Positions 1 through 64,000 of a stretch of DNA of 64,000 nt are shown piece by piece. The notes beneath the pieces were generated by a model. That model was not told the DNA's origin. It ran no database searches and saw only the letters and a program-made list of their open reading frames with translations. The DNA is from a virus, in the IMG/VR virus record IMGVR_UViG_3300030116_004255, positions 17,956 through 81,955 of that record, one strand, 5' to 3'. How positions within the stretch are numbered: position 1 is the stretch's first letter; the number at the start of each line of letters is the position of its first letter. The position numbers and the translations under genes are program-made.

Positions 1-3000
1 CCGTCTGCAAGAGTTAGATCAAGATCCGTTGCTGATGTACCGACATTTGTAAATTCTATAGGATCTGAACTACCATCAGCTAAGGTAAGTGGCATTTCGT
101 CATTAACGCTAAATGTTGCGCTTGCTGCAAAGTTAGACTTAGCTACTTTCTTTAGTGCATTAGCGCTTCCGTCATAAACAACAATAAGATCTGTTTCTGC
201 TGGCGAACTATCTTCTGTTAAAGCTGTAATAGCAGCAGTTGTTATACCAGTTGCATTACCCTCAAATGTACCTGCAACAAATGTTTCAGATCCAACAGTC
301 CACTTGTCTGTTGATTCGTTCCATATAAGTGTTTTATTAGTATCGTCACCTCTTTCAATTTCAATACCACCGTTCTCTGAAGCAGAGCCAGTTGCATTGG
401 AATTGATAACTATGACATTATCAGCTAAGTTTATTGTTTCTGTATTAACAGTTGTTGTTGTACCTGATACAGTTAAGTTTCCTGATACTACTAGATCATT
501 GAAAGTCACATTAGAAGTTGTAGCAACAGCCTGTCCAATAGCTACTTCACCAGAAGAAATAGTCACTCCTGTACCGCCTGTGACATAACTATCTATCTTG
601 GTTTGTACTCTTGCATCTGTGTAATATAGATTTGAAGATCCCTCACTAAGATTATCTGTGTCCTTTGTAGCAAGTCTTGTATCAAACGCAGTATTTACTC
701 TTGCGTCTGTGTAATACAAGTTTGTTGAACCTTCGCCAATATCGTCGGTATCAGCAGTAAAGTTAACAAAAGCAGAACCATTATATTTAATTAACTGACC
801 ATTTGAAGGGGAAGTTATTGTTGTATCAGTCAAACCTGACAAAGTTGCTGTGACATCTCCAGGCTCAAATCTAGAGTTAGAGGAACTATAAACTAGTGCT
901 TGTCCGTCTGATACAGAAGTAGTAATTACATCGCTTAGATCTGCAATAGAAACAGTACCAAAGTCTATATCTATTTCGTCATTTGTAGTATCGTTTGTGA
1001 CAGTTATTTTGGCGGATCCAGCATTGATACCTCTAAATTCAAGATCTTCACCTGTCTTTTGTTTAAATACTCCAATACCTGCTGTGTTTTGATTAGATGC
1101 TGTATTAACTTCACCTGATCCAGATAAGCCACCAAGAGAGGACAGAACGAAACCACCAGAAGTGTCGCTATAAGAAACAACTTTTGCGTCGTCGCTTGAT
1201 GTTGGATCGCTAAACAATACATCGTTTAGATCGTTTAGATCGGCTGCTGCAATTCTTGCGTCTGCTCTAGCGTTAGTAAAGTAAAGGTTTGTTCCACCTT
1301 CAGCAAGACTATCTGTAAAGCTAGGTACATCTGTTGTGTATGCAACAGTTCCAGATTGATTTTTAAATGTTATTGTTCTATCAGCAGTTGGATTAGCAAC
1401 TGTTAATTTTGTTTCAAAACCATTTAAAGAACTACCTTCAAATTTAATAGTTCTTCCTGCGTGTAAATGTAAGCCATCATCGTTAAATTCTGCTACTTTA
1501 CTTGAACTTGTGACTATTTCTAAAGCACCTTTGCTACCAACTGTATCTATTCGTCCCTGTATACTTGCATACTTAAAGTCGCCACCATCACCTGAACCAG
1601 ATGAATTACCATAAAAGTTTATTGTTCCTAATGTGTCGCCTGAACCACCAATGTCTGTTCCACCACCAGCAGGACTATCGCTGTCTGTATAAAAATCTAA
1701 AGCTGGTCCAAAGAAAGTATTGCTACCACTAGCATATAATCTTGTTCCTGTACCAAAAATAGGTGTATCTGTATTAACCCAAGCTGAACCATTGTAAGCA
1801 AGTATTTCGTTTGTTGCTAAAGAGCTTATTGTTGTATCGCTTAAACCTGTAAGACTTGAAGTGACATCACCAGGTTCAAATTCACTATTGCTTGCGTTCC
1901 ATACTAGAGCTTGACCACTAGTAGGTGCAGATGTTGTTATATCTACATCTGATAGATCACCGACACTTGCAGCAGATATTCTTGCGTCAGCTCTAGTGTC
2001 TGTGTAATAAAGATTATTAGGACCTTCACTGAGATTATCAGTATTTTTAGTAGCCAACCTAGTGTCAAAAGCTGAATTGACACGAGTATCTGTGTAATAT
2101 AAATTGCTTGAACCTTCTGACAAGCTGTCAGTATCGTGATTGGAAATACTGCTTACTGTTCCTGTGACATTACCAGTCACATTACCAGTTAAGTTTCCTG
2201 TAAATGTAGAGTAGATACTTCCTGCATCAAATCTTTCTGAGCCAACAGTCCATTTATCATCTGATTCATCCCAAATTAAAGTTTTATTTGTAGAAGTACC
2301 ACGCTCTATTTCTATACCTGCGTTTTCACTTGGCGTTCCTGTGACATTGTTATTTAAAACTATTATGTTGTCGTCAACTGTTAATGTTTCAGTATTAATT
2401 GTTGTTGTTGTTCCACTTACAGTAAGATCTCCAGATACAGTCAGATCATTAAAAGTGACATCACTTGTAGTTCCTACTGCTTGACCAATACTTATTTGAC
2501 CTGAAGATAAAGTGACGCCTGTTCCAGCACTAAAGTGTGATCTAACTTCGCTTGCACTAGGTCCTGTATAAGTTATAACACCAGTGCTTGAATTGTATGC
2601 TAAAGATCCGTCACCACCACTATCAGTGACACTTATAGCACTTCTTGATCTTGCGTCTGTATAGTAAAGATTGCTACTACCTTCTGTAAGGTTGTCTGTT
2701 GTACTTGCACTTAAACTTGAACCAGCAACAGAAACGACAGAGTCTCCACCCATACCTGAGTGTGCAGAACAGTAATAGTATAGAGTGTCTGGTGTTGCTG
2801 CGTTAACGACTATTTGAGTATATGCACCTGAAGATCCTGGTGATCCATTTGTTGTGACACTAGTTGTATATGCAGATCCAGAGTTATGTGTACCGTCTTT
2901 AGTTGTAGACAATACTAATGGGTGTCCATTGTTAGAACTGTCGCTTTGATCAAACCTATATGTGACACCAGGTATAAGCTGTATGCTTGCAGCAGTTTCT

Positions 3001-5786
3001 CCGTCTAAATGATATTTGTTTCCACTAACATTTGCTACTGTGACTGCAAATTCAATTATTGCAGTATTGCTTTCAAAATTAACTGTTTTATTGGTTAGTG
3101 TGTCTGTGCTTGTAGGTGTAAAATCTGCGCTCAGTGATCCTGAAGAATAGGTAAGTCCAGTTCCAATTTCGTTTTCGCCTATTAACTCAACCCAGTTTCC
3201 TGCGTGTGCGTAATATGCTCTACCTGTGCCGTGAACATGAGCAAACATACCATGATAAGTTGAGGCGCTAGGTAGATCACTCTCATTTGAATATATGTTT
3301 GCAAATAATACTTTTTGTCCATTCATATCAAGATCTGAACTATTATCAAAAGCTATTGTTCCAGAACTAAAACTTATATTTGTACCACCACTAAAACTAG
3401 AAAGAGTTGTAAAAGCAGAAGTAGAGTTGTCATAGTTTGACAAGTCATTATCTACAACAAAGTCATAATTATTATTTGCATCGTCATAAGTAATAGTAAT
3501 AAGTGTCTGTGTTCCCATAGTAAGAGCTGTTCCAAGTGCGTCTTGTGCTCTTTCATTTGTAAAGTATAGATTTGTAGAACCTTCAGATAAATTGTCAGTA
3601 TCAAACGCTGACATATTGACAGCAACAGTTGGGGTAGCTGTTTCACCACTGTTGTTAGAAAGTGTTATACCTGTTCCAGCAACAAGACTTGCTACATAAG
3701 CACCCTCAGTATCAGTTCCCAAGTTAAGAGGTTCATTTACAAAAGCAGAACCGTTATATCTAAGTATGTCACCTGTTGTAGTTGAAGTCAGTGTGACATC
3801 TGTTAGATCTCCAATACTAGCTGCTGCTATACGAGCATCTGCTCTAGCGTTTGTATAATAAAGATTTGTGCTACCTTCTGATAAGTCGTCAGTATCTTTT
3901 GTTGCGAGTCTAGTATCAAAAGCACTGTTGACTCTGGCATCTGTATAATAAAGGTTTGTACTTCCCTCACTTAAATCATCTGTGTCTTTAGCTGTAAATG
4001 CACTATCAAATCTTGCTTGTGTGTAGTAAAGGTTGCTTGATCCTTCAGAGAGATCGTCGGTAGTATTGTTAGAAAGATCATCCTCAGTTGCAGATATTGT
4101 TAATGTTCCAGCAGCGTCATCATAAGTAAGACTTACATTTGATCCTGCTGTTAATAATGTATTAACTTGATCATCTACTCGTTCAGCAGTGAAGTATAAA
4201 TTAGAAGATCCTTCACTCAAACTATCTGTATCGTGATTTGAAATACTAGAAACTGTACCAGTGACAGTACCTTCTAAGTTTGCGATTAATGTACCAACAG
4301 TGTGTCCAGTTGCAGTTATGTCAACAGTAGAGGTTGGCTCAGTCTGTAATCCGTGAAATAATCTAAATTTATCAGATTGGCTTGCGTCCCAAACTAAACC
4401 TGCATATTTTGTTGTTGATGATTGTACATATTCACCATAGAAACCAATATCAACTGAGTTTCCAGAGTTTTCGTCAGCATACTTAAATAATGGATCATTG
4501 ACAGTCACAGTAGTTGAGTCAACTGTTGTAGTAGTTCCCTGTACTGTTAAGTTTCCTGTAATTGTTGCATTACCAGCAACACTAATATTTGTAGATGTAA
4601 TGTCGTCAGAAGTTAATGTTCCGTCAACTTGTACATTGTTAAACTGTACATTATCAGTAGTTCCTACGGCCTGACCAATAGATATTTCGCCAGACGAAAT
4701 ACCAACACCTGTTCCTGCACTAAAATGCGCTCTGACCTCTGATGCTGATGGACCTGTGTAAGTAAACACTCCTGTCGTGTTGTCATAACTTAGCGATCCA
4801 TCTCCACCAGCATCAGAAACAGATAAACCTGTTAATGTAATAAATGCTGAATTTGTATTTGAATAGTTTGCTAGATCATTATCTACAACAAAATCAAATC
4901 TGTCATTTGTGTCGTCAAAAGATACTGTAATTAAAGTTTCTGTTCCGCCAGTGACCATTGCACCAACTTTATCTGTAAAACTTTCGTCTATTTCAGTTAG
5001 ATCTACAACAAAAGATAAAGTACCTGAGCTTTCAGTAATATCTACACCTGCACCACCAGTAAAGGTAATAGTATTACCTAAAGCAATATCAGTTGAATTG
5101 CTACCGTCAGTGACAGTTATAGAGCTATTAGTAAAAGCTGAGTTTGGTAAATTAGTAATTGTATTACTAGCACCACTTATTGTTTTGTTAGTTAATGTAT
5201 CAGTTGAGCTTTGTGTAATAAGTTCGTCATAAGATTGATTTTCGCCAGCAACCCAACGATTAGCTGAAACATCATAAAATATTCTTGCGTCGTCTGTGTC
5301 GCTTGTTTCGACAATAATACCGCTATCTACTTCGCCATTACCATTATTTAATTTTATAAACGCGTCATCAACATATACGACTTCAGCAGAAGTATTTAAA
5401 AATTCACCAGCAACACTTAAATTACCACCTATTGTCACAGATCCAGAAGTTGTTAATGTATTAAAAGTGACATCATCGCTTGTACCAAGACTTAAACTAT
5501 CTCGTGCTGTTGAACCACTTTCTACAACCCATTGTGTTCCGTCTGAAACTATAAAAGATCCGTCTGCGTGTACTAAGTTAGCTAGTGTAGTGAGATCGGC
5601 GTCATAGGCTTGTACATCAGATCCAATTTGTAGACCTATACCAATTCTTAATGCAGCTAGAGTAGCATAACTTGCACCAGTACCACCATCGTCTAAACCA
5701 ATGTAATCTGCCGATTGAAACTCCGCAAAACCGTCAGGATTTCCTTCGCTATCAATATTCAGCCTTATGGGGTTTTTTTCTGCCAT
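1..5786 (-). CDS. Tail fibre / repeat-rich structural protein (3' end outside window)
   Basis: The minus-strand frame that opens with ATG at 5786 (MAEKNPIRLNIDSEG) stays open to the window edge, giving more than 1,900 residues with no stop. The protein is rich in Ser, Thr, Gly and Asp and built from recurring beta-type modules. One module carries about eleven NLYYTDAR-like motifs; others read VTFNDL, GNLTVSGTTTTVNTETI and WNESTDKWTVGSE. This style is known from long tail or side fibres of marine phages, where the repeats form trimeric beta-helices; receptor binding is inferred. The start overlaps the stop of the upstream fibre gene by one base (TAATG), so translation is probably coupled. Its C-terminus, which would carry the tip domain, cannot be seen. 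Confidence 0.8.
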   Translation of the reverse strand, partial: MAEKNPIRLNIDSEGNPDGFAEFQSADYIGLDDGGTGASYATLAALRIGIGLQIGSDVQAYDADLTTLANLVHADGSFIVSDGTQWVVESGSTARDSLSLGTSDDVTFNTLTTSGSVTIGGNLSVAGEFLNTSAEVVYVDDAFIKLNNGNGEVDSGIIVETSDTDDARIFYDVSANRWVAGENQSYDELITQSSTDTLTNKTISGASNTITNLPNSAFTNSSITVTDGSNSTDIALGNTITFTGGAGVDITESSGTLSFVVDLTEIDESFTDKVGAMVTGGTETLITVSFDDTNDRFDFVVDNDLANYSNTNSAFITLTGLSVSDAGGDGSLSYDNTTGVFTYTGPSASEVRAHFSAGTGVGISSGEISIGQAVGTTDNVQFNNVQVDGTLTSDDITSTNISVAGNATITGNLTVQGTTTTVDSTTVTVNDPLFKYADENSGNSVDIGFYGEYVQSSTTKYAGLVWDASQSDKFRLFHGLQTEPTSTVDITATGHTVGTLIANLEGTVTGTVSSISNHDTDSLSEGSSNLYFTAERVDDQVNTLLTAGSNVSLTYDDAAGTLTISATEDDLSNNTTDDLSEGSSNLYYTQARFDSAFTAKDTDDLSEGSTNLYYTDARVNSAFDTRLATKDTDDLSEGSTNLYYTNARADARIAAASIGDLTDVTLTSTTTGDILRYNGSAFVNEPLNLGTDTEGAYVASLVAGTGITLSNNSGETATPTVAVNMSAFDTDNLSEGSTNLYFTNERAQDALGTALTMGTQTLITITYDDANNNYDFVVDNDLSNYDNSTSAFTTLSSFSGGTNISFSSGTIAFDNSSDLDMNGQKVLFANIYSNESDLPSASTYHGMFAHVHGTGRAYYAHAGNWVELIGENEIGTGLTYSSGSLSADFTPTSTDTLTNKTVNFESNTAIIEFAVTVANVSGNKYHLDGETAASIQLIPGVTYRFDQSDSSNNGHPLVLSTTKDGTHNSGSAYTTSVTTNGSPGSSGAYTQIVVNAATPDTLYYYCSAHSGMGGDSVVSVAGSSLSASTTDNLTEGSSNLYYTDARSRSAISVTDSGGDGSLAYNSSTGVITYTGPSASEVRSHFSAGTGVTLSSGQISIGQAVGTTSDVTFNDLTVSGDLTVSGTTTTINTETLTVDDNIIVLNNNVTGTPSENAGIEIERGTSTNKTLIWDESDDKWTVGSERFDAGSIYSTFTGNLTGNVTGNVTGTVSSISNHDTDSLSEGSSNLYYTDTRVNSAFDTRLATKNTDNLSEGPNNLYYTDTRADARISAASVGDLSDVDITTSAPTSGQALVWNASNSEFEPGDVTSSLTGLSDTTISSLATNEILAYNGSAWVNTDTPIFGTGTRLYASGSNTFFGPALDFYTDSDSPAGGGTDIGGSGDTLGTINFYGNSSGSGDGGDFKYASIQGRIDTVGSKGALEIVTSSSKVAEFNDDGLHLHAGRTIKFEGSSLNGFETKLTVANPTADRTITFKNQSGTVAYTTDVPSFTDSLAEGGTNLYFTNARADARIAAADLNDLNDVLFSDPTSSDDAKVVSYSDTSGGFVLSSLGGLSGSGEVNTASNQNTAGIGVFKQKTGEDLEFRGINAGSAKITVTNDTTNDEIDIDFGTVSIADLSDVITTSVSDGQALVYSSSNSRFEPGDVTATLSGLTDTTITSPSNGQLIKYNGSAFVNFTADTDDIGEGSTNLYYTDARVNTAFDTRLATKDTDNLSEGSSNLYYTDARVQTKIDSYVTGGTGVTISSGEVAIGQAVATTSNVTFNDLVVSGNLTVSGTTTTVNTETINLADNVIVINSNATGSASENGGIEIERGDDTNKTLIWNESTDKWTVGSETFVAGTFEGNATGITTAAITALTEDSSPAETDLIVVYDGSANALKKVAKSNFAASATFSVNDEMPLTLADGSSDPIEFTNVGTSATDLDLTLAD
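598..4215 (-). repeat. Protein-level LYYTDAR repeats in tail fibre
   Basis: About eleven copies of an (S)NLYYTDAR / NLYFTNER-like motif are encoded on the minus strand, near 610, 700, 1275, 1995, 2085, 2655, 3555, 3850, 3940, 4020 and 4180. They are usually preceded by an Asp/Leu/Ser/Glu/Gly run such as DNLSEGS. Pairs of motifs lie about 90 bases apart, inside larger duplicated blocks. The pattern suggests expansion by internal duplication. Confidence 0.8.
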
Positions 5787-6967
5787 TATTCGCTCATATC
5801 TATATTTTCTGTTTCCGTAGTCCCATCAGCTTTAGTTCTTGTGAAAACTAGTGATTTACCGTCTGAGGTTGGGGGCATAATAATTCTGGACAAAGTGCTA
5901 CCGTCTGCTTGTAGAACTTCTATTGCTCTTGTACTCATAGCCACCGTTGATCCACCACCATTTACCGATGCTGTCGTTGTGACAGGAATAAAATGATTTT
6001 TAAGCGGAACACCACTACTCGAACCAGTTTTCAACGCTAGTGGCATTTTACCACTATGACTTAGAGTTATTGGTATCTTGGCTGATAGGTTAACAATCCT
6101 TTGCGTTGCGTCAGTTGTTATATCAAGTTTTCCAGATCTTTCAACTCTATTTATTGAGGGTGTAAAAGTTTCCAAACTTAAAGTATCTGTGGTGCTACTT
6201 GCTGCAACAGTAGTTTCATTTGCTACTGCTATGTTTTGAAATATGTTTTGTGATCCTGATCCGCTAGCAGTGGAGGTTATAGTTATTTGATCATTGTTAG
6301 AATCAGAAGTTAATGTAATACCGCTACCTGCAATAAAAGTAAGTGTGTCTGAAGAGGAGTCTGCTACTACTGAAGATCCACTAGCACTTCCAGATCCAGC
6401 ACTTACGCCGAAATTTGTAAAAGCATTTGCTGCTGTGTTGGTGTTTGCAATAGTGACTTTTTTTGGTGTAGCACTTGTATCCGTGCTGATAGAAATACCA
6501 GAACCAGCCTCAAACTCTACATTTTCAGAAGTTGAACTAGCTGATATTGTGGTATTACCATTTACAACAATTCCTGCAAAAGCATATTGTGCTGTTGCTG
6601 GTGTTGACCAAGATATATTACCTAACCCATCTGTTGTTAATACTTGTCCAGAATCACCGTCAGAACCGTTAATTCTTAATTTAGCTGAAAGAATATCAAT
6701 TCTTTGTGAACTATCAATTTTTAAAGCCTCAGTGCTTGCAGTACCAAATTTTATATATGTATTTGACGCAGTAGTACCAATAGATAAATTACCGTCTGAT
6801 ACTACTGTTTGTCCGTCAAGATATAAGTTATCGTTTAAAGATACGATTTGCACAGTTGCATTTGATAGGGTATATCCTTCGCCAGAACTAGAGCTGTCGA
6901 AAAAATCGTCTTGTGTTGTTAAATTGTTTATTTCTAAAGTTGATCTGCTATGTGTTGTTAAAGACAT
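5786..6967 (-). CDS. Tail fibre / structural protein
   Basis: This 393-residue protein is Ser/Thr/Gly-rich and of low complexity. It repeats AGSGI(S/T)(I/L)T(S/T)D blocks and carries a GDSGQVLTTDGLGNISWS segment of the kind found in phage fibres that end in intramolecular chaperones. It has no signal peptide or membrane segment. It lies between two other tail genes; its start overlaps the 85-residue gene upstream by 20 bases and its stop overlaps the start of the giant fibre. A fibre, or an adaptor between baseplate and fibre, is likely. The exact role is not visible. Confidence 0.65.
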   Translation of the reverse strand: MSLTTHSRSTLEINNLTTQDDFFDSSSSGEGYTLSNATVQIVSLNDNLYLDGQTVVSDGNLSIGTTASNTYIKFGTASTEALKIDSSQRIDILSAKLRINGSDGDSGQVLTTDGLGNISWSTPATAQYAFAGIVVNGNTTISASSTSENVEFEAGSGISISTDTSATPKKVTIANTNTAANAFTNFGVSAGSGSASGSSVVADSSSDTLTFIAGSGITLTSDSNNDQITITSTASGSGSQNIFQNIAVANETTVAASSTTDTLSLETFTPSINRVERSGKLDITTDATQRIVNLSAKIPITLSHSGKMPLALKTGSSSGVPLKNHFIPVTTTASVNGGGSTVAMSTRAIEVLQADGSTLSRIIMPPTSDGKSLVFTRTKADGTTETENIDMSE

Positions 6968-7205
6968 TGCTTAACTCCTGTATGTCGTAAGAACCCCCTA
7001 AACTTACATATACATCTTTTAAATTCTTTGTTTTACTTTTAAGGTCTTCTAACTGATATTTCCACTCTTCATAATCAGGGTGAGATTGATCAAGTGGTTC
7101 TAATAAAATAGTGAATATCTGGACTTCGCTTTGTAGTATTTGATCAATTAAAAATCTTCTTTTTAATTTGTCGTTAAATACATTAAATTCATAAGATTCA
7201 GACAT
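6948..7205 (-). CDS. Small tail-module protein, function unknown
   Basis: This 85-residue protein is charged and mainly helical by appearance (FNDKLKRRFLIDQIL, DYEEWKYQLEDLKSK). A GGGAG ribosome-binding site lies three bases before the ATG. Its position between fibre genes and its helical character fit a fibre-assembly chaperone, but no family was recognised. Confidence 0.55.
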   Translation of the reverse strand: MSESYEFNVFNDKLKRRFLIDQILQSEVQIFTILLEPLDQSHPDYEEWKYQLEDLKSKTKNLKDVYVSLGGSYDIQELSNVFNNT

Positions 7206-7264
7206 AGACTCCCTATTAGATACTTTTTATATTACTTAGGGATTTTTGGATTTAAGGTTTTTGG

Positions 7265-7456
7265 TTATTCCTGCAATTCAGTAAGTTTAGCTTTTAGATC
7301 TGTAATTCTATCTGTAAGAATAGCAATTTCATTATCGTGGCCACCTTCAGCATTTGAAAGTTCCATTTCAAATATTCTTTCCTCTTCACTTTTAATTCTT
7401 GCTTGAACGAAAGCTATTTGATCTTCAGTTGATAAGTATTCGTATGTATAAGGCAT
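7265..7456 (-). CDS. Small coiled-coil protein
   Basis: This 63-residue protein consists largely of one predicted coiled coil with heptad-like Leu/Ile spacing (FVQARIKSEEERIFEMEL, AILTDRITDLKAKLTEL). It is read with the tail-fibre genes. The role is unknown; a small structural or trimerisation protein is possible. Confidence 0.5.
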   Translation of the reverse strand: MPYTYEYLSTEDQIAFVQARIKSEEERIFEMELSNAEGGHDNEIAILTDRITDLKAKLTELQE

Positions 7457-7465
7457 AGTTAAATA

Positions 7466-8230
7466 CTACCTTTTATCTTTAAATCTTTGAGTAATTGCTC
7501 TATAAGAGTTTTTGAATTTAGAATTAAGTTCACTCTTTTCAACTCTATCTAAATCTATATCTTTTTGTGTCATTTGATCAACTTTAAAATCCCAATCTTC
7601 TCTTTTAAAAGGTATGACTTGTATAAAAGGCGTTCCTCTGTCTATGACTACATCTTTTGTTGAGTGCCATATTGTAGGAAAGTTTATGTGGTGATAGTGA
7701 TCTGTTTCTACTATGCCAGGCAACACAGTAAATCTTTTTTCAAACTGATACACAGGTTGCATAAATAAAACTGAATATCCTGGTGGTGTGTAAATGCGCC
7801 ACGGATTATTAAATTTTACCCCTTCTTTAAAATCTGTTTTCTTTAATGGCCAATTATATATTTGTTGATTCGAGTGAAAATCTATACCATATTGGGACAT
7901 ACCTTTATTGTCCCACTCCAAAGTTTCCATATCTCTTTGAACTAAAAAGTCAGCCCACATTGGAATAATATAACCCTGAGTTATTAGATCGACAATAGCA
8001 GGACATCTTTTTACTGTTCCACCACTCCATTTAATAGCCGTTTCTTTTGATTTTCCAAAGTAATTTGGTTTACCTTTTTCGTGAACAGCTTCTTGAATTA
8101 TGTATTCATTCATACTTTTAAACCAATTAGGTATAAAAAATTTAGATGGTTTTATACGAGCATAATTTTCAAGACCTGCAACATCCGTCTTAAATTCTAT
8201 AAACTTGTTTCCCCCCAAATCAAATTTCAA
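7466..8230 (-). CDS. Conserved phage protein resembling DUF6065
   Basis: This 254-residue protein starts with TTG, chosen because a perfect AGGAGG lies nine bases upstream and the start overlaps the previous stop (TTGA). Visible landmarks are IPNWFKSM near residue 35, IYTPPGYSVLF in the middle, an HYHHINFP histidine cluster and GTPFIQVIPF near the end. This order (PPGYS, then a His-rich strand, then GTP(F/I)xQ) resembles a cupin-like phage family I recall as DUF6065; that assignment is from memory. It sits in the tail module, but such proteins also occur elsewhere in phages. Biochemical function unknown. Confidence 0.6.
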   Translation of the reverse strand: MKFDLGGNKFIEFKTDVAGLENYARIKPSKFFIPNWFKSMNEYIIQEAVHEKGKPNYFGKSKETAIKWSGGTVKRCPAIVDLITQGYIIPMWADFLVQRDMETLEWDNKGMSQYGIDFHSNQQIYNWPLKKTDFKEGVKFNNPWRIYTPPGYSVLFMQPVYQFEKRFTVLPGIVETDHYHHINFPTIWHSTKDVVIDRGTPFIQVIPFKREDWDFKVDQMTQKDIDLDRVEKSELNSKFKNSYRAITQRFKDKR

Positions 8231-8439
8231 TCGAATGTACCTCCTGCATCAGTATATTCAGTAGCTTTAGCGTTAATTTCATTTTCTATTTCGGTAAGAA
8301 TGTCATCTTCTTTATCAGTTCTATTTTTGTAATTGTAATGTTTCATTTCAAGTTCTTGCAATTCATCTTTAAGTCTTTCAAGTAATTCTTCATTAGACTC
8401 TGATTCTGGCTCTTCAAAAATTTTATATGTTATAGTCAT
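8227..8439 (-). CDS. Small acidic protein in tail operon
   Basis: This 70-residue, highly charged helical protein (EEPESESNEELLERLKDELQELEMKHY) resembles a short coiled coil. Its ATG overlaps the stop of the S74-containing fibre by one base (TAATG) and its own stop overlaps the next gene's TTG start. It is tightly embedded in the tail operon. Function not recognised. Confidence 0.55.
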   Translation of the reverse strand: MTITYKIFEEPESESNEELLERLKDELQELEMKHYNYKNRTDKEDDILTEIENEINAKATEYTDAGGTFD

Positions 8440-11400
8440 TAAGCACCTTCTAGCTCATCTATTCTTGCTTCTAATACATCTATCTTAGCTGATAATTGCT
8501 GAACTGCTTTTACTAATGGTCCTACAAATTGTGTATAGTCGACTCTTCCAAAGTCATCTGAATCACTTGTATAACTTTTATCTGTTTCAGTTATATCACC
8601 TATCTTTAAGCCACCAAAAGCATTATTACTCCCTGTTTCTGCAAACACAGCACTTTTAACTTCCTGTGCTATAAAACCCTGTTGAGTATTTCCAACTAAA
8701 CTTTTATATTTAGATGCTTCATCGTTATCATCGCTATACTCATTGTCTAAATATGATGATTTCCAATTAAAATCTCTTGGTTGTAATCTATTAATGAAAT
8801 CAAGACCTAATGTTATGTCTGTAATATTTTCTTTAAGTCTTTCATCAGAGTGACTCACATCAAATCTGTGTTGAGTGATTTGTCCATTTACATAGTTTTG
8901 ATTTGCGTAGTTTGAGTGATTATGATTATTACCTGTTATTCCGTGTGGGTTTGTGGAGTTCATAACATGGCTAACTGAAAGTAAGCCGTTATGTGTATTG
9001 TGTATTCCACTATGATTGTGTGCGTTTCCATCTATATTATTGTTTGTTAAGTTTGAATTACCATTTCCATTTCCATTACCATTACCAGTTCCGTATGGGT
9101 GATTATGTCCTGCTGAAATATTAGTGCTATTATTTCCAAAACTTAAATTTATATTTCCATTTGAATTGTTAATGGTTATACCATTTGAGTTGTTAGAAAA
9201 GTTAGAAGTTGTTTCGACATTACCCCAAGACATACCATTTCCATTACTTTTTAACACTTGACCTGAATTACCTGTATTACCTGATAATGACAAAGCTGTA
9301 CTAACAGGTGTATAAATAGTCAAATTTGAAGTTGATGATCCTGATAGTGTAAGACCTTCTGCTCTAAGTTCCATATCACCCTGACCAGATAATCCACCTG
9401 CATATATCTGTATATCATCCCCTATTTCATAACCATAAATTCTAAATATATCAGTTCCAACAGCTTCTATAATTCCTCTTGTTCCTGAACTATAAATAAA
9501 GTCAATAGCAGAGCCTAAAGCAGCACCTATTTTTACTCTATTAGCACCTGTCGAAGATTGTATAATTCCATTAGATCCACCACTTAAAGATGTGTCAACA
9601 GTTCCACTTATTGTTCCCCTAGCAGTCACATCATTAAAGAAAGCATCGCCATCTGACTCAATGCGGAAACCCTGACTAGAACTATAATTTGTAGTTCTTA
9701 TATTGTCGCTATCAATAGTTATTCCACCTAAAGTTCCACTTGTTAAAGCATCACCATCTTGAAAAGGTGTAAAATTTAGTTGGTTAGTTGTTATAGTGCT
9801 TGAAGCTATTTGACTTGCTGTAATAGAGTCAGCAGTAATTTTACCACCATCAATAGTCGTAGAGTTTGAGTTTACATCACTTGCTGCACCACTAACTTGA
9901 ATAAAACTAGTATTTAATAAAGAAGCATTTAAAGTTCCTGTTGTAATATCACTAGCGTTTAGTGATCCTCTTATAGTTGCATTTTGAAACTCAGCGCTAC
10001 CATCAGAATTTATAGACCAACCTGCTGATCCTGTTGAATAATTAGATGATTTTATAATAGAGTCATTACCAGTATCGCCACTAGCGTCAAGAATTATTGT
10101 CTGTCCTGATATTGTACCTGCGGTGACTTTGCCTGCTGAAACATCAGCAACTTTTAAATCTGTTATTGCTGCATTAGCTATAAGTGCATTTGTGACAGCT
10201 AGGTTTGCAATATTTTGTGAATCAACTAAATCTGCACTACCGCTTTGTTCGTCAGAGGGTTCAGACTCATTACCAGAACTATCAACTGCTGTCACTCTAA
10301 AGTAATGAGTATCTGCATTATCTAGATCTATGTAGCCAACAGCAGCAATACTATTTTGTATATGTGCAGATGTTGCAACTAACTCACCAATTTTAAAACC
10401 TGTTTGTGTGACTTTTTTTGTTGTTGAGTTATATTCAAGATCAAAACCAGTAGTGGTTGAAGCATATATATTTAAATGGCTAATATCTTTTGCAAGTGTA
10501 AAGTTTACAACTGGACTTACTGCATTACCATTGCTATCTTTTGCTTGTCCTAAGTTATGTACAAATTGAACTCTTAGTGGATTTGAGGCAATAGTTGCAA
10601 ATCCGTCTGGTTTGTTTGGTGCGCCTGAGTCAGCAGGGGTTTGTATTGAACTAACTGTTGAGTATGCACTGTCAAAACCTGCTAAGTCAACTGCTTGAAC
10701 ACCTATCTCATAATAAGTATTAGGTGAAAGATCATAAATAATAAATTCTCTTGTATCAAACTCAACTGCTGAATATACATATTGAGTAGCTTGGTTATCA
10801 TTAGTGTCAATAATATTATTACCGTCACTATCTTGAACTACACGCCATCTAATTCTGTAATAATCACCGTCAGTAATTGTAGATCCGTCAGTGTTGGTCG
10901 GTTGATTCCAAGTGACTTTTACAAATGCTTTAGATATACCATTACCGTCTGAGTAAACACCAGCAACAGTATCTATACCATTATTACCAGCAGAGTTAAC
11001 AGGTTGATCTGGAATAGACTTATCTGGGGAACCTGTTTGGTCAACAGTATAACCACTCATTCCCAAACTCTCGCCAATAGTAGGTGCGACATCGCCAATT
11101 TCTAATTGGACATCTCCACTTTCCCAAAGTACATAATCAGTAAGTTCTGTATAGTTTCCATCTTTATCTCTGTAAAAAACACCATAACCCTGTTTCACAG
11201 GCCAAGTGACACCTAATATTCTTATCTTTGACGGATTAAGTATTTGTCCCTGATAAACAGTTTCGTGTAATGAAGATCTCCCATCTTCTATTCTGTCTGC
11301 TTCTGTATCTACAAAACCTATATCAGGATCAAAAATAAAAATTTTATCGCCGACTGTAAAGTCTCCAGATATGTCATACTCCTCTAAAGAAACATTTAAA

Positions 11401-12293
11401 GTTTTCTTTAGTTCGTTCATTTCATTTAAATATGAAGTAGCCCTAGTAGTTTTGTTTTCACTTGTAGTTTGTGGATCTGAAACATATTGGGTTCTTGATA
11501 AAGCTGATCCAAATAAATCTTTGTATGGATTACTACTTACAGTTGCTTGTCCAATATTTGCTTCTGCACCATACTTATTAGCTATTAACTCTACTGATTT
11601 TACAAACTCACTAGCGTCATACTGAGCAACTAAAGTTGTTGTGTTTATACCAGAAATATTAGGATCGTCACCACTTTGTCCTCTCACAATAATTGTGGAG
11701 GGATCACTTGTGTGTCCAGAAAATATAGCGCCTACCGGTCCAGCGTCAATGAAACCTTTATTATCTACTTTAAATTCAACATTTAAATCTTGACATACAT
11801 ACTTAATTGCTTTTATTGCTGATTCTGCATAATGTTTACCAGTATATTTTTTGCTGTCAGTTGGCTCTGTTATAGTACCTTTTCTAATAGGTCCCTGACC
11901 ACCAGATTCGTCCCTTAATAATCCTCTTGGTGTTCCTGTAAAATCTAATGTGTCCTCTAATGTTTTATTTTTATATGACCTAACACCAGTAGGACCACCT
12001 GTTTGAGCTATTGGCATACCTCTTGTGTCACTGTCACCTAAATAAGCAATCAAGCCCTGACCAGTTATTAAAACACTCTCGTCATCTCCTATTTCTAAAG
12101 AATAAACAATACCTGTGTATTCTGACGCTGATAGCAAAACACTATCAGAAAATTCTTGCACATTTAGATCTCCTGGAACTATAACTATATGTCCCCAAGC
12201 ATCTATTGTATTTATAACTGAGTTAGGTGTTATCTCTTTATTTAAAGACAAACTAAATTGTCCTGGAGCCATTAATTTTTCGGTGACAGACAT
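8439..12293 (-). CDS. Tail-tip/fibre protein with FN3 domains and C-terminal S74 chaperone
   Basis: This 1,284-residue protein has three zones. Residues 1 to about 430 look like a tail-tip or baseplate scaffold. About 440-690 contain fibronectin type III-like repeats (VKVTWNQPTNTDG, LSPNTYYEIGVQAVDLAG, TDTHYFRVTAVDSSGNESEPS). About 690-1145 are fibre-like beta repeats ending in a GNGN low-complexity run and a His/Asn-rich stretch. The last ~135 residues match the peptidase S74 intramolecular chaperone: SDERLKENI, FNWK, GFIAQEVKSAV, then a terminal coiled coil (LSAKIDVLEARIDELEG). In known fibres this domain drives trimer folding and is often cleaved off by itself. A host-recognition role is inferred. 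Confidence 0.85.
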   Translation of the reverse strand: MSVTEKLMAPGQFSLSLNKEITPNSVINTIDAWGHIVIVPGDLNVQEFSDSVLLSASEYTGIVYSLEIGDDESVLITGQGLIAYLGDSDTRGMPIAQTGGPTGVRSYKNKTLEDTLDFTGTPRGLLRDESGGQGPIRKGTITEPTDSKKYTGKHYAESAIKAIKYVCQDLNVEFKVDNKGFIDAGPVGAIFSGHTSDPSTIIVRGQSGDDPNISGINTTTLVAQYDASEFVKSVELIANKYGAEANIGQATVSSNPYKDLFGSALSRTQYVSDPQTTSENKTTRATSYLNEMNELKKTLNVSLEEYDISGDFTVGDKIFIFDPDIGFVDTEADRIEDGRSSLHETVYQGQILNPSKIRILGVTWPVKQGYGVFYRDKDGNYTELTDYVLWESGDVQLEIGDVAPTIGESLGMSGYTVDQTGSPDKSIPDQPVNSAGNNGIDTVAGVYSDGNGISKAFVKVTWNQPTNTDGSTITDGDYYRIRWRVVQDSDGNNIIDTNDNQATQYVYSAVEFDTREFIIYDLSPNTYYEIGVQAVDLAGFDSAYSTVSSIQTPADSGAPNKPDGFATIASNPLRVQFVHNLGQAKDSNGNAVSPVVNFTLAKDISHLNIYASTTTGFDLEYNSTTKKVTQTGFKIGELVATSAHIQNSIAAVGYIDLDNADTHYFRVTAVDSSGNESEPSDEQSGSADLVDSQNIANLAVTNALIANAAITDLKVADVSAGKVTAGTISGQTIILDASGDTGNDSIIKSSNYSTGSAGWSINSDGSAEFQNATIRGSLNASDITTGTLNASLLNTSFIQVSGAASDVNSNSTTIDGGKITADSITASQIASSTITTNQLNFTPFQDGDALTSGTLGGITIDSDNIRTTNYSSSQGFRIESDGDAFFNDVTARGTISGTVDTSLSGGSNGIIQSSTGANRVKIGAALGSAIDFIYSSGTRGIIEAVGTDIFRIYGYEIGDDIQIYAGGLSGQGDMELRAEGLTLSGSSTSNLTIYTPVSTALSLSGNTGNSGQVLKSNGNGMSWGNVETTSNFSNNSNGITINNSNGNINLSFGNNSTNISAGHNHPYGTGNGNGNGNGNSNLTNNNIDGNAHNHSGIHNTHNGLLSVSHVMNSTNPHGITGNNHNHSNYANQNYVNGQITQHRFDVSHSDERLKENITDITLGLDFINRLQPRDFNWKSSYLDNEYSDDNDEASKYKSLVGNTQQGFIAQEVKSAVFAETGSNNAFGGLKIGDITETDKSYTSDSDDFGRVDYTQFVGPLVKAVQQLSAKIDVLEARIDELEGA

Positions 12294-13528
12294 TAGGCTC
12301 TAACCAATCTGACAACTTCATAGACATTGTCTAAGTATTGATCTCTGATCTTGTCAGCAGTATCAATAGAAGTTGCAGATGTCCCATCAAATTCAAAGCC
12401 TATAAATGCTTTGAGTGTTGCAGTGTTGCTTGTGCTATTAATACCACCATTAGTTGTGTCAACATCAAAGTTGTTTGGTGATCCTAAAACAATTCTATTA
12501 CCTTCTGTATCGTTAGCTGTTGAGGTTGAATAACTTGTGTTATCAGTGTAAGCGATAGCAGTAGTTGGCTTTATATTGAATTGAGCAGAAGACCATTGTG
12601 ACGCAACTATTGAAAAGTGCCTAGCACCTCTTCTTAGTGTCACATCAAAAGTTAGTCTTTGATCACGATCAGTAGCGTCGTAATAACTTGTAAGTCTGAT
12701 TGTTGCTACTTCAGGTTCGTTTTTTAAAATCTTAATTGATCTCCAACCCTGCCACTCTGTAAAGCTCGTACCTCTTGAAACAGCAAATTCAGTTGCAGAT
12801 TTATAACCGTCACCATCATAAGTTTGTATAGTAAACCTAGTTTGTGCTGTGTTGTTATCAAAAGTCATTTTTACTAAACCATTTTCCAGTATGGTTGATG
12901 ACGGTGAGTTGTTAGGTGACTCTAGACCACATCTTAGTCTTGACACATCAGCAACATCGTCAGTGTATATCTTGCAAGAGTTCTTATAAAAATCGTCAGT
13001 ATCTATCAAATATTTAGCGTTGTATGATCTTATATCTGACGCATACCTTACTATCGTATTACCGTCTGCACCTACTCTTGTAAAGTTTGACGGTGTATTG
13101 CTATGGCTATGGTTATATGAGTCAACTGGTCCTGCATAAAACTGTGTTGTTGTAGAAGTAATAGAGTGATCATTTTCTATCAAACCACCAGAAAACTGGC
13201 TTTCAAATTCCAGTTCACCCATATTTCCTAAATAATCTAGATCTATATTGTATTCATATCCACCGATCATGACTCTGTTGGTACTAATACCAGCACCCAT
13301 AACTTTTACATATCCAGACATTGAACTATCCCCAGACCAAATAAAAGGAACTGTATAATATCCATTTGCACAAGCAAGTAATTCATCCCTTAAATACTTA
13401 ATAGTGTCTAAGCTACTATCAACAAAAACTCCATTTAAACTTAAAGAGTGTTCATTACCGCTTTTATTTTGAGTTAAAGATCCTGGTGAAGTAAAAGTTA
13501 ATCTACCTATTGTTATTGTATTAGACAT
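12293..13528 (-). CDS. Minor/distal tail protein
   Basis: This 411-residue protein follows the tape measure gene, the usual place of distal tail proteins. The N-terminus (ITIGRLTFTSPGSL, then FVDSSLDTIKYLRDELLACANGYYTVPFIWSGDSSMSGYV) fits a tail-tip adaptor that replaces a segment of a flat beta fold. The middle and C-terminus are beta-rich, with a possible carbohydrate-binding-like section. The start lies inside the 3' end of a 39-residue zinc-ribbon gene. Assignment rests on position and composition. Confidence 0.6.
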   Translation of the reverse strand: MSNTITIGRLTFTSPGSLTQNKSGNEHSLSLNGVFVDSSLDTIKYLRDELLACANGYYTVPFIWSGDSSMSGYVKVMGAGISTNRVMIGGYEYNIDLDYLGNMGELEFESQFSGGLIENDHSITSTTTQFYAGPVDSYNHSHSNTPSNFTRVGADGNTIVRYASDIRSYNAKYLIDTDDFYKNSCKIYTDDVADVSRLRCGLESPNNSPSSTILENGLVKMTFDNNTAQTRFTIQTYDGDGYKSATEFAVSRGTSFTEWQGWRSIKILKNEPEVATIRLTSYYDATDRDQRLTFDVTLRRGARHFSIVASQWSSAQFNIKPTTAIAYTDNTSYSTSTANDTEGNRIVLGSPNNFDVDTTNGGINSTSNTATLKAFIGFEFDGTSATSIDTADKIRDQYLDNVYEVVRLVRA

Positions 13529-13640
13529 TTCTTAACCTACACTTTGGACACACTTGATGATTACCCATTTGATAGAAGTAATCACTACAACCATCTTGTT
13601 GACAATAAATCATATTTTCTACCTGTTTATTGTCGATCAT
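13521..13640 (-). CDS. 39-residue zinc-ribbon peptide
   Basis: A short frame fills the gap between tape measure and distal tail genes. It begins MIDNKQVENMIYCQQ and carries Cys-x4-Cys followed by Cys-Pro-x-Cys (IYCQQDGCSDY, QVCPKCRLRNV), a small zinc ribbon. Its ATG overlaps the tape-measure stop (TAATG) and its stop overlaps the next gene start by eight bases. The coupling on both sides argues that it is translated. Function unknown. Confidence 0.6.
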   Translation of the reverse strand: MIDNKQVENMIYCQQDGCSDYFYQMGNHQVCPKCRLRNV

Positions 13641-16600
13641 TATCTACCTCTAATACCTGTTCCTATTAATCCTTCTCTATCGAGTTTGGACAATTCTTTT
13701 CTAATTGCGATTGCTGCTTTTCTTGCTTGCATTGGATCAGAAGGAACACCTGAAACATTTACATTTAAATTTTGTACGCTAATACTACTACCAGTTGTTT
13801 TACCTATTGGTGTTATATCAACTCCACCACCAGGTATTGCTCTTATCAACTCTGGTCCGTACTCACCAACTAGACCAATTCCAGCGCCCAAGAAACCACC
13901 GCCGTAATATCCTGGTATCCTACCGCCTTTGTAATTACCATAAATTGTTCCACTACCAGTAGTAAGTTTTATAGTTCTTTCTTGTCCAGTCACTCTTTCT
14001 AGATCTTGTTCTATTTGATCTAGTCCAGCATCAAATTGTGATTTATCAATATTGATTGTTATTGCTTCTTGCTCTATCTTTAAGTTCGTATTGAAATATT
14101 TTTCTGCTATTCCGTCAACTTCATTTGCAAAGTCTTGACCAAGAGTATCTGCAAGTTCTGATGTCGTATCAACTATTTTGTTTATAACATCATTGTCAAT
14201 ACCTACTACTTGTCCTAGTTTTTTAAATGTTTCAATAGCACCAGGTCCCATTTGTAGTAATTGAAATGCTTGATTTGCTAAACCAAATTGCTGTTGTGCT
14301 AAACGCATTTTTGCGTCTTCTATTTCTTCGTCTAGTTCACTTAATCTATTTGCTCTTGCGTTTTCAGCTTTATCCAACTCTTGCTCTGCTAATTGATATT
14401 CTGCAAGAGATATGGTGCCTTCTTCGTAAGCAAGTTTTAAGAAATCTCTTTTATCTGTGGCGTCCTGTATAGCTTTATTTTGTGCTGCTGTATTACCTTT
14501 AAGTAATTCTGTTTGTTCCGATATAAGTTCGTTTAAGTTCTTTTCAGCTTTTGCTCTACTTCTTTGAGCATTAAATACACCAAATTGAGAACCAAATGCT
14601 GAATTAATTTCATTTGTAGCCTCACCAACAGATTGTTTAATTAGATCTAAAAAGTCAATCATTGTTCCTTTAAATTCCATTTCTAAATTTGGATAACCCT
14701 GTTGTATACCCTCTACAAAACCTAACATTAAGAAATTACCAAGTTCTTTTGTGACTCTTGATGGTGATCCGAATCCACCCTCTTCTTCTATAACTTTGAT
14801 AGTATTATCAAAAACTTTTCTCATTGTTTTGTATAATTCTGGTGATTCTTCCCTGATACCCTCGATCATACCGCCAATAGTATTACGGCCTAATTCTGTC
14901 ATTTTATCTACGGCCTCTTCACTTACACCATCAACACTGTCAAATAATGCGTCTTTTAATTCGTTAGAGGTAGATAGGTTTGCACCTTCAAGCATTACTT
15001 CAAATAGATTTAATTGATCAGCATCGTTTAATAAGTTTTGTATAACTTGTGCATATTCAGGTCCTAGAGATGAAAACAATAATGCTGCGTCGTCAAAGCC
15101 CTCTTGGACTAAGAAATCAATTTGTTGTTCAAATATTTCTTTAAGTCTTATTTTGTCAGCTAAATTTTTATTTATTTCTTCAGCAGACATTTGGGCTAAT
15201 TCCCCAACACCGTCTAAAGTATTAAATAAACCTTCAGCACCAGCTCTAGCTTGTTCTGCAATTCTTTCAAAAATATTTTCACTATTTTTAACTTCGTCAA
15301 ATAGACTTGAATAACTATCTTCCGCGTCACCATTTAAACGAATTTGTTCCATTGTTTGACGGATCATAGTCTCTTGTGCAGGGAACATAACTTCGGTTAT
15401 ACCAAGCTGTTCCATAGCTTGTATTCTTAGTGTTCTTTCTTTTTCGTCATTGTAAGCCTTTACAACTTGTCTATTTTTTTCAATAGGTCCTAATATTCCA
15501 TTGTAAAAACTTACTAGTTCTTGATTTTGAGTGACCATCATTGCTCGTTCTTTTGGACTCATCATTAAGAAATCAAACAAGACAGATTTATCTATATAGT
15601 CGTCCTCGTACCCAGCCGTAATGTCTTCAATAAAGGCCTCGACACCTTCTCTTGTTTTTGTGACTGTGTTATCAAACCCCTCTATAAAACCACTTTCTAA
15701 TAGTTTATAACCTTTGCTTGATCCTGGACCGCTAGCTAAAAAGTTATTTATATCACCCATAGCTGCTACAAATTGTTGTTCATTTAATATTTGATCTACA
15801 AATGCTTCCCAACCGTTTGTATCGCCAGCAATAGCAAAAATTGTTTTTTCAAGAAAAGCATCTTTATCAAAACCCTCTGGTGCTTTTTCTAAGGCCTCTT
15901 GAAACTCCGCGCTGTTAAACAACATTGCTTGTACACCCTGAGCATCTGGTCCATCAATACCTGAAAACGCTTCTAATGTACGCCTCATCATTTCTAGCTC
16001 ACCTGTGGCTGCTGCTGATCTTGCACCTATAATTCCAAGAGTTGTTCCTAGTAATACAAAGAACCCTGCTGGACCACTAACTAATCCCATAGCTATGGCT
16101 TGTACTCTTTGTAGCTGTGCGCCAAAAATAGCTAATGCTAATGTCAAAGATCCAAGAGCTACTTTCAAAAATCCCATTGCGTTTTCTGACTCAACTATTC
16201 CTAATAAAAAGTTTTGTACAAACCTGTTAGCATCTTTAAGAGTTGGTACTAATTGATCTCCAATTTGTACTTGTAATTCGTTAAATATGTTTTTAGTTAT
16301 TTGTAATTGTGATTCTAAAGTTGCATATTTCTTTAAGGCCTCTTCTGTTGCTGCTGTGTTCTCTATCATTGCTTTTGTAGCTAGATCTAGAGTTTCGCCA
16401 ACCAAACCACCTGCTTCAGCAAGACCAAGAAGTGCAAGCATTGTTCTACGCTGTGACAGGCCTAGCTTATCTAATAATCCAACTACATCTGTACCACTAT
16501 CATTTAAAGCACCTAATCCTTCAATAAAGGCCTGTACTGCTCTTGCAGGATCGTCTTGGAAAAATGCGGAAAAAGCCTCAGTGACAGATCCACCAAAGTC

Positions 16601-17386
16601 AGAAAAATCTTGTGTTCCGTTAGCTGCTATTTGTGCAAATAACTGTACTTCGTCACCAGCAGATATTACAGAAGAGTTAATACTTTGAAATACACGAGCA
16701 ACCGCAGTACCACCAGCCTGAGCAGGAACACCGATTGCTTGTAAAGCTGTTGCAAATGCTAACGCATCTTCAGTACCAGCACCTACCTGAGCTGCGGCCT
16801 GTTGGATACGCAAAACAGTAGTCATAATTTCTGACTCTGTTGCAGCAAAGTTGTTTCCTAGATCTACAATTACAGAAGCTATATTTGAAAAAGTTTCGCC
16901 ATTTGTTTGTGCAATAGCATCTAACCTAGCAAGACCTAGTGCTGCGTTTTCAACTGTTAAGTTAGTTGTGACAGCTAATTGAGATACAACTTGAATAAAT
17001 GATGGTAAGTTTTCTACCGCTACACCTAACTGTCCACCAAGCTCACCAATTCTATTTAAGTCGTCAGTGCTGACTGGTGATATTGTAGATAATTCTTTTA
17101 CAGATTCAGCTAAGGCATCAAATTGTTCTTCAGTAGCCTCTACTGTTTTTCTAATACCAGCAAAGCTAGCTTCAAAAGCTATAGCAGATTGAGCAGCTTT
17201 AAAAAATTCAATAGTGATTGCGCCGATACCGATCATTGCAGCAGAGGCAGCTTTCGCAGCTTGGGCTGCTACCATTTGTTGCTTTTGTGCAGTTTTCTCT
17301 ACTACATCATCAACATCTTTTTTAAGTTCAACAAAGCCCTTTTGTTCTATGGGGGTATATACATTAATTACTGCTGGTCTGGTCAT
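13640..17386 (-). CDS. Tail tape measure protein
   Basis: At 1,248 residues this is the expected very long gene just after the tail assembly chaperones. It is Ala/Gln-rich and helical, and contains the TP901-type core (SPVSTDDLNRIGELGGQLGVAVENL..., ALGLARLDAIAQTNGE). There are hydrophobic stretches around residues 400-460 (FLKVALGSLTLALAIFGAQL, GPAGFFVLLGTTLGII) and long coiled coils later (AEKNLNELISEQTELLKGN). Family knowledge: it sets tail length and is ejected with the DNA. The C-terminus ends in a Gly-rich segment (GGGFLGAGIGLVGEYGPELI) seen in many tape measures. Confidence 0.92.
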   Translation of the reverse strand: MTRPAVINVYTPIEQKGFVELKKDVDDVVEKTAQKQQMVAAQAAKAASAAMIGIGAITIEFFKAAQSAIAFEASFAGIRKTVEATEEQFDALAESVKELSTISPVSTDDLNRIGELGGQLGVAVENLPSFIQVVSQLAVTTNLTVENAALGLARLDAIAQTNGETFSNIASVIVDLGNNFAATESEIMTTVLRIQQAAAQVGAGTEDALAFATALQAIGVPAQAGGTAVARVFQSINSSVISAGDEVQLFAQIAANGTQDFSDFGGSVTEAFSAFFQDDPARAVQAFIEGLGALNDSGTDVVGLLDKLGLSQRRTMLALLGLAEAGGLVGETLDLATKAMIENTAATEEALKKYATLESQLQITKNIFNELQVQIGDQLVPTLKDANRFVQNFLLGIVESENAMGFLKVALGSLTLALAIFGAQLQRVQAIAMGLVSGPAGFFVLLGTTLGIIGARSAAATGELEMMRRTLEAFSGIDGPDAQGVQAMLFNSAEFQEALEKAPEGFDKDAFLEKTIFAIAGDTNGWEAFVDQILNEQQFVAAMGDINNFLASGPGSSKGYKLLESGFIEGFDNTVTKTREGVEAFIEDITAGYEDDYIDKSVLFDFLMMSPKERAMMVTQNQELVSFYNGILGPIEKNRQVVKAYNDEKERTLRIQAMEQLGITEVMFPAQETMIRQTMEQIRLNGDAEDSYSSLFDEVKNSENIFERIAEQARAGAEGLFNTLDGVGELAQMSAEEINKNLADKIRLKEIFEQQIDFLVQEGFDDAALLFSSLGPEYAQVIQNLLNDADQLNLFEVMLEGANLSTSNELKDALFDSVDGVSEEAVDKMTELGRNTIGGMIEGIREESPELYKTMRKVFDNTIKVIEEEGGFGSPSRVTKELGNFLMLGFVEGIQQGYPNLEMEFKGTMIDFLDLIKQSVGEATNEINSAFGSQFGVFNAQRSRAKAEKNLNELISEQTELLKGNTAAQNKAIQDATDKRDFLKLAYEEGTISLAEYQLAEQELDKAENARANRLSELDEEIEDAKMRLAQQQFGLANQAFQLLQMGPGAIETFKKLGQVVGIDNDVINKIVDTTSELADTLGQDFANEVDGIAEKYFNTNLKIEQEAITINIDKSQFDAGLDQIEQDLERVTGQERTIKLTTGSGTIYGNYKGGRIPGYYGGGFLGAGIGLVGEYGPELIRAIPGGGVDITPIGKTTGSSISVQNLNVNVSGVPSDPMQARKAAIAIRKELSKLDREGLIGTGIRGR

Positions 17387-17714
17387 AGTCTTCCTTAACT
17401 ACTCTTTTTTGATCTTCCAAAAGTTGATCAACAGAAGTAGGAACACGATTTCTATTTCTACCCATTCTGCGATCAAGCTCTTCTTTATACCAGCCTGGTG
17501 GTGGATCATCGCCTTCAGCTTCTTTACTGTTAGAGAGTTCTTCCATAGCAGGCCTAAAGAAGTTTGATTGTTCTAAGGGCATTTTACCAAGTAATCTATA
17601 AAATTTGCGCCATTCAACTTCTAGGGGTTCATGTAGATTATAAAATCTGAGAAAGTCAGATTCCACATCAGACCATCGATCTACTATGTCAATGATCTTG
17701 TATGTTATTTTGGG
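17364..17714 (-). CDS. Tail assembly chaperone, frameshifted (T) part
   Basis: The frame is open from the slippery site to the stop at 17364. It continues without stop through ITYKIIDIVDRWSDVESDFLRF into a charged domain (VEWRKFYRLLGKMP, PPPGWYKEELDRRMG). It has no convincing start of its own (only a GTG at 17666 with no clear ribosome site). By analogy with lambda gpG/gpGT it is made as a fusion to the upstream chaperone by -1 frameshifting, and would bind both tape measure and tail tube proteins. The 3' end overlaps the tape measure gene by 23 bases. Confidence 0.8.
   Translation of the reverse strand, partial: PKITYKIIDIVDRWSDVESDFLRFYNLHEPLEVEWRKFYRLLGKMPLEQSNFFRPAMEELSNSKEAEGDDPPPGWYKEELDRRMGRNRNRVPTSVDQLLEDQKRVVKEDYDQTSSN
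17705..17714 (-). other. Programmed -1 frameshift site CCCAAAA
   Basis: On the minus strand the end of the first chaperone reads TCC CCA AAA TAA. The heptamer C-CCA-AAA (plus-strand 17708-17714) is a canonical X-XXY-YYZ slippery sequence directly before the stop. Slipping one base back gives CCC AAA ATA, which continues in the frame of the second chaperone with no stop. Frame, position and gene context all match the known tail-chaperone frameshift. Confidence 0.85.
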
Positions 17715-18058
17715 GAATCAGCGTCATCCTCATCAGTTGGCAGTTCTTGATCTTGGACTACATCTGCGCCTAGGCCATATTGTTCCATTAGCCAAGCTGA
17801 TATTTCTTGTAGGGTTTTGAAATCGACTTCTTTTTCTAGTGCGACTAAATTTTCAAGACCGAAAATTGAACTAAACCATTGTTTTAAATTTGAGGCTGCT
17901 AGCGAGCCATCGTCATTCATCCAAGTCATTTGATCTAAAACAACTTTGGCTGATAAGAATGGTGGAAAGTTATATTCTTTTCCATTTACCTTAACCACTA
18001 TTGGTTCGGTATTACTCGCTTCTTTAGCAGCATCAAAATCTTTAAAACGCTTACTCAT
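17705..18058 (-). CDS. Tail assembly chaperone (G product)
   Basis: This 117-residue protein lies between tail tube and tape measure, the standard slot of the G-type chaperone. It shows VVKVNGKEYNFPPFLSAKVVLDQM and an acidic C-terminus (DQELPTDEDDADSPK) that ends in the slippery codons. A fraction of ribosomes is expected to continue into the downstream frame. By family knowledge, G and GT coat the tape measure during tail assembly. Confidence 0.82.
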   Translation of the reverse strand: MSKRFKDFDAAKEASNTEPIVVKVNGKEYNFPPFLSAKVVLDQMTWMNDDGSLAASNLKQWFSSIFGLENLVALEKEVDFKTLQEISAWLMEQYGLGADVVQDQELPTDEDDADSPK

Positions 18059-18085
18059 TGTATCCTCCCATCTTAATTAAGCATT

Positions 18086-18742
18086 TTAGTTGACGGAACC
18101 TTCAGTTGTACTGTTGGTGTTGTCAACAATTCTAAACAGATTGTTCTTACCGTCAGTAGTTCCTACTGCGGTTGATGAGCTATCTGGTACTAATATTTTA
18201 AACTCAACAGCAATAAGCACTTTTTGAGGTGCTTTTTGGTGAGCCATAGAAAAAGCTCCAACATTGACAGCACGAGGGATCTGTATGTGACGGATAGCGC
18301 CACTTGGACCACTTGTGACCAACAATAAGGCTTTTTCACCAAAAGTAGTTGTTGCAGGTGGAACTAATGAATCATAACCAGTTCCATAAGTTGCATCGTT
18401 TTCACTTAATTGTGAAGATGTACCACCAAAAGCAACATTTAAATTTGCTAAACTAGCTTGTGCTAGAGTACCAGTTAGTCGAACTTCTTGTGCAGTCTTT
18501 ACAGACTTAATAGGATCAATTTCTTCTGCGACCATAATGTCTTCAAAAGTCTTGTCATATTCAAGAGTCCAGCCATCTTCAGAGTATCCTATGTCGCCCC
18601 AGGAAGAGCTATTGTCTGCCCATTCAGTAGCAGTTGTACTGTCTGCGCCTGGAAATGCTGTTCCTTTATCTGCTGTATATAGAACACCTGTACCAATAAG
18701 AACATCGGATATAGTACCTGATGTATTATATGTTGTTGGCAT
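18086..18742 (-). CDS. Major tail tube protein
   Basis: This 218-residue beta-rich protein lies directly upstream of the tail chaperones. Features fit a tail tube subunit: DVLIGTGVLYTADKG near the N-terminus, SEDGWTLEYDKTFEDIMVAEEIDPIKSV (the typical inner strand and loop) and TAQEVRLTGTLAQASLANL. The C-terminal part (IPRAVNVGAFSMAHQKAPQKVLIAVEFKILVPD) completes the tube fold. It polymerises around the tape measure. An AGGAGAATAT ribosome site precedes the ATG. Confidence 0.85.
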   Translation of the reverse strand: MPTTYNTSGTISDVLIGTGVLYTADKGTAFPGADSTTATEWADNSSSWGDIGYSEDGWTLEYDKTFEDIMVAEEIDPIKSVKTAQEVRLTGTLAQASLANLNVAFGGTSSQLSENDATYGTGYDSLVPPATTTFGEKALLLVTSGPSGAIRHIQIPRAVNVGAFSMAHQKAPQKVLIAVEFKILVPDSSSTAVGTTDGKNNLFRIVDNTNSTTEGSVN

Positions 18743-18789
18743 ATATTCTCCTAACTTAACTTATACTTTTAATATGTTTGCAAACATAT

Positions 18790-19098
18790 CTATTCTTCCT
18801 CAGAGAACCAATCCTCTTCGGAAACAGTGTCATCTACCTCATCGCTAGATTTATCGTCATTGTCTTCTGATAAAACAGTCTGACTGACTTCTTTGACTTC
18901 CCAATCTGATCCTTCTTCAATGAATTTAGGTATCCCTAGAGTACCGTTCCATTGACGACCAGTTGACTCTTTAAGTCTTTTCCAATCAGTCCCATTAACT
19001 TCTGTCCACTCATCTTTCGTAAATGTCAACCCAGTAATTTCATCACCGATTGTCCCTGCTGGGTACAAAGGGTTAACTTTTATTTTTACTTTAGCCAT
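18790..19098 (-). CDS. Acidic neck/tail-module protein, function unknown
   Basis: This 102-residue protein has a basic N-terminus (MAKVKIKVNPLYPAG) and a long acidic tail (EDNDDKSSDEVDDTVSEEDWFSEEE). It lies between the tail terminator and tail tube genes. The PAG-x5-E...LTFTKDEWTEV segment is reminiscent of small phage proteins found beside tail tubes. No function can be assigned. Confidence 0.5.
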   Translation of the reverse strand: MAKVKIKVNPLYPAGTIGDEITGLTFTKDEWTEVNGTDWKRLKESTGRQWNGTLGIPKFIEEGSDWEVKEVSQTVLSEDNDDKSSDEVDDTVSEEDWFSEEE

Positions 19099-19144
19099 AA
19101 TTTACTCCTGAGATTATATTAGAGGATTTTTTTGCAGATTAGTG

Positions 19145-19624
19145 TTATTCAGTATATCGATAAGTCATTGCAACACTGATTTGGAATTGTGCTACTTGTA
19201 TATCTCTTTGTTCTACTCTTGTAGGGGCTACTTGTACTTCAAAATCGTAAATGAGAGCTTTAACTCCAGATCCAGTTGTGACTTCTATTTGTCCCTCAGT
19301 AAAGGCCTCTTTAAATATTATCTGTGCAATATTACTAGCAGTAGTAAAGTCTGGTTCTGATTTAGTACCATCACTACCCCATCTACCTGCATATACGATC
19401 ATTGTCATGTCAGCTATATTGACTGCTGATTGAGAAGCTGGATCTAATAAAGAATTTCCGTTATTTGTTATAACAATAAAAGGTAATGTAGGACTACTAG
19501 GTAATCTAGTAGATATTCTTGTTGACACCTCGTCTGTTATGCTTGTTTTACTTAAAAGCCACGCCCTTAATACAATTTCAGGATCAGGTGGCATATTTGC
19601 GTTATCATTTATTCCAAAACCCAT
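19145..19624 (-). CDS. Tail terminator / tail completion protein
   Basis: This 159-residue protein opens after a short leader with DPEIVLRAWLLSKTSITDEV and RLPSSPTLPFIVI. That pattern is common in tail-terminator proteins (DUF3168/gpU-like), which cap the tail tube and join it to the head. The order head stopper, gp10-like, terminator, tail tube supports the call. Its ATG overlaps the upstream stop (TAATG). Confidence 0.7.
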   Translation of the reverse strand: MGFGINDNANMPPDPEIVLRAWLLSKTSITDEVSTRISTRLPSSPTLPFIVITNNGNSLLDPASQSAVNIADMTMIVYAGRWGSDGTKSEPDFTTASNIAQIIFKEAFTEGQIEVTTGSGVKALIYDFEVQVAPTRVEQRDIQVAQFQISVAMTYRYTE

Positions 19625-20604
19625 TAGAAAGGAACCTCTCCACTACCGCTTACAAATTCTATTGCTTGTGTTTCACCAGCATTTTCTACACTTAATTCAT
19701 CTGCATCTTGCGGTGGTCTTACTGGCTGATAAGACATATAATTCATCTTATTAGACATTTTCTTACCATTTACTACTAAATCATAATCAACTTGTGGAAA
19801 ATAATGGGTTAATGCGGCCATAAGAGATTTACCTAACCAACCAAAGTTTCTTGCAGGACTAAAACTTTCTCTACCAGGATACCAACCACCATAAACAGTT
19901 TTCCACCAGTATGGAGCTTGATCCGCCTCACGAAGATTACCACCTGGTCCTGATCCAATACTAATACGACCAGTTGCTACTGATCTTGCGTCGCTAAAAT
20001 AAATACCCCTAATTCTTATACTATCTCTTAAATTACCAGTGACAATAGGTGCCTCTCTATTACCATCAGCATTACCAGTCTTCACTCCACCAATCATGTT
20101 GTACTGTATATCCCTAAGTAAGTTGGGCATACTAAACTCTTCAATCGTCAAACCTTTTTTTTGCATATCCTTTAGAGCCTTTAAATATTCACGCTCTAAC
20201 TTACCACCCATTTCTTTATTAATTTTTGCTTTTACATCTTCAGTTAATACTTGTCCAAACACTTGCGTTTTTTGTTGAACTTTGTTGTTATAGTAATTCT
20301 GCACTTTTTGTGTTGCAATTTTTCCGTAAAACCTATTTGCAATACGAGTTGCTACACCCATAGTTTGAGGTATAACAGTTTGTCCAATACGACCAGATAT
20401 TCTACCTGCAACTCTTCTTTGTATACGCAAAGAAGCACCCTGTCCTCTAGGTGTTAAAGATTTTAAGTCAGCACCAATTCTTGCATATTGTAGGCCTAAA
20501 CTTCTTATAGGACGCAAGCCCTGATCAAGAACATTAAGAGATATAACATCGCCAATACCTATGGAAGTTTGGTATAAAAGATCTGTAAAACGATTGCTAG
20601 CCAT
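19624..20604 (-). CDS. HK97 gp10-like head-tail/tail completion protein
   Basis: This 326-residue protein carries APIVTGNLRDSIRI, the hallmark of gp10-like tail completion proteins, near residue 190. It is longer than most members because of an extra basic N-terminal helical region (RIQRRVAGRISGRIGQTV). It is followed by aromatic-rich APYWWKTVYGGWYPGRESFSPARNFGW and a short C-terminal tail. Position between stopper and terminator fits. The role of the N-terminal extension is unknown. Confidence 0.65.
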   Translation of the reverse strand: MASNRFTDLLYQTSIGIGDVISLNVLDQGLRPIRSLGLQYARIGADLKSLTPRGQGASLRIQRRVAGRISGRIGQTVIPQTMGVATRIANRFYGKIATQKVQNYYNNKVQQKTQVFGQVLTEDVKAKINKEMGGKLEREYLKALKDMQKKGLTIEEFSMPNLLRDIQYNMIGGVKTGNADGNREAPIVTGNLRDSIRIRGIYFSDARSVATGRISIGSGPGGNLREADQAPYWWKTVYGGWYPGRESFSPARNFGWLGKSLMAALTHYFPQVDYDLVVNGKKMSNKMNYMSYQPVRPPQDADELSVENAGETQAIEFVSGSGEVPF

Positions 20605-20936
20605 TAGCTACTCTTTCTTACTTGTAGCCTTTTTATAACTGCACTTCCGTGTCTATTTTTCATAATACTAATACCAATGATTTCGTAATATGTTGAACCA
20701 ATAGCAATACGATTACCATTATTTACAGTGACGCTAGCTGGTATGTAAAGATCATATTCGTCAACAAGAAGTTCTTTATTCTCTTGTGTTTCATCAGATC
20801 TTTGGGTGACTAATCTACCCTTAGTTGTAGTTGAAGTTGTCCAACTAGAACTATACAAACCTCTGTCATCTACTGAAGAGGTATCTACTGTTTGAACTGT
20901 TATATCTTCTTTAAGATTTTTTGTATATACTGACAT
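20604..20936 (-). CDS. Head-tail connector (stopper)
   Basis: This 110-residue beta-barrel-like protein has the usual pattern of head-tail joining stoppers: a short N-terminal segment (MSVYTKNLKEDITVQTVDTSS), a polar loop, then YDLYIPASVTVNNGNRIAIGSTYYEIIGI. Family knowledge: it sits under the adaptor ring, holds DNA in the filled head and receives the tail. The ATG lies just downstream of the inserted HTH/WhiB gene block. Confidence 0.72.
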   Translation of the reverse strand: MSVYTKNLKEDITVQTVDTSSVDDRGLYSSSWTTSTTTKGRLVTQRSDETQENKELLVDEYDLYIPASVTVNNGNRIAIGSTYYEIIGISIMKNRHGSAVIKRLQVRKSS

Positions 20937-20975
20937 ATCATTACTTTAGTAAGCAATTCCAGAATCATAAGGATT

Positions 20976-21509
20976 TTAGTTTTCTAGTTTTTTTCTTAAT
21001 TTTTCTAGAGTTTCTCTTTTTTTCTGTATGTCAGCTAATTTACCGCTAGGATTTTCTAAACAATTTTTACAAACTTTTTGTCTACCGTCTTTGTATTTTT
21101 GTGTCTTACCAAAACTTTTTATAGGTACTATATCACCACATTTAGCACATTGTTTTTCTGTTGGGTTCCAACTTTGTTTTTCTACATACTGCTGTGCTTC
21201 TTTGACGCCAAGCCAAATAGCAGGATCTTCTTTCATCCAACTTAAAAACTTTTCTAGGCCTATTGGTAGATCTTCATACAATTCTCTAACAGTAAGGCCG
21301 TATTTACCATCTCTAATTCTGTCAATAACAGTAATTGCTACTTGATGATCTATTGCAGATATAGGATCAAAGCCTGCTTGTTCTCTTAATTGTCTAACTC
21401 TTTCGTGTGAACACTCCCACTCTCTAGCCCAATCACTTAAAGGTTTGTGTGGATCAGCTTTAAATAATTCATAAGCCTTTTCAACATTAGGTACTTTTCT
21501 ACTTGGCAT
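20976..21509 (-). CDS. HTH plus zinc-ribbon DNA-binding protein
   Basis: This 177-residue protein has two parts. Residues about 8-50 include KPLSDWAREWECSHERVRQLREQAGF, a helix-turn-helix of sigma-region-4 / resolvase style. Residues about 118-152 hold CAKCGDIVPIKSFGK...CKNC, a zinc ribbon, followed by a Lys-rich coiled coil. It overlaps the WhiB gene by 11 bases inside the head-tail gene run. WhiB proteins often act through sigma factor region 4, so a joint role in redirecting transcription is an inference. It could also be a small endonuclease-like zinc protein. Confidence 0.6.
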   Translation of the reverse strand: MPSRKVPNVEKAYELFKADPHKPLSDWAREWECSHERVRQLREQAGFDPISAIDHQVAITVIDRIRDGKYGLTVRELYEDLPIGLEKFLSWMKEDPAIWLGVKEAQQYVEKQSWNPTEKQCAKCGDIVPIKSFGKTQKYKDGRQKVCKNCLENPSGKLADIQKKRETLEKLRKKLEN

Positions 21510-21789
21510 CTTTCCTCTTTCTAGTTAGTCCTCTTTCTTTTCTAATTTTCCTACGCTCTCTTTCTGATAGTCCACCCCATATACCAAACTTTTCATTATT
21601 CACTATGGAATATTCTAAACAGTGTTCTTGGGCAACACAGGAATTACATAATTCTTTTGCTTTTCTTGTGCTTGCACCTCTATCTGGAAAAAATAGATCA
21701 GGATCTTCGCCTATGCAGTTGGCATCAACCTGCCACCATAACTCTTGTAGTCTTAGTAGATTACTTAGAGCTTCCTGTTTATAGTCCAC
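21499..21789 (-). CDS. whiB: WhiB-family Fe-S transcriptional regulator
   Basis: This 96-residue protein shows the full WhiB signature: a first Cys in VDANCIGEDPDLFFPD, then CNSCVAQEHC (Cys-x2-Cys-x5-Cys), then GIWGGLSERERRK. The four cysteines bind a 4Fe-4S cluster, and GxWGG followed by the basic tail binds sigma factor and DNA. WhiB proteins are confined to Actinobacteria and their phages, so this gene is the best host clue here. It lies within the structural operon, which may give late timing. Its ATG is inside a 57-residue gene upstream (25-base overlap). Confidence 0.93.
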   Translation of the reverse strand: MDYKQEALSNLLRLQELWWQVDANCIGEDPDLFFPDRGASTRKAKELCNSCVAQEHCLEYSIVNNEKFGIWGGLSERERRKIRKERGLTRKRKDAK

Positions 21790-21938
21790 TGTTCACCCTT
21801 AATGATTTCATCAAATTGTTTGTTTACTTCTATCATTTGATTCACATTTTTTCTTGTGTACTCATTAAGGTGTGCGTGTAGCAAACCGTGGTAATTTAAA
21901 AATCCAATTAGCCAAGTGTATGTTGCTAGATCTAGCAT
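21765..21938 (-). CDS. 57-residue protein upstream of WhiB
   Basis: An ATG frame overlapping the adaptor stop by one base (TAATG) encodes MLDLATYTWLIGFLNYHGLLHAH, then a polar helix (NEYTRKNVNQMIEVNKQFDEII). It ends 25 bases inside whiB. The coupling and the absence of any other gene in this gap support translation. The N-terminal half is moderately hydrophobic. Function unknown. Confidence 0.5.
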   Translation of the reverse strand: MLDLATYTWLIGFLNYHGLLHAHLNEYTRKNVNQMIEVNKQFDEIIKGEQWTINRKL

Positions 21939-22576
21939 TAAACAAACACCTGTTTTTTATAAGGTGCTAATAATAACTTATCACTTTCTCTAAGTAATGG
22001 TCCATCGAAATATGCTAAAGGATCAGCATACTTTACATCTAAATCGCCGATGCGTTCTTCAATAACTGTGTTCATATTTGCCCCATTGGTCGAGTCCGCT
22101 AAATGAGTGTTCACAGCACCACTATCAGCGTTTGAACTTAAATTCAAACTCGACAATATTATTCTTGCACATATTCTTGCGCTTGTAAACTTTATATCGT
22201 CAGGAATTGTTGAATAGCCTGCATTGTAAGATACTGATATATTCTTAGGTTTAGCACCTGACCAACGACCTAATACTCTTTCTACTCTACCGTTAGAGTG
22301 AAATACAAAATCATTTTCATTACCTTCAGTAAGAGCATTACCATCTTCAGTGATAGAGCTGACAGAGTTTACAGGAATATGTTTTAAATTAATTTCTCTG
22401 TTATTGTCACCAAATAGTGTTTCAGTTTGATTTGCTGCCTCAACATCATATCCTAGATATGTTTTAATTATTTGATCAGCAAAGGGAATGATCGAATTGG
22501 TCACAGTTGTTTCAACTGTTGAACTTAGATCTACACCTAATATAGTTTCGACATCAGTGTAAGCGCAAAGAGCCAT
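21938..22576 (-). CDS. Head-tail connector adaptor (gp6/gp15-like)
   Basis: This 212-residue protein begins MALCAYTDVETILGVDLSS, with an early run of helices (IIPFADQIIKTYLGYDVEA), a beta region (INLKHIPVNSVSSI...GRVERVL) and SVSYNAGYSTIPDDIKFTSARICARII. The YxAGYxxIPxDIK motif is characteristic of phage adaptor proteins that dock on the portal. It lies directly downstream of capsid genes in reading order. Confidence 0.82.
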   Translation of the reverse strand: MALCAYTDVETILGVDLSSTVETTVTNSIIPFADQIIKTYLGYDVEAANQTETLFGDNNREINLKHIPVNSVSSITEDGNALTEGNENDFVFHSNGRVERVLGRWSGAKPKNISVSYNAGYSTIPDDIKFTSARICARIILSSLNLSSNADSGAVNTHLADSTNGANMNTVIEERIGDLDVKYADPLAYFDGPLLRESDKLLLAPYKKQVFV

Positions 22577-22587
22577 TTAGGATCTCC

Positions 22588-22830
22588 TTACTTATTTTCA
22601 GATGGTTTAACTGCTTTTGTTTCTACTTTTTTCTTTGGAGCTTCTTTTTTCTTAGCAGGAGCTTTTTTACCCCAACCTTTTTCTTTTAACCAGCTTTCTG
22701 GATATGTTTTTCCAGCTCCACCAATTTTAGAAGCATTTGATTTAGGAAGTTCAGCTTTAGGTCCTTCAAATAAAGTACCATCGCCTAATTCCCAAAGATC
22801 TTTTTCCAATTTAACGAATTTTTCACTCAT
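22588..22830 (-). CDS. Small basic protein near capsid gene
   Basis: This 80-residue protein has a W-rich N-terminal half (VKLEKDLWELGDGTLFEGPKAEL) and a Lys/Ala/Pro-rich C-terminal tail (KKAPAKKKEAPKKKVE). Histone-like tails of this type occur in small phage head-associated or DNA-binding proteins. Nothing more specific was recognised. Confidence 0.5.
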   Translation of the reverse strand: MSEKFVKLEKDLWELGDGTLFEGPKAELPKSNASKIGGAGKTYPESWLKEKGWGKKAPAKKKEAPKKKVETKAVKPSENK

Positions 22831-22853
22831 AATTATTTAATCCTAACTTATTT

Positions 22854-22916
22854 TTATCTCTTTTTAGGTCTTTTACCCATAGGCTTTTTTTTCTTTGGCT
22901 TATTATGATAAGGCAT
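22854..22916 (-). CDS. 20-residue basic peptide (possible)
   Basis: A tiny frame (MPYHNKPKKKKPMGKRPKKR) with a good AGAAAGGA site eight bases upstream of the ATG lies between the capsid terminator and the next gene. It is Lys/Arg-rich like other minute phage proteins. Translation is uncertain because of the length. Confidence 0.3.
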   Translation of the reverse strand: MPYHNKPKKKKPMGKRPKKR

Positions 22917-22997
22917 AATATTCCTTTCTGTCGTGGTAGGTGGCTAAGTATGCCCTTACTTTATATCGCTTTGAAACCTACCGATTGTATACAATCT

Positions 22998-23030
22998 AAA
23001 AAAATATAGGGGCTATTGCTAACCCCTATA
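22998..23030 (-). terminator. Terminator after major capsid gene
   Basis: Stem TATAGGGG / CCCCTATA with a 10-base loop, followed on the minus strand by a run of seven T (plus-strand A 22998-23004). It lies 18 bases after the capsid stop and may lower transcription of downstream genes relative to capsid. Confidence 0.85.
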
Positions 23031-23047
23031 TTTAAAGTTAAATGCTA

Positions 23048-24289
23048 TTAAGCACTTGTGATCTTGTGGAAAGCCTCTTGTCTGTAAACAGGGAATCCAA
23101 CGCGCATTGTAGCTCTGATCACCATGATGTTCTTTGTAAAGTTTTCACCGTGGGAATCGCTAACTGCGACATCAATACCTTGCCTCATTACGACATGAGC
23201 TGCTTCACCGCCACCGAACTTACCAACTAGGATAGTTCCTTCAGAGATTGCAGTTGTTGGAACAACTTTTAATCCCCAAAGTTGGTTAGCTACTGCACCA
23301 GCGTATCCGCCTGCGGATGTGAACACTGGAGCTTTTGCTGCATAACCAGCAGATGATGTGCCAGCAAAATCTTCGTCTAATTGAAGAACGATTTGTGACC
23401 AATCATTTGGGTGGATTACGATAGCATCTGGCTCTGTGAAAGCATTTACTCTAATATCTGTAATTGCTCCATAGATTGCGCCAATTCTACCAAGTCCGCC
23501 TGCATAAGATCCATAAGCAGTAGATCCAACATTGGATTTTCCTGCGTCTAATAGACCTTCTAGGTTAGGTGATGTACCATCACCAGCAATAAGCTGACCG
23601 TCTAGTCTTAATCTCATCATGGTTTGTAGTCTAGAGTTCAAATATGATTCTAAACCGCTAACATCTTGCATCAACTCATCTGTGACTGGAATGTTAACAC
23701 CAAGTTTTGAGATTGTGGCTGTTCTCTCGGTGAATGCTAATGCTGCTTCTCCAACTGCTGCTGCTTCTGCGGCTTCAGCTGCGTTATTTGTGAAAGTAGT
23801 TTCTTCCAAATATACGAAAGCATTTTGATCTGTTTGAATTTGATCAAACAAGTTAATTACTGCATTAGGATCACGAAGAGCTGTTTCTAAAATACCAGGT
23901 TGTCTTAATGACTCTGGTGGGTATCCTGTTGTAGTTAAGTTTGTTTTTAACTCAAAAGGAACTGTGGATTGAATATTCTTCGCACCATTTTCGACATAGC
24001 TTTTGTAAGCTGCTGATTTCATAACCTCAGCACCGAAAGATCCAACTTTTGGCTCTTCTGATGGGTTAGGAACAGATGCTACTGCATTATCAGAAAGATC
24101 TAATTTAGATTTAGCTTCAGCTACTTTTAAATCATCTCTTAAAGATGCAAGTTCTTCATTTCTGTCAATGATTGCTTGCTTTTGCTCAGGGGTAGCACCA
24201 CCTTCTTGACCTTTAACTTCGTCAAAAAGATTTTTTAATTCACCAGACTTTTGCGCTATATCATCACGAGTTTTTACAACTTCGCTCAT
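23048..24289 (-). CDS. Major capsid protein (HK97 fold)
   Basis: This 413-residue protein follows the prohead protease. The N-terminal ~105 residues form a charged coiled coil (DIAQKSGELKNLFDEVKGQ, EELASLRDDLKVAEAKSK), the delta/scaffolding domain removed by the protease in this family. The rest matches the HK97-like capsid fold: a glutamate-rich E-loop region, FTERTATISKLGVNIPVTDELMQDVSGLESYLNSRL, LDGQLIAGDGTSPNLEGLL, AIVIHPNDWSQIVLQLD, LWGLKVVPTTAISEGTILVG and a C-terminal FTKNIMVIRATMRVGFPVYRQEAFHKI. It builds the icosahedral head. Confidence 0.93.
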   Translation of the reverse strand: MSEVVKTRDDIAQKSGELKNLFDEVKGQEGGATPEQKQAIIDRNEELASLRDDLKVAEAKSKLDLSDNAVASVPNPSEEPKVGSFGAEVMKSAAYKSYVENGAKNIQSTVPFELKTNLTTTGYPPESLRQPGILETALRDPNAVINLFDQIQTDQNAFVYLEETTFTNNAAEAAEAAAVGEAALAFTERTATISKLGVNIPVTDELMQDVSGLESYLNSRLQTMMRLRLDGQLIAGDGTSPNLEGLLDAGKSNVGSTAYGSYAGGLGRIGAIYGAITDIRVNAFTEPDAIVIHPNDWSQIVLQLDEDFAGTSSAGYAAKAPVFTSAGGYAGAVANQLWGLKVVPTTAISEGTILVGKFGGGEAAHVVMRQGIDVAVSDSHGENFTKNIMVIRATMRVGFPVYRQEAFHKITSA

Positions 24290-24294
24290 AATAT

Positions 24295-25785
24295 TTACTC
24301 CTCAATAATCTCGTTATCTTGTACTTCTACATCGACTAATATTGAGTCTGTTAAGATTTCTTGTGATTCAAGCCATAGCTTGTCCAACTCGTCATCTAGG
24401 ACTTCTTCTGTTGGTAATTCAGCTTCGTCAATAGGATCTTCCTCTGTTCTTTCGTCCCCTGTGTCTACTTCTGGTTCAGGATCTGCCACAACGGTTTCTA
24501 CTTCAGCTTGCGCCTCAACAGTTTCCTCTGCTTTAGGTTCTTCCTCAGTTGTATCTACTGGTTCTGTTTGAACTTCGGTTTCCTCGACTTCTACTTCATT
24601 TACAACTTCTGCTGTTTCTGACAAATCGCCCTCACTTCCAAATTCATCTACGAATTTATCTATTTCCGCAAAAGCGTCTGAAACGCTTTCTTGGACTGCT
24701 CTGAGAGCTTCTGTCGCTGAAACTCCCAACTTCCTACCATTCTTTTGCCTGAGTTCCCCAATGGATTGAACTCTGGCCACTAGGCTATTCAATGCAGCAA
24801 GCACATCTTTTACCTCATCAGAAAATCGCTTACCTTGCACGCTGGCACGATCTTCTAAAACCTCTTCGCCTTTTACTACTGACATTTTTTTTGCTATTTC
24901 ATTTAACAGATCTAGCGAGTCTTGATCTGTTGGTACTTCTTTGAGTATGTCTTTCATATTCAAAGCTATGTCATTTAAAACTTCCATAGCTTTTTTGGTT
25001 TTACCCATTACTTTGTCATAGTCTTCGTGTGTAGCACACGGCATATAAAAAATTTGTCCATCTGCGTCATGAGTATGTGATCCACTGCAACCTAATTGTT
25101 TAGCACGATCTTCAGCTTCTTCTGCTGACATATACATATCGCCAGTAGGTTTTGCTTTTTCTTCTTTCATACCCTCTTTAGCACATTTACCTGTCTTGTC
25201 GTAATCACACTCACCATATCCTTTTTCTTCCTCTTCAGGATCTTCTTTTTGGATACTGTCGTGTGATAAAACACCTTTTTGATCTGTATCATCTTTTTGA
25301 CTTTTTATAGCCATAGTAAATGTTTCTTGATTAGCACCGACTAATACTGGGCTTACTTCATAAACGCTTAGATCTTTTAAGTATCTAACATCTTGTTCTT
25401 CGTCATTTGCACTTTTAGCAAACTTACCATATTCACTGTCATTTACTCTAAAACCAAATGACCATTGTTGTAGATTACCCATATTCTTGACGAGCTTGTA
25501 GGCCTCTGCACCAGACTCGGTGTCCATAAAAAATTCACCGTCAAAAATTGCTTTCTCTTCGTCTTTTACAATTTTACCTTTACCGATTGGTTTATCCCAT
25601 TGGTGCGCCCAGACCATTGGTACTGTTTCTGATTCTTTATCAAAGCCTGATTTGATAGCTTGTGGTAATACAACATCGCCATCTGTATCAATGTCGTTGA
25701 ACAGTGAGAATACTGCTGCAACCTTTCCTTTTTCCTCGTCACCTTCTTTAAATTCTACTTGTATTTTTTTATACTCGTCTGACAT
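24295..25785 (-). CDS. Prohead protease with long acidic C-terminal extension
   Basis: The ATG at 25785 is chosen because GGAG lies about ten bases upstream; an earlier ATG at 25833 has no such site. Residues ~1-170 match HK97-type (S78) prohead proteases: GKVAAVFSLFNDIDTDGDVVLPQAI, then WAHQWDKPIGKG (catalytic His), then LQQWSFGFRV (catalytic Ser). The remaining ~330 residues are acidic, with a CxGSHTHDADGQIFYMPCATHEDYDKVMG segment and a Glu/Val/Thr-rich terminal region. The tail may be a scaffold. It matures the capsid by removing the delta domain. Confidence 0.85.
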   Translation of the reverse strand: MSDEYKKIQVEFKEGDEEKGKVAAVFSLFNDIDTDGDVVLPQAIKSGFDKESETVPMVWAHQWDKPIGKGKIVKDEEKAIFDGEFFMDTESGAEAYKLVKNMGNLQQWSFGFRVNDSEYGKFAKSANDEEQDVRYLKDLSVYEVSPVLVGANQETFTMAIKSQKDDTDQKGVLSHDSIQKEDPEEEEKGYGECDYDKTGKCAKEGMKEEKAKPTGDMYMSAEEAEDRAKQLGCSGSHTHDADGQIFYMPCATHEDYDKVMGKTKKAMEVLNDIALNMKDILKEVPTDQDSLDLLNEIAKKMSVVKGEEVLEDRASVQGKRFSDEVKDVLAALNSLVARVQSIGELRQKNGRKLGVSATEALRAVQESVSDAFAEIDKFVDEFGSEGDLSETAEVVNEVEVEETEVQTEPVDTTEEEPKAEETVEAQAEVETVVADPEPEVDTGDERTEEDPIDEAELPTEEVLDDELDKLWLESQEILTDSILVDVEVQDNEIIEE

Positions 25786-25908
25786 AGCATTTAACTCCAA
25801 TTCAAAAATATATTTTCTATCGCTATTATGCAATATTAACTAAAAATTTTTTACTTTTGTGTATTTACGATAGCCAACAGTAAATACTCAAATGTTGCAT
25901 ACTAGTGG

Positions 25909-25914
25909 TATAAT
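25909..25914 (+). promoter_or_regulatory. Extended -10 promoter, leaderless gene
   Basis: TGGTATAAT (TGnTATAAT extended -10) ends five bases before the ATG at 25920. Transcription would start at or next to the start codon, so the mRNA is expected to be leaderless. No ribosome-binding site is visible. Confidence 0.65.
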
Positions 25915-25919
25915 TGCCT

Positions 25920-26159
25920 ATGGACGATATATTAGTGATTGCGACACTTCATATCTCCTCTGGAAGTTTCCAGATGACTGTAAAGTCTGACAAGACTGCG
26001 ACTGCGGAAATTTTCGGTGAATTAATCACATTAAAAATGATTAATAATAAAATAGAAATATCAGACAAGTTCAGCGCTAGTCAATTTAAAGGCGGTGCTG
26101 AAGAAAGAGATGAATTAATCAAATGGCTGAAACAAACAATGAAAGAAGCGCTAGCATAG
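25920..26159 (+). CDS. Small plus-strand protein inside head module
   Basis: The protein has 79 residues from the ATG (MDDILVIATLHISSGSFQM); a TTG two codons earlier is less likely because it overlaps the -10 box. It has beta-strand character followed by a helical C-terminus (GGAEERDELIKWLKQTMKE). It runs opposite to the surrounding structural genes from its own promoter and overlaps the next plus-strand gene by 37 bases. No family recognised. An independently expressed accessory gene is likely. Confidence 0.6.
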   Translation: MDDILVIATLHISSGSFQMTVKSDKTATAEIFGELITLKMINNKIEISDKFSASQFKGGAEERDELIKWLKQTMKEALA

Positions 26160-26353
26160 ATAGTTCAAATGACAACTTTGCTCTTTTTATGGACGCTATA
26201 TCAGTATCAGATCGATCCAACAGAAATAAAATTATAACTGATTGGTTGGCTGTTTTATCTGCATCTGATCAAGATAGATTAGTTAACAAACTAAAAAATC
26301 GTGGTATTGAATATCAACCAAAAGAAAATTCTAGATTTTTTGAAAATTCTTAA
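26123..26353 (+). CDS. Small plus-strand protein, function unknown
   Basis: This 76-residue protein (MAETNNERSASIDSSNDNFALF) is polar and helical, with SDRSNRNKIITDWLAVLSASDQDRLVNKLKNRG. It is co-transcribed with the preceding gene and converges on the portal gene, overlapping its end by four bases. No family recognised. Confidence 0.5.
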   Translation: MAETNNERSASIDSSNDNFALFMDAISVSDRSNRNKIITDWLAVLSASDQDRLVNKLKNRGIEYQPKENSRFFENS

Positions 26354-28977
26354 TTTCTGAAGTCTTTAATTTTTCTTAATTTAGATATTGGTTGAGTGAC
26401 TGACCTGTCAGTTTTCTTATGTGATCCATCTTCCATAATAGCCCACACAACCATAGTGGCTTCGTTATCAGTGTTATTTACTGAACTAACTATTCCGTGA
26501 ACAGTTGATGGCGGATCAGGATCTTTATTTATTGACCAAGAAACAGCATCTCCCACTTTTACTGAATCTGCTTTTTCAGATCTAGCTGAGTTCATTTCTA
26601 CTTCTGATAAGGCCTCGGCCTCTTCAGTAGATACATTTATTTCCTCAATAACATCAAAAGCATTTTTCTTAGAACTTAGTGGATGACTGCTAGGTAGTAA
26701 ATCAGTATCGTATGGTTTTCTTTTAAACTTACCTGTTCTTAAAGCTCTTAATAGGCCATTCACTCTGGCCATTGCCCACTGGGCTGGACCTGCAACATTA
26801 CCTCTTACTGATCCAGGGTTATTTTGATACGCTGCTAAACCTCTGTTATAACAAGCAGTCAACATTCTTAAAGTTGCTCTATGTCTAGGATTTTTAGCGT
26901 TATGATCGTCTACTTTTTTCTGCAATGCTTTTCTTGTTGCTGCACTAAGAGCTTTAGCTTCTATTTCATCTAGTAAAGCCTCTTGTATCTTTCTTCTTTC
27001 ACGAATAACTTTTTTGTATTCGTTAACTGTTTTTTTCATAGCACTAACACCAGTTTTTGTAGTACCGCCCCATTTCATTACAGCAATGTATCCATTTAGT
27101 TTTGTATTACCAGAGTGTCTGGCCATAAAACTTTCACGCCTTTTAACCCAGTTCAATACTGATTCTGATCTATCGCCAGATCTGTATTTTGTCCACCTGT
27201 TGAAAGCATCATTACCAGTAAAAGAGGTTGGTGGATTACCACCTGTACCAGCTCTACGCCAGATTTCAGGCCAGTTCTCTTTAAGATCTTTTACATAGTT
27301 ATAATCTGGAAATTGTTTAAATTTGCTATTACTAATCGATATAGTTTGGTTATCTCCAGAACTTGGAAAGTTTGTTTTCTTTGGTGCTTTACCTTCTTTT
27401 TTCATACGACCTAAAGCGTTTCTTGCTTGATCTTCATTTTCATAACATTTAATTACTTCGTTAGTATCGTGATCTAATATACACCAAGCACCATTAGGCA
27501 TTTCAGCAACATACTTTTCCTCATTCAATTCAGTAGGTTTTGGTTTTAAAATTTGTGATCTAATTGACTCAACATCAACAGAAATAGTTGTCATAACTTT
27601 TTCTTTAAGTTCTTGCATATCATTTCTTAGTTTCGCTACTTCTTCCTCTGTTGTGATTTCTGGTTGTTCTGTTTCCTCAACAGGTTTAGCGTCTATTGAT
27701 CTTTCAACCATATTCATAGGTCTTAAATATATATCGTGTGTTTCATCTGAATTAAGGCCTGCTTGTTTTCTGGCCTCTCCGATTGTGATCCAACCACCCT
27801 GAACAGCAGTATTCATTCTTTTATAAATATCATCTTTGTCTTGTGATAAAGCCCTTACATCTTCTAAATTGTAATTTACATACATACCCTCAGCGTCATA
27901 ATCTTTTCTAAGAAGTTGATGTGTTAACTCTGACGCAACTGATTTCCATAAAGGTACTAATTTTTGTTCTGTAAAAAATTCTCTAAGTTCTCTGGTGTTG
28001 TTATAAGTAGCTGCGTCCAAACCAGCACCTAAACCTGCAAGAATAGCTGGGACACCAAGAACTGCTGATACTCTTTCTTCTGGTAATTTTCTTAACTCTG
28101 TTAAATTCATTTGATCAGGTGAGAAAGATACGACTTCTACATTCATAGATCCAGATAAGACCATAGGTGCGCCACGATTTTTTCCGCCAAACTTTTGTTT
28201 GTACATAGCGGATATTGCTTCGGCCTCTTCTTTTGAGGGTCCGCCCATTGAGTCATCTTTTGGTGAGAGGATGACACCTGGTACAGCCATGTTATGTAAG
28301 AGTGCTGCTGCATACTGTCCTGCGGCCTCGTCACCTAAAATTTCTCTTAATACAGATTTTAGAGGAGCAAAGCCTCGCCTATGGTTATTTGGATCAATTC
28401 CGTTTCGGATATGCACTATATCATTGGTTGGAACGACTATACTATTACCCCCAAGTCCACCGTGAGGTGCATACTTGAAGTGAGTTATTAAAGTATCTTC
28501 ATTACCTTTTGGTTCAACTAAGTTAGGCATCAAAGGAACTAGCTGTACCACATTTCCATCTGAGTTTCGGTTTTTATATAAAAAAGCATCTCCATAAGCA
28601 GATAAAGCAACAACTATGTAATGTGCTAATAGGTTTCCAGAAGTAAAAGGATTTGGCCTATCAAGTAGTTTTGATAAAGGGTGTTGTTTGACTACTTCTT
28701 GATCTCCATCTTCTTGATCAGTTAAAACTCTTATTCTTGGTTCTGCAAAAGAAGTTGCTAAAACATTTAAACAAGCGACTACTGCTGAGTTATTAGATCC
28801 ATCACCAATATCATCTAATTGTGAAACAGGCCAATAACCTGAGTCTGTATTATATCCGTAAACCGCTCTGTCTAAACTTGTTTGTTGATTGTATCTACTG
28901 TATTTTTGTTCTTGTCTTTTCGTAGGTGCGTTTAAATAATCTACTACTCTTCTGTACCTCGATTTATTCTCAGCCAT
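26350..28977 (-). CDS. Portal protein with long C-terminal fusion
   Basis: Residues ~25-430 match HK97-type portals: VYGYNTDSGYWPVSQ, AVVACLNVLATSFAEPRIRV, HPLSKLLDRPNPFTSG, YKNRNSDGNVVQLVPLMP, HIRNGIDPNNHRRGFAPLKSVL and PAILAGLGAGLDAATYNNTRE. The remaining ~430 residues are unusual for a portal: a W/C-containing GAWCILDHDTNEVIKCYENEDQARNALGRM segment, a YIAVMKWGGTTKTG domain, a PGSVRGNVAGPAQWAMARVNGLLRAL domain and a terminal tudor-like VGDAVSW...VHGIVSSV domain. In other phages similar pieces occur in separate head or protease proteins. It forms the dodecameric DNA gate. The extension may be a head-internal or scaffold part. Confidence 0.85.
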   Translation of the reverse strand: MAENKSRYRRVVDYLNAPTKRQEQKYSRYNQQTSLDRAVYGYNTDSGYWPVSQLDDIGDGSNNSAVVACLNVLATSFAEPRIRVLTDQEDGDQEVVKQHPLSKLLDRPNPFTSGNLLAHYIVVALSAYGDAFLYKNRNSDGNVVQLVPLMPNLVEPKGNEDTLITHFKYAPHGGLGGNSIVVPTNDIVHIRNGIDPNNHRRGFAPLKSVLREILGDEAAGQYAAALLHNMAVPGVILSPKDDSMGGPSKEEAEAISAMYKQKFGGKNRGAPMVLSGSMNVEVVSFSPDQMNLTELRKLPEERVSAVLGVPAILAGLGAGLDAATYNNTRELREFFTEQKLVPLWKSVASELTHQLLRKDYDAEGMYVNYNLEDVRALSQDKDDIYKRMNTAVQGGWITIGEARKQAGLNSDETHDIYLRPMNMVERSIDAKPVEETEQPEITTEEEVAKLRNDMQELKEKVMTTISVDVESIRSQILKPKPTELNEEKYVAEMPNGAWCILDHDTNEVIKCYENEDQARNALGRMKKEGKAPKKTNFPSSGDNQTISISNSKFKQFPDYNYVKDLKENWPEIWRRAGTGGNPPTSFTGNDAFNRWTKYRSGDRSESVLNWVKRRESFMARHSGNTKLNGYIAVMKWGGTTKTGVSAMKKTVNEYKKVIRERRKIQEALLDEIEAKALSAATRKALQKKVDDHNAKNPRHRATLRMLTACYNRGLAAYQNNPGSVRGNVAGPAQWAMARVNGLLRALRTGKFKRKPYDTDLLPSSHPLSSKKNAFDVIEEINVSTEEAEALSEVEMNSARSEKADSVKVGDAVSWSINKDPDPPSTVHGIVSSVNNTDNEATMVVWAIMEDGSHKKTDRSVTQPISKLRKIKDFRN

Positions 28978-30222
28978 TTAGTAAGCACTCCATTCTCGTC
29001 TTATTTGTGCGCTTATAATTCCATATCCTATTGCGTCTACAATGTCATCATGATGACCTACTGGAAATGTCATTAATTCTCTTTCCACTTCCACTAACCA
29101 AGTAGCGCCCTGTCTGAAATAAACATCTCCAGCTTCCATACGAGCAGCTAGAGGTAAAGCTCTTGAAACTTTATCTTTATCTGCACGCAACTCTTTAACG
29201 GCTAGTCCATCTCGTTTCGCAAACTGAATAAGCGAAAGCTGGAAACCTGCTCGTTCCATACCAACCCATTGTAAATCATATTCTGCCATTTTTTGTCTTA
29301 TTCGAGGTATTATGTCAGGAGCTTCCATACGCTTTCGATCAACATCTAAGACTAAAATTTTACCTTTTGGTGTTATTGCAAAGCTAGCTATTACTGTATA
29401 ATCAGCACCTTTTTCGACAGAAGTAGCTAAGTCAACTGTGCAAAATCTAGTACATTCGTATAGATCTATGTTTTCACCACTAGCAAAAAACATACCATTT
29501 TTTTCTTTAAAGTACCTTAACCACTCTGGTTGTAGTATTCCCTGTCCTGCTTCTACAAATTCAGCTAAATATTCTTGTGCAAAAACTATTGATCCTACTT
29601 CGTCTTTGGCCTTTTCAACCTCTTCTCTTTCAATAAAAGGATTATCCCAAGTAGCAAATTGGAATCTTTCCCAATCAGGTTTATCTTGTGCAAACTCCCA
29701 TAATTCATAAAACCAATTATTCATACCCATAGGTGTACTAATAAATAAAGCTGATCCTCTTCTTTCAGTTAAAGTAGGCCTTAACACCTGGTGCCATACA
29801 TCTGGTTTTACGAAAGCAGCCTCGTCCATTACTAAGAAATCCAAACCCTCACCTCGAAGTCTATGTGGTGTATCTGCTGATCTTACTGCTATTGATCCAC
29901 CGCCAGGAAACTTAACTTCCATATTAACTAACGATATTTCTGGCTCTATTGCTTCTGGAAAAGATCTTGCTGCCTCTAAAATATCACGCCAACCAACACG
30001 AGCAATAGTATAAGTTGGTGCAACCCACCAAGCTCTTTTACCAGCTAAAGCAATTTGTAAGCATAATTGGACACCAAGTCTTGATTTTCCAAATCGTCTA
30101 CCAGCACATAAAATTTTCCAACGAGCATCGCTTTCTGTGACTTTTAGTTGAGCCTCGTGTAGTGGTGGTAGTTTAGCAATGGCTTTTCTACCATCTTTCA
30201 TCTTTACTTGTGTTTCCATCAA
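28978..30222 (-). CDS. terL: Terminase large subunit
   Basis: This 414-residue packaging ATPase/nuclease has an adenine-binding Q motif region, Walker A CAGRRFGKSR near residue 41, Walker B with catalytic Glu FLVMDEAAF near 126, and coupling motif ALFISTPMG. The nuclease domain has FCTVDLATS (first acidic residue), WVGMERAG and HHDDIVDAIGYG near the C-terminus. It drives DNA into the prohead through the portal, which is encoded immediately downstream. Its small-subunit partner is unusually far away (38133-38798), with a methylation island between. Confidence 0.95.
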   Translation of the reverse strand: MMETQVKMKDGRKAIAKLPPLHEAQLKVTESDARWKILCAGRRFGKSRLGVQLCLQIALAGKRAWWVAPTYTIARVGWRDILEAARSFPEAIEPEISLVNMEVKFPGGGSIAVRSADTPHRLRGEGLDFLVMDEAAFVKPDVWHQVLRPTLTERRGSALFISTPMGMNNWFYELWEFAQDKPDWERFQFATWDNPFIEREEVEKAKDEVGSIVFAQEYLAEFVEAGQGILQPEWLRYFKEKNGMFFASGENIDLYECTRFCTVDLATSVEKGADYTVIASFAITPKGKILVLDVDRKRMEAPDIIPRIRQKMAEYDLQWVGMERAGFQLSLIQFAKRDGLAVKELRADKDKVSRALPLAARMEAGDVYFRQGATWLVEVERELMTFPVGHHDDIVDAIGYGIISAQIRREWSAY

Positions 30223-30237
30223 GTAAAGTATAGCGAT

Positions 30238-31299
30238 TTATTTGATCAGAACTAGTATGTAGGCGAAGTCGTCTAATAGTTTCTTATTAGCTATTGCTTC
30301 TATTTGATCTTCTCTTGTATATTTCTTTTTAGTATGTGTTGCAATAAATTCATTAACGCCAAATTCTGTGCTGTCGTAGATTAAAGAAAATGTATTTTCT
30401 AATTTCATAGTTTCAAACTCTGGTGATATAACAATCAGCTTTGATCCTGTTTTCATATATTGATTAAAGTTTAAAATATTAGCTTTTAAATAATTTTCTG
30501 GATCAACCTCTAAAGAACTATCGTCAACAACATCAAGCATATTTAAAATTACTACATCGGCTTGGGTTATTTCGTCAGGCCACATTTCATTAACAAAATC
30601 AAATTTAGAAACTTTTTTAGTTAGTAAGTTTGGGTTTAGATCATAACTAGCAACTTTATAACCCATAGCTAAACCTATGTCGTATGTCACTTGGTACTTA
30701 TCTGATATATCAATAATTTTTGTATTGTCTGGATCGTCACCAAAAAAGTAAAGCAAATTTGCAATCATTTGAGGTGGTGTCTTTTTAGTGCTGTCATACC
30801 CAAACAATTCATTGTTTATTCCAAATGACCAGTTGTTTGTAGGTTTGAAGTTTATATTAAGCGTATCAAGATCAACATTTGTATTTGTTGATTCTAATTT
30901 TTCTACAATCTTTTGTTTTTTTACAAGTGTCCTCAAAGCCTTAACACTCATTTTTTTATCGTAAGCTGTTTTTAAATATTTGTCTTGATCTTGCTCTTGT
31001 AAGGACGCTACTTCTTGATGATGAGAAAAAGTAAGTTCTTTTACTCTACGCTCTGAAGGTATTTTATTAGCCACATAAGAGGCGGTTGCAAATGTTGAAT
31101 AAGGAATATCCATATCCAAAGCCTGCGCTGCTAATTCGCCGTACTTTCTTTCGCCAAAATTCCACCAGTCACCAATCCACCACATTATATTTTGAGTGGC
31201 CTGAATTAAATTTTTTCCTATTTCTATCCACTGATCATAAGTTGTATCGTCAGCAAATACATAGTAATTAGAATCTCTGTGTGTAGTTATCTCTCCCAT
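30238..31299 (-). CDS. LmbU-like DNA-binding protein fused to Rossmann/methyltransferase-like domain
   Basis: This protein has 353 residues. The first ~125 resemble the LmbU/ParB-associated DNA-binding family of Actinobacteria: ILWWIGDWWNFGERKYGE-type motif, STFATASYVANKIP, LTFSHHQEVASL, then SVKALRTLVKK. Residues ~170-353 are different: NLLYFFGDDPDNTKIIDISDKYQVTYDIGLAMGYKVASYDLNP and ADVVILNMLDVV, an alternation of strands and helices like a class I methyltransferase or other Rossmann fold, without a clear NPPY/PCQ motif. The domain boundary and any enzymatic role are inferred. It lies between terL and thioredoxin. Confidence 0.5.
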   Translation of the reverse strand: MGEITTHRDSNYYVFADDTTYDQWIEIGKNLIQATQNIMWWIGDWWNFGERKYGELAAQALDMDIPYSTFATASYVANKIPSERRVKELTFSHHQEVASLQEQDQDKYLKTAYDKKMSVKALRTLVKKQKIVEKLESTNTNVDLDTLNINFKPTNNWSFGINNELFGYDSTKKTPPQMIANLLYFFGDDPDNTKIIDISDKYQVTYDIGLAMGYKVASYDLNPNLLTKKVSKFDFVNEMWPDEITQADVVILNMLDVVDDSSLEVDPENYLKANILNFNQYMKTGSKLIVISPEFETMKLENTFSLIYDSTEFGVNEFIATHTKKKYTREDQIEAIANKKLLDDFAYILVLIK

Positions 31300-31338
31300 A
31301 CTGTTATTTTACTACCTTTCTGTTATATGCAATTAAAT

Positions 31339-31382
31339 AAAAAAAATCTGATAGCCCCTAGACAAACAAAGCAAACTAGGGG
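31339..31382 (-). terminator. Terminator after thioredoxin gene
   Basis: Stem CCCCTAG / CTAGGGG around a 14-base loop, followed after a short gap by eight T on the minus strand. It lies just beyond the thioredoxin stop. Confidence 0.65.
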
Positions 31383-31394
31383 ATACCAGAAATA

Positions 31395-31718
31395 TCAAAC
31401 AACTATGTGTTTCTTAAAGCTGTCTTTTATGTTTCCAATATTTACATTAGATCTAACCTCTGCGACAGGTACACCTAACTTGAAAGCAATAAATGTAGGT
31501 ACAGACTGAATTTGATAATGATTTGCTATCGTTGGATTTTTATCAATATCTACTGCAACAAACTCACAATCTTGATCAGCCCAGTCATTAGAAAGATCTT
31601 CTACTGCTGGGGTGATTTGTTTGCATGGCTGACACCAATCTGCTTCAAACTTTACAACGGTGGTTGTGTCCCTAAGAACTGCATTTGTAAAATCTTCACC
31701 GTTAACTTTTCGAATCAT
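31395..31718 (-). CDS. trxA: Thioredoxin
   Basis: This 107-residue protein has the thioredoxin fold order: VVKFEADWCQPCKQITP (redox motif WCQPCK, Gln replacing the usual Gly), FVAVDIDKNPTIANHYQIQSVPTFIAF with the cis-Pro (VPT), and the C-terminal helix. It reduces disulfides. In phages it can serve ribonucleotide reductase or act as a polymerase clamp, but neither partner is in this window. It is followed by its own terminator. Confidence 0.92.
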   Translation of the reverse strand: MIRKVNGEDFTNAVLRDTTTVVKFEADWCQPCKQITPAVEDLSNDWADQDCEFVAVDIDKNPTIANHYQIQSVPTFIAFKLGVPVAEVRSNVNIGNIKDSFKKHIVV

Positions 31719-31767
31719 AGTTTTTTAATAATAACATAATTCAGAAATAATTAAGTAAAATTTAAAT

Positions 31768-31935
31768 ATGAAAATTAGAACAGTACAAAAAAATTATGCA
31801 CCAACTCTCAATCGTAAAGCGAGAAGACAGCTAGCAAAAAAGATTAGAAAAGATTTAAAGATTGAACAATCTAGATCTAAAAAAGGCAAGGCTGAACCTC
31901 TCGATTCAGCCGATGATGGGAGGAAGTCGGTTTAG
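31768..31935 (+). CDS. Small basic protein, probably leaderless
   Basis: This 55-residue frame (MKIRTVQKNYAPTLNRKARRQ) is very Lys/Arg-rich. A -10-like TAAAAT (31756-31761) ends six bases before the ATG and no ribosome site is seen, matching the leaderless pattern at 25920. Two small hairpins (GGCTGAA/TTCAGCC near 31890 and GTCGG/CCGAC near 31926) lie at its 3' end, ahead of a shared terminator. Function unknown. Confidence 0.45.
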   Translation: MKIRTVQKNYAPTLNRKARRQLAKKIRKDLKIEQSRSKKGKAEPLDSADDGRKSV

Positions 31936-31983
31936 TAGCCGACCTATTCACTATACAACATCGGACTTTGATTTTAGGTAAAT

Positions 31984-32013
31984 AAAAAGCAGGTGTCTTG
32001 GCACCTGCTCTTT
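31984..32013. terminator. Bidirectional terminator
   Basis: Stem AGCAGGTG / CACCTGCT with a six-base loop, T-run on both strands (five T on minus, CTTTAT on plus). It ends the minus-strand small genes at 32092-32679 and the plus-strand 55-residue gene. Confidence 0.85.
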
Positions 32014-32091
32014 ATATCAGTATTTCCAGAAAGGCTAGTTTATGGAAAACCTTACTATGACACTTAGCCATAGACGATTACTTAATATATA

Positions 32092-32289
32092 TTACTTCTC
32101 TTCAAATTTTTTGCAAATTCCTAGATACAAATTTACTAGATCATCTGCGTCTTGAACTAAATTAATTCCTTTGATCCTCATATAATTAAATTGCTTTAAC
32201 ACAACTTCTTTTAGATCAGAATCGCTAATAAGTTCGTCTATTGCATCTTCTCTTTTTGTACCTGGCGGAAAATCTGGTATCTCTGCCAT
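32092..32289 (-). CDS. Small protein, function unknown
   Basis: This 65-residue helical protein (MAEIPDFPPGTKREDAIDELI) is the last of three overlapping minus-strand genes (one-base overlap at 32289). PPGTKREDAI followed by an amphipathic stretch is not a family I recognise. Confidence 0.5.
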   Translation of the reverse strand: MAEIPDFPPGTKREDAIDELISDSDLKEVVLKQFNYMRIKGINLVQDADDLVNLYLGICKKFEEK

Positions 32290-32528
32290 TATGCTGTCCC
32301 TTCTGCTTTTATACCAGTATAGGCTTCATTACTATCTGATAAAGCTGGTCTTATACTACAAGTAGGGAAATCATCTTTACGATAAACAAAATGTTCTAAC
32401 ATTTGTATTTTAAAATTCTTAAAAGCGTCCTCATCATCTTTACCTTCAACTGTAAAAACAATTTCATAGTCTAAAATCGGTTCACTCATTTGTTCCCTCA
32501 ATACTTTTATATTTCTTGTGTATGTCAC
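32289..32528 (-). CDS. Small protein, function unknown
   Basis: This 79-residue protein (MTYTRNIKVLREQMSEPILDY) has an alternating strand/helix pattern (YEIVFTVEGKDDEDAFKNFKIQMLEHF) similar to its upstream neighbour, which also has a strand followed by an acidic helix. An internal ATG (MSEPILDY) at about 32486 with GAGGGAAC before it could be the true start. Function unknown. Confidence 0.45.
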   Translation of the reverse strand: MTYTRNIKVLREQMSEPILDYEIVFTVEGKDDEDAFKNFKIQMLEHFVYRKDDFPTCSIRPALSDSNEAYTGIKAEGTA

Positions 32529-32679
32529 TATGATACTCTATATTGCTTTGCATTAAGAGATCATTTTGACTTGTTTGTTTAAAATCAAATATTTTTTGTA
32601 CTTCTTTTAAAGCATCTGATTCATTATCAGCTTCTATAATGTAATCTTCAGTTAATTCAAAACTAACCATTATTTTCAT
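32482..32679 (-). CDS. Small protein, function unknown
   Basis: The start at 32679 is chosen because GGGAGG lies about nine bases upstream. The 65-residue protein (MKIMVSFELTEDYIIEADNES) has a strand followed by SDALKEVQKIFDFKQT, a pattern common in small ferredoxin-like phage proteins. It is the first gene behind a striking upstream region of five tandem decamers and two palindromes. Confidence 0.5.
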   Translation of the reverse strand: MKIMVSFELTEDYIIEADNESDALKEVQKIFDFKQTSQNDLLMQSNIEYHSDIHKKYKSIEGTNE

Positions 32680-32700
32680 TTTTACTGACACCTCCCAATA

Positions 32701-32750
32701 TCTATTCTACTCTATTCTATTCTTATCTACTCTATTCTACTCTATTCTAG
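32701..32750 (-). repeat. Five tandem 10-bp repeats
   Basis: Positions 32701-32750 are exactly five consecutive 10-base units of TCTATTCTAC with one to three changes each. The unit equals about one helical turn, so any protein bound to it would line up on one face. It lies in the divergent region between the minus-strand gene starting at 32679 and the plus-strand gene at 32902. Confidence 0.9.
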
Positions 32751-32753
32751 GGC

Positions 32754-32782
32754 GTGACTGTCACAAATGTCACATGTGACAT
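32754..32782. promoter_or_regulatory. Operator-like palindromes (GTCAC boxes)
   Basis: Two dyads sit side by side: GTGAC-T-GTCAC (32754-32764) and the perfect 16-bp palindrome ATGTCACATGTGACAT (32767-32782). They share the GTCAC half-site. Together with the five decamers they look like a repressor or replication control region. The binding protein is unknown. Confidence 0.7.
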
Positions 32783-32874
32783 AAAAACTTTGATTTCCTT
32801 ATTTTTATTGACTTTTTTAAAAGTCGCAGTCGGAAACAGTTAACAAAAATTTAATACTGAAATATTTGGTTTTC

Positions 32875-32888
32875 CGAACAAATGTTCT
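32875..32888 (+). promoter_or_regulatory. Possible LexA (SOS) box
   Basis: CGAACAAATGTTCT matches the Gram-positive/actinobacterial LexA core GAAC-N4-GTTC. It lies three bases before a -10-like TATGGT (32891-32896) of the downstream gene, where bound LexA would block the promoter. The match is by motif only. Confidence 0.5.
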
Positions 32889-32901
32889 ACTATGGTCAGC
32901 T

Positions 32902-33048
32902 ATGGATTATTTAATAGGATTTATATTTGGATATTTTGTTAAAGAAACTTTTGCATTTCTGAAAAGATTAAGCGAATGGGACTGGCAAAATCGTTTGGTT
33001 TATGACCAAGATATATTTATGCCTCTTACTGAGGATGATTTACCCTAA
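32902..33048 (+). CDS. 48-residue membrane protein
   Basis: The ATG at 32902 lies five bases after a TATGGT -10 box, giving a nearly leaderless mRNA. The protein starts MDYLIGFIFGYFVKETFAFL, one transmembrane segment with a Gly zipper, then a charged tail (KRLSEWDWQNR...). Short single-span proteins like this are frequent in phages. A holin, antiholin or superinfection role would be speculation. The stop overlaps the 3' end of the convergent methyltransferase gene by nine bases. The SOS-like box suggests damage control. Confidence 0.6.
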   Translation: MDYLIGFIFGYFVKETFAFLKRLSEWDWQNRLVYDQDIFMPLTEDDLP

Positions 33049-34491
33049 AACCTCTTGATCAAACACAAGTGTGTCTTGTATCAAAGATCTAATAACTAAT
33101 CGACCTGTTAATTCTGCAAAATGTGGTACAACTGCATTTCCGAGAGCTTTAAGTCTATCAATATCGTTTTCTTGTCTTTCTGCAACTCTTAGTATGTTAT
33201 TTTCCCATTGACTATCTACACCCCAAGAATTTGTCATTCCAAGTTCAGCCAACCATCTGGGTAGCCCATAAGTCTGTTCACCCAAGCTGGGTTCAGTCGC
33301 ATACCAATCAATTCTGGATTCCGTTCCCCAACATCCATCTCCAGCGTAGAGCCGTGTGATCCACTCGCCACTGAGGGAGCTTTCTTGTTTACTGGCTTGC
33401 TGGCCTGACTGGCTCTGGGTGTCGAAAATGTCTCCTTTTCCACCCACTCTATCACTTCTATTGTCGTCAGTTCTTTCTCGAACTTTATTTCGTTCAAGTG
33501 TGGTTTGATCTTGCTCCAGTCCTCCAGACTCGGATAACTGAATCCGCTCTGATCGTAGCGATACCAATGATCCACTGTCGTTTTCTTTATCTTGGTCAGC
33601 TTTGCTAACTTGGTCGCCCCTATCTGACTTCTTATGTAGTCCACCCAGTCCTTCTGTGGTGGTAGAAGTGGTCGATTGATCATCTCGTGATCCTGATAAT
33701 AAACCATTAGGCTCGGATCTTTCTCTATCATATCCATCCAAACTTGATCGCTCAATGTTCTCTGTATCCTGTGGCCTGACGATCTCCTGGTTTTCCCCTG
33801 CATTAGTTTCGTCGCGTGTTTCAAGCTGTCGTCTTTCTGATCCATTGTCGTTGGTGTTAACCAAATCTTTGGGTTCTCTCGTAAGTTCCCAGTACCTTTT
33901 CTTTTGCTCTTCCTCTCTGGATCTCCACGATACAACGCTCTCTCCAAAGCGTCCCCTGATCTCGGTTCTAAGTGATCCAAAGTGTTCGGTGTCTCCCACG
34001 ATTCCAACTCCCACCCATCTTTGTCTTTTGTGTCTTGCTCCAACGAATTTTGCTGATACAAGTTGCCATTCAAATCGATAGTACCGCATTTTGGCCACAC
34101 CTTTGAGGACACGGTTAATGGCTTCTCCGTCACTTGCTCTGAGGATGTTTGGTACATTTTCCAAGAGGAAGATTGGTGGTCGTAGCTCATCAATAAATCT
34201 TTCGACTTCATCCCATAACCATCTTTCATCTTTTACTCCTTTCTGGTTTCCTGCAACACTTACAGGCTGACATGGAAATCCAGCACTTAATATATCTATT
34301 TTAGGTAGATATTTTGTATTTATCTCTTCTACGCTTTTATTTAAAACTAAACTATTAGGAAAATTTTGTTGTAAAACCTTTGTACAAAATTCGTCATTGT
34401 CTATCTGCCAAGCTACATCTGAAACCAGGCCTGATCTAATAAGGCCTAACTCTATACCGCCGATACCAGCAAACATACTTCCTAACTTCAT
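33040..34491 (-). CDS. dcm: C5-cytosine DNA methyltransferase
   Basis: This 483-residue protein carries the C5 motifs in order: I (LGSMFAGIGGIELG), IV with catalytic Cys (AGFPCQPVS), VI (FLLENVPN), VIII (GARHKRQRWVGVGIVGDTE), and at the C-terminus IX/X (DRLKALGNAVVPHFAEL). The ~240 residues between VIII and IX are hydrophilic, rich in Ser/Glu/Arg/Gln, and would act as target recognition region. Most of the gene, including motif VI and this region, is also an open frame for a second protein (33234-34229). It transfers methyl groups from AdoMet to cytosine C5. The ATG overlaps the upstream methyltransferase stop by four bases. Confidence 0.92.
   Translation of the reverse strand: MKLGSMFAGIGGIELGLIRSGLVSDVAWQIDNDEFCTKVLQQNFPNSLVLNKSVEEINTKYLPKIDILSAGFPCQPVSVAGNQKGVKDERWLWDEVERFIDELRPPIFLLENVPNILRASDGEAINRVLKGVAKMRYYRFEWQLVSAKFVGARHKRQRWVGVGIVGDTEHFGSLRTEIRGRFGESVVSWRSREEEQKKRYWELTREPKDLVNTNDNGSERRQLETRDETNAGENQEIVRPQDTENIERSSLDGYDRERSEPNGLLSGSRDDQSTTSTTTEGLGGLHKKSDRGDQVSKADQDKENDSGSLVSLRSERIQLSESGGLEQDQTTLERNKVRERTDDNRSDRVGGKGDIFDTQSQSGQQASKQESSLSGEWITRLYAGDGCWGTESRIDWYATEPSLGEQTYGLPRWLAELGMTNSWGVDSQWENNILRVAERQENDIDRLKALGNAVVPHFAELTGRLVIRSLIQDTLVFDQEVLG
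33234..34229 (-). CDS. Overlapping-frame protein within dcm (methyltransferase-associated family)
   Basis: A 331-residue frame, +1 relative to dcm and wholly inside it, does not look like a random shadow. It reads SSSWKMYQTSSEQ, VWPKCGTIDLNGNLYQQ, WETPNTLDHLEPRSGDALERALYRG, a helix-turn-helix-like IGATKLAKLTKIKKTTVDHW and ends MRLNPAWVNRLMGYPDGWLNL. This order (SWKxxQxS, WPKxG, TPxxxD, LNPxWVxxLMGxPxGW) is a pattern I recall from phage proteins annotated as cytosine-methylase related. Both frames therefore seem to be under coding selection. A separate start (ATG 34229) or frameshifting are both possible. Confidence 0.6.
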   Translation of the reverse strand: MKDGYGMKSKDLLMSYDHQSSSWKMYQTSSEQVTEKPLTVSSKVWPKCGTIDLNGNLYQQNSLEQDTKDKDGWELESWETPNTLDHLEPRSGDALERALYRGDPERKSKRKGTGNLRENPKIWLTPTTMDQKDDSLKHATKLMQGKTRRSSGHRIQRTLSDQVWMDMIEKDPSLMVYYQDHEMINRPLLPPQKDWVDYIRSQIGATKLAKLTKIKKTTVDHWYRYDQSGFSYPSLEDWSKIKPHLNEIKFEKELTTIEVIEWVEKETFSTPRASQASKPVNKKAPSVASGSHGSTLEMDVGERNPELIGMRLNPAWVNRLMGYPDGWLNLE

Positions 34492-35234
34492 TTAATTCTT
34501 TCTTTTGCTATCCTGCAATATTTTTCCATTATTTCTATTCCTATAAAATTTCTATTAGTGTTTAGACAAGCAACACCAGTAGATCCTGATCCCATTGTAA
34601 AATCTAGCACTGTTTGATCTTCAAGCGTATAAGTTTCTATTAAATATTCTAATAAAGCAACTGGTTTTTGTGTTGGGTGATATGACTTCTGATTTTTCTT
34701 TTGGTTATCTCTTGGAAAGTAAAGCATGTTGTGTTTTGTTCTGTGTGTGTAGGTCACATACTTTCTACGGCCATTTTCTAAATTCTTTTTAGCAGTGGAA
34801 AAACTCTCGCCACCAGAAATTGTGCGGACTCTAGTTATAGGCTTTGCTAGTTTTTCCCCCTGCCAATCGTAATCAGGTTGTTCTTTATAAAATATAGATA
34901 TGTTTTCGTTTTTTCTCATAGGTTGTTTTTTACTAAAGGCCTGACCAGTTCCTTTATCTTTTTCCCAGATCCAGTCATATCTATATTCCTCTATGTTAGA
35001 TAATCTTAAAAAACTACTAAAAGGTTCTAGGCCGAATAAAGCTATTGCTGTTCTGTCTTTTCTAATTCTTTTTATCTGACTCCACATTTCCTCTACTGGT
35101 ACTTGTTTGTCCCAGTCGTATTGAGTAGTTCCGTAAGGAAGATCAGTTAGTATAAAATCAATAGAGTTGTCGTCAATTAATTTCATAATCTCTAAACAGT
35201 TTCCGTTATACAGCTTCAATTCTTTCCTTTGCAA
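34488..35234 (-). CDS. N6-adenine/N4-cytosine DNA methyltransferase
   Basis: This 248-residue amino-methyltransferase has catalytic motif IV ILTDLPYGTTQYDWD (DLPY variant of DPPY) near residue 33, HPTQKPVALLEYLIETYT, then AdoMet motif I VLDFTMGSGSTGVAC near 210 and FIGIEI at the end. The order (IV before I) is that of the beta group. It is a close relative of the methyltransferase at 62005-62772, which shares DLPYGTT and DFTMGSG. It overlaps dcm and the upstream methyltransferase. Target sequence cannot be read from the protein. Confidence 0.88.
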   Translation of the reverse strand: MQRKELKLYNGNCLEIMKLIDDNSIDFILTDLPYGTTQYDWDKQVPVEEMWSQIKRIRKDRTAIALFGLEPFSSFLRLSNIEEYRYDWIWEKDKGTGQAFSKKQPMRKNENISIFYKEQPDYDWQGEKLAKPITRVRTISGGESFSTAKKNLENGRRKYVTYTHRTKHNMLYFPRDNQKKNQKSYHPTQKPVALLEYLIETYTLEDQTVLDFTMGSGSTGVACLNTNRNFIGIEIMEKYCRIAKERIK

Positions 35235-35901
35235 TGTTGTAATAATCCTCTACCAGCTCTATTCCTATAAATGCTCTATTTAGTTTTTTACAAACAACTC
35301 CAGTAGTCCCTACACCTAAGAAAGGATCAAGTATTAACTGATTTTCACTTGTAAAGTTTTCTATAAAGTAATGTGCAAGTTGTTCAGGCATAACAGCATT
35401 AAAGTCGCCATAGCTTTTTGTTCCTTTTGGTATATCAACAAAGTTTGTTATGAAATGTGTGTTTGCTTTTACTTTTTTCTTAGAGAAACATAAAATATAT
35501 TCGACTGAGTTAGTCACATAGTATTGTGCTGAACTAGGTGTAGCATTTTTCTTATACCAAATAAAATTTTGTTCTAATAGATCTGCATAATGGCCTATTA
35601 ATTTAAATACTTGTTTTTTGTTTCTAGCATTTGCTTGTATGTTCCAGAAAACATAGTGGTCTGTAATTCTTAATAGCTCGTCTATGATTTGTGTACACCA
35701 ATCAAAATAGTCAGGCCTTTTGTCTTTAAATTGATCGTATTTAGATTTTGCTTTAGAGTCTAATTCTTTGTTAAGGCCTATATTGTAAGGTGGACTTGTA
35801 AATGTATGATCTACTGTGTTTTCACCGAGTTCTTTTATAATTTCTAAACAGTCACCGTTATATATCATCAACCTGTTCCCAAGTTCTGGTGCGATCACCA
35901 A
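35206..35901 (-). CDS. N4/N6 DNA methyltransferase (TSPPY type)
   Basis: This 231-residue protein has catalytic FTSPPYNIGLNKELD near residue 35 (S/TSPPY is typical of N4-cytosine or beta-group enzymes), VFWNIQANARNKKQVFKLIGHYADLL, and motif I LILDPFLGVGTTGVVCKKLNRAFIGIEL near 185. It overlaps metK by 44 bases upstream and the DLPY methyltransferase by 29 bases downstream, so it belongs to one translationally coupled methylation operon. Confidence 0.87.
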   Translation of the reverse strand: MVIAPELGNRLMIYNGDCLEIIKELGENTVDHTFTSPPYNIGLNKELDSKAKSKYDQFKDKRPDYFDWCTQIIDELLRITDHYVFWNIQANARNKKQVFKLIGHYADLLEQNFIWYKKNATPSSAQYYVTNSVEYILCFSKKKVKANTHFITNFVDIPKGTKSYGDFNAVMPEQLAHYFIENFTSENQLILDPFLGVGTTGVVCKKLNRAFIGIELVEDYYNIAKERIEAV

Positions 35902-36925
35902 AATGAGAAAATTGACTATCTTTGTAATATTGCACCTGTTTTAAATTCAATCTTTCTATTATTGCTTCAGGCCTAAAGTCAAAGCATTGAATAAATTTCT
36001 CTATACTTGCACGCCTCTTTTTTTCTGTTCCATTAAAAGCTACACTTAGTTCTATTGGGTGTTCCATACCTATTCCATAGGACAACCTAACTAAGGCATC
36101 TTCGCACATACCATGTTCTACTAAATTGACAGCTAAGTGTCTAGCAGCATAAGCGCCAGATCTGTCAACTTTACTTGGATCTTTACCAGAGAAAGCACCA
36201 CCGCCAACAGGTATTGTAGGTCCGTAGCTATCTACTACTATTTTCCTACCAGTCACTCCTGTGTCTGCTGCTGGTCCACCTTTTGTAAAAGATCCAGATG
36301 GATTTACATGAAGTGTAAAATCTGGACCTATTATATTTTCAACTAAGCTAACTAACTTACCTTCGTATTCATTTTTTTCTAATTCTGTTTGTACTGAGAT
36401 AACTACTGTATATCCGCCATTTTCAGTCACTTGTACTTTTGAGTCCAAGCCATAAAAATAATCATACTTTTGTAGCTCCCATAGATCCATTTGTATTTCT
36501 CTAGCTAAATCAAATTCGTGAGGTAAAAGCGTTGATGTTTTATTTGTTGCAAATCCAATCATAATACCCTGATCTCCTGCACCCTTTTTAGCTACAACTG
36601 CATCTCTAATTTCTATACTTTGTGGTGATATATTTTCACTAAGAGTATATTTATTTAGATCAAATTCTTTATGACTGTTTCTTATGTTTTTTTCTAAAAC
36701 ATCTTTGACTAGATAAGGTATTGTTTGTTTTATTTCGTGATAGGTAGTTTCTGTCATTTCGCCACCCAACACAACTAATCCTCCACTTTCATTACCAGTA
36801 ATTAATGTTTCTATTGCTACTTTACAATCTGGATTTTCTACTAAAGCTCTGTCTAATATTCTGTCAGAAATTTGATCTGCTATTTTATCTGGGTGTCCAG
36901 GGGACACAAATTCTGCTGTTTTCAT
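35858..36925 (-). CDS. metK: S-adenosylmethionine synthetase
   Basis: The protein has 355 residues; bacterial MetK is usually 380-400. All signatures are present: N-terminal FVSPGHPDKIADQISD, GNESGGLVVLGGE, AKKGAGDQGIMIGFATN (ATP site) and GGGAFSGKDPSKVDRSGAYAAR (P-loop-like). It makes AdoMet from methionine and ATP in the cytoplasm. It overlaps methyltransferase genes on both sides (44 bases downstream, 4 upstream), so its likely purpose is to feed the phage methyltransferases. Missing lengths lie in loops, not motifs, so it is probably active. Confidence 0.95.
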   Translation of the reverse strand: MKTAEFVSPGHPDKIADQISDRILDRALVENPDCKVAIETLITGNESGGLVVLGGEMTETTYHEIKQTIPYLVKDVLEKNIRNSHKEFDLNKYTLSENISPQSIEIRDAVVAKKGAGDQGIMIGFATNKTSTLLPHEFDLAREIQMDLWELQKYDYFYGLDSKVQVTENGGYTVVISVQTELEKNEYEGKLVSLVENIIGPDFTLHVNPSGSFTKGGPAADTGVTGRKIVVDSYGPTIPVGGGAFSGKDPSKVDRSGAYAARHLAVNLVEHGMCEDALVRLSYGIGMEHPIELSVAFNGTEKKRRASIEKFIQCFDFRPEAIIERLNLKQVQYYKDSQFSHFGDRTRTWEQVDDI

Positions 36926-37458
36926 TTACTCAACCTTTCCATAATGATTTGTTTTGGTAAAAAGTTCCAACAGTAGTAGGAACTAGAAAAAGTAGGGCTA
37001 CCCATACTCTTACCATCTTTAAAATATTGTATACGCTTATCAAACATAAGTAGTTCTAAATCACGATTTTCAAATAAATACTTAGGTGCGGAGTCATTTA
37101 GCCAAGTATTAGACATAAGCAGTGCAAAAGGTTTATTAAAAAATAAAGCTCTTTCAAATATTTGTCTTTTGTTGGTAAATGGTGGATTACTAACAATAAT
37201 GTCCCAATGTTCGTCAGGTTCATAGGTATAAAAGTCTTGTCCGTCAAAAATGTGTGAATTTATAACTTTATTGCGTTCCTGGATCTTTTTTACAAAAAAA
37301 CTGTGTTCTTGATCAAAAGGACACCAAACTACTGCATTTTCAGGAATATATTTTAAAATTGGCTGAACTGCGTATTCTGGGGTATAACACTCGTCATTTT
37401 TACCTTTTGAGTATAAAACTTTATTACTTTCTAACCCCCAGCGATCAGTTGACTTCAT
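36922..37458 (-). CDS. DNA N6-adenine methyltransferase-like (NPPF)
   Basis: This 178-residue protein has ECYTPEYAVQPILKYIPENAVVWCPFD (AdoMet-binding region, variant), DIIVSNPPFTNKRQIFERALF with the NPPF catalytic motif near residue 90, and FALLMSNTWLN. It matches a small phage family often annotated as adenine methyltransferase. The glycine-rich motif I is degenerate, so activity is less certain than for the neighbours. It overlaps metK and the MT-A70 gene. Confidence 0.7.
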   Translation of the reverse strand: MKSTDRWGLESNKVLYSKGKNDECYTPEYAVQPILKYIPENAVVWCPFDQEHSFFVKKIQERNKVINSHIFDGQDFYTYEPDEHWDIIVSNPPFTNKRQIFERALFFNKPFALLMSNTWLNDSAPKYLFENRDLELLMFDKRIQYFKDGKSMGSPTFSSSYYCWNFLPKQIIMERLSK

Positions 37459-37984
37459 TTCCCCAGCTATCCCATCCTTCGGCTGTTTCTCTTGCGAATA
37501 ATTCTATTCTAGGAAGATCTCCACAAAGTTCAATGATATCGTTCCTAATTCTGTCAGGTTTCTTGCTGTGTCTTGATCGTGGTTCAATTACTAATTCTTT
37601 TACAGCTTTAGAAACTCTGCTTGGTTTTCCTTTTGTAGCTAATAAACATAATTCTGGATTACCTCTTGTCCAATAACCTAAACCAGTAAAAAATCCCTCT
37701 GACTTAATATTTTTCTTTATCCAGTTAAAAGCTACTGTTTTATAAGTAAATCCCCAACTATCGATTACTTCAAAGGCCTGTGGTAATGAGTGATTAACTA
37801 CCCAAAGAAATAAAACACAATTAGTATCTGCAATATCGTTTACTGGTAATGACTTTATCCAGTTAAGATCTTGTGTTTCGTAATGTTGATTAGGATTTCG
37901 TCCCTCGCCTTTTTTACTAAAGTTTTTAAAACTCCACGGTGGATCTGCATAAATTATGTTGTATTTATTATTTGGGAACTCCAT
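37445..37984 (-). CDS. MT-A70 family adenine methyltransferase
   Basis: This 179-residue protein begins with NIIYADPPWSFKNFSKKGEGRNPNQHY, the DPPW motif of MT-A70 enzymes. It continues with VLFLWVVNHSLPQAFEVIDSWGFTYKTVAFNWIKK, FFTGLGYWTRGNPELCLLATKG and an RHSKKPDRIRNDIIELCG/PRIELFAR end typical of the family. It is the first methyltransferase of the 33-38 kb island. In phages and bacteria such enzymes methylate adenine in DNA; the sequence target is not visible. Confidence 0.9.
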   Translation of the reverse strand: MEFPNNKYNIIYADPPWSFKNFSKKGEGRNPNQHYETQDLNWIKSLPVNDIADTNCVLFLWVVNHSLPQAFEVIDSWGFTYKTVAFNWIKKNIKSEGFFTGLGYWTRGNPELCLLATKGKPSRVSKAVKELVIEPRSRHSKKPDRIRNDIIELCGDLPRIELFARETAEGWDSWGNEVN

Positions 37985-38103
37985 AAATAAATTATAGAAA
38001 TATTACAACTTAAAATCAAGTTATGCTAAATTATATATATAACGAGAAAGTCAATCTGTACTTCTGTACAAGACTGATCCTTTTTTGTTCGATACTGATC
38101 AGA

Positions 38104-38124
38104 GGCCTCACGCAAGTGAGGTCT
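38104..38124. terminator. Stem-loop after terS
   Basis: GCCTCAC-gcaa-GTGAGGT(C) lies eight bases beyond the terS stop. T-tail is weak on either strand (TCTTTGT on plus), so this is a possible attenuator or processing hairpin, not a certain terminator. Confidence 0.5.
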
Positions 38125-38132
38125 TTGTGATT

Positions 38133-38798
38133 CTAGCTCGAATAACGGATTTCAAAGACGATTGGCTTATCACTGTCGTCTTTTTCTTTATGTTCTCGTC
38201 TTGACCAATCTTTAGGGTTAGATCTCTCTAAAAACCATGCACTAGCCTGCCAAACACCATTACTAGCTGCGTCTGTAATCACTGCTAAATGCGAAATTTC
38301 GCCATCAACTTTTGCTTTTTTTATAGACTCCCAAAACTCCCATAAATTTAAATCATCAGCGTTTTTTATGAGATCTGGATCACCACCGCAGGCCTCATCT
38401 ATCTTTTGCGCCTCTTGTTGCCACCTATAAAAGGTAGTTTCAGAGATCCCTGCAAATGTAGCTGCTTTAGAATTAGCAAGTCCTAATTTCAGTGCTTTAT
38501 CCAATTTTCCAATAGTATCAGTATTTAATTTACTAGGCCTACCAGTTGGTTTTCCTAATACTTCAACTTTTTCCTCTATTTCATCAATTTCGGCTGAATT
38601 TTCAACGATTTCGACTTCTTGAACCTTATCGTCGACTGTAAATTCTGTATCCGCCAGCTTTATATCGTCTATACCTAGATCATCTAGCGCTATTGGATCT
38701 GGATCCGCTACTGTGTTCTCTTGATCTATATTATCTTGGGAAACTGGATCATTATCTTGATCATCTTGCATTTGTTTCCAAATATTCGTCATATCCAT
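38133..38798 (-). CDS. terS: Terminase small subunit
   Basis: This 221-residue protein has an acidic, disordered N-terminal ~75 residues. Then come PTGRPSKLNTDTIGKLDKALK, a helix-turn-helix (LANSKAATFAGISETTFYRW) and GEISHLAVITDAASNGVWQASAWFLERSNPKDWSR. The last part is highly typical of phage terminase small subunits, which recognise the packaging site. It lies about 8 kb from terL with methyltransferases and metK between. The adjacent gene-free region (38799-39486) is the natural place to look for cos or pac. Confidence 0.85.
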   Translation of the reverse strand: MDMTNIWKQMQDDQDNDPVSQDNIDQENTVADPDPIALDDLGIDDIKLADTEFTVDDKVQEVEIVENSAEIDEIEEKVEVLGKPTGRPSKLNTDTIGKLDKALKLGLANSKAATFAGISETTFYRWQQEAQKIDEACGGDPDLIKNADDLNLWEFWESIKKAKVDGEISHLAVITDAASNGVWQASAWFLERSNPKDWSRREHKEKDDSDKPIVFEIRYSS

Positions 38799-39074
38799 AA
38801 TTATTACTATACATTAGATCTTTGATTCTTTGTGCATATCTGCTGTTATACATAATTCCATTATTATTAGCGCGCATAGCATAATAATTAGGGCAAAAAA
38901 ATTTTTTTTTAAAAAATATGGGGTATTGGGATAGGAAATGGCTGGTAATGGGAGGAAATTCATACCCCTGGGTAGGGGGGCTAGGCCTAGGGTAAAGGAG
39001 GCGAAACCCCTAAGCCTAACCGTGCATCTAAGTTTATTTTAGTGTGTCGATCTTGATCTTAGGGATATAAGAAA

Positions 39075-39104
39075 AGGGACTACCGTGTCCATACAATAGT
39101 CCCT
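39075..39104. terminator. Hairpin AGGGACTA/TAGTCCCT
   Basis: A perfect 8-bp stem with a 14-base loop and A-rich/T-rich flanks lies in the terS-proximal gene-free region. No strong T-run follows, so terminator function is tentative. Confidence 0.4.
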
Positions 39105-39244
39105 ATCTCTTCGCAACTGTGAATCGCTTATAGATCATAGTAATACCAGATCTTCATATTGTATAGTATCGACTTGTATTTTTATTGCCGATCTGCTGAC
39201 GCAATCAATTTCCATTATGATCGTGCTGGGGTATATTTTTGCTC

Positions 39245-39259
39245 GCATTAATTTTCAAT
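39245..39259 (+). repeat. Cassette-boundary motif, partial copy A
   Basis: GCATTA followed after one base by TTTTCAAT, then AGCGA. The middle of the motif is missing compared with the other copies. Confidence 0.5.
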
Positions 39260-39427
39260 AGCGATTTTTTTAACTACCCCTACCCCTAGCAGTCCATAAG
39301 ATTCTAAAGCTGAGGACCAGGTCCCCTGTGGACCTCAAATCAAATTAGCCGAAGTTGATCCAGAACAGCTACATTTTTGGTCTTTCGTAGATCTATTTTA
39401 GCTATTTAGATTTTTCTTAGAAAAGGG

Positions 39428-39456
39428 GTGCATACCTGTGATTTGCTGTTTAATAT
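39428..39456 (+). promoter_or_regulatory. Promoter for 39487 gene
   Basis: GTGCAT, 17 bases, TAATAT, followed by GTATCGGTTAAAGAAAGG and the ATG. The stretch TGCATACC is repeated at the promoter before 45163. Confidence 0.5.
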
Positions 39457-39486
39457 GGTTGTATCGGTTAAAGAAAGGTTAGAAAA

Positions 39487-39915
39487 ATGACTGATAAAAA
39501 AGTGGTTATAAAGGCGAAAGCTAAGACCAAAAGTAATAGAAAAGCAGAACGACCAGAAATTAGAATATTTAATTCTGGTAAGTTCAACAATGATACAAAT
39601 GGGGACAAAGAGGTTTTTAGAAATCTAAAGTCCTCTAGTATCTGTTCTCTTAAAATGGAACGCACTAGCGAAACTACTTGTAAAGTGTTCGTTGGGTTCG
39701 TTGGTTATACTACCGTTGAGGGCGACAAGAAAGACGATACTTTGTATGTCGTTCACGCTGTCCCTCTAGCTGAGTGGCGTAAACTTCGTTCAAGTATCCT
39801 TAAAGGTAATAGCGTTGGTCGTGCTTACGGTAAGTTCAATAGTCCTATTGAAAGTATTAACGACAACCACGAAATTGAAAAGACACCACGATACGAAACA
39901 GAAAGACTAAAGTAA
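39487..39915 (+). CDS. First gene of cassette region, function unknown
   Basis: This 142-residue basic protein has GAAAGG seven bases before the ATG. The N-terminus is Lys/Arg-rich (DKKVVIKAKAKTKSNRKAERP), then a compact beta-type domain (TCKVFVGFVGYTTVEGDKKDDTLYVVHAVPLAEWRKLRSSI). It is coupled to a zinc-ribbon gene through TAATG. No family recognised; a nucleic-acid-binding protein is plausible. Confidence 0.6.
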   Translation: MTDKKVVIKAKAKTKSNRKAERPEIRIFNSGKFNNDTNGDKEVFRNLKSSSICSLKMERTSETTCKVFVGFVGYTTVEGDKKDDTLYVVHAVPLAEWRKLRSSILKGNSVGRAYGKFNSPIESINDNHEIEKTPRYETERLK

Positions 39916-40055
39916 TGGAGTTTTATTGTTTCGTTTGTGATAAGGAAGTGGGCGACAATCAAGCACAATATTGCGACTGGGATAATATCCCAGTTGCATT
40001 TTGTCCTGACTGTAATGTTTCACTAAATAGAATAGTTATGAAAGTAGGTAAATAA
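39915..40055 (+). CDS. 46-residue zinc-ribbon protein
   Basis: The frame begins MEFYCFVCDKEVGDNQ, and two CxxC pairs (YCFVC and AFCPDC) form a zinc ribbon. Its ATG overlaps the previous stop (TAATG) and its stop directly precedes the next ATG. It is one of many such mini zinc proteins in this region. Confidence 0.6.
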   Translation: MEFYCFVCDKEVGDNQAQYCDWDNIPVAFCPDCNVSLNRIVMKVGK

Positions 40056-40202
40056 ATGTTATCAATACAGGGACTAATATTAGTTTCAATGTTTTTCTTT
40101 GCAGTAGGCTTTTTCACTGCTGAGGGAATTTGGATACTAAAAGATTATAAATTAGATAGAGAAGTCAAAAAGACTTATAAAGATATGGGGGTGCATAGTT
40201 GA
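40056..40202 (+). CDS. 48-residue single-span membrane protein
   Basis: MLSIQGLILVSMFFFAVGFF forms one transmembrane helix; the rest (ILKDYKLDREVKKTYKDMGV) is a charged cytoplasmic-type tail. It starts right after the zinc-ribbon stop. Function unknown. Confidence 0.5.
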   Translation: MLSIQGLILVSMFFFAVGFFTAEGIWILKDYKLDREVKKTYKDMGVHS

Positions 40203-40279
40203 GGTTCTTATTTAAAATATTAGAACACACACTCAACCCACCACCACCGAAAAGAAAGTATAAAAAGAAAAAGCAATAG
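40199..40279 (+). CDS. 26-residue Lys-rich peptide (possible)
   Basis: A TTG start overlapping the preceding TGA, with GGGGG seven bases upstream, opens MRFLFKILEHTLNPPPPKR followed by a Lys cluster. Short length makes it tentative. It ends eleven bases before a strong terminator stem. Confidence 0.3.
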   Translation: MRFLFKILEHTLNPPPPKRKYKKKKQ

Positions 40280-40289
40280 GACAGAAAGT

Positions 40290-40320
40290 CCCCTCTAGGA
40301 AACTAGGGGGGATTTTTTTT
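40290..40320 (+). terminator. Terminator of first cassette
   Basis: Stem CCCCTCTAG / CTAGGGGGG with a four-base GAAA loop and eight T. Confidence 0.9.
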
Positions 40321-40368
40321 ATGCTTTGATATGCGTGTCGCTGATCAGATTTCGCTAGATTAAGGGAA

Positions 40369-40385
40369 ATTTTCAATCTCGTTTT
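40369..40385 (+). repeat. Cassette-boundary motif, copy B
   Basis: ATTTTCAATCTCGTTTT is perfect; the CATTA half is reduced to GATTA at 40358. Confidence 0.75.
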
Positions 40386-40490
40386 AGAAATCTCGGAGCA
40401 TGATCTGATTCAGCTAAATTTATAAATCCACCTTTAATACTTGACGATCTTGCGTCGCTAGATCACAATAAGAGTAGAAAGGTTAGGTAT

Positions 40491-40673
40491 ATGATTAGAA
40501 AAAAGTGGTTATCTTTTGTTAGTCGTTTAAGTGATATTATTATCGCTTATCTACTTGAAAGAGAAATACCAATTTATTTTGACAGTTCTTTTATTTGCAC
40601 AGAGGAAATATTAGATAGCTGTTATGTTGAACAAAAACACGACTGCAAGTATTGGGGGTATGACAATGACTAA
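40491..40673 (+). CDS. Small cassette protein, function unknown
   Basis: This 60-residue protein (MIRKKWLSFVSRLSDIIIAYLL) has GAAAGGTTAGG upstream of the ATG. It has an amphipathic N-terminal helix and a Cys-containing C-terminus (FICTEEILDSCYVEQKHDC). It overlaps the next gene by eight bases. No family recognised. Confidence 0.5.
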   Translation: MIRKKWLSFVSRLSDIIIAYLLEREIPIYFDSSFICTEEILDSCYVEQKHDCKYWGYDND

Positions 40674-41238
40674 AAGCAGAGGCGACAGAGTAGAAATCTG
40701 CAAGAAGTGTAGGTCTATCAGTTCTCTTTACAAAGGGTTCTGGTTAGGTCTTAACTTTGGAACTCCTGGCGGTCCAGTAGAGGAAGTTGACCTATATTGT
40801 TCGCAATGTAGTTCTTTAGAACCTGAAACAGTGGAAGTCTACGCAAGACAATGCACTTTTTGTTCTAAAGGTTTTAGTCAGGGTTATCTAAGTGGGGACG
40901 AATACTTTTGTAATCAAGAGTGTGAAGTCAACCAATGTATTAAAAGACAAAGTTGCAAGTGCTTTGAAGTTCTTGTAAAAGAAATTGATACAACTAAGTT
41001 AGCGACTTCTGATCCTCAATGGTTAAAAATGACTATTAAGGGTGCGTTAGCTAAAGACTTGGGACAGATTGAACTAACTTCTAAACAATGGTATGAATTT
41101 ATTGAAACAGAAATCGGTTCAGACTATTTTGAAAAGTTAGACAATGAGTGGTGGTATTGGTCAGAGTGGGACTTGTCAGATTGTATTGGCGATATGGTTT
41201 ATACAAGTAAAGGTAAGGAATACTTTTTAGAGGACTAA
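40666..41238 (+). CDS. Multi-zinc-finger cassette protein
   Basis: The ATG at 40666 (ATGACTAAAAGC) overlaps the previous stop; the upstream in-frame ATGs lie inside that gene. This ~190-residue protein has CKKCRS, YCSQC, then CTFCSKGFSQGYLSGDEYFCNQECE, a treble-clef-like zinc site. A WYWSEWDLSD motif near the C-terminus is seen in many phage proteins together with such fingers. It probably binds nucleic acid or protein. Exact role unknown. It is followed by a strong terminator. Confidence 0.6.
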   Translation: MTKSRGDRVEICKKCRSISSLYKGFWLGLNFGTPGGPVEEVDLYCSQCSSLEPETVEVYARQCTFCSKGFSQGYLSGDEYFCNQECEVNQCIKRQSCKCFEVLVKEIDTTKLATSDPQWLKMTIKGALAKDLGQIELTSKQWYEFIETEIGSDYFEKLDNEWWYWSEWDLSDCIGDMVYTSKGKEYFLED

Positions 41239-41259
41239 ACCAGCTTTAGCAGTAGAAAA

Positions 41260-41287
41260 AGAGGGACCTGGTGTCCCTCTTTTTTTT
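41260..41287 (+). terminator. Terminator of second cassette
   Basis: AGAGGGAC-ctggt-GTCCCTCT followed by T8. Confidence 0.92.
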
Positions 41288-41404
41288 AGCGTAAGGAGAT
41301 CTCCTGGTCCTCTGATCAGAAATCGCTAGTTAGCGTTTTCCGGTCTTGGCTTTTATAGATCTACATAAGAGTTGGATATTCTCTTTCTTTTTTTTTTCTC
41401 ATTT

Positions 41405-41432
41405 CATTAATTCACATTTTCAATCTCGTTTT
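41405..41432 (+). repeat. Cassette-boundary motif, copy C
   Basis: CATTAATTCAC followed by ATTTTCAATCTCGTTTT; full-length copy. Confidence 0.85.
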
Positions 41433-41541
41433 CTGTGGGGTTGGGTTAAGGTCTGATTTTTTTAAACGCTTAAATCGGTTTTAAATGGTCTGTTTATTTT
41501 AGAAAATCTTAATTTTTAGTGATTTTACGAAAAAACGAGTA

Positions 41542-41547
41542 TATAAT
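41542..41547 (+). promoter_or_regulatory. -10 box for 41583 gene
   Basis: TATAAT about 35 bases before the ATG; the -35 box is weak (GTGATT with a 17-base spacer). Confidence 0.5.
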
Positions 41548-41582
41548 TGAATCTAGTATCGGTTAAAAAAAGGAAAACGATT

Positions 41583-41939
41583 ATGAGTAAAGAAATACAG
41601 GAATTGTTTGACGCTGACGACTTAGGACTAGACATAACTGGTTTTAAGTTTATGGGTAAAGTCCCAGTTGATAGCGGTTCTGTTTTAATTACTGACGGTT
41701 GTTATACAAAATATATTGAGAGTGAAAATGAAACTTTTGATAAATGGTATGACAAATATTGTAAGACATTAGACAACAACGGTGGTCGAGGTGGAAATAT
41801 GGACGACAAACTTATGTTTGCAAGTCCTACTTCTCACGGCGACGGACATTTTCCAGTTTATAGAGTTATGGACGAGGAAAATGGGTTTAGAGGTCTGTTC
41901 GTTGATTTCTGTGATTATGGGGACGCGTTCAATGTCTAA
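41583..41939 (+). CDS. Cassette protein of the VDSG / GDGxYPVY type
   Basis: The ATG at 41583 is preceded by AAAGGAAAACG; an in-frame ATG 12 codons upstream lacks a site. This 118-residue protein carries VPVDSGSVLITDGCYTKYI, then TSHGDGHFPVYRVMDEENGFRGLFVDF. The order VDSGxxxIxDxCY followed by GDGxxPVY recalls a widespread phage/bacterial beta-sandwich family (DUF4241-like). Function unknown. It overlaps the next gene by eight bases. Confidence 0.6.
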   Translation: MSKEIQELFDADDLGLDITGFKFMGKVPVDSGSVLITDGCYTKYIESENETFDKWYDKYCKTLDNNGGRGGNMDDKLMFASPTSHGDGHFPVYRVMDEENGFRGLFVDFCDYGDAFNV

Positions 41940-42162
41940 AAACGATTTAACCCCAGAACAAATTAAAAACATAAAGGAATTTGAGGCGAAAATTCCAGAC
42001 GAAATTAAGCGACTAACAGAAAAGGTTGGGGACTTAACAGAACTTATCAATGAGTTAAGGTGGGACAATTACAACCCAGAATACATTGAAAAAAAACAAC
42101 AAGAGAGATTCGAGTTAAACCAAGAAATTGAAAAACTAAAATCTCAATATAGGTCGTCTTAG
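41932..42162 (+). CDS. Coiled-coil cassette protein
   Basis: The ATG at 41932 overlaps the stop of the preceding gene. The 76 residues form one long charged coiled coil (IKNIKEFEAKIPDEIKRLTEK, RFELNQEIEKLKSQY). No family recognised. Confidence 0.55.
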   Translation: MSKNDLTPEQIKNIKEFEAKIPDEIKRLTEKVGDLTELINELRWDNYNPEYIEKKQQERFELNQEIEKLKSQYRSS

Positions 42163-42190
42163 TTTCTAACCACTACTAAGACACTTACGG

Positions 42191-42224
42191 AAAAGGGACT
42201 GACGCCTCAGTCCCTTTTTCTTTT
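42191..42224 (+). terminator. Terminator of third cassette
   Basis: AAAAGGGACTGA / TCAGTCCCTTTT with four-base loop and T-rich tail. Confidence 0.92.
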
Positions 42225-42284
42225 GTCCAAAATTTAAAGCTGTTGATCAACTTTGAGAATTTATTATTGATTTTATTTTTATTA

Positions 42285-42312
42285 CATTAATGCTCATTTT
42301 CAATCTCGTTTT
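42285..42312 (+). repeat. Cassette-boundary motif, copy D
   Basis: CATTAATGCTC followed by ATTTTCAATCTCGTTTT; near-consensus. Confidence 0.85.
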
Positions 42313-42337
42313 AAGGGGATCAATTTCTTTTTTAATT

Positions 42338-42360
42338 CATTATTGGGCATTCTCAATCCC
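42338..42360 (+). repeat. Cassette-boundary motif, copy E
   Basis: CATTATTGGGC then ATTCTCAATCCC. It directly abuts the A-run of the ArdC-gene terminator. Confidence 0.75.
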
Positions 42361-42392
42361 AAAAAAAAACAACCCCAGAATTTCTGGGGCTG
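42361..42392 (-). terminator. Terminator of ArdC-like gene
   Basis: Stem AACCCCAGA / TCTGGGGCT with a T9 run on the minus strand (plus-strand A 42361-42369). Confidence 0.88.
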
Positions 42393-42414
42393 TCTTTTGT
42401 TTATCGGTTATTGG

Positions 42415-43275
42415 TTAGGTTAAAGCGTCTATTATTTTATTAGCTGTATTGTAAATATTGCTTAATGAGTTCTTGAAGGTTTTTTTATCGTCCTCCTGCC
42501 AGCCTGCAATATATTTAAGGCTGTAATCGTCTGTTTTAAATCCAAAGTAATTTAAAACTATGTAAGCAACAGACTCAGCCTCCACTTCTGCAATTTCTCG
42601 GCATTCTAAATAATTAAGTTCTTTGTGCATCAACTTGTGGGCAACTTCGTGGGCTAGCGTCTTTGTTTTTTGTAATTGACTCATATCCTTTTGAATTTGA
42701 ATTAATTTCTGGGTAAAGTTTGTGAAGCCGTTGCTTGCGTCATAGTAATTGACTACACGAAGGTGCCACTGATCAGCCTCAATTAATTTCTCTTGTATAG
42801 CAGTGAATAATTCGGCACTGTCCTCCCCTTTTAACAGTTCTGGCATATAAGGGTTTACAATCTCTATGCCGTCATCGTTTAATGGTTCAGTATCTTTTAA
42901 ATCAAATACATAATAAGCCCTATAATAAATTCTTTTGTCCTCTTCCTTTTGATTCTTATCTTCGATTATTATCGGTCTAAATTGTGGAATCTTTAAAGGG
43001 GCTAGGCGTTCCTTACATTTACATTCTTTATTTTTAAAAGCTCTGCAAGTGATACAAGCAACAACGATTCTATTTTTTTCTATCCATTGTTTATAAGTTA
43101 AAACAAGCTGGGCTTCTTTGTTATAGATAAAAATTAAAAATGTATTGTTAAATGATCGGCGTCGGTCATTGGACTTTACAAAATTTAAATAATTTAAATA
43201 TTGCTGTTCGTCAATAACAATAGAATTTAATTTAGTTTCTAATTCGTCAGTAATTTTTTTAATAACTGGATTCAT
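42415..43275 (-). CDS. ArdC-like anti-restriction protein (zinc metallopeptidase type)
   Basis: This 286-residue protein has the two-part layout of ArdC: an N-terminal ssDNA-binding region (RRRSFNNTFLIFIYNKEAQLVLTYKQWIE... and YYRAYYVFDLKDTEPLN) and a C-terminal metallopeptidase helix with KTLAHEVAHKLMHKE (HExxH) plus EVEAESVAYIVLNYFG (third zinc ligand). Known ArdC proteins protect incoming DNA from restriction. A CITCRAFKNKECKCKE cysteine cluster is extra. It is the only minus-strand gene in the cassette region and has its own terminator, so it looks like an independent insertion. Confidence 0.75.
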   Translation of the reverse strand: MNPVIKKITDELETKLNSIVIDEQQYLNYLNFVKSNDRRRSFNNTFLIFIYNKEAQLVLTYKQWIEKNRIVVACITCRAFKNKECKCKERLAPLKIPQFRPIIIEDKNQKEEDKRIYYRAYYVFDLKDTEPLNDDGIEIVNPYMPELLKGEDSAELFTAIQEKLIEADQWHLRVVNYYDASNGFTNFTQKLIQIQKDMSQLQKTKTLAHEVAHKLMHKELNYLECREIAEVEAESVAYIVLNYFGFKTDDYSLKYIAGWQEDDKKTFKNSLSNIYNTANKIIDALT

Positions 43276-43450
43276 TTTTTAACCTTCTTTTATTACGATA
43301 CTTATTTAATTATATAAAGGTTTTTTAAATATATCTAATAAAATAAAATTTTTTCTGTTCTCTGGATCTATTTCTGAATTAGATCTGTAAAAGGTAAAGC
43401 TGACCGTGAAATTTTACTTTGATTGTTGTGTTTCTTTTTTTTTCTCATTG

Positions 43451-43478
43451 CATTAGTTCAGATTCTCAATCTCGTTTT
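43451..43478 (+). repeat. Cassette-boundary motif, copy F
   Basis: CATTAGTTCAG then ATTCTCAATCTCGTTTT. Confidence 0.85.
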
Positions 43479-43571
43479 TAAAAGGTCTTAAAAATTAATT
43501 TGTTTTAATACTTGTATTATCTCTGAAGTTGATCAATAATTATATAAGTATCGTATAAATTAGGAGGACTT

Positions 43572-43907
43572 ATGAAGGCTTTTAGTTTAGAAAACTTAAA
43601 AGACTACATTGAGAATCACGAAAAAACTATGTCTAAAGATTATGACATAAGTGCTGACGACATTGATAGAGTTATGAAAAATAATGTTGAAATGGATGTC
43701 AGTTGGGAAGTTGGATTCTTAAAAGGAATGGAGCATATAGTCAAGACCTTTGACATAGAAAGTTATGAAAAAGGTAGAGAGGGCTTACAAGAGGCTTATT
43801 CTTTTGCGTTAGAGTTGTTAAGCGAAAGAGAGTTAGAGATACACAACAAATGGTCTGATGCTGATCCAGAAGAGAGAAAGCATATTGAAGACACTTGGGA
43901 AGTGTAA
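43572..43907 (+). CDS. Cassette protein, function unknown
   Basis: This 111-residue acidic protein is preceded by an ideal AGGAGG five bases before the ATG and by TATAAA at 43554. It is mainly helical (EKTMSKDYDISADDIDRVMKNN, KGMEHIVKTFDIESYEKG). It is followed one base later by the next ATG. No family recognised. Confidence 0.55.
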   Translation: MKAFSLENLKDYIENHEKTMSKDYDISADDIDRVMKNNVEMDVSWEVGFLKGMEHIVKTFDIESYEKGREGLQEAYSFALELLSERELEIHNKWSDADPEERKHIEDTWEV

Positions 43908-43908
43908 G

Positions 43909-44229
43909 ATGCCTACATTCTATATAACTGAAACAGATAAAACCACTTACGAAATTGAAGCGTCCAGTGAAGAGGACGCTTTGAAAAAGTTTGAAGACAG
44001 TTATGATATGAAACCTAGCAACTTTGAGAGAATTGACTTTTCTATTAAGGAAGTTGGGGCTAAAGATAACTGGGTTTATGTTTGCACAGATTGTAAAGGG
44101 ACTGAAGTATATACAGATATATGGCAGAACATTAACGATGAATCAGAGTTAAGTGAGGGTGCAGGCGAAAGATATTGTCAAGATTGTGCGTCATCGTGCA
44201 AGACAGAATATATATTAGAGGAGGAATAG
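43909..44229 (+). CDS. Zinc-ribbon cassette protein
   Basis: The ATG at 43909 follows the previous stop by one base. This 106-residue protein has an N-terminal strand-helix unit (MPTFYITETDKTTYEIEASS, then EEDALKKFED) like several small phage proteins. It carries VYVCTDCKG and ERYCQDCASSC, forming a zinc ribbon. Function unknown. Confidence 0.55.
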   Translation: MPTFYITETDKTTYEIEASSEEDALKKFEDSYDMKPSNFERIDFSIKEVGAKDNWVYVCTDCKGTEVYTDIWQNINDESELSEGAGERYCQDCASSCKTEYILEEE

Positions 44230-44774
44230 TGAGTAGAGAGAGAATTAGGTTAGAAATAGACCTAGATTTTAGTAGGTTATTCTCTGGTTCATTTCAGTCA
44301 GCATTTGACGAAGTGGACTTTGAAAATAGCAGTATAAAAGAAATTGGGGATTCTATATCTAGTGAAATAATATCAACAGTGCAGGACGGTCTTAAAGACT
44401 GCAATATAAAAGTTAGGTGGTTTGATACAGTATATTTTTGGAATGAGTTTAAAAATGAAGATCACTTGCAAGACTGCATTAAGGATATGCTGGAGGAATA
44501 CCTAGCAGAAGTTGGGTGTAAGGAATTAGACGAAAACGAAGTCGGTATGAACAGTCGCAGGTTTGATTTGTTTGCTGAGTCATTGGGCGTAGACTTTGAC
44601 AGAGATAACGCTTATGAACCGTCTAAGGATACGAGATTCATCGAAGGTCTAATGGCTTTGAATAAATCTTGTGAGTATCCAGTAATTAAAGATAAATTTA
44701 ATGAAATCTTTAAATATATGGAGTCAATGGGGTTTGATATATTTGACCAATACCAAGACTGGTTAAACGAATAA
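44229..44774 (+). CDS. Cassette protein, function unknown
   Basis: The start is GTG at 44229, overlapping the previous stop (TAGTG), with GAGGAGGAA just upstream. This 181-residue acidic protein begins SRERIRLEIDLDFSRLFSGSF and contains EFKNEDHLQDCIKDMLEEYLAEVGC. It shows mixed strand and helix and no membrane segment or zinc motif. No family recognised. It is terminated by a strong hairpin. Confidence 0.5.
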   Translation: MSRERIRLEIDLDFSRLFSGSFQSAFDEVDFENSSIKEIGDSISSEIISTVQDGLKDCNIKVRWFDTVYFWNEFKNEDHLQDCIKDMLEEYLAEVGCKELDENEVGMNSRRFDLFAESLGVDFDRDNAYEPSKDTRFIEGLMALNKSCEYPVIKDKFNEIFKYMESMGFDIFDQYQDWLNE

Positions 44775-44798
44775 CCAACACCACTTAATTAATTAAAG

Positions 44799-44828
44799 AC
44801 TGGGGATCACAATCCCCAGTTTTTTTTT
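44799..44828 (+). terminator. Terminator of fourth cassette
   Basis: ACTGGGGAT-caca-ATCCCCAGT followed by T8. Confidence 0.93.
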
Positions 44829-44896
44829 GGATTGAAAACGAGTCATAATGGTTGGGATTGGGATTGTAAATCTAATATAATGGATATTTTTTATTT

Positions 44897-44925
44897 CATT
44901 AATGCAGATTCTCAATCTCGGTTTT
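44897..44925 (+). repeat. Cassette-boundary motif, copy G
   Basis: CATTAATGCAG then ATTCTCAATCTCGGTTTT (one extra G). Confidence 0.85.
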
Positions 44926-44978
44926 GGATTGGATTAGGAATATAATGGTAATGGCGTAAGTTCTTTCTTTCTGTATTT

Positions 44979-45005
44979 CATTATTGCTGATTTTCAATCT
45001 CGTTT
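44979..45005 (+). repeat. Cassette-boundary motif, copy H
   Basis: CATTATTGCTG then ATTTTCAATCTCGTTT. It lies 82 bases after copy G, in the same orientation. Confidence 0.85.
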
Positions 45006-45114
45006 GATCAGTGCTACCGATCCAGCTACGCTACCAAAATAGATCTAAACAGCAAGACGATCAGTTCCCAGCTTTAAGACGATTTTTCCTTTCTACTGCT
45101 ATTTTTAATTTGTG

Positions 45115-45142
45115 TTGCATACCGATAATCTGCAACTATAAT
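45115..45142 (+). promoter_or_regulatory. Promoter of fifth cassette
   Basis: TTGCAT, 16 bases, TATAAT, then GAAAGG and the ATG at 45163. A good sigma-70-type promoter. Confidence 0.75.
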
Positions 45143-45162
45143 TAAATTTAGAAAGGTTAGAT

Positions 45163-45450
45163 ATGAACGATATTCAAAACAAAAACAAAGTTGAAGTCAT
45201 TAACCCTAGAACTAACGAAGTAATGATTCTAGAAAATGACTTGCTTGATTTGGTTGAGGGAATTAATTATATCTGTGATTTTTACAGAAATAAAAAAGGC
45301 TTTGACCAAAATAAAGTTCTGGATACTTTTATCAAAGTGAGAGAGATCGAGAGGCTAAGAGGCTTCAACACCTCTCAATCGTTTTCTATTGATAGTTTCA
45401 GTAGAGAACAAGTCTTTGAGTTAGTGACCAGAGAAATGGACAATGGGTAA
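45163..45450 (+). CDS. Cassette protein, function unknown
   Basis: This 95-residue protein (MNDIQNKNKVEVINPRTNEV) has GAAAGG seven bases upstream. It is mostly helical, with LLDLVEGINYICDFYRNKKGF. Its stop TAA overlaps the next ATG (TAATG). No family recognised. Confidence 0.55.
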   Translation: MNDIQNKNKVEVINPRTNEVMILENDLLDLVEGINYICDFYRNKKGFDQNKVLDTFIKVREIERLRGFNTSQSFSIDSFSREQVFELVTREMDNG

Positions 45451-45593
45451 TGAGTGACCTTTACAGAACTTATACTGTTGAGAAAACTATTACCCAGACC
45501 TGTGAGATATGTTTATCCAGCGATTACGAAATGGCTTTGGACAAAACTGACACAGGTTTTAAACACGAGGAGTGTAATTATGGGGACGATTGA
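45450..45593 (+). CDS. 47-residue Cys-containing peptide
   Basis: The frame begins MSDLYRTYTVEKTITQTCEIC and ends HEECNYGDD. Its ATG overlaps the previous stop and its end overlaps the next gene by 14 bases. The CxxC plus a later Cys could hold zinc with a partner. Coupling on both sides supports translation; a competing longer frame here has no ribosome site. Confidence 0.5.
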   Translation: MSDLYRTYTVEKTITQTCEICLSSDYEMALDKTDTGFKHEECNYGDD

Positions 45594-45777
45594 AGTAGAC
45601 ATAGAGGTCTATGATCAAATCAGTAAGGTTAGGGAATCAGGTGTCACTAATATGCTGGACAAGAAAAGAGTTAGCGAATTAGTAAATGATAGAACTAAAC
45701 AATGGATAACCGATAACCCTGAAATGTATTTATCAGGGATTATGTTAGGTTTCACTGTTATCACGGATACTACCTAA
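45580..45777 (+). CDS. DUF5049-like small protein
   Basis: The ATG at 45580 is chosen because GAGGAG lies eleven bases upstream. This 65-residue protein has DQISKVRESGVTNMLDKKRVSELV. The motif IxxVRxSGxTNMxDxxxV resembles a small phage family I recall as DUF5049. Function unknown. Confidence 0.6.
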   Translation: MGTIEVDIEVYDQISKVRESGVTNMLDKKRVSELVNDRTKQWITDNPEMYLSGIMLGFTVITDTT

Positions 45778-45798
45778 CCTAGTATACGATACGAAAAG

Positions 45799-45829
45799 AA
45801 AACCCCAGACTTAAAAATCTGGGGTTTTT
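45799..45829 (+). terminator. Terminator of fifth cassette
   Basis: AAAACCCCAGA / TCTGGGGTTTT with T5. Confidence 0.92.
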
Positions 45830-45920
45830 CTTATTTACTGCTATCCGTTTGGGATAACCGTGTTGATTAGATCTATTTATCTTGACATTGCATAACCTCC
45901 AGTTTGTTTATTTTTTATTG

Positions 45921-45948
45921 CATTAATAGTGATTCTCAATCTCGTTTT
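45921..45948 (+). repeat. Cassette-boundary motif, copy I
   Basis: CATTAATAGTG then ATTCTCAATCTCGTTTT. Confidence 0.85.
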
Positions 45949-45999
45949 GGATCTTGATCACTTACTACAAATAAGACTGTATGAGTTTTTTGATTTTCT

Positions 46000-46028
46000 T
46001 TGAATTAATTTTATTTTCTTTATATAAT
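46000..46028 (+). promoter_or_regulatory. Promoter of sixth cassette
   Basis: TTGAAT, 17 bases, TATAAT. The transcript would start near 46035 and carry AAGGAG before the ATG at 46063. Confidence 0.8.
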
Positions 46029-46062
46029 GGGTTTTAGTATTGGACAATTAAAGGAGTTAAAA

Positions 46063-46704
46063 ATGCCTACTTGGTGTGAAAACGATATAACTATCGTTGG
46101 GACTAAAACAAACCTTACAAAGTTGATCAAAGACGCAAAGCAAACTACTGAAAGTAGTGACAGCGAACTCAACTTGAATCGTTTGTATCCAGTTCCAAAC
46201 TTTTTAGAAAAGATACACTCTGGTGCGAACAATATAAATGGTCAGCGATATGACTACTGGTTAGAGGTAGAAAATGAAACTGGCGACATTATTGGAGTTG
46301 ATAAGCATTTAGAAAAATCAAAGCGTATTGATATTGGTATCAGCGAGGACACAGCAGTGTGGATAAAAAAAATGTTCGGTGGTAAGAACTGGTATGACTG
46401 GCAGACTACAAACTGGGGCGTGAAGTGGGGTGCTTATGAAGTCTATTCCTCTCTTAATATTGAAAAGATTGAGGGTAATAGTAAATATAAGTTAGACGCT
46501 TTTACGCAATGTGCTTGGGGTATTCCAGACGGACTATTCCAAAAAATATGCAACGATTACAACTTGATAATGATAATTCAATATCAGTATGAGGGTGGTA
46601 TGGAAGGGGGTTGGTTTCGTATCGTAGACGAAAAGATTGAAGCAAAGAACCCTAACATTAAAACTGGCGATATTGAGGTGTTTGATCTTGCTGAATATGT
46701 ATAA
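46063..46704 (+). CDS. Api92/DUF1281-like ferredoxin-fold protein
   Basis: The ATG at 46063 is chosen because AAGGAG precedes it and because the family begins with M-P-x-W-C. The protein starts MPTWCENDITIVGTKTNLTK and continues with YPVPNFLEKIHSG, NWYDWQTTNWGVKWGAYE and FTQCAWGIPDGLFQKICNDY. This WCxNxxxIxG start and the WGxKWxA core are signatures of a ferredoxin-like domain common on plasmids and phages. Its 213 residues are within family range. Molecular function is unknown. Confidence 0.75.
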   Translation: MPTWCENDITIVGTKTNLTKLIKDAKQTTESSDSELNLNRLYPVPNFLEKIHSGANNINGQRYDYWLEVENETGDIIGVDKHLEKSKRIDIGISEDTAVWIKKMFGGKNWYDWQTTNWGVKWGAYEVYSSLNIEKIEGNSKYKLDAFTQCAWGIPDGLFQKICNDYNLIMIIQYQYEGGMEGGWFRIVDEKIEAKNPNIKTGDIEVFDLAEYV

Positions 46705-46709
46705 AAGTT

Positions 46710-46735
46710 ATGGGACTGGCTACGGTCAGTCCCAT
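46710..46735 (+). terminator. Intra-cassette stem-loop
   Basis: ATGGGACTG / CAGTCCCAT with an eight-base loop and no T-run. It may act as an attenuator or mRNA-stability element between two genes. Confidence 0.5.
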
Positions 46736-46811
46736 AGATCACGAAAGGGCTTAAATGGTATATGGATTGTGGGACTTTATGTCTAAAGCAATAATCATAA
46801 GTGAGGAATCA

Positions 46812-47141
46812 ATGATAAACGCAAATACAAAAAAGAGGATCACTGAAACAAAAGTAAACCAGATCAGTGCCTCTATGACCTGTCCTCATGGTAAGCGTGC
46901 TTATTGGTGGGAAGTCTTGGACTCCTCTGGTGGCACAGCTTTACAAAGGTATAAATCTGGATCAACTGGCGAAAGGATCTTTAATTACTGTGATCACTGT
47001 TTACACTGTGACTCTTGTAAGTTATGGATCACTAGCGATGTTCACACACCTAGCAAAAATGGTAGGTATTTGGACGAGAGTTATTGTAGAAAGTGTTTTG
47101 ATCGTATTGGCATGAGTCCAACTAACGATTGGGACAATTAG
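46812..47141 (+). CDS. Zinc-binding cassette protein
   Basis: The ATG at 46812 has GAGGAATCA just upstream; earlier ATGs at 46755 and 46779 lack such a site. This ~109-residue protein has MTCPHGKRAYWWEVLDSSGG, then NYCDHCLHCDSCKLW and SYCRKCFDRIG, six or more cysteines suited to two zinc ions. Function unknown. Confidence 0.55.
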   Translation: MINANTKKRITETKVNQISASMTCPHGKRAYWWEVLDSSGGTALQRYKSGSTGERIFNYCDHCLHCDSCKLWITSDVHTPSKNGRYLDESYCRKCFDRIGMSPTNDWDN

Positions 47142-47155
47142 TAGAAAGGTAAATT

Positions 47156-47626
47156 ATGGGCGATAGAGTTAATGTAATCATACATAACAAACAAAAGACA
47201 GAGTTTTCCCCTGTGATCTATTCACATTGGGGTGGGGACTCGGTTGCATGGTTATTAGAAACAATGCGAGAGGAATACTCAATGAAACACAAAACAGAGG
47301 ATCTAAATTGGTCTGTTGGATACAGACTGGAGATCCCTAGAGTGTTTACAAAGTTAGTAAGCGAGATGGTTAAGAAAGAATTAGAACCACAAGTTTACAA
47401 CTGGAATAGCAGTAAATATGCGAAGAAAAAGGAATTACCATTACCTAACGATCTTCCAATAGTTGCTGACGATAGAGGTTGCTACTTTTTAGAAGTTGAA
47501 TCGTTGCAATTCAAAAATGTTCCTTACGATTGGGACTTAGACGAGTGGCGTTGGTCAACACAACAAAAAATGAAACCACTTAAAAAGTTTCTTTATAAGA
47601 TCAAAACCCTGTTGAAACGATCTTAG
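47156..47626 (+). CDS. Conserved phage protein with MGDR-x-NV start
   Basis: This 156-residue protein starts MGDRVNVIIHNKQ with FSPVIYSHWGGDSVAWLLE. Many phages encode a protein that begins MGDRANV and carries YxHWGG, so this is a recognised but functionally unassigned family. GAAAGG lies eight bases before the ATG. The C-terminus is basic. Confidence 0.65.
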   Translation: MGDRVNVIIHNKQKTEFSPVIYSHWGGDSVAWLLETMREEYSMKHKTEDLNWSVGYRLEIPRVFTKLVSEMVKKELEPQVYNWNSSKYAKKKELPLPNDLPIVADDRGCYFLEVESLQFKNVPYDWDLDEWRWSTQQKMKPLKKFLYKIKTLLKRS

Positions 47627-47635
47627 AAAGATAAA

Positions 47636-47666
47636 GAGAGGGGGGCGAAAGCCCCTCTTTTTTTTT
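47636..47666 (+). terminator. Terminator of sixth cassette
   Basis: AGAGGGGGGC-gaaa-GCCCCTCT followed by T9. Confidence 0.92.
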
Positions 47667-47704
47667 GTCCTTTGATCCTTTAAATCTTTCTTTATCTTTT
47701 GTTG

Positions 47705-47731
47705 CATTAATGCACACTTTCAATCCAGTTT
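47705..47731 (+). repeat. Cassette-boundary motif, copy J
   Basis: CATTAATGCAC then ACTTTCAATCCAGTTT. The GCATTAATGC part is a perfect palindrome here. Confidence 0.8.
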
Positions 47732-47742
47732 CTTTTTTATTC

Positions 47743-47770
47743 CATTGATTGACACTTTCAATCCGAAATT
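47743..47770 (+). repeat. Cassette-boundary motif, copy K
   Basis: CATTGATTGAC then ACTTTCAATCCGAAATT, only 38 bases after copy J. Confidence 0.75.
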
Positions 47771-47879
47771 AAGGATCATTACTCGCTAAACGGATCTACT
47801 GATCAAGAAAATTAGAAAAAGTGGTTATTTAATTGCGTATCTGTGATATGCTTAGAGGGTATTGGACGAAAGGATAATT

Positions 47880-48242
47880 ATGAACGAAAACTATGGTGTT
47901 AAAAACCCTGACTGGTTGGACGACACTTTAGCTAGGGATTTTGGAACACAAATTCCTGATACCGTTGTAGTGACCACTAAGAACGAAATACCTGATATGG
48001 TAGAGTTCCAAACTGGGAACATTAACGGTAAAGATACCTTAGACAAGTTAATGAAAAAAGTTATCGTTGACTGGAACTATGAGTATCTAATTTATGACGG
48101 TAAGGTCACTGACGCTTATGTTGTTCTTACTTTGGTAGACGCTAAAGGGAATAGACTTAATGTGACAGTGCAAGCTGATCCAGAGGCTAACGCTGGTGGT
48201 TTCTTGGACGCTAGAGAGTGGAAAGTTGGTAATAATGAGTGA
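47880..48242 (+). CDS. Cassette protein, function unknown
   Basis: The ATG at 47880 follows GAAAGGATAATT. This 120-residue acidic protein has NPDWLDDTLARDFGTQIPD, a long beta-rich middle (YEYLIYDGKVTDAYVVLTLVD) and an Asn-rich end. It overlaps the next gene by eight bases. No family recognised. Confidence 0.55.
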   Translation: MNENYGVKNPDWLDDTLARDFGTQIPDTVVVTTKNEIPDMVEFQTGNINGKDTLDKLMKKVIVDWNYEYLIYDGKVTDAYVVLTLVDAKGNRLNVTVQADPEANAGGFLDAREWKVGNNE

Positions 48243-48480
48243 AAAATACGAGATAAAAGAAAATCGTTCTGTAATCGTAGAAAAGACACTTACTATTACA
48301 GCAGAGTGGTCTTGTAGCTGGTGTTCTGAATATGGGGAATACACTTGGTCTGTTCCCTTTGACTTGCACACAGCTTTAGAGTGTCCAAAGTGCAATCAGG
48401 ATAACTTGATCATAGACGAGGAATTTATGAACACTGCTTATCCTGATTTATTAAAGAAAGCAGGTATCAGTTATGAGTAA
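48235..48480 (+). CDS. Zinc-ribbon cassette protein
   Basis: The ATG at 48235 overlaps the previous stop. This 81-residue protein has WSCSWCSEYGEYTW and ALECPKCNQDNL, a typical four-cysteine zinc ribbon. It overlaps the next ATG by eight bases. Confidence 0.6.
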   Translation: MSEKYEIKENRSVIVEKTLTITAEWSCSWCSEYGEYTWSVPFDLHTALECPKCNQDNLIIDEEFMNTAYPDLLKKAGISYE

Positions 48481-48805
48481 GGTAGCAGTTGATAACGAGT
48501 GGACTTGTGTAGGTTGTGAGAAAACCTTTATTCCTAGAGAGGACAAAGGTATCTTGGAACACTTTTTATACTCTTGTTTGGCTTGTGTCCAACTGGATAA
48601 AAGAAACCAAGCACTTGATCTTTTAGAGAGGACAAGTGCTGAGGTAAGTAAGTTGGCTACTAAGTTAGCGAAACTCAGGTTAGAAAGTATTGACGATTAC
48701 ACTGAGGGTTGCACACCGAAAAATGTGTGGCTTGAAATGAATACAATGACAAATCGGTTATTAACCATATCAAAAAGGTTAAAAAGGATTGGTAAAAAGG
48801 TGTAG
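48473..48805 (+). CDS. Zinc-ribbon/coiled-coil cassette protein
   Basis: This 110-residue protein has WTCVGCEKTF and SCLACVQLD at the N-terminus (zinc site), then a long helix (RTSAEVSKLATKLAKLRLES) and a basic C-terminus (ISKRLKRIGKKV). It is the last gene of the last cassette. Function unknown. Confidence 0.55.
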   Translation: MSKVAVDNEWTCVGCEKTFIPREDKGILEHFLYSCLACVQLDKRNQALDLLERTSAEVSKLATKLAKLRLESIDDYTEGCTPKNVWLEMNTMTNRLLTISKRLKRIGKKV

Positions 48806-48826
48806 TCCAATACCTAACTACTAAAG

Positions 48827-48853
48827 AAAGAGGGGCTTGTCCCCTCTTTTTTT
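48827..48853 (+). terminator. Terminator of seventh cassette
   Basis: AGAGGGG-cttgt-CCCCTCT followed by T7. Confidence 0.92.
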
Positions 48854-48908
48854 GTGCTATCAAGATCTATAAAGGTTTGATCAATGGATCTACGCTTACT
48901 TTTTTGTG

Positions 48909-48935
48909 CATTATCGCACATTTTCAATCCCATTT
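48909..48935 (+). repeat. Cassette-boundary motif, copy L
   Basis: CATTATCGCAC then ATTTTCAATCCCATTT. A fragment (AAATTCAATCCC) follows at 48942. Confidence 0.8.
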
Positions 48936-48953
48936 AGACTCAAATTCAATCCC

Positions 48954-49155
48954 AGATCCAGATCGGACTCTGATCCTGATCATGATCCTGATCTTTGATC
49001 CAGTTTCGCAGATCGTTGATCCAGTTTTGCTAGATCTATGGAGCATTAGCACTGATTTACAATCCCATTTAGGATCATTCTCAATCCCAGATCTAGATCC
49101 AGATCACGATCCTGATCAGATCTAGATCCTGATCCTGATCGCTTGACAGATCATT
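48954..49155. repeat. Dense GATC array (TGATCC/AGATCC repeats)
   Basis: About 21 GATC tetramers occur in two blocks (48954-49035 and 49072-49155), many as tandem hexamers CTGATC or CCAGATC. Palindromic GATC sites at this density recall methylation-controlled origins such as oriC. Confidence 0.9.
49044..49070 (+). repeat. Cassette-boundary motif, copy M
   Basis: CATTAGCACTG then ATTTACAATCCCATTT, placed between the two GATC blocks. A fragment (ATTCTCAATCCC) follows at 49077. Confidence 0.75.
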
Positions 49156-49170
49156 GAAATTCGTTATATT
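49143..49170 (+). promoter_or_regulatory. Strong sigma-70-like promoter at end of GATC array
   Basis: TTGACA (perfect -35), 16 bases, TATATT. A GATC lies just inside the spacer. No plus-strand gene follows within 2 kb, so the product should be an RNA ending at the terminator near 49396. Confidence 0.7.
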
Positions 49171-49185
49171 GTGTGTTTTTTGGAA

Positions 49186-49213
49186 CATTATTGCTGATTC
49201 TCAATCCCAAATT
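49186..49213 (+). repeat. Cassette-boundary motif, copy N
   Basis: CATTATTGCTG then ATTCTCAATCCCAAATT. It lies in the expected transcribed region of the TTGACA promoter. Confidence 0.8.
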
Positions 49214-49280
49214 AGATCTAAACTGGTTGATCCAGCATTGCGTAAAGCTGATCCATGACTGCGAAATTTATTTAGATCTA

Positions 49281-49309
49281 TTTACGATTAAAAGAAGATC
49301 ATGTATAAT
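49281..49309 (+). promoter_or_regulatory. Second promoter upstream of the inverted-repeat arm
   Basis: TTTACG, 17 bases, TATAAT. The expected transcript start is near 49316, directly ahead of the repeat arm. Confidence 0.6.
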
Positions 49310-49315
49310 CTTTGT

Positions 49316-49396
49316 AGCAATTTCTTTCTCTCTCAAAAAGGTAATTTGCTAATCCAATAGAAAGATCCCACTGCTAAGGTGGGATCTATCTTTTTT
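49316..49396 (+). ncRNA. Putative ~80-nt RNA made from the inverted-repeat arm
   Basis: A promoter (49281-49309), no open frame, and a strong hairpin with T6 define a short transcript. Its last ~60 bases are perfectly complementary to the mRNA 3' ends of the genes at 49412 (in cis) and 63694 (in trans), because the same 79 bases follow both stop codons. It could be a regulatory antisense RNA. Not proven. Confidence 0.4.
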
Positions 49397-49414
49397 CAGT
49401 TGACTGTAAGATTA
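49336..49414. repeat. 79-bp perfect inverted repeat, left arm
   Basis: This stretch is the exact reverse complement of 63922-64000. It begins at the stop codon of the minus-strand gene 49412-49936 and includes the two-way terminator. The partner begins at the stop codon of the plus-strand gene 63694-63924. Whether the identity continues past 64000 cannot be seen; at this end it could extend below 49336. Confidence 0.98.
49363..49396. terminator. Two-way terminator in repeat arm
   Basis: AGATCCCAC-tgctaag-GTGGGATCT, with T6 on plus and TTTC on minus. Confidence 0.85.
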
Positions 49415-49936
49415 CAACGGTAAATCTTTGTAGGTATTACCCTCTGGATACTGTCCTAATTGGTCTATTGAATACCATAATTGAGCTAATTTTAAAAATG
49501 GTATGTATTTTGGTATTTGATTTACGCTAGGTTGTTCAAAAAAGAACACACCGATCTCAAAAGGTCTTTCTTTTGGATTATCGTTGTTAAGTTCCATACA
49601 GTAATTGTAAAGACTCTCTAAATTGACATAATCTCTAGTTTTAAATCGTTTAGTTCCTTTAACTTCAGCTAAAAGGATCTTCTCTGGTGTTTTAGGGACA
49701 ATGAGATAATCTGGTATTGTCCAGATCTCTTGAACACGCCAAAAGTAAGGTATAAAATTCTCTTTGGGATCAAAACCTATTTTGGCGTAAACACCTTTTT
49801 CTTGATCGTTAAGATCTTTGACTTGTTTATTTTTTACAAATCCTTTGTATTCCAAATACTCTTTCATTCTTTGGTCAGCAAGATCTATTTTGTTGTTGAA
49901 ATTGCGTTCCTCAAAACTATTTGTGAATTTGTCCAC
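49412..49936 (-). CDS. PD-(D/E)XK nuclease-like protein
   Basis: This 174-residue protein has IPDYLIVPKTPEKILLAEVKGTKRFK: the Asp of PD, then Glu-Val-Lys (ExK), the core of PD-(D/E)XK nucleases, around residues 74-95. An aromatic C-terminal region follows. It lies directly downstream of a single-strand-annealing-like gene, the classic exonuclease-plus-recombinase arrangement. A recombination exonuclease or a resolvase is possible. It shares no obvious sequence with the ExK proteins at 57284 and 58282. Confidence 0.6.
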   Translation of the reverse strand: MDKFTNSFEERNFNNKIDLADQRMKEYLEYKGFVKNKQVKDLNDQEKGVYAKIGFDPKENFIPYFWRVQEIWTIPDYLIVPKTPEKILLAEVKGTKRFKTRDYVNLESLYNYCMELNNDNPKERPFEIGVFFFEQPSVNQIPKYIPFLKLAQLWYSIDQLGQYPEGNTYKDLPL

Positions 49937-49938
49937 TA

Positions 49939-50856
49939 CTACCTTAACGCTTTGATAATCTCGTCAGCTTTAGCACTAGTAATTGTTCTATTACTTACAG
50001 ACTCAAGAACTGAACTGTCTTGACCATAAGTGCTGTCTGGGTTTGTGTTTAACAAACTTGTCACCCAACGAATTTGTTTATCGCTAGCAACCTTATTTGG
50101 ACTTGCTACGATCTGTTGATCTGGAGCTTGATCCACTGGTTGTGCTTGTGGTTGAGGTGCTGGTTTAAATGAATTAGTTGCGTCAATACCGTCCATCTCT
50201 TCCTTTGGTGTAGGTTCGTATCCTGCAAGTTTTACGATTGAGGACAAAGCCATTCGTAATGCTTTAGAACTTGCACGAGTTTGAGCCATTGACATAAGAT
50301 GGTTTGCGTCTTTACCTTTCCAGTTTCTTTCTGAAAACATACAAACTGACTCACTAGCCCCTCTCTGATTACCGTTTACATCTAAAGCAAGAACACGAGC
50401 CTTAAATCCTAAGATCTCGCCAGTGTTTTCGTCTTTGATTTCATTTACCCACTCGGTTTGTGGTGTGATAGCAGTAGGAAGCATAGATCCTAAAAACTGC
50501 CAACCCTCAAATGTCACATACTTTTTACCCTGTATGTTTGCATATAGTTCTTGATTCTCTACTACATCCACAAGTGCTTTTGCATACTCTTGTGACTTGC
50601 TAACAAAGTCAGCAGGATTTGTAGTTCCGAATATATTTTGTGTTAAAGAATTGTTGTTATCTTGATCTACAACTATTTCAGTTGCGACTTGATCTGTGGA
50701 AAGATCTTCTACTGATACAACGATCTCTTTTTCTTTATTAGTGCTTTCTTTTTCTTGATTCACTTTCTCTCCTAACTTATAACTTACATCTCGCCAACCA
50801 TATTCGCCAAATGTAATATCCAAATTATCCTCTAGTTTATCTGGTTGGTGTGACAT
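49939..50856 (-). CDS. ssDNA-annealing / recombination-like protein
   Basis: This protein has 305 residues. The core (~105-225) reads YVTFEGWQFLGSML, GFKARVLALDVNGNQRGASESVCMFSERNWKG and LMSMAQTRASSKALRMALSSIVKLAGYEPTPKEEM. The motif MAQTRAxxKALRxAL...AGYEPTPxEEM recurs in archaeal, actinobacterial and phage proteins that I associate with Rad52-like or related ssDNA-binding functions. The N-terminus is acidic and flexible; the C-terminus (VASPNKVASDKQIRWVTSLL) is a second small domain. It is paired with a nuclease gene two bases downstream. Confidence 0.5.
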   Translation of the reverse strand: MSHQPDKLEDNLDITFGEYGWRDVSYKLGEKVNQEKESTNKEKEIVVSVEDLSTDQVATEIVVDQDNNNSLTQNIFGTTNPADFVSKSQEYAKALVDVVENQELYANIQGKKYVTFEGWQFLGSMLPTAITPQTEWVNEIKDENTGEILGFKARVLALDVNGNQRGASESVCMFSERNWKGKDANHLMSMAQTRASSKALRMALSSIVKLAGYEPTPKEEMDGIDATNSFKPAPQPQAQPVDQAPDQQIVASPNKVASDKQIRWVTSLLNTNPDSTYGQDSSVLESVSNRTITSAKADEIIKALR

Positions 50857-50858
50857 AT

Positions 50859-51089
50859 TTACAGGACGATCCTGTTTTTATTTCTACCAGTTGCGTTAGC
50901 CCAATTCACGACACTGGATTTTTTCCAAAGTGCTACTTGTCCACCAGATACAACTGCGTCTGGATGTGGAAACTGTTTTCTTTGTCGCCAAGACGATACT
51001 GTCGTCCTAGAATAACCAAGAAGATCAGCTATCTCTTGCACTCCAAGTGGTTGATCTTTAGATTCCCACTCGTTTGGTAAGTTAACCAT
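50859..51089 (-). CDS. AlpA/Xis-like helix-turn-helix protein
   Basis: The ATG at 51089 is chosen because AAAGGAG precedes it; the longer frame upstream has no start signal. This 76-residue protein has LGVQEIADLLGYSRTTVSSWRQRKQFPHPDAVVSGGQVALWKKSSVVNWA, the winged-HTH layout of AlpA and excisionase-like proteins. It is the first gene of the minus recombination operon and probably controls it or the divergent plus-strand operon. No integrase is present to support excision. Confidence 0.75.
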   Translation of the reverse strand: MVNLPNEWESKDQPLGVQEIADLLGYSRTTVSSWRQRKQFPHPDAVVSGGQVALWKKSSVVNWANATGRNKNRIVL

Positions 51090-51125
51090 TCTTTCTCCTT
51101 TAATTGTTGCGTTTATATGATATAC

Positions 51126-51153
51126 ATTATATACTTGTTTATGTGTTAGGCAA
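51126..51153 (-). promoter_or_regulatory. Minus-strand promoter for recombination operon
   Basis: Read on the minus strand: TTGCCT, 16 bases, TATAAT. It lies about 40 bases before the HTH gene start, in the divergent region. Repeated GGCA units and TATATAC/GTATAT stretches nearby could bind the HTH protein. Confidence 0.7.
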
Positions 51154-51205
51154 CTACCAATAGGCAGTAATCTGACACAACAGTATTGAATAAAAAAGGA
51201 ATAAT

Positions 51206-51553
51206 ATGACATTACAAAATGAAACTGTCGTGAAACTAAATAAGAAACACGACATAAGCGTTTCCCATACTGGTGGTGGTTGTTATCACTTTGAAATGAG
51301 GGGACACAATCCAGAAAAAGAATCACATTGGTTGATCAATGAAAGAACAGAGGATCTAAACTTTGTTTTAGAAAATATGAAACCAGATACTTTTTGTCAC
51401 TTTGGTTATCAAGATCTAGATAACGATCATGGATATTACTTTGAGGCACAGTATCAAACTGGTGTAGAAATGATTGCACAGTTTGGATCACTAATTGTGA
51501 AAATGTTAAAAGAACAAGAACAATTTGAAAAAGCTGGAGGTAAATTATGGTAG
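51206..51553 (+). CDS. First gene of right-hand operon, function unknown
   Basis: This 115-residue protein (MTLQNETVVKLNKKHDISVSH) has AAAGGAATAAT before the ATG. It contains TGGGCYHFEMRGHNPEKESHWLINERTEDLNFVLENM and a helical C-terminus (MIAQFGSLIVKMLKEQEQFEK). It opens a run of about 25 overlapping plus-strand genes. No family recognised. Confidence 0.55.
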   Translation: MTLQNETVVKLNKKHDISVSHTGGGCYHFEMRGHNPEKESHWLINERTEDLNFVLENMKPDTFCHFGYQDLDNDHGYYFEAQYQTGVEMIAQFGSLIVKMLKEQEQFEKAGGKLW

Positions 51554-52038
51554 GGATCTACGAAATGTATGACATAGGTAATTATGGCGACAAAGAAGTT
51601 TTTGGCGTTGGAACTATTGATAGTCTTACAGAAAAAGTTTTAGAGTGGAACAAAGAGAGTCAATATGCTGATCAGTCAGAAGTTGACGAGTGGGTTAAAG
51701 CTGGTGGTTTTAAATTTACAACTAACTGGGAAAACCCTTTTGGTATGTCTATAAGACATTTAACTGACATAACTATGCACGAAATTGAAGTAGCACATAG
51801 AAACGAAGCTAATACTCGTATTAAAGAGAGTAAAGAAGATCAGTTTGGTTTTATGTCAATAGTTCTAAATCTTGCTGTAAAAGGTAAGTCAGAAAAAGAA
51901 ATGCAAGAGAACGCAAAAGAGGAATTGAAAGATCAAGAATATTATTTAGTGAAAGATATTATTAGATCTGAAAATCCTTTTATCTTTACAGAAACTATGG
52001 ATAAATCTGAAGCAAAAGATTATGGGTTAGTTGAATGA
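51547..52038 (+). CDS. Right-operon protein, function unknown
   Basis: This 163-residue protein has MVGIYEMYDIGNYGDKEVFGVG, a beta-type N-terminus, and a helical C-terminal half. It overlaps the previous gene by seven bases and the next by four. AAAGCTGGAGG lies before the ATG. No family recognised. Confidence 0.5.
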   Translation: MVGIYEMYDIGNYGDKEVFGVGTIDSLTEKVLEWNKESQYADQSEVDEWVKAGGFKFTTNWENPFGMSIRHLTDITMHEIEVAHRNEANTRIKESKEDQFGFMSIVLNLAVKGKSEKEMQENAKEELKDQEYYLVKDIIRSENPFIFTETMDKSEAKDYGLVE

Positions 52039-52187
52039 AAGTTAAAGAATTAATAAAAAAACTGGAACAGTGCGATCCTAATATAGAAGTAAGAGTTATA
52101 GAAGATGTTGATGACGGAAACCCAAATTACTGGGTTGAGTTAGTTGACGAGAGAGAATCAGAAGTTCTGATCATAGGAAAGGAATAG
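52035..52187 (+). CDS. 50-residue small phage protein
   Basis: It begins MKVKELIKKLEQCDPNIEV, a start shared with many small phage proteins (KELIxxLxxxDPxxEV). The ATG overlaps the preceding TGA (ATGA). A similar start is seen at 53760 (MTVKELMEMLEIADPNSEV), so the two may be paralogs. Function unknown. Confidence 0.6.
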   Translation: MKVKELIKKLEQCDPNIEVRVIEDVDDGNPNYWVELVDERESEVLIIGKE

Positions 52188-52188
52188 C

Positions 52189-52485
52189 ATGGACAATATG
52201 ACAGACGAAAGTATTGTTCACATGATCTTTACCGACTGGGTTGAGAATTGTGCAACAGACGAAAAAGAAAAACAAAAAGCACAGGATCTATACAACAAGT
52301 ATTTTCCTGTAAATCAAACAATAGATGAGATACCAACTAATGTGGTGTTAGAAGTAAAGATTGATCCTTTTGACATAACAGTTAAAAATGGATTATCTGA
52401 AACTAAGCTCCAAAATTCTGTCTGGAAACAGGTAAGAAAATTTGTAGCACAAAAGAAGATCAGTTATGAATGGAAGGCTAAATAA
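52189..52485 (+). CDS. Right-operon protein, function unknown
   Basis: This 98-residue protein has TDWVENCATDEKEKQKAQDLYNKYF followed by an alpha/beta C-terminus. GGAAAGGAATAGC precedes the ATG. Its stop overlaps the next ATG (TAATG). No family recognised. Confidence 0.5.
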   Translation: MDNMTDESIVHMIFTDWVENCATDEKEKQKAQDLYNKYFPVNQTIDEIPTNVVLEVKIDPFDITVKNGLSETKLQNSVWKQVRKFVAQKKISYEWKAK

Positions 52486-53015
52486 TGAATAAATATGAAG
52501 TTAGATTTCAGGGATCTAAGACAGTTCTTGCTGACAGTTTAAGCAGAGCTGACGAGATGGTTGCTGAAATGTTAAAATATTTCCCCTCACAATACAAAAT
52601 GAGAGGAACAATAACCAAATCTATCAACACAAAAAAAATCAATGAGGATAGATATTTTCTTGTTCAGGAAAAATTCAGAGAGGATTACAACGGAACAAGA
52701 GTTGTAAAAGTAAAAGCTAAAAGCGTAGAGGATATTTTAGCTGGTAAATATGACGACAAAGATCCAGTTGACGAAATATGGTCAGATGGCGAAATTACAG
52801 AAACTAATTTGATAACAAACAAATTAGATCTATTAAACGATTGGAAAGAAGCATTTGTTGAGTGCAACGCTGGTGGTGTTCCACTGTTAGCAACTGATGA
52901 TCCTAATAAAACTATTGAATATCACGAGAACTATAAAATAAAAGATCTTGATGACGCTATGGAAGTCTTTAGAATCCATAACATAAATGTTGAAAGGGTT
53001 GAAAGCAATGAGTAA
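52485..53015 (+). CDS. Right-operon protein, function unknown
   Basis: This 176-residue charged protein (MNKYEVRFQGSKTVLADSLS) has an N-terminal strand-helix module (RADEMVAEMLKYFP) and a second related one (VVKVKAKSVEDILAGKYDDKDPVDEIWSDGEI). It is coupled to its neighbours at both ends. No family recognised. Confidence 0.5.
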   Translation: MNKYEVRFQGSKTVLADSLSRADEMVAEMLKYFPSQYKMRGTITKSINTKKINEDRYFLVQEKFREDYNGTRVVKVKAKSVEDILAGKYDDKDPVDEIWSDGEITETNLITNKLDLLNDWKEAFVECNAGGVPLLATDDPNKTIEYHENYKIKDLDDAMEVFRIHNINVERVESNE

Positions 53016-53376
53016 AGCAGGATTTGACGATATAGATAGAGTGAGTGAGATAGATCGTATGCAAAAAACTATTTCAAGAGATAGTGTTAAACATATAAGT
53101 GTTGAAATAGCTGATATGTTGATCAAAGAAAAGTATGCACACGATAAAAATATGACTTCAGAAATTATTGACGAGGAAAACGGAATGTCACAATACTTTC
53201 CAGAGGTTCAAGAGGAATTTAATAGTTTCTTTGACACAGTTGAGAATTTAATTGTTGAGAACTTTAAATTAACTGAATACTCCAACACTGGCGACTATTA
53301 CATAAATCCTTTTAACGATCTATGTGATGACGGTTGTGAGGACGAGTTAGCTGTAAGGAATTGTCCAGATGCCTGA
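53008..53376 (+). CDS. Right-operon protein, function unknown
   Basis: The ATG at 53008 overlaps the previous stop. This 122-residue acidic helical protein contains SKAGFDDIDRVSEIDRMQKT and YFPEVQEEFNSFFDTVENLIVENF and ends in a Cys-containing stretch (LCDDGCEDELAVRNC). No family recognised. Confidence 0.5.
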   Translation: MSKAGFDDIDRVSEIDRMQKTISRDSVKHISVEIADMLIKEKYAHDKNMTSEIIDEENGMSQYFPEVQEEFNSFFDTVENLIVENFKLTEYSNTGDYYINPFNDLCDDGCEDELAVRNCPDA

Positions 53377-53563
53377 TTTGATTGAGAGAATCAACGACTT
53401 TGGTAGCACTGATTTCTTTGTAGATCACAAAGACTGTGGTTGGTTTCATACTTGTTATTCTTGTGGCGATATGATTTTGTATTCAGAAGATCACTTCCTA
53501 CAAGTAAAAGGTATGTTCGCTGGTCACAACCAGTGCAAAATTTGTTGGAAAGGGGAAAAGTAG
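53369..53563 (+). CDS. 64-residue zinc-ribbon protein
   Basis: Four cysteines form a ribbon: FHTCYSCGDMILYSED and HNQCKICWKG. The ATG lies eight bases inside the previous gene and the stop overlaps the next GTG (TAGTG). A zinc-binding role is clear, the partner is not. Confidence 0.6.
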   Translation: MPDLIERINDFGSTDFFVDHKDCGWFHTCYSCGDMILYSEDHFLQVKGMFAGHNQCKICWKGEK

Positions 53564-53760
53564 TGACACTTTTATGGATAAACTGTAAGTGTGATCGTTG
53601 TGAAAAAGAATTTCAGATTACAAAAGAGGAGCTTGATCAGTTAGAAAAAGACGAGGGATTCAGCGTAAAGATTGATGACGCTTGGTATTGCGAGGATTGT
53701 TTTAAGTGGTTAGCACAAATAAAATTACCAAACACAAAGTATAAGAGAAAGGAAGGCTAA
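53563..53760 (+). CDS. 65-residue zinc-ribbon protein
   Basis: GTG start at 53563 by overlap with the previous stop; GGAAAGGGGAAAAG lies upstream. It carries CKCDRCEKEFQITKEELDQL and WYCEDCFKWL, a zinc ribbon with a short helical insert. Function unknown. Confidence 0.6.
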   Translation: MTLLWINCKCDRCEKEFQITKEELDQLEKDEGFSVKIDDAWYCEDCFKWLAQIKLPNTKYKRKEG

Positions 53761-54074
53761 TGACTGTTAAAGAGTTGATGGAAATGTTAGAGATTGCAGA
53801 TCCAAACAGCGAGGTTGTTTTTGATCTTAGAGATTATAAGAACAATGCTGTTGGATACTTTGATATTCACTCAAACTGGGTAGAAACAGGGGGATATGAT
53901 CCAGACGAACTGGATTATTTCAAAGTAAAGAAAAATGCAAAAGTTGAACTTTGTATGAAGTTTGACGACAATGAAAAAGCAAATATGTTGTGTGTGACAG
54001 ACACATACGGAGAGAGAGATCTAAAGGAATGGAGAGAGTTGCATGATAAAGAAATTGCTGAACAAACTTCTTAA
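53760..54074 (+). CDS. Small phage protein (KELMEMLEIADP type)
   Basis: This 104-residue protein starts MTVKELMEMLEIADPNSEVVFD, a common phage protein start, then SNWVETGGYDPDELDYFKVKK. The ATG overlaps the previous TAA. Similar in opening to the 50-residue protein at 52035. Function unknown. Confidence 0.6.
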   Translation: MTVKELMEMLEIADPNSEVVFDLRDYKNNAVGYFDIHSNWVETGGYDPDELDYFKVKKNAKVELCMKFDDNEKANMLCVTDTYGERDLKEWRELHDKEIAEQTS

Positions 54075-54315
54075 ATGGCGTATAAATGGACAGAAAGTTA
54101 TTTGGTTTCGCTTTACCTATCACTATTGGGACAGCAAAGACAATAAACAGATCCACATTTACACATTTGAGGGTAATAGGAAGTCCATAGCTGAATACTA
54201 TTGTCAAAACAATATGTGGTGGGACGCTTGTGACACTATGAAATTAAAAAGTATAAGACCAATGCTCCCTAAAGTTGATAAAAGGAGCTGGCATACTAGA
54301 AAGGTATTTAAATGA
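54043..54315 (+). CDS. Right-operon protein, function unknown
   Basis: This 90-residue basic protein (MIKKLLNKLLKWRINGQKVIW) overlaps its neighbours by 32 and 4 bases. It has an aromatic core (WFRFTYHYWDSKDNKQIH) and CDTMKLKSIRPMLPKVDK. No family recognised. Confidence 0.5.
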   Translation: MIKKLLNKLLKWRINGQKVIWFRFTYHYWDSKDNKQIHIYTFEGNRKSIAEYYCQNNMWWDACDTMKLKSIRPMLPKVDKRSWHTRKVFK

Positions 54316-54836
54316 GAGATCTTATATGGGAAATTGCTAAGAGTGGTGAAGAGGATCTGACTAATACAGAACTTCAAGCAATTAGTGATCCTAAAGAACT
54401 TCATGTAGCTTGGGGTTTAAGTGGCGAGGCTAAAATCAATACAACAAATGTAGATCGCTTTGTTAACAAAAAGATTGCAAGTGATGTAGAGGAAAAAGGT
54501 GCGATACGACTTGGCGAAGTTGTTTTTAATTATTCCAAAGGTTATAAGACGACTACACAAGATCTAAGAAAACTTTTAACTTGGGCTACAAGTAAAGAAT
54601 TGTCAGAAGAGTCATTGGACAATCTAGTAGCACTTATTGGGAATAACTTTGTTCCTAAGTTAAGAGGCTTAGACGCTATCGCTAATAAAAAAGGTATGGA
54701 CAAGCAACTTGCAAGAGATACCTTTACACACAAAGAGTGGGATACTGATCCAAAACTTAGTGTGATTAATATAAGACAACAAATTGCACCAAAGTGGGCT
54801 AAAGAACTAAAACATGGACAAAGGAGAACTAAATAG
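54312..54836 (+). CDS. Right-operon protein, function unknown
   Basis: This 174-residue protein (MRDLIWEIAKSGEEDLTNTEL) is helical and basic at the C-terminus (QQIAPKWAKELKHGQRRTK), with TTQDLRKLLTWATSKELSEESL in the middle. Its stop overlaps the next GTG (TAGTG). No family recognised. Confidence 0.5.
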   Translation: MRDLIWEIAKSGEEDLTNTELQAISDPKELHVAWGLSGEAKINTTNVDRFVNKKIASDVEEKGAIRLGEVVFNYSKGYKTTTQDLRKLLTWATSKELSEESLDNLVALIGNNFVPKLRGLDAIANKKGMDKQLARDTFTHKEWDTDPKLSVINIRQQIAPKWAKELKHGQRRTK

Positions 54837-55105
54837 TGTTTGGTTTGATAATTGCACTTGGTATGAACTTTGGTTGGGGAAACCACCCAACCTTTTCAAA
54901 TTATCATTACTGGAATAACTTTCATAACATTTATTGTGAGGAAGTTAATGAGCAGGGTTGTGTTCATAGGGACGAATATGACTTCATTTACTTTTGTAAT
55001 GGAGTAATTTGTGACGATCACGACCTAACTTCTATACCAGAGGACTGCACGATAAACAGTATTGAGAATAACGAATGTAGGTTTGGTGTTCTAAGTGATA
55101 GCTAG
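54836..55105 (+). CDS. Cys-rich, probably exported protein beside lysozyme
   Basis: This 89-residue frame starts with GTG. The N-terminus FGLIIALGMNFGWGNHP is hydrophobic and signal-like but lacks a strong basic n-region. The mature part has about six cysteines (NIYCEEVNEQGCVHRD, FIYFCNGVICDD, EDCTINSIENNECRFG), an even number suited to disulfides. It overlaps a signal-bearing lysozyme-like gene by 11 bases, so both may act outside the cytoplasmic membrane. No family recognised. Confidence 0.45.
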   Translation: MFGLIIALGMNFGWGNHPTFSNYHYWNNFHNIYCEEVNEQGCVHRDEYDFIYFCNGVICDDHDLTSIPEDCTINSIENNECRFGVLSDS

Positions 55106-55628
55106 TTGTATGATTTTCTTAGCCAGCTTTAGTTCTGGGATTTCGCCAAGTGTTGACGAAATGATCAAAATAAATAATTGTCTTGATCAGTTTCCTAGAT
55201 CTATGATCCAACACATAGATTTGTATGTAGAGTTTTATGATGAGGAAAACTTATACACTGCTATGAGGATCGGTTGGTGTGAGTCAAGAGGTAAAGCAAC
55301 AGCACATAGAACAGAGGACAGGGACTCAGGTGTTATGCAATTTATACCGAGAACTTGGCGTTGGATCGTTGAGGAATACGGTATTCCTGACTGGGACGAG
55401 TGGGTTATTATGCGATTTGGTCGTCCTTATCTAAAAGACGAAGTGTCAAAGTCAGATTTTGGTTTTAGCCACCAAAAAGCACAGAACACAGCATATTGGA
55501 ATATAAAAGCAAGCTCCCATTTAGCTGAAGATATCTACAACAAAACACAGTGGAAAGATTGGAACTCTAGTAAGTGGTGTTGGGGAGATCCAGTTAAGTG
55601 GAATAAATATTGGAAAGAGGAAAAATAA
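55095..55628 (+). CDS. Lysozyme-like/transglycosylase protein with signal peptide
   Basis: The start is GTG 55095 or ATG 55110. An N-terminal hydrophobic segment (MIFLASFSSGI) looks like a short signal peptide. The core YTAMRIGWCESRGKATAHRTEDRDSGVMQF followed by IPRTWRWIV matches the lysozyme-like/SLT fold: catalytic Glu in CESR(G), then the SGVMQ-x-xPxTW motif. A C-terminal part has paired Trp. It could be the endolysin or a cell-wall-modifying enzyme. No holin is adjacent; export by its own signal would suit a SAR- or Sec-type lysin. Confidence 0.78.
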   Translation: MIASCMIFLASFSSGISPSVDEMIKINNCLDQFPRSMIQHIDLYVEFYDEENLYTAMRIGWCESRGKATAHRTEDRDSGVMQFIPRTWRWIVEEYGIPDWDEWVIMRFGRPYLKDEVSKSDFGFSHQKAQNTAYWNIKASSHLAEDIYNKTQWKDWNSSKWCWGDPVKWNKYWKEEK

Positions 55629-55630
55629 TT

Positions 55631-55750
55631 ATGAATAGACACGAAAGGCGAAAAGCCAAAAGTAAAAAAAAGAAGCAATATCGTGGTTTAAAAAGACCAA
55701 GCCAAAGCGATATGCAAGCCAAAGACGGTAATGATAGCTGGAAGAGTTAA
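55631..55750 (+). CDS. 39-residue basic protein (MNRHERR type)
   Basis: It begins MNRHERRKAKSKKKKQYRG, a common start of minute basic phage proteins (MNRxERRxA). It follows the lysozyme gene by two bases and its stop overlaps the next ATG (TAATG). Function unknown. Confidence 0.6.
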   Translation: MNRHERRKAKSKKKKQYRGLKRPSQSDMQAKDGNDSWKS

Positions 55751-55950
55751 TGTCAGTTTATCAATTTGGAAACAAAAGACCTGACGCAACAAGAAAATCT
55801 AAAAACTTTGGCAAAGGAAGAGTCTGTGCGTCAAAACAGTGCGAACAAGTTTTAAATCAATATAACAAAAAAGATCATTGCTACCAGCACGCACCTCGTA
55901 GCTATGGTAAGAACAGGGGTTGGATAAGCCCAGAGAGGAAAAAAGTATGA
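55750..55950 (+). CDS. 66-residue zinc-binding protein
   Basis: Basic N-terminus (YQFGNKRPDATRKSKNFG), then VCASKQCEQVLNQYNKKDHCYQHAP: Cys, Cys, Cys and His in zinc-finger spacing. It overlaps the next gene by four bases. Function unknown. Confidence 0.55.
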   Translation: MSVYQFGNKRPDATRKSKNFGKGRVCASKQCEQVLNQYNKKDHCYQHAPRSYGKNRGWISPERKKV

Positions 55951-56141
55951 GTCAAGATCCAGAATTAACAGTTAAAGTTCATTTCAGCATATCTGATGAT
56001 TTACAATTTAACATTTTTACACAGGAACAAGATCCAAAAGCAACAATAGTCAATTACATTGACAAGCAACTTAAAGAGAAAGGAGTTGAAGCGTTCCCTT
56101 TTAGGTTTACCCACCAAGTTAGATCTAAGAATTACAATTAA
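55947..56141 (+). CDS. Right-operon protein, function unknown
   Basis: The ATG at 55947 overlaps the previous TGA (ATGA) with GAGAGGAAAAA upstream. This 64-residue protein starts MSQDPELTVKVHFSISDDLQ and is alpha/beta. It ends before a short gap with an ATTACAA/TTGTAAT hairpin (56132-56153). No family recognised. Confidence 0.5.
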   Translation: MSQDPELTVKVHFSISDDLQFNIFTQEQDPKATIVNYIDKQLKEKGVEAFPFRFTHQVRSKNYN

Positions 56142-56171
56142 TTTTTTGTAATAACGACTAGTATGGTAAAT

Positions 56172-56336
56172 ATGTCATACAAAAGTCGCCACCGAGTCGG
56201 ATCAGACGAGTGGTGGCAGAAAAAAATAGATGATGGAGTAATAAAGGGCAGGTTAGACACTGGAATTTGTATTCTTTGTGGTTTAAAATCAAGCAATAAC
56301 ATTTGTAAAGACTGTCCTAAAGAAAGGAAACAATGA
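56172..56336 (+). CDS. 54-residue zinc-ribbon protein
   Basis: MSYKSRHRVGSDEWWQKKID then TGICILCGLKSSNNICKDCP, a four-Cys ribbon. TATGGT five bases before the ATG suggests an additional leaderless promoter; an ATG three codons upstream (56163) overlaps that box. The stop overlaps the next ATG (ATGA). Confidence 0.55.
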   Translation: MSYKSRHRVGSDEWWQKKIDDGVIKGRLDTGICILCGLKSSNNICKDCPKERKQ

Positions 56337-56842
56337 TAGATCCAGAAAATTTAGACGAAACAAACGAAGATTATGATCCTTTAGAGGAGGACTTTGAGTT
56401 TGATACAGAATTTTTAGACCGAGTTATATTCGCAAAGCACATGGATCAAGCAATAGACGGTTTTAAATTCTTTATTAGATCTTTTATTGAGTTCGCAAAA
56501 GAAAGTCAAATTGAGTATGACGAAACAGGCGACTTTGATTGGTATGAAAGATTTTTACAAAACAAAGATAATCCAAACAACAAGCAGTTAATTATAGATG
56601 TAAGCGACACTGATCTGCTTGATCTAGCAAGTGTTGTAAGCTCCTTACCACCTGACAGCAAAGAATATAAAGACGCTGTGATCTGGTGTATGGAGCAGGA
56701 TACATTAGACGAGTTTTACAAAATATTAGACGCATTTGGATATTTTGATACAAAATTAAAAACTATAAATAACTTTCAAGATTTTGTTGATGCTAGCGAT
56801 AATAAATTTCTTACAGATCACTTTGAGCTAGAAGAAGAATGA
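56333..56842 (+). CDS. Acidic right-operon protein, function unknown
   Basis: This 169-residue, very acidic protein has DPENLDETNEDYDPLEEDFE at the start and a helical body (AIDGFKFFIRSFIEFAKESQ, WCMEQDTLDEFYKILDAFGY). It overlaps its neighbours by four bases at each end. The high negative charge could mimic DNA, as some anti-restriction proteins do, but that is speculation. Confidence 0.5.
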   Translation: MIDPENLDETNEDYDPLEEDFEFDTEFLDRVIFAKHMDQAIDGFKFFIRSFIEFAKESQIEYDETGDFDWYERFLQNKDNPNNKQLIIDVSDTDLLDLASVVSSLPPDSKEYKDAVIWCMEQDTLDEFYKILDAFGYFDTKLKTINNFQDFVDASDNKFLTDHFELEEE

Positions 56843-57303
56843 GTGACGAAAACAACCGATCTGAAGAAGAGAAGTGTCACTTCTGTAATGCTAACGCCTT
56901 TATTGATTGCACACCAGATTGTCCTACTAACTTCGCAAAGTTCGGAACTGTTTTACCAGACTCACTAAGACACTTGATCACAAATGAATTGATCAAACAA
57001 GCTGAATACATTTACGAAAGAAAACAACAAGAGTGGTATAACCAAATGCTTTTAGAAAGAGTGCAAGATGTTATGAAAGATTGGTCTATCTTTATGTCTT
57101 TTGTAAAAGTTCTAGATCAAGTTCACTACTTTAGATCTACAACAGACCTTATAAAATTTTTAGAACAACCGAGTATAGAAAACAATACTTTTATGTTGTG
57201 GTGTGAAATGGGTAGTCCAACAACACCAAACTCAAAACATTGGGAATTGTTTTTACAAGCATTACAAAATAAAGGAGTAGAAGATGGCAGGACAGATCAA
57301 TAA
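56839..57303 (+). CDS. Zinc-containing right-operon protein
   Basis: This 154-residue protein has KCHFCNANAFIDCTPDCP near the N-terminus (zinc site) and a long helical remainder (LIKQAEYIYERKQQEWYNQMLLER). It overlaps the following nuclease-like gene by 20 bases. No family recognised. Confidence 0.5.
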   Translation: MSDENNRSEEEKCHFCNANAFIDCTPDCPTNFAKFGTVLPDSLRHLITNELIKQAEYIYERKQQEWYNQMLLERVQDVMKDWSIFMSFVKVLDQVHYFRSTTDLIKFLEQPSIENNTFMLWCEMGSPTTPNSKHWELFLQALQNKGVEDGRTDQ

Positions 57304-57796
57304 ACCAAACAATCGTGAATTTGATATAAGACCAGATGAAACTTATAGCGATTGGAAAAGGCGTAAAGCTGAAGAAGAGGGAAAAGGATCTGGTATAGGA
57401 CAGAAAAATAAAAAAGATACTTCTAACTGGACTGAAGCACAAAAGCGTGGGAGAAGATCACGCAACAAAGGTATGAGAAAACAAAATGAAGCCAGAAAAC
57501 AGTTAAGAATACCTAACGCAAAGTTTAGATCTAATATGGGAAACGAAGAGAACTGGCGTGGGGAACTTAGATTTGAAGTTAAAGCTGGTAAACAAGTCCA
57601 AACATTTTGGACAAAGTTTTTAAAAATGCAAGAACAATCAGACGCAAACCTTTCTGATTACGGTGTAAATGCTAAACCTTTTGTAGCAGTGGTTAAGCCA
57701 GACGGAACTTCTGACGGCTTAGTAATGTTTAAAATAAGTGATTTAGAAAATGTTATCACTGGTTTTATTATGAACTGGGAAAATTATGACGATTAA
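57284..57796 (+). CDS. PD-(D/E)XK nuclease-like protein (resolvase type), copy 1
   Basis: This 170-residue protein has a basic N-terminal part (SDWKRRKAEEEGKG, KRGRRSRNKGMRKQNEARK), then LRIPNAKF...NWRGELRFEVKAGKQV. FEVKAGKQV supplies the ExK of a nuclease core; an invariant Glu sits in NEENW. It shares RKxLRxP, NxE(E/L)W, FEVKxGKQV and ISDLE(N/G) with the protein at 58282. Such small proteins in replication operons can be Holliday-junction resolvases. Function inferred. Confidence 0.55.
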   Translation: MAGQINKPNNREFDIRPDETYSDWKRRKAEEEGKGSGIGQKNKKDTSNWTEAQKRGRRSRNKGMRKQNEARKQLRIPNAKFRSNMGNEENWRGELRFEVKAGKQVQTFWTKFLKMQEQSDANLSDYGVNAKPFVAVVKPDGTSDGLVMFKISDLENVITGFIMNWENYDD

Positions 57797-58073
57797 ACTT
57801 TATACTTTAGATTTTTACATTGATAACGAAAAACATTTATTATTTTTATCAAGTCCAGAGGACGCACAAGAAGGTAAACAAGAAAAACTAGCTGATTCTT
57901 TTTACAAACAAACTAACAGTGCATTGGACATAACAAAGATCACAACACACGAATTTGAGGACGAAGTTGGTTTAGCTAACTTTTTAAATGCAAACACAAC
58001 ACACTTGACAGAAGATCAGTTAAGAGAAATAGAAAAGGATACAGGTTTAGAACAATGGCTATCACACCGATAA
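57786..58073 (+). CDS. Right-operon protein, function unknown
   Basis: This 95-residue alpha/beta protein (MTIKLYTLDFYIDNEKHLLFL) overlaps its neighbours by 11 and 19 bases. It contains ALDITKITTHEFEDEVGLANFL. No family recognised. Confidence 0.45.
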   Translation: MTIKLYTLDFYIDNEKHLLFLSSPEDAQEGKQEKLADSFYKQTNSALDITKITTHEFEDEVGLANFLNANTTHLTEDQLREIEKDTGLEQWLSHR

Positions 58074-58285
58074 TTGTATTTCACGACAGACATAAGATCC
58101 AAGAAAAAGATTGGGCTTATGTTTCTGACTGCACAATTATTTGGGTAGACGAAGAGGATTTAGTGACAGAGGACGATGATGTTGTCCAAAGTGAAGACAT
58201 AAGAAAAGAAATGATCTTAGACAGTAAAAGTTTGACAGATCTAATAAAGGAAAAGCCAGTAAAGGAAAGTTATTTTATATTATGA
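58055..58285 (+). CDS. Right-operon protein, function unknown
   Basis: This 76-residue acidic protein (MAITPIIVFHDRHKIQEKDW) has the segment CTIIWVDEEDLVTEDDDVV. It lies between the two nuclease paralogs and overlaps the second by four bases. No family recognised. Confidence 0.45.
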   Translation: MAITPIIVFHDRHKIQEKDWAYVSDCTIIWVDEEDLVTEDDDVVQSEDIRKEMILDSKSLTDLIKEKPVKESYFIL

Positions 58286-58665
58286 GTGACGAAGGAACAA
58301 AAGCAAGACAATCAGGTTTTAAATTACAAGAAAGAGCTAGAAAGCTCCTTAGAGTCCCAGACAGAGAGTTTGGTGCTAGTAATTTAGATGAGGAACTTTG
58401 GAACTCTGCTGTTCAATTTGAAGTTAAGAGTGGAAAGCAAGTTGATAAGATCGCTAGCCACTTTTTTAGAGTAGAGGACGAGGTTGATCGTAAAATAAAA
58501 AATACCGAAGGAGTTGAAAAAAATAAACCTTTCGCTATGATTTGTATGCCGAGTGGAACTGGAGACGGAATACTACTAACACGAATAAGTGATTTAGAAG
58601 GATTAGTTGAGGGACTGCTTACGAACTGGAATAAGGAGAAAGAAAATGGCTTGGATAAAGAGTGA
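58282..58665 (+). CDS. PD-(D/E)XK nuclease-like protein (resolvase type), copy 2
   Basis: This 127-residue protein lacks the basic N-terminal extension of its paralog at 57284. It keeps ARKLLRVPDREFGASNLDEELW, then FEVKSGKQV and ISDLEGLVEG. The pair probably arose by duplication within this operon. One copy may be a specificity or partner subunit. It overlaps the replication protein start by 20 bases. Confidence 0.55.
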   Translation: MSDEGTKARQSGFKLQERARKLLRVPDREFGASNLDEELWNSAVQFEVKSGKQVDKIASHFFRVEDEVDRKIKNTEGVEKNKPFAMICMPSGTGDGILLTRISDLEGLVEGLLTNWNKEKENGLDKE

Positions 58666-59404
58666 TGAAACATTATCACAGCATCCAAAAGTTGATCTTC
58701 TTGCTGATCTCTTACAGATTACACCAGTTCAGGTAGTTGGACATTTACACTATTTATGGTGGTGGTGTCTTAGCTACGCTGACAATGGGGATTTAACAAG
58801 ATACAGAAAGATGATTGCTAAAGCGTCACGATTTGACGAAAGCAAGAACGACACTTTTATAGATGCATTAGTAGAAACTGGTTGGCTAGATCAAAAGAAC
58901 GACAAACTTTGGGTTCACGACTGGGAGGACTATCACGGTGCTTTGATGGAAACTCGTGAGAATAATAAGATAAGACAGCAAAGACACCGAGCAAAGAAAA
59001 ACGAAATAGAATTAGTTGAATCAAATAACGAAACAACTGATCAAGACATTATTAGATCTAAACCAAATAAAAGCGAAATGTTTAAAGCAATGGTAGAAGT
59101 TGTCTTAGGTAAATCTTATGAGCAAGTTGCTAGTGATATTACAAAAGACGAAAGAGGTAGGATCAACACAGCAGTAAAGCAACTCGCTGAAATTGGTGCT
59201 ACACCAGAGGACATACACGCAAGAGGTTTAAATTATATGATCAAATATGGGGAAAGACCTACCCCACAAGCCCTTACTGGTGGTTGGAATAGGTATGAGA
59301 AGATCACAACTGAACAACAGAGAAAAAAGAATGTAAAAAAGGTAAATTCTTATAAAGCAAGTAGTGATCTCATGGAATGGGCTAAGGAGGTTGATAACGC
59401 ATGA
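58646..59404 (+). CDS. Replication initiator-like protein (winged-helix N-terminus)
   Basis: The ATG at 58646 follows AAGGAGAAAGAAA. This 252-residue protein opens MAWIKSDETLSQHPKVDLLA, with RYRKMIAKASRFDESKNDTFIDALVETGWLDQKNDKLWVHDWEDYHG. Replication proteins of many phages and DnaD-like initiators begin with such a winged helix. The second half is a helical domain ending in TPQALTGGWNRYEKI. The next genes are loader-like and SSB, supporting a replication role. Confidence 0.68.
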   Translation: MAWIKSDETLSQHPKVDLLADLLQITPVQVVGHLHYLWWWCLSYADNGDLTRYRKMIAKASRFDESKNDTFIDALVETGWLDQKNDKLWVHDWEDYHGALMETRENNKIRQQRHRAKKNEIELVESNNETTDQDIIRSKPNKSEMFKAMVEVVLGKSYEQVASDITKDERGRINTAVKQLAEIGATPEDIHARGLNYMIKYGERPTPQALTGGWNRYEKITTEQQRKKNVKKVNSYKASSDLMEWAKEVDNA

Positions 59405-59895
59405 CAGCAAGCGAGTGGGCTAACTGTGTAAATGTAATGAGGTTAAAGTGGACTAATTTTCACTGGGACGAGGAAACGATCAAATCTGTTTATAACGATC
59501 TTAAAGGAATCCATATTAAGTATGTAGAAAAGGCTATTGAACAATTTTTTAAAAAGGGGACAGAGTTTCCACCTAACCCTAGCCAGATCTATTCTACTGC
59601 TACGGAGATCATGAGATATGATATGACAAACACTGATCAACCTCAGATAGAATACAAAGGTATATCTTTAAGAGAGTTTTTAAAATTAAAAGGTTGGGAA
59701 TCTGTCGCAGAGGGTATGTATCATTTTGGTAGAGCAAGACAGCTTAAAGGTATTAAAGAAGTTTACGAAACATTTGACTACTCAAAAGAGTGGAATGATG
59801 GTGGTAAAGAGGCTTATATTGAGCATACTGGTATGGGAAGCAGTGGCTTGATTAAGACATTAGAACAATTAGATAGAGAAAGTGAGGACGAATAA
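59401..59895 (+). CDS. Helicase-loader-like protein
   Basis: This 164-residue protein has MTASEWANCVNVMRLKWTNF and VEKAIEQFFKKGTEFPPNPSQIYSTATEIM, the pattern of phage loader/DnaA-N-like proteins (FPPxPxEI/Y). It overlaps the initiator-like gene by four bases and SSB by one. The helicase itself is not in this window. Moderate confidence from motif and position. Confidence 0.55.
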   Translation: MTASEWANCVNVMRLKWTNFHWDEETIKSVYNDLKGIHIKYVEKAIEQFFKKGTEFPPNPSQIYSTATEIMRYDMTNTDQPQIEYKGISLREFLKLKGWESVAEGMYHFGRARQLKGIKEVYETFDYSKEWNDGGKEAYIEHTGMGSSGLIKTLEQLDRESEDE

Positions 59896-60320
59896 TGGCG
59901 TTTCCAAACGAAATTACCTTTTCAGGAACTCTATGCAACATAGAGTATAAACAATCTAACAACGGCAACTTTTTTACAAAAGGTGCTTTAAAGATCTATC
60001 AAGGTCAAGAAAAAGATGACGCTTGGTATGATGTGGTCGTATTTAACAATGAAAGACAGAATCTAGCTGACAATGTTGCAGATTGTTTTTCCCCACAGGT
60101 TAAGAGCTTACCAGTAATCATAAAAGGTAAGTTAGATCAAAGTGAGTGGACAAAGCAAGATGGATCTAAAGGTAGAAATTATACGATCATAGCAAGTGAA
60201 GTTGCTGTATCTACTGTATTTGGTGCAGTAGGGATCATAAAGTCTGGCGAACCACAGGCAGTTCCAGAGCCACAAGCCAGACCAGTAGAGGAGATCGCAG
60301 AGGGAGAAGCTCCTTTTTAA
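59895..60320 (+). CDS. ssb: Single-stranded DNA-binding protein
   Basis: This 141-residue OB-fold protein has ITFSGTLCNIEYKQSNNGNFFTKGALKIYQG, WYDVVVFNNERQNLADNV, LPVIIKGKLDQSEWTKQDGSKGRNYTII, then a flexible Pro/Ala/Glu tail ending EGEAPF, like the acidic C-terminal tip of bacterial SSB that recruits partners. It protects ssDNA during replication and recombination. Coupled to the loader gene by TAATG. Confidence 0.87.
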   Translation: MAFPNEITFSGTLCNIEYKQSNNGNFFTKGALKIYQGQEKDDAWYDVVVFNNERQNLADNVADCFSPQVKSLPVIIKGKLDQSEWTKQDGSKGRNYTIIASEVAVSTVFGAVGIIKSGEPQAVPEPQARPVEEIAEGEAPF

Positions 60321-60962
60321 ATGAAAATAGAGTATTTAAAACTACACGAAATATTACCTGCTGACATAAACCCAAAGGATCACGACATTGGCGATATTTA
60401 TATGTCAATGAAAAGATTTGGGTTTACTGAACCACCAGTAAAAAACGAAAAGACTGGAAAATTAGTTGCTGGTCACGGTAGGTTGGAAACATTAAAAATA
60501 TTAGAGGCAGAGGACATAACTACGCCACCACATAACATTAAGTTAGACAGTGACGGTAATTGGTTAGTTCCTGTCATTGCAGGAATAGAATTTGAAACTG
60601 ACGCTGAAGCAGAGGCTTACTTAGTAGCCTCGAATCAACTAACTATCAAAGGTGGTTGGAAAACTAGCGAATTAACAGATCTATTAGAAAGAGTTGTAGT
60701 TGATACAGAGGATCTATCTGGAACTGGCTTTGATCTTGACGATATTGACAATTTGATAAACACAATGGAATCAAAAGTCTTTGAGGACGAGGACATTGCA
60801 GAAGTAGAGGACGAAACAACAGTTAGATTTAAATTAGGTCGTTATAAGTTCGGTATTGATGCTGATCACTTCTACGACTGGGAAGAAAAAAGAAATAAAG
60901 ATCTAGGATCAAACAGTCCACAGGACTTGATCGCTTGGATAAAAGAAAGACTAGAACTTTAA
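60321..60962 (+). CDS. ParB/Srx-domain protein linked to methyltransferases
   Basis: This 213-residue protein opens with a ParB-type N-terminal domain: LHEILPADINPKDHDIGDIYMSMKRFGFTEPPVKNEKTGKLVAGHGRLETLKIL. GHGR is the nucleotide/catalytic loop; VPVIAGIEF and AYLVASNQLTIKGGW follow. Single ParB domains beside or fused to DNA methyltransferases are common in phages, where they may read or modulate methylation. Here three methyltransferases follow after a structured RNA region. The acidic C-terminus is variable. Confidence 0.78.
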   Translation: MKIEYLKLHEILPADINPKDHDIGDIYMSMKRFGFTEPPVKNEKTGKLVAGHGRLETLKILEAEDITTPPHNIKLDSDGNWLVPVIAGIEFETDAEAEAYLVASNQLTIKGGWKTSELTDLLERVVVDTEDLSGTGFDLDDIDNLINTMESKVFEDEDIAEVEDETTVRFKLGRYKFGIDADHFYDWEEKRNKDLGSNSPQDLIAWIKERLEL

Positions 60963-61039
60963 GGGGCAGTGTTGGTAAAGTCGTGTTTAGGTATCCAGTT
61001 CCTAGACACGAAACAGGGGTTCGAATCCCCTCTGCTCCA
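60963..61039 (+). tRNA. tRNA-like unit without D-stem (loop contains CCA)
   Basis: Acceptor-like stem GGGGCAG (60963-60969) pairs with CTGCTCC (61032-61038) followed by A. The T-arm is canonical: AGGGG-TTCGAAT-CCCCT. The middle arm is a 10-bp helix (CGTGTTTAGG with CCTAGACACG) closing a nine-base loop TATCCAGTT. The D region has TTGGTAAA but no stem. It is therefore tRNA-sized (77 nt) but not a normal tRNA; the long middle helix and stemless D region resemble the tRNA-like domain of tmRNA. CCA is not encoded. A decayed or specialised tRNA-Trp is the alternative. Confidence 0.6.
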
Positions 61040-61040
61040 C

Positions 61041-61114
61041 TAGGGTAAGACAATTATTATTTAAATAATGATGTTGTATGGGGATACAATTTAAGTATAA
61101 GCAATCTTACCCTA
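61041..61114 (+). ncRNA. Structured RNA unit 2 (74 nt)
   Basis: Closed by the perfect 10-bp helix TAGGGTAAGA / TCTTACCCTA. Inside are two hairpins: ATTATT(TA)AATAAT and TTGTAT-GGGG-ATACAA. It begins two bases after the tRNA-like unit. Followed by T5. No open frame or known RNA family recognised. Confidence 0.6.
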
Positions 61115-61117
61115 AGT

Positions 61118-61194
61118 TTTTACAGAGTAAATAGATCAAGTAAAGGGCTTGATCGTAAGCAAGCTAGCTTATATAAATATCTACCTCTGTAAAA
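61118..61194 (+). ncRNA. Structured RNA unit 3 (77 nt)
   Basis: Closed by TTTTACAGAG / CTCTGTAAAA (10 bp, perfect). Inside are GATCAAG-taaaggg-CTTGATC and TAAGC-aagcta-GCTTA. Same size and layout as the flanking units: long outer helix, two inner hairpins. Confidence 0.6.
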
Positions 61195-61275
61195 GGTTGG
61201 GAGATGTCCACAATTATGACACAACTAGTTGTAAATTTAAGAGGATACTGGGGAATAAGATATTCCCCACCAACC
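61195..61275 (+). ncRNA. Structured RNA unit 4 (81 nt)
   Basis: Abuts unit 3 without spacer. Closed by GGTTGG / CCAACC. Inside are ACAACTAGTTGT and the 9-bp hairpin TGGGGAATA-aga-TATTCCCCA; TGTCC (61205) can also pair with GGATA (61243). T6 follows at 61278, a possible terminator. The methyltransferase ATG lies only 11 bases beyond, so units 2-4 could also be its 5' regulatory leader. Confidence 0.6.
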
Positions 61276-61286
61276 AATTTTTTATT

Positions 61287-62024
61287 ATGATCTTTAACAA
61301 AAATTGTTTTGATGTTTTAGGAAAGATTCCAGACGAAAGTATCCAACTGATCTATTCAGATCTACCTTACAATGAAACTGGTAATAAGTGGGACAAGAGT
61401 GTTATTGATCTTGATCAACTCTTTGATCAATACCTTAGAATCTTAAAACCAGACGGAACTATCGCTTTGAACTCAACAATGAGGTTCGCAAACAAATTGA
61501 TCAATACTGCACCAGACTTTTATAAATACGAGTGGGTTTGGGAAAAAGACAATGGAACAAATTTTATTAGCAGTAAGTATCAACCTTTAAGAGTTCACGA
61601 GTTCGTGTTGATCTTTACAAAAGCAAGAGTGACTTATGGTAAGACTTTAGGCGTTAAATACAATCCACAAATGACAGTTGGTAAACCCTACAAACAGATC
61701 TCTGGTAAAAGTAGTGAGAACTGGAAAGGAAAGCCACTAAAAAATGTTGAAACAGATAATAAAGGAACTAGACACCCAAGAACAGTAAAGTTTTTCAAGA
61801 GAGATACGCCAAAGATCCACCCAACACAAAAACCTTTGAAACTTGCAGAGCTGATAGTCAACAGCTACACTGATAAAGGCGACATAGTGTTGGACAGTTT
61901 TATGGGATCTGGAACAACAGGTGTTGCTTGCAAACTTAATAAAAGAAAGTTTGTCGGTATTGAACTAAATGTGGATTATTTTAAAAAGGCGAAAGAGAGG
62001 CTAAATGATATACCTAAGAAATGA
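61287..62024 (+). CDS. DNA methyltransferase (DLPY type), right cluster 1
   Basis: The ATG at 61287 gives MIFNKNCFDVLGKIPDESIQ; an upstream in-frame extension would run through the structured RNA and is rejected. This 245-residue protein has motif IV LIYSDLPYNETGNKWD, KIHPTQKPLKLAELIVNSYT and motif I VLDSFMGSGTTGVACKLNKRKFVGIEL. Beta-group N4/N6 layout. No ribosome site is visible before the ATG, so its translation may depend on the RNA structure upstream. It overlaps the next gene by 20 bases. Confidence 0.87.
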   Translation: MIFNKNCFDVLGKIPDESIQLIYSDLPYNETGNKWDKSVIDLDQLFDQYLRILKPDGTIALNSTMRFANKLINTAPDFYKYEWVWEKDNGTNFISSKYQPLRVHEFVLIFTKARVTYGKTLGVKYNPQMTVGKPYKQISGKSSENWKGKPLKNVETDNKGTRHPRTVKFFKRDTPKIHPTQKPLKLAELIVNSYTDKGDIVLDSFMGSGTTGVACKLNKRKFVGIELNVDYFKKAKERLNDIPKK

Positions 62025-62772
62025 CGATTGCTTTACAGCTTTAAAAGAATTAAATGACGATCTTGTTGATATGGTTTTTGTAGATCTACCTTATGGGACA
62101 ACAGCTTGTAAGTGGGACACAGTAATTGATCTTGAAAAAATGTGGAGTGAGTTAGACAGAATCACGAAAGACAACGCACCTATGTTGTTTACTGCTAGCC
62201 AACCATTTACAAGTCGCTTAGTAAGTTCAAACTTTGACTGGTTTAGGTATGAGTGGATCTATCAAAAGATAGCTGGTAGCAACTTCGCACAGGCTAAGTA
62301 TCAACCAATGAAAGAACACGAAAGTGTTTTGATCTTTAGTAAAAAACCAAGACCAATATACTTTCCGATCAAAGAGGAAAGACGAGGAACTGGTAGTGAC
62401 AGAGCGAAATATAAATATACTGACAAATCCAGAAAACAAGTCGGACAATTTATGGGACAGAGTATTAACGAAAGTGAATTTGATTACAGCAACGACAGTG
62501 GTAATGACAAACTAAGATACCCAAGTTCTGTTCAGATCTTTAACAACAGAGCCAAAGGGGATAGAGGATTGCACCCTACTCAAAAGCCAGTTGCTATGGT
62601 TGAGTATTTTATTAAGACTTACACTCGTGAAAATGAAACAGTATTAGACTTTACAATGGGTAGTGGGACAACAGGTGTAGCTTGTAAAAACTTGAACAGA
62701 GGTTTTATAGGAATAGAACAGGACAGGGATATATTTGAAATCGCTTACAACAGAATTTCAACTGATCAATGA
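62005..62772 (+). CDS. DNA methyltransferase (DLPY type), right cluster 2
   Basis: This 255-residue protein has VFVDLPYGTTACKWD (motif IV), LHPTQKPVAMVEYFIKTYT and VLDFTMGSGTTGVACKNLNRGFIGIEQD (motif I). It is closely related to the left-island enzyme at 34488, which is on the opposite strand 28 kb away, so duplication or two independent acquisitions are possible. It is followed by an overlapping third methyltransferase. Confidence 0.88.
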   Translation: MIYLRNDDCFTALKELNDDLVDMVFVDLPYGTTACKWDTVIDLEKMWSELDRITKDNAPMLFTASQPFTSRLVSSNFDWFRYEWIYQKIAGSNFAQAKYQPMKEHESVLIFSKKPRPIYFPIKEERRGTGSDRAKYKYTDKSRKQVGQFMGQSINESEFDYSNDSGNDKLRYPSSVQIFNNRAKGDRGLHPTQKPVAMVEYFIKTYTRENETVLDFTMGSGTTGVACKNLNRGFIGIEQDRDIFEIAYNRISTDQ

Positions 62773-63652
62773 GGACATAAACTCTGGTTTAAGTCTTTTA
62801 TCTGACAAATCAGTTTCAATGACGATACTTGATCCACCCTATTATCGTAAAGTTGATCAAGACTGGGACAAGCAGTGGTTTACTTTTGATCAATATTTAG
62901 AGTGGTGTGAAGTCTGGATCAAAGAAGTTAGTAGAGTTTCAATGGATTCTGGGACAGCTTGGTTGTTTGGTTATCCTTATGAATTGTCAAAACTTTTACC
63001 GTTGTTTGAAAAATACGGTTTTAAATTAAAGCAACAGATTGTCATAGACAAAGGTTTAAAAAGTATTGCTGGTAGATCTAGTGATCAACTTAAACAATTT
63101 CCTACTGCAACCGAGTATTTATACTTCTTTTACAAAGATTCAAGAGAAATGATCAGACAACTACTTCAAAGCGAAAGGAAAAGACTTGATCTAACTGGTA
63201 ATCAAGTTAACCAACACTTAGGTAAAGCTGTGACTGGTGGTGGAACATTTAGCACGATAGCGTCTTTGAAAAAACCTTTAGAGTATATTGTTTACCCAAC
63301 TGAAAAGGATTGGATCAAGCTCCAAGAAATCTTTGATCTACCAGAATACGACACAGTTGTGTTTCGTTTTAATAGTTCTTTTGGTATCACAGATGTTTGG
63401 AACGACATAGACTTTTATATAAACAAAAAGGATAAGATCCACCCAACACAAAAGCCAGTAGATCTAATTAATAGAATCATTGATACTGGAGTTCCTAACA
63501 AACATATACTTGATTGCTTTATGGGAAGTGGGACAACTGCAATTTGTAGCAACGGTAAGTCTGATCGCTTTACTGGTATAGAAATTGACCAAGATATGTT
63601 TGATCAAGCATTTGATAGAATCCACCTGCATATCCCCCATTTGCGATCTTAA
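62735..63652 (+). CDS. DNA methyltransferase (DPPY type), right cluster 3
   Basis: The start is TTG at 62735, chosen because AGGG lies five bases upstream and because no ATG occurs before the catalytic motif region. This 305-residue protein has TILDPPYYRKVDQDWD (motif IV), PYELSKLLPLFEKYGFKLKQ, KIHPTQKPVDLINRIID and HILDCFMGSGTTAICSNGKSDRFTGIEID. It is longer than its two neighbours. It overlaps the preceding gene by 38 bases. Confidence 0.87.
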   Translation: MKSLTTEFQLINEDINSGLSLLSDKSVSMTILDPPYYRKVDQDWDKQWFTFDQYLEWCEVWIKEVSRVSMDSGTAWLFGYPYELSKLLPLFEKYGFKLKQQIVIDKGLKSIAGRSSDQLKQFPTATEYLYFFYKDSREMIRQLLQSERKRLDLTGNQVNQHLGKAVTGGGTFSTIASLKKPLEYIVYPTEKDWIKLQEIFDLPEYDTVVFRFNSSFGITDVWNDIDFYINKKDKIHPTQKPVDLINRIIDTGVPNKHILDCFMGSGTTAICSNGKSDRFTGIEIDQDMFDQAFDRIHLHIPHLRS

Positions 63653-63693
63653 CTTCTTTCTGCTAAACTTATAAAAGAGAGAAAGGAGTTGAC

Positions 63694-63924
63694 TTGGCGA
63701 AACCTCGTTTAGTGCAATTCACTTGTGCTGGATCTCGTTGGGACGAAAATGACTGTGGCGAAAAAGCAGTTTTCAATATGAACGATCCCCAAGATCTAAA
63801 AAAGTTAGACAATGGGTATGGACGAAACTTTTATACTTGTGAATCTTGCAAAGAGATAATTGATCTAAAGGTTAAGCAAATGGAGTTAAAAGCACAGAAG
63901 TTGTTTTTAGAAATATTTGGCTAA
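63694..63924 (+). CDS. 76-residue zinc-ribbon protein
   Basis: TTG start with AAAGGAG seven bases upstream. Cysteines in QFTCAGSRWDENDCGE and FYTCESCKEI form a zinc ribbon; a helical tail follows (IIDLKVKQMELKAQKLFLEIF). A -10-like TATAAA at 63670 suggests its own promoter. The stop codon is the first base triplet of the right inverted-repeat arm. Function unknown. Confidence 0.65.
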   Translation: MAKPRLVQFTCAGSRWDENDCGEKAVFNMNDPQDLKKLDNGYGRNFYTCESCKEIIDLKVKQMELKAQKLFLEIFG

Positions 63925-64000
63925 TCTTACAGTCAACTGAAAAAAGATAGATCCCACCTTAGCAGTGGGATCTTTCTATTGGATTAGCAAATTACCTTTT
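63922..64000. repeat. 79-bp perfect inverted repeat, right arm
   Basis: Exact reverse complement of 49336-49414, starting at the TAA of the preceding gene and reaching the last base of the window, so its true length is unknown. Confidence 0.98.
63949..63975 (+). terminator. Terminator in right repeat arm
   Basis: AGATCCCAC-cttagca-GTGGGATCT followed by TTC. It ends the right-hand methyltransferase operon. Confidence 0.8.

What the first reader, a model, noticed from the sequence alone, without database searches (positions are those of the whole stretch)
60963..61275. Four abutting tRNA-sized structured RNA units upstream of a methyltransferase cluster
Seen directly: four consecutive segments of 77, 74, 77 and 81 bases, separated by 1, 3 and 0 bases. 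Each is closed by its own perfect terminal helix (7, 10, 10 and 6 bp) and contains two inner hairpins. The first has a genuine T-arm (TTCGAAT loop) and looks tRNA-derived; the other three keep size and layout but not tRNA sequence. A T6 run follows. Such regular tiling is hard to explain by chance or by ordinary tRNA genes. Inference: a processed array of tRNA-like decoys or regulatory RNAs, or a composite leader (for example AdoMet-sensing) for the three methyltransferases that follow.
Basis: partly seen in the sequence, partly recalled or inferred. Interest (0 to 1): 0.85.

Follow-up and report, generated by a model that had tools for sequence, protein, structure and literature searches.

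The report
Tag-less phage tmRNA in RNA array
A marine phage carries a string of four folded RNA units, the first of which is the tRNA half of the bacterial ribosome-rescue RNA (tmRNA) without its message half; many other phages carry the same stripped-down piece, probably to jam or redirect the host's rescue of stalled ribosomes.

Summary
Four abutting closed RNA domains lie at 60963-61275 (fold z -7.1; no shuffle or other window tile reproduces the tiling), and relatives preserve their helices by compensatory changes. The reading needs changing. Unit 1 is not a decayed tRNA but the tRNA-like domain (TLD) of tmRNA with the whole mRNA-like domain missing: it aligns end to end with Rfam tmRNA (303 model positions skipped), keeps the G3-U70 alanine signal, a stem-less D-loop, a P2 helix and the T-arm. 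A pattern search found over a hundred similar 68-87 nt loci in viral contigs. In 27 loci not selected for pairing, P2 is 92% paired with strong covariation. Of 50 records, 49 match the tmRNA model and none encodes SmpB. Only one phage, DS6A, was known to have a 'TLD only' tmRNA; a similar RNA inhibits tmRNA in E. coli. The array is not a methyltransferase leader: in all six close relatives it follows a ParB-like gene while downstream genes change. TLD and unit 4 are constant; units 2 and 3 come and go. Units 2-4 match no Rfam family. Best guess: a SmpB/stalled-ribosome decoy fused to a new modular phage RNA. Function is inferred.

The parts
60321..60962 (+). ParB-like gene whose stop codon directly abuts the array; linked to the array in all six close relatives (window included)
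   Evidence: phrog_620 ParB-like, 1.2e-28; 69-75% identical in L121, L124 and L123; array directly downstream there and in L180 and L181
60963..61039 (+). Unit 1: tmRNA tRNA-like domain without mRNA-like domain. Acceptor 60963-60969/61032-61038 with G3-U70, D-region 60970-60980, P2 60981-60991/61001-61011 with a 9-nt loop, T-arm 61015-61031, discriminator A 61039
   Evidence: RF00023 full-model alignment with 303 positions skipped, 32.7 bits, E 1.4e-11; 41.2 bits in the whole-record search; fold z -4.55
61041..61114 (+). Unit 2: closed module, 10-bp closing helix TAGGGTAAGA/TCTTACCCTA
   Evidence: z -3.84; closing helix 100% paired in 11 arrays, covariation 0.829 versus 0.178 in shuffles, 0/500; optional, absent from L181
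61118..61194 (+). Unit 3: closed module, 10-bp closing helix, inner hairpin GATCAAG/CTTGATC, conserved AAGCTAGCTT
   Evidence: z -5.64; present in window, L124 and L181; four pairs with changes on both sides
61195..61275 (+). Unit 4: three-helix module (closing helix, core helix, 3' hairpin) with conserved core CAACTAGTTGTAAATTTAAGAGG
   Evidence: z -3.67; 17 pairs, 100% paired in 6 arrays, 11 pairs with changes on both sides, covariation 0.792 versus 0.281, 0/500; present in all six ParB-linked arrays
61278..61283 (+). T6 run after unit 4; possible weak terminator or attenuator, not conserved as such
   Evidence: sequence; no plus-strand terminator called here; L123, L180 and L181 have no T6 run here
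61287..62024 (+). DNA N6/N4 methyltransferase that follows the array in this phage; not a conserved neighbour
   Evidence: PF01555, 1.2e-36; homologue not next to the array in L121/L122

Best explanation
Unit 1 is a phage-encoded, tag-less tmRNA: a tmRNA tRNA-like domain whose P2 helix is capped by a short loop instead of carrying the pseudoknots and tag-coding region. It is most likely cut out of the ParB-operon transcript like a tRNA, receives a CCA end, is charged with alanine through G3-U70, and binds host SmpB (and EF-Tu). It would then compete with host tmRNA for SmpB and for stalled ribosomes, damping trans-translation and ssrA tagging during infection. Shown: the anatomy, the tmRNA homology, the covariation, its wide occurrence in phages, and the absence of a phage SmpB. 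Inferred: processing, charging, SmpB binding and inhibition. The inhibition step rests on a published precedent with a similar molecule. Units 2-4 are a separate, modular structured RNA that travels with the TLD behind the ParB-like gene; their job is not known. They may anchor, protect or target the TLD, or act as a trailing ncRNA released when the TLD is cut out.
For: tmRNA covariance-model hit over the full model with the mRNA-like domain skipped. Same for L123 (50.5 bits, over the cut-off), L124, L140 and L121. ARAGORN finds no tRNA or tmRNA. Large viral family with tmRNA D-loop UGGnUUCGAC and GAC before the T-arm. P2 covariation score 1.038 versus 0.250, 0/500 shuffles, in sequences not selected for pairing. 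49 of 50 records match RF00023, 37 over the cut-off, as ~80-nt hits; 0 of 50 have SmpB. Controls with real phage tmRNAs give 225-412 nt hits. Precedent: DS6A 'TLD only'; a similar molecule, chargeable or not, strongly inhibits tmRNA, perhaps by titrating SmpB (PMC4131195; PMC11915505). Arrays.
Against: No transcript, charging or SmpB-binding data. The window's own D-loop lacks the UUCGAC part, and its score is below Rfam's cut-off (32.7 or 41.2 versus 47 bits). Two array members (L121, L140) lost the D-loop GG and changed the T-loop to UGCA. More distant marine arrays keep only an acceptor/T-arm-like element with other acceptor sequences and no G3-U70, so alanine charging may not be the point there. 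What units 2-4 add is unexplained.
Confidence: 0.55

Rival explanations
1. The TLD-only RNA rescues ribosomes without tagging: Ala-TLD-SmpB enters stalled ribosomes, takes the nascent chain and lets it go, so unfinished phage proteins are not marked for proteolysis.
For: G3-U70 and discriminator A are kept in all canonical members here (partly enforced by the search pattern, but also true of L121, L123 and L124, which were found through the ParB-like protein, its methyltransferase or unit 4). Tag-less tmRNAs are conserved in jakobid mitochondria and are thought still to help (PMC11915505).
Against: Without a reading frame the ribosome has no stop codon to end on. The published test of a similar molecule showed inhibition of tmRNA, chargeable or not (PMC4131195).
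Confidence: 0.15
2. The TLD is a processing mark: RNase P and tRNA 3' enzymes cut it out to separate the ParB-like mRNA from units 2-4, which are the functional RNA.
For: The TLD abuts the ParB stop codon and the next unit with almost no spacer in every ParB-linked array. Distant arrays keep only an acceptor/T-arm-like minihelix in front of unit 2.
Against: Most TLD-only RNAs outside these arrays stand alone, without units 2-4 and often without tRNAs nearby. The P2 helix and tmRNA D-loop are not needed for a processing mark.
Confidence: 0.15
3. Leftover of host tmRNA captured at an integration site (attP or decaying pseudogene).
For: Many phages integrate into ssrA, and a 3'-end-only copy next to an integrase is seen in Mycobacterium phage Shandong1.
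Against: P2 is kept by covariation and both acceptor strands are present. No integrase in this record, and integrases in only 4 of 41 records, not adjacent to the TLD. Only 4 matches among 84,980 bacterial and archaeal genomes.
Confidence: 0.03
4. Composite cis-regulatory leader (for example AdoMet-sensing) for the three methyltransferases.
For: In the window the array ends 11 bases before the first methyltransferase start. L181 also has a methyltransferase downstream, and L123 another after a short ORF.
Against: No riboswitch match in Rfam. In L121 the methyltransferase homologue is elsewhere and no methyltransferase follows the array. L124 and L180 have other genes downstream.
Confidence: 0.07

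Closest known systems
Mycobacteriophage DS6A 'TLD only' tmRNA (Mao et al. 2009, as cited in PMC4131195 and PMC11915505)
   Same: Phage-encoded; little more than the tmRNA tRNA-like domain; the only close precedent.
   Different: One phage, no array. Its sequence could not be compared here because the record is not in the collection.
tmRNA (RF00023), standard form
   Same: Acceptor with G3-U70, stem-less D-region, P2 helix, T-arm; full-model alignment.
   Different: No tag reading frame, no pseudoknots, about 77 instead of about 360 nt; no phage SmpB.
Phage-encoded full tmRNAs, one-piece or permuted (PMC9004378; controls)
   Same: Phage genes for ribosome-rescue RNA.
   Different: Those keep the mRNA-like domain; ours and relatives lack it.
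Tag-less organelle tmRNAs (jakobid mitochondria; ~65-bp plastid forms, PMC11915505)
   Same: tmRNA reduced to the tRNA-like domain.
   Different: Organelle genes; in mitochondria they co-occur with a nucleus-encoded SmpB. Endogenous rescue rather than a viral add-on.

Membership tests
tmRNA (RF00023) | tRNA-like domain: 7-bp acceptor with G3-U70, T-arm, D-region without stem | tested here: met
   Sequence and fold; cmscan alignment
tmRNA (RF00023) | Long P2 helix continuing from the TLD | tested here: met
   11 bp in the window; 7-8 bp and covarying in relatives
tmRNA (RF00023) | mRNA-like domain with tag reading frame and pseudoknots | tested here: not met
   303 model positions skipped in the alignment; P2 closed by a 9-nt loop
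tmRNA (RF00023) | Score at or above Rfam's gathering cut-off | tested here: not met
   32.7 or 41.2 bits versus 47; 37 of 50 TLD-only records, including L123, do pass
TLD-only tmRNA (DS6A type) | tmRNA TLD without mRNA-like domain, phage-encoded | tested here: met
   literature
TLD-only tmRNA (DS6A type) | Inhibits trans-translation | not testable with these tools
   Published only for a similar molecule in E. coli (PMC4131195)
Canonical tRNA | D-stem and 7-nt anticodon loop recognised by a tRNA finder | tested here: not met
   ARAGORN finds none; D-stem absent, 9-nt loop on an 11-bp helix
AdoMet (SAM) riboswitches | Match to a SAM riboswitch family upstream of the regulated gene | tested here: not met
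   No match even at E up to 10 in the window stretch
Prophage attachment site in ssrA | 3'-end copy next to an integrase gene | tested here: not met
   Complete TLD present; no integrase in the record

The most novel reading that the evidence does not exclude
Units 2-4, together with the TLD, are one machine: a modular phage RNA of a few hundred nucleotides that uses a tRNA-like head to dock on stalled ribosomes, SmpB or tRNA enzymes and carries exchangeable structured modules with an effector function. It would be a new class of viral noncoding RNA found in at least two groups of mostly uncultivated phages.
Probability: 0.35. Interest if true: 0.9.

Novelty: new variant of a known kind. Interest (0 to 1): 0.74.

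Why it matters
Tag-less phage tmRNA was known from a single mycobacteriophage. The searches here suggest it is common and varied in phages, largely invisible to ARAGORN, and easily mistaken for an ordinary tmRNA where Rfam does report it. That makes inhibition or hijacking of trans-translation a general, testable phage strategy. The attached modular RNA (units 2-4), kept by compensatory changes yet matching no known family, is a new object to explain.

Tried and rejected
1) Riboswitch or other known RNA for units 2-4: no credible Rfam match. 2) Apparent Staphylococcus phage homologue of a marine array: only a promoter-like TTGACA/TATACT stretch after the array. 3) Displaced tmRNA pseudoknots: unit 2 of several arrays has ACUAAAUGUAGUG, reminiscent (from memory) of a conserved tmRNA 3' stretch; the covariance model gives no support, so left as a lead. 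4) Short coding sequence in unit 4: the window frame ATGTCCACA... has no ATG at that place in L124, and the core is conserved at nucleotide level. 5) Some pattern hits of 68-71 nt are not TLDs but minimal tRNA-Ala-like genes with a CUUGCAA loop. 6) DS6A accessions not held. 7) The four genome-collection hits could not be shown to be viral. 8) MAFFT alignment of whole unit 2 was too gapped for pair counts, so helices were counted on arms placed in register by hand.

Full report
1. Observation. The 323-nt stretch folds at -105.9 kcal/mol against -71.4 +/- 4.9 for shuffles (z -7.06). The minimum-energy fold of 60963-61275 is four consecutive exterior domains; 0 of 400 dinucleotide shuffles and 0 of 790 other tiles of the window (both strands) show three or more such domains, and none is as stable.

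2. Unit 1 is the tRNA-like domain of tmRNA. ARAGORN finds no tRNA or tmRNA. At Rfam's own cut-off nothing matches. With an E-value threshold, 60963-61042 aligns to the tmRNA model from its first to its last position with 303 positions skipped, at 32.7 bits, E 1.4e-11; a whole-record search scores it 41.2 bits. The acceptor GGGGCAG/CTGCTCC keeps G3-U70, the alanine identity element (established knowledge). The D-region has no stem, an 11-bp helix stands where tmRNA has P2, and the T-arm is canonical. The mRNA-like domain is replaced by a 9-nt loop.

3. It belongs to a large phage family. The sequences fall into TLD-like RNAs of about 74-87 nt and a smaller set of 68-71 nt minimal tRNA-Ala-like genes. 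Most of the TLD-like set shares UGGnUUCGAC in the D-loop and GAC before the T-arm, as in tmRNA. Of 70 unique hits of 74-83 nt, taken without any helix filter, 60% have a P2 of at least 7 bp against 1.2% of shuffles. In 27 non-redundant sequences chosen only by the D-loop pattern, fixed-register P2 arms are 91.5% paired (52% in shuffles), with covariation score 1.038 versus 0.250, 0 of 500 shuffles, and sliding the register destroys it. Acceptor and T-arm positions were partly fixed by the pattern and are not used as evidence of covariation.

4. They are tag-less and SmpB-less. Of 50 records (47 viral contigs, two named phages and the window's own), 49 have an RF00023 match, 37 above the cut-off. 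The matches at the TLD are about 77-84 nt long and cover model positions 1-374, so the mRNA-like domain is absent; no record shows a full-length tmRNA besides. None has SmpB, while 10 of the 14 control genomes do. Many of these records are fragments, so absence is a tendency, not proof. Named phages with real tmRNAs, fetched as controls, give 225-412 nt matches: Cellulophaga phi38:1, Mycobacterium SlimJimmy, Pseudomonas SM1, Xanthomonas Rb1, Chryseobacterium MA9V-3 and crAss-like cr10_1. Two named phages have the short form, unannotated: Streptomyces phage Shaeky (MT701595, 42932-43010, 59.3 bits, in a tRNA cluster) and Streptomyces phage Alone3 (36.8 bits). Integrases occur in 4 of 41 records and are not adjacent to the TLD; the window's record has none. 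A slightly tighter pattern matched only 4 places in 84,980 bacterial and archaeal genomes.

5. The array is conserved and modular, and it is tied to the ParB-like gene. Five relatives of the ParB-like gene (L121, L123, L124, L180, L181) have the TLD directly after its stop codon. The order is TLD-U2-U3-U4 in the window and L124, TLD-U2-U4 in L121, L123 and L180, and TLD-U3-U4 in L181. TLD and U4 are constant; U2 and U3 come and go as whole units. More distant ParB relatives (L183, L184, L188) lack the array. The genes downstream differ: the methyltransferase homologue of L121 is elsewhere on its contig, L124 has a different small protein, L180 another protein and L181 a different methyltransferase. 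The leader hypothesis therefore fails as a general explanation.

6. The units are held by base pairing. The U2 closing helix in 11 arrays is 100% paired, covariation 0.829 versus 0.178, 0 of 500; L180 changes even the GGG (TAGAACGAAG/CTTTGTTCTA). U4 has three helices in six arrays: 17 pairs all formed, 11 pairs with changes on both sides, covariation 0.792 versus 0.281, 0 of 500. U3 in three arrays has four pairs with changes on both sides. The arms were placed in register by hand from conserved flanks, so the percentage paired is somewhat favoured; the covariation counts and the slide controls are less affected. No Rfam family matches units 2-4.

7. A second, more distant group. A motif from unit 2 (ATACTRAATGTAGTG...AGTAWAAG) hits 24 viral contigs, most of them a set of phages with the array about 2.2-2.5 kb upstream of a terminase-like gene in the loci where it was seen (the terminase and a marine origin are my reading of the protein sequence and of its resemblance, not a family search). 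They have a unit 2 with the same core, further closed modules and a final hairpin. L140, L141, L157 and L166 carry a canonical TLD in front of unit 2; others have an acceptor/T-arm-like element with a different acceptor sequence, for example GCCUGUG/CACAGGC in L152. None is found in the named-phage collection. How this group's later modules relate to U3 and U4 is not settled.

8. A small tertiary consistency. Among array TLDs, those with GG in the D-loop have T-loop UUCG (window, L123, L124, L157, L180, L181), and the two without it have UGCA (L121, L140/141). This fits a kept D-loop/T-loop contact but is a small sample.

9. Mechanism. [quoted passage not shown] repeated in PMC11915505). Full phage tmRNAs were counted in 402 of 18,146 phage genomes by ARAGORN (PMC9004378), a program that misses the short form here. 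The simplest account is that many phages supply a SmpB/stalled-ribosome decoy. Why a phage gains from this (sparing unfinished phage proteins, blunting toxin-linked defences, or freeing SmpB-dependent steps) is open. Units 2-4 could anchor or target this decoy, or be a second RNA released beside it.

10. Limits. The paper library is open-access only, so other reports may exist. Individual members may already carry the label 'tmRNA' in Infernal-based annotation without the missing domain having been noticed.

Noticed in passing
L126 (Streptomyces phage Shaeky, MT701595 42932-43010) and L128 (Streptomyces phage Alone3): Unannotated TLD-only tmRNAs inside phage tRNA clusters of phages with laboratory hosts.
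   Followed up: partly
L173 (Cellulophaga phage phi38:1), L174 (Pseudomonas phage SM1), L177 (Xanthomonas phage Rb1), L175 (Mycobacterium phage SlimJimmy): Complete one-piece or permuted tmRNAs, strong Rfam matches, without annotation in the records.
   Followed up: partly
L009, L016, L061, L069, L112: Minimal 70-71 nt tRNA-Ala-like genes with anticodon loop CUUGCAA, no proper D-stem and G3-U70.
   Followed up: no
L140-L166 (24 contigs): Second group of arrays ending with U4-like GAGAGGGUAU.../AUACCCUC, CGACGA/UCGUCG and a GGCUCUC/GAGAGCC hairpin, upstream of terminase; a large unclassified structured RNA.
   Followed up: partly
window 33040-34491 (-): C5-cytosine methylase whose PHROG alignment spans 463 residues against about 256 profile positions, suggesting a ~200-residue insertion; an overlapping 331-aa ORF lies inside.
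   Followed up: no
L168 1873-2982 (Staphylococcus phage vB_Sau_Clo6): About 1.1 kb without annotated genes between a small ORF and tRNA-Asp; no Rfam family besides the tRNA.
   Followed up: no
L018: TLD-only RNA followed after 241 nt by a DNA methylase 38% identical to the window's; no units 2-4 there.
   Followed up: partly
window units 3 and 4: Palindromes with a CTAG core (AAGCTAGCTT and ACAACTAGTTGT), conserved in relatives; possible kissing or dimer contacts, or DNA sites for the neighbouring ParB-like protein.
   Followed up: no
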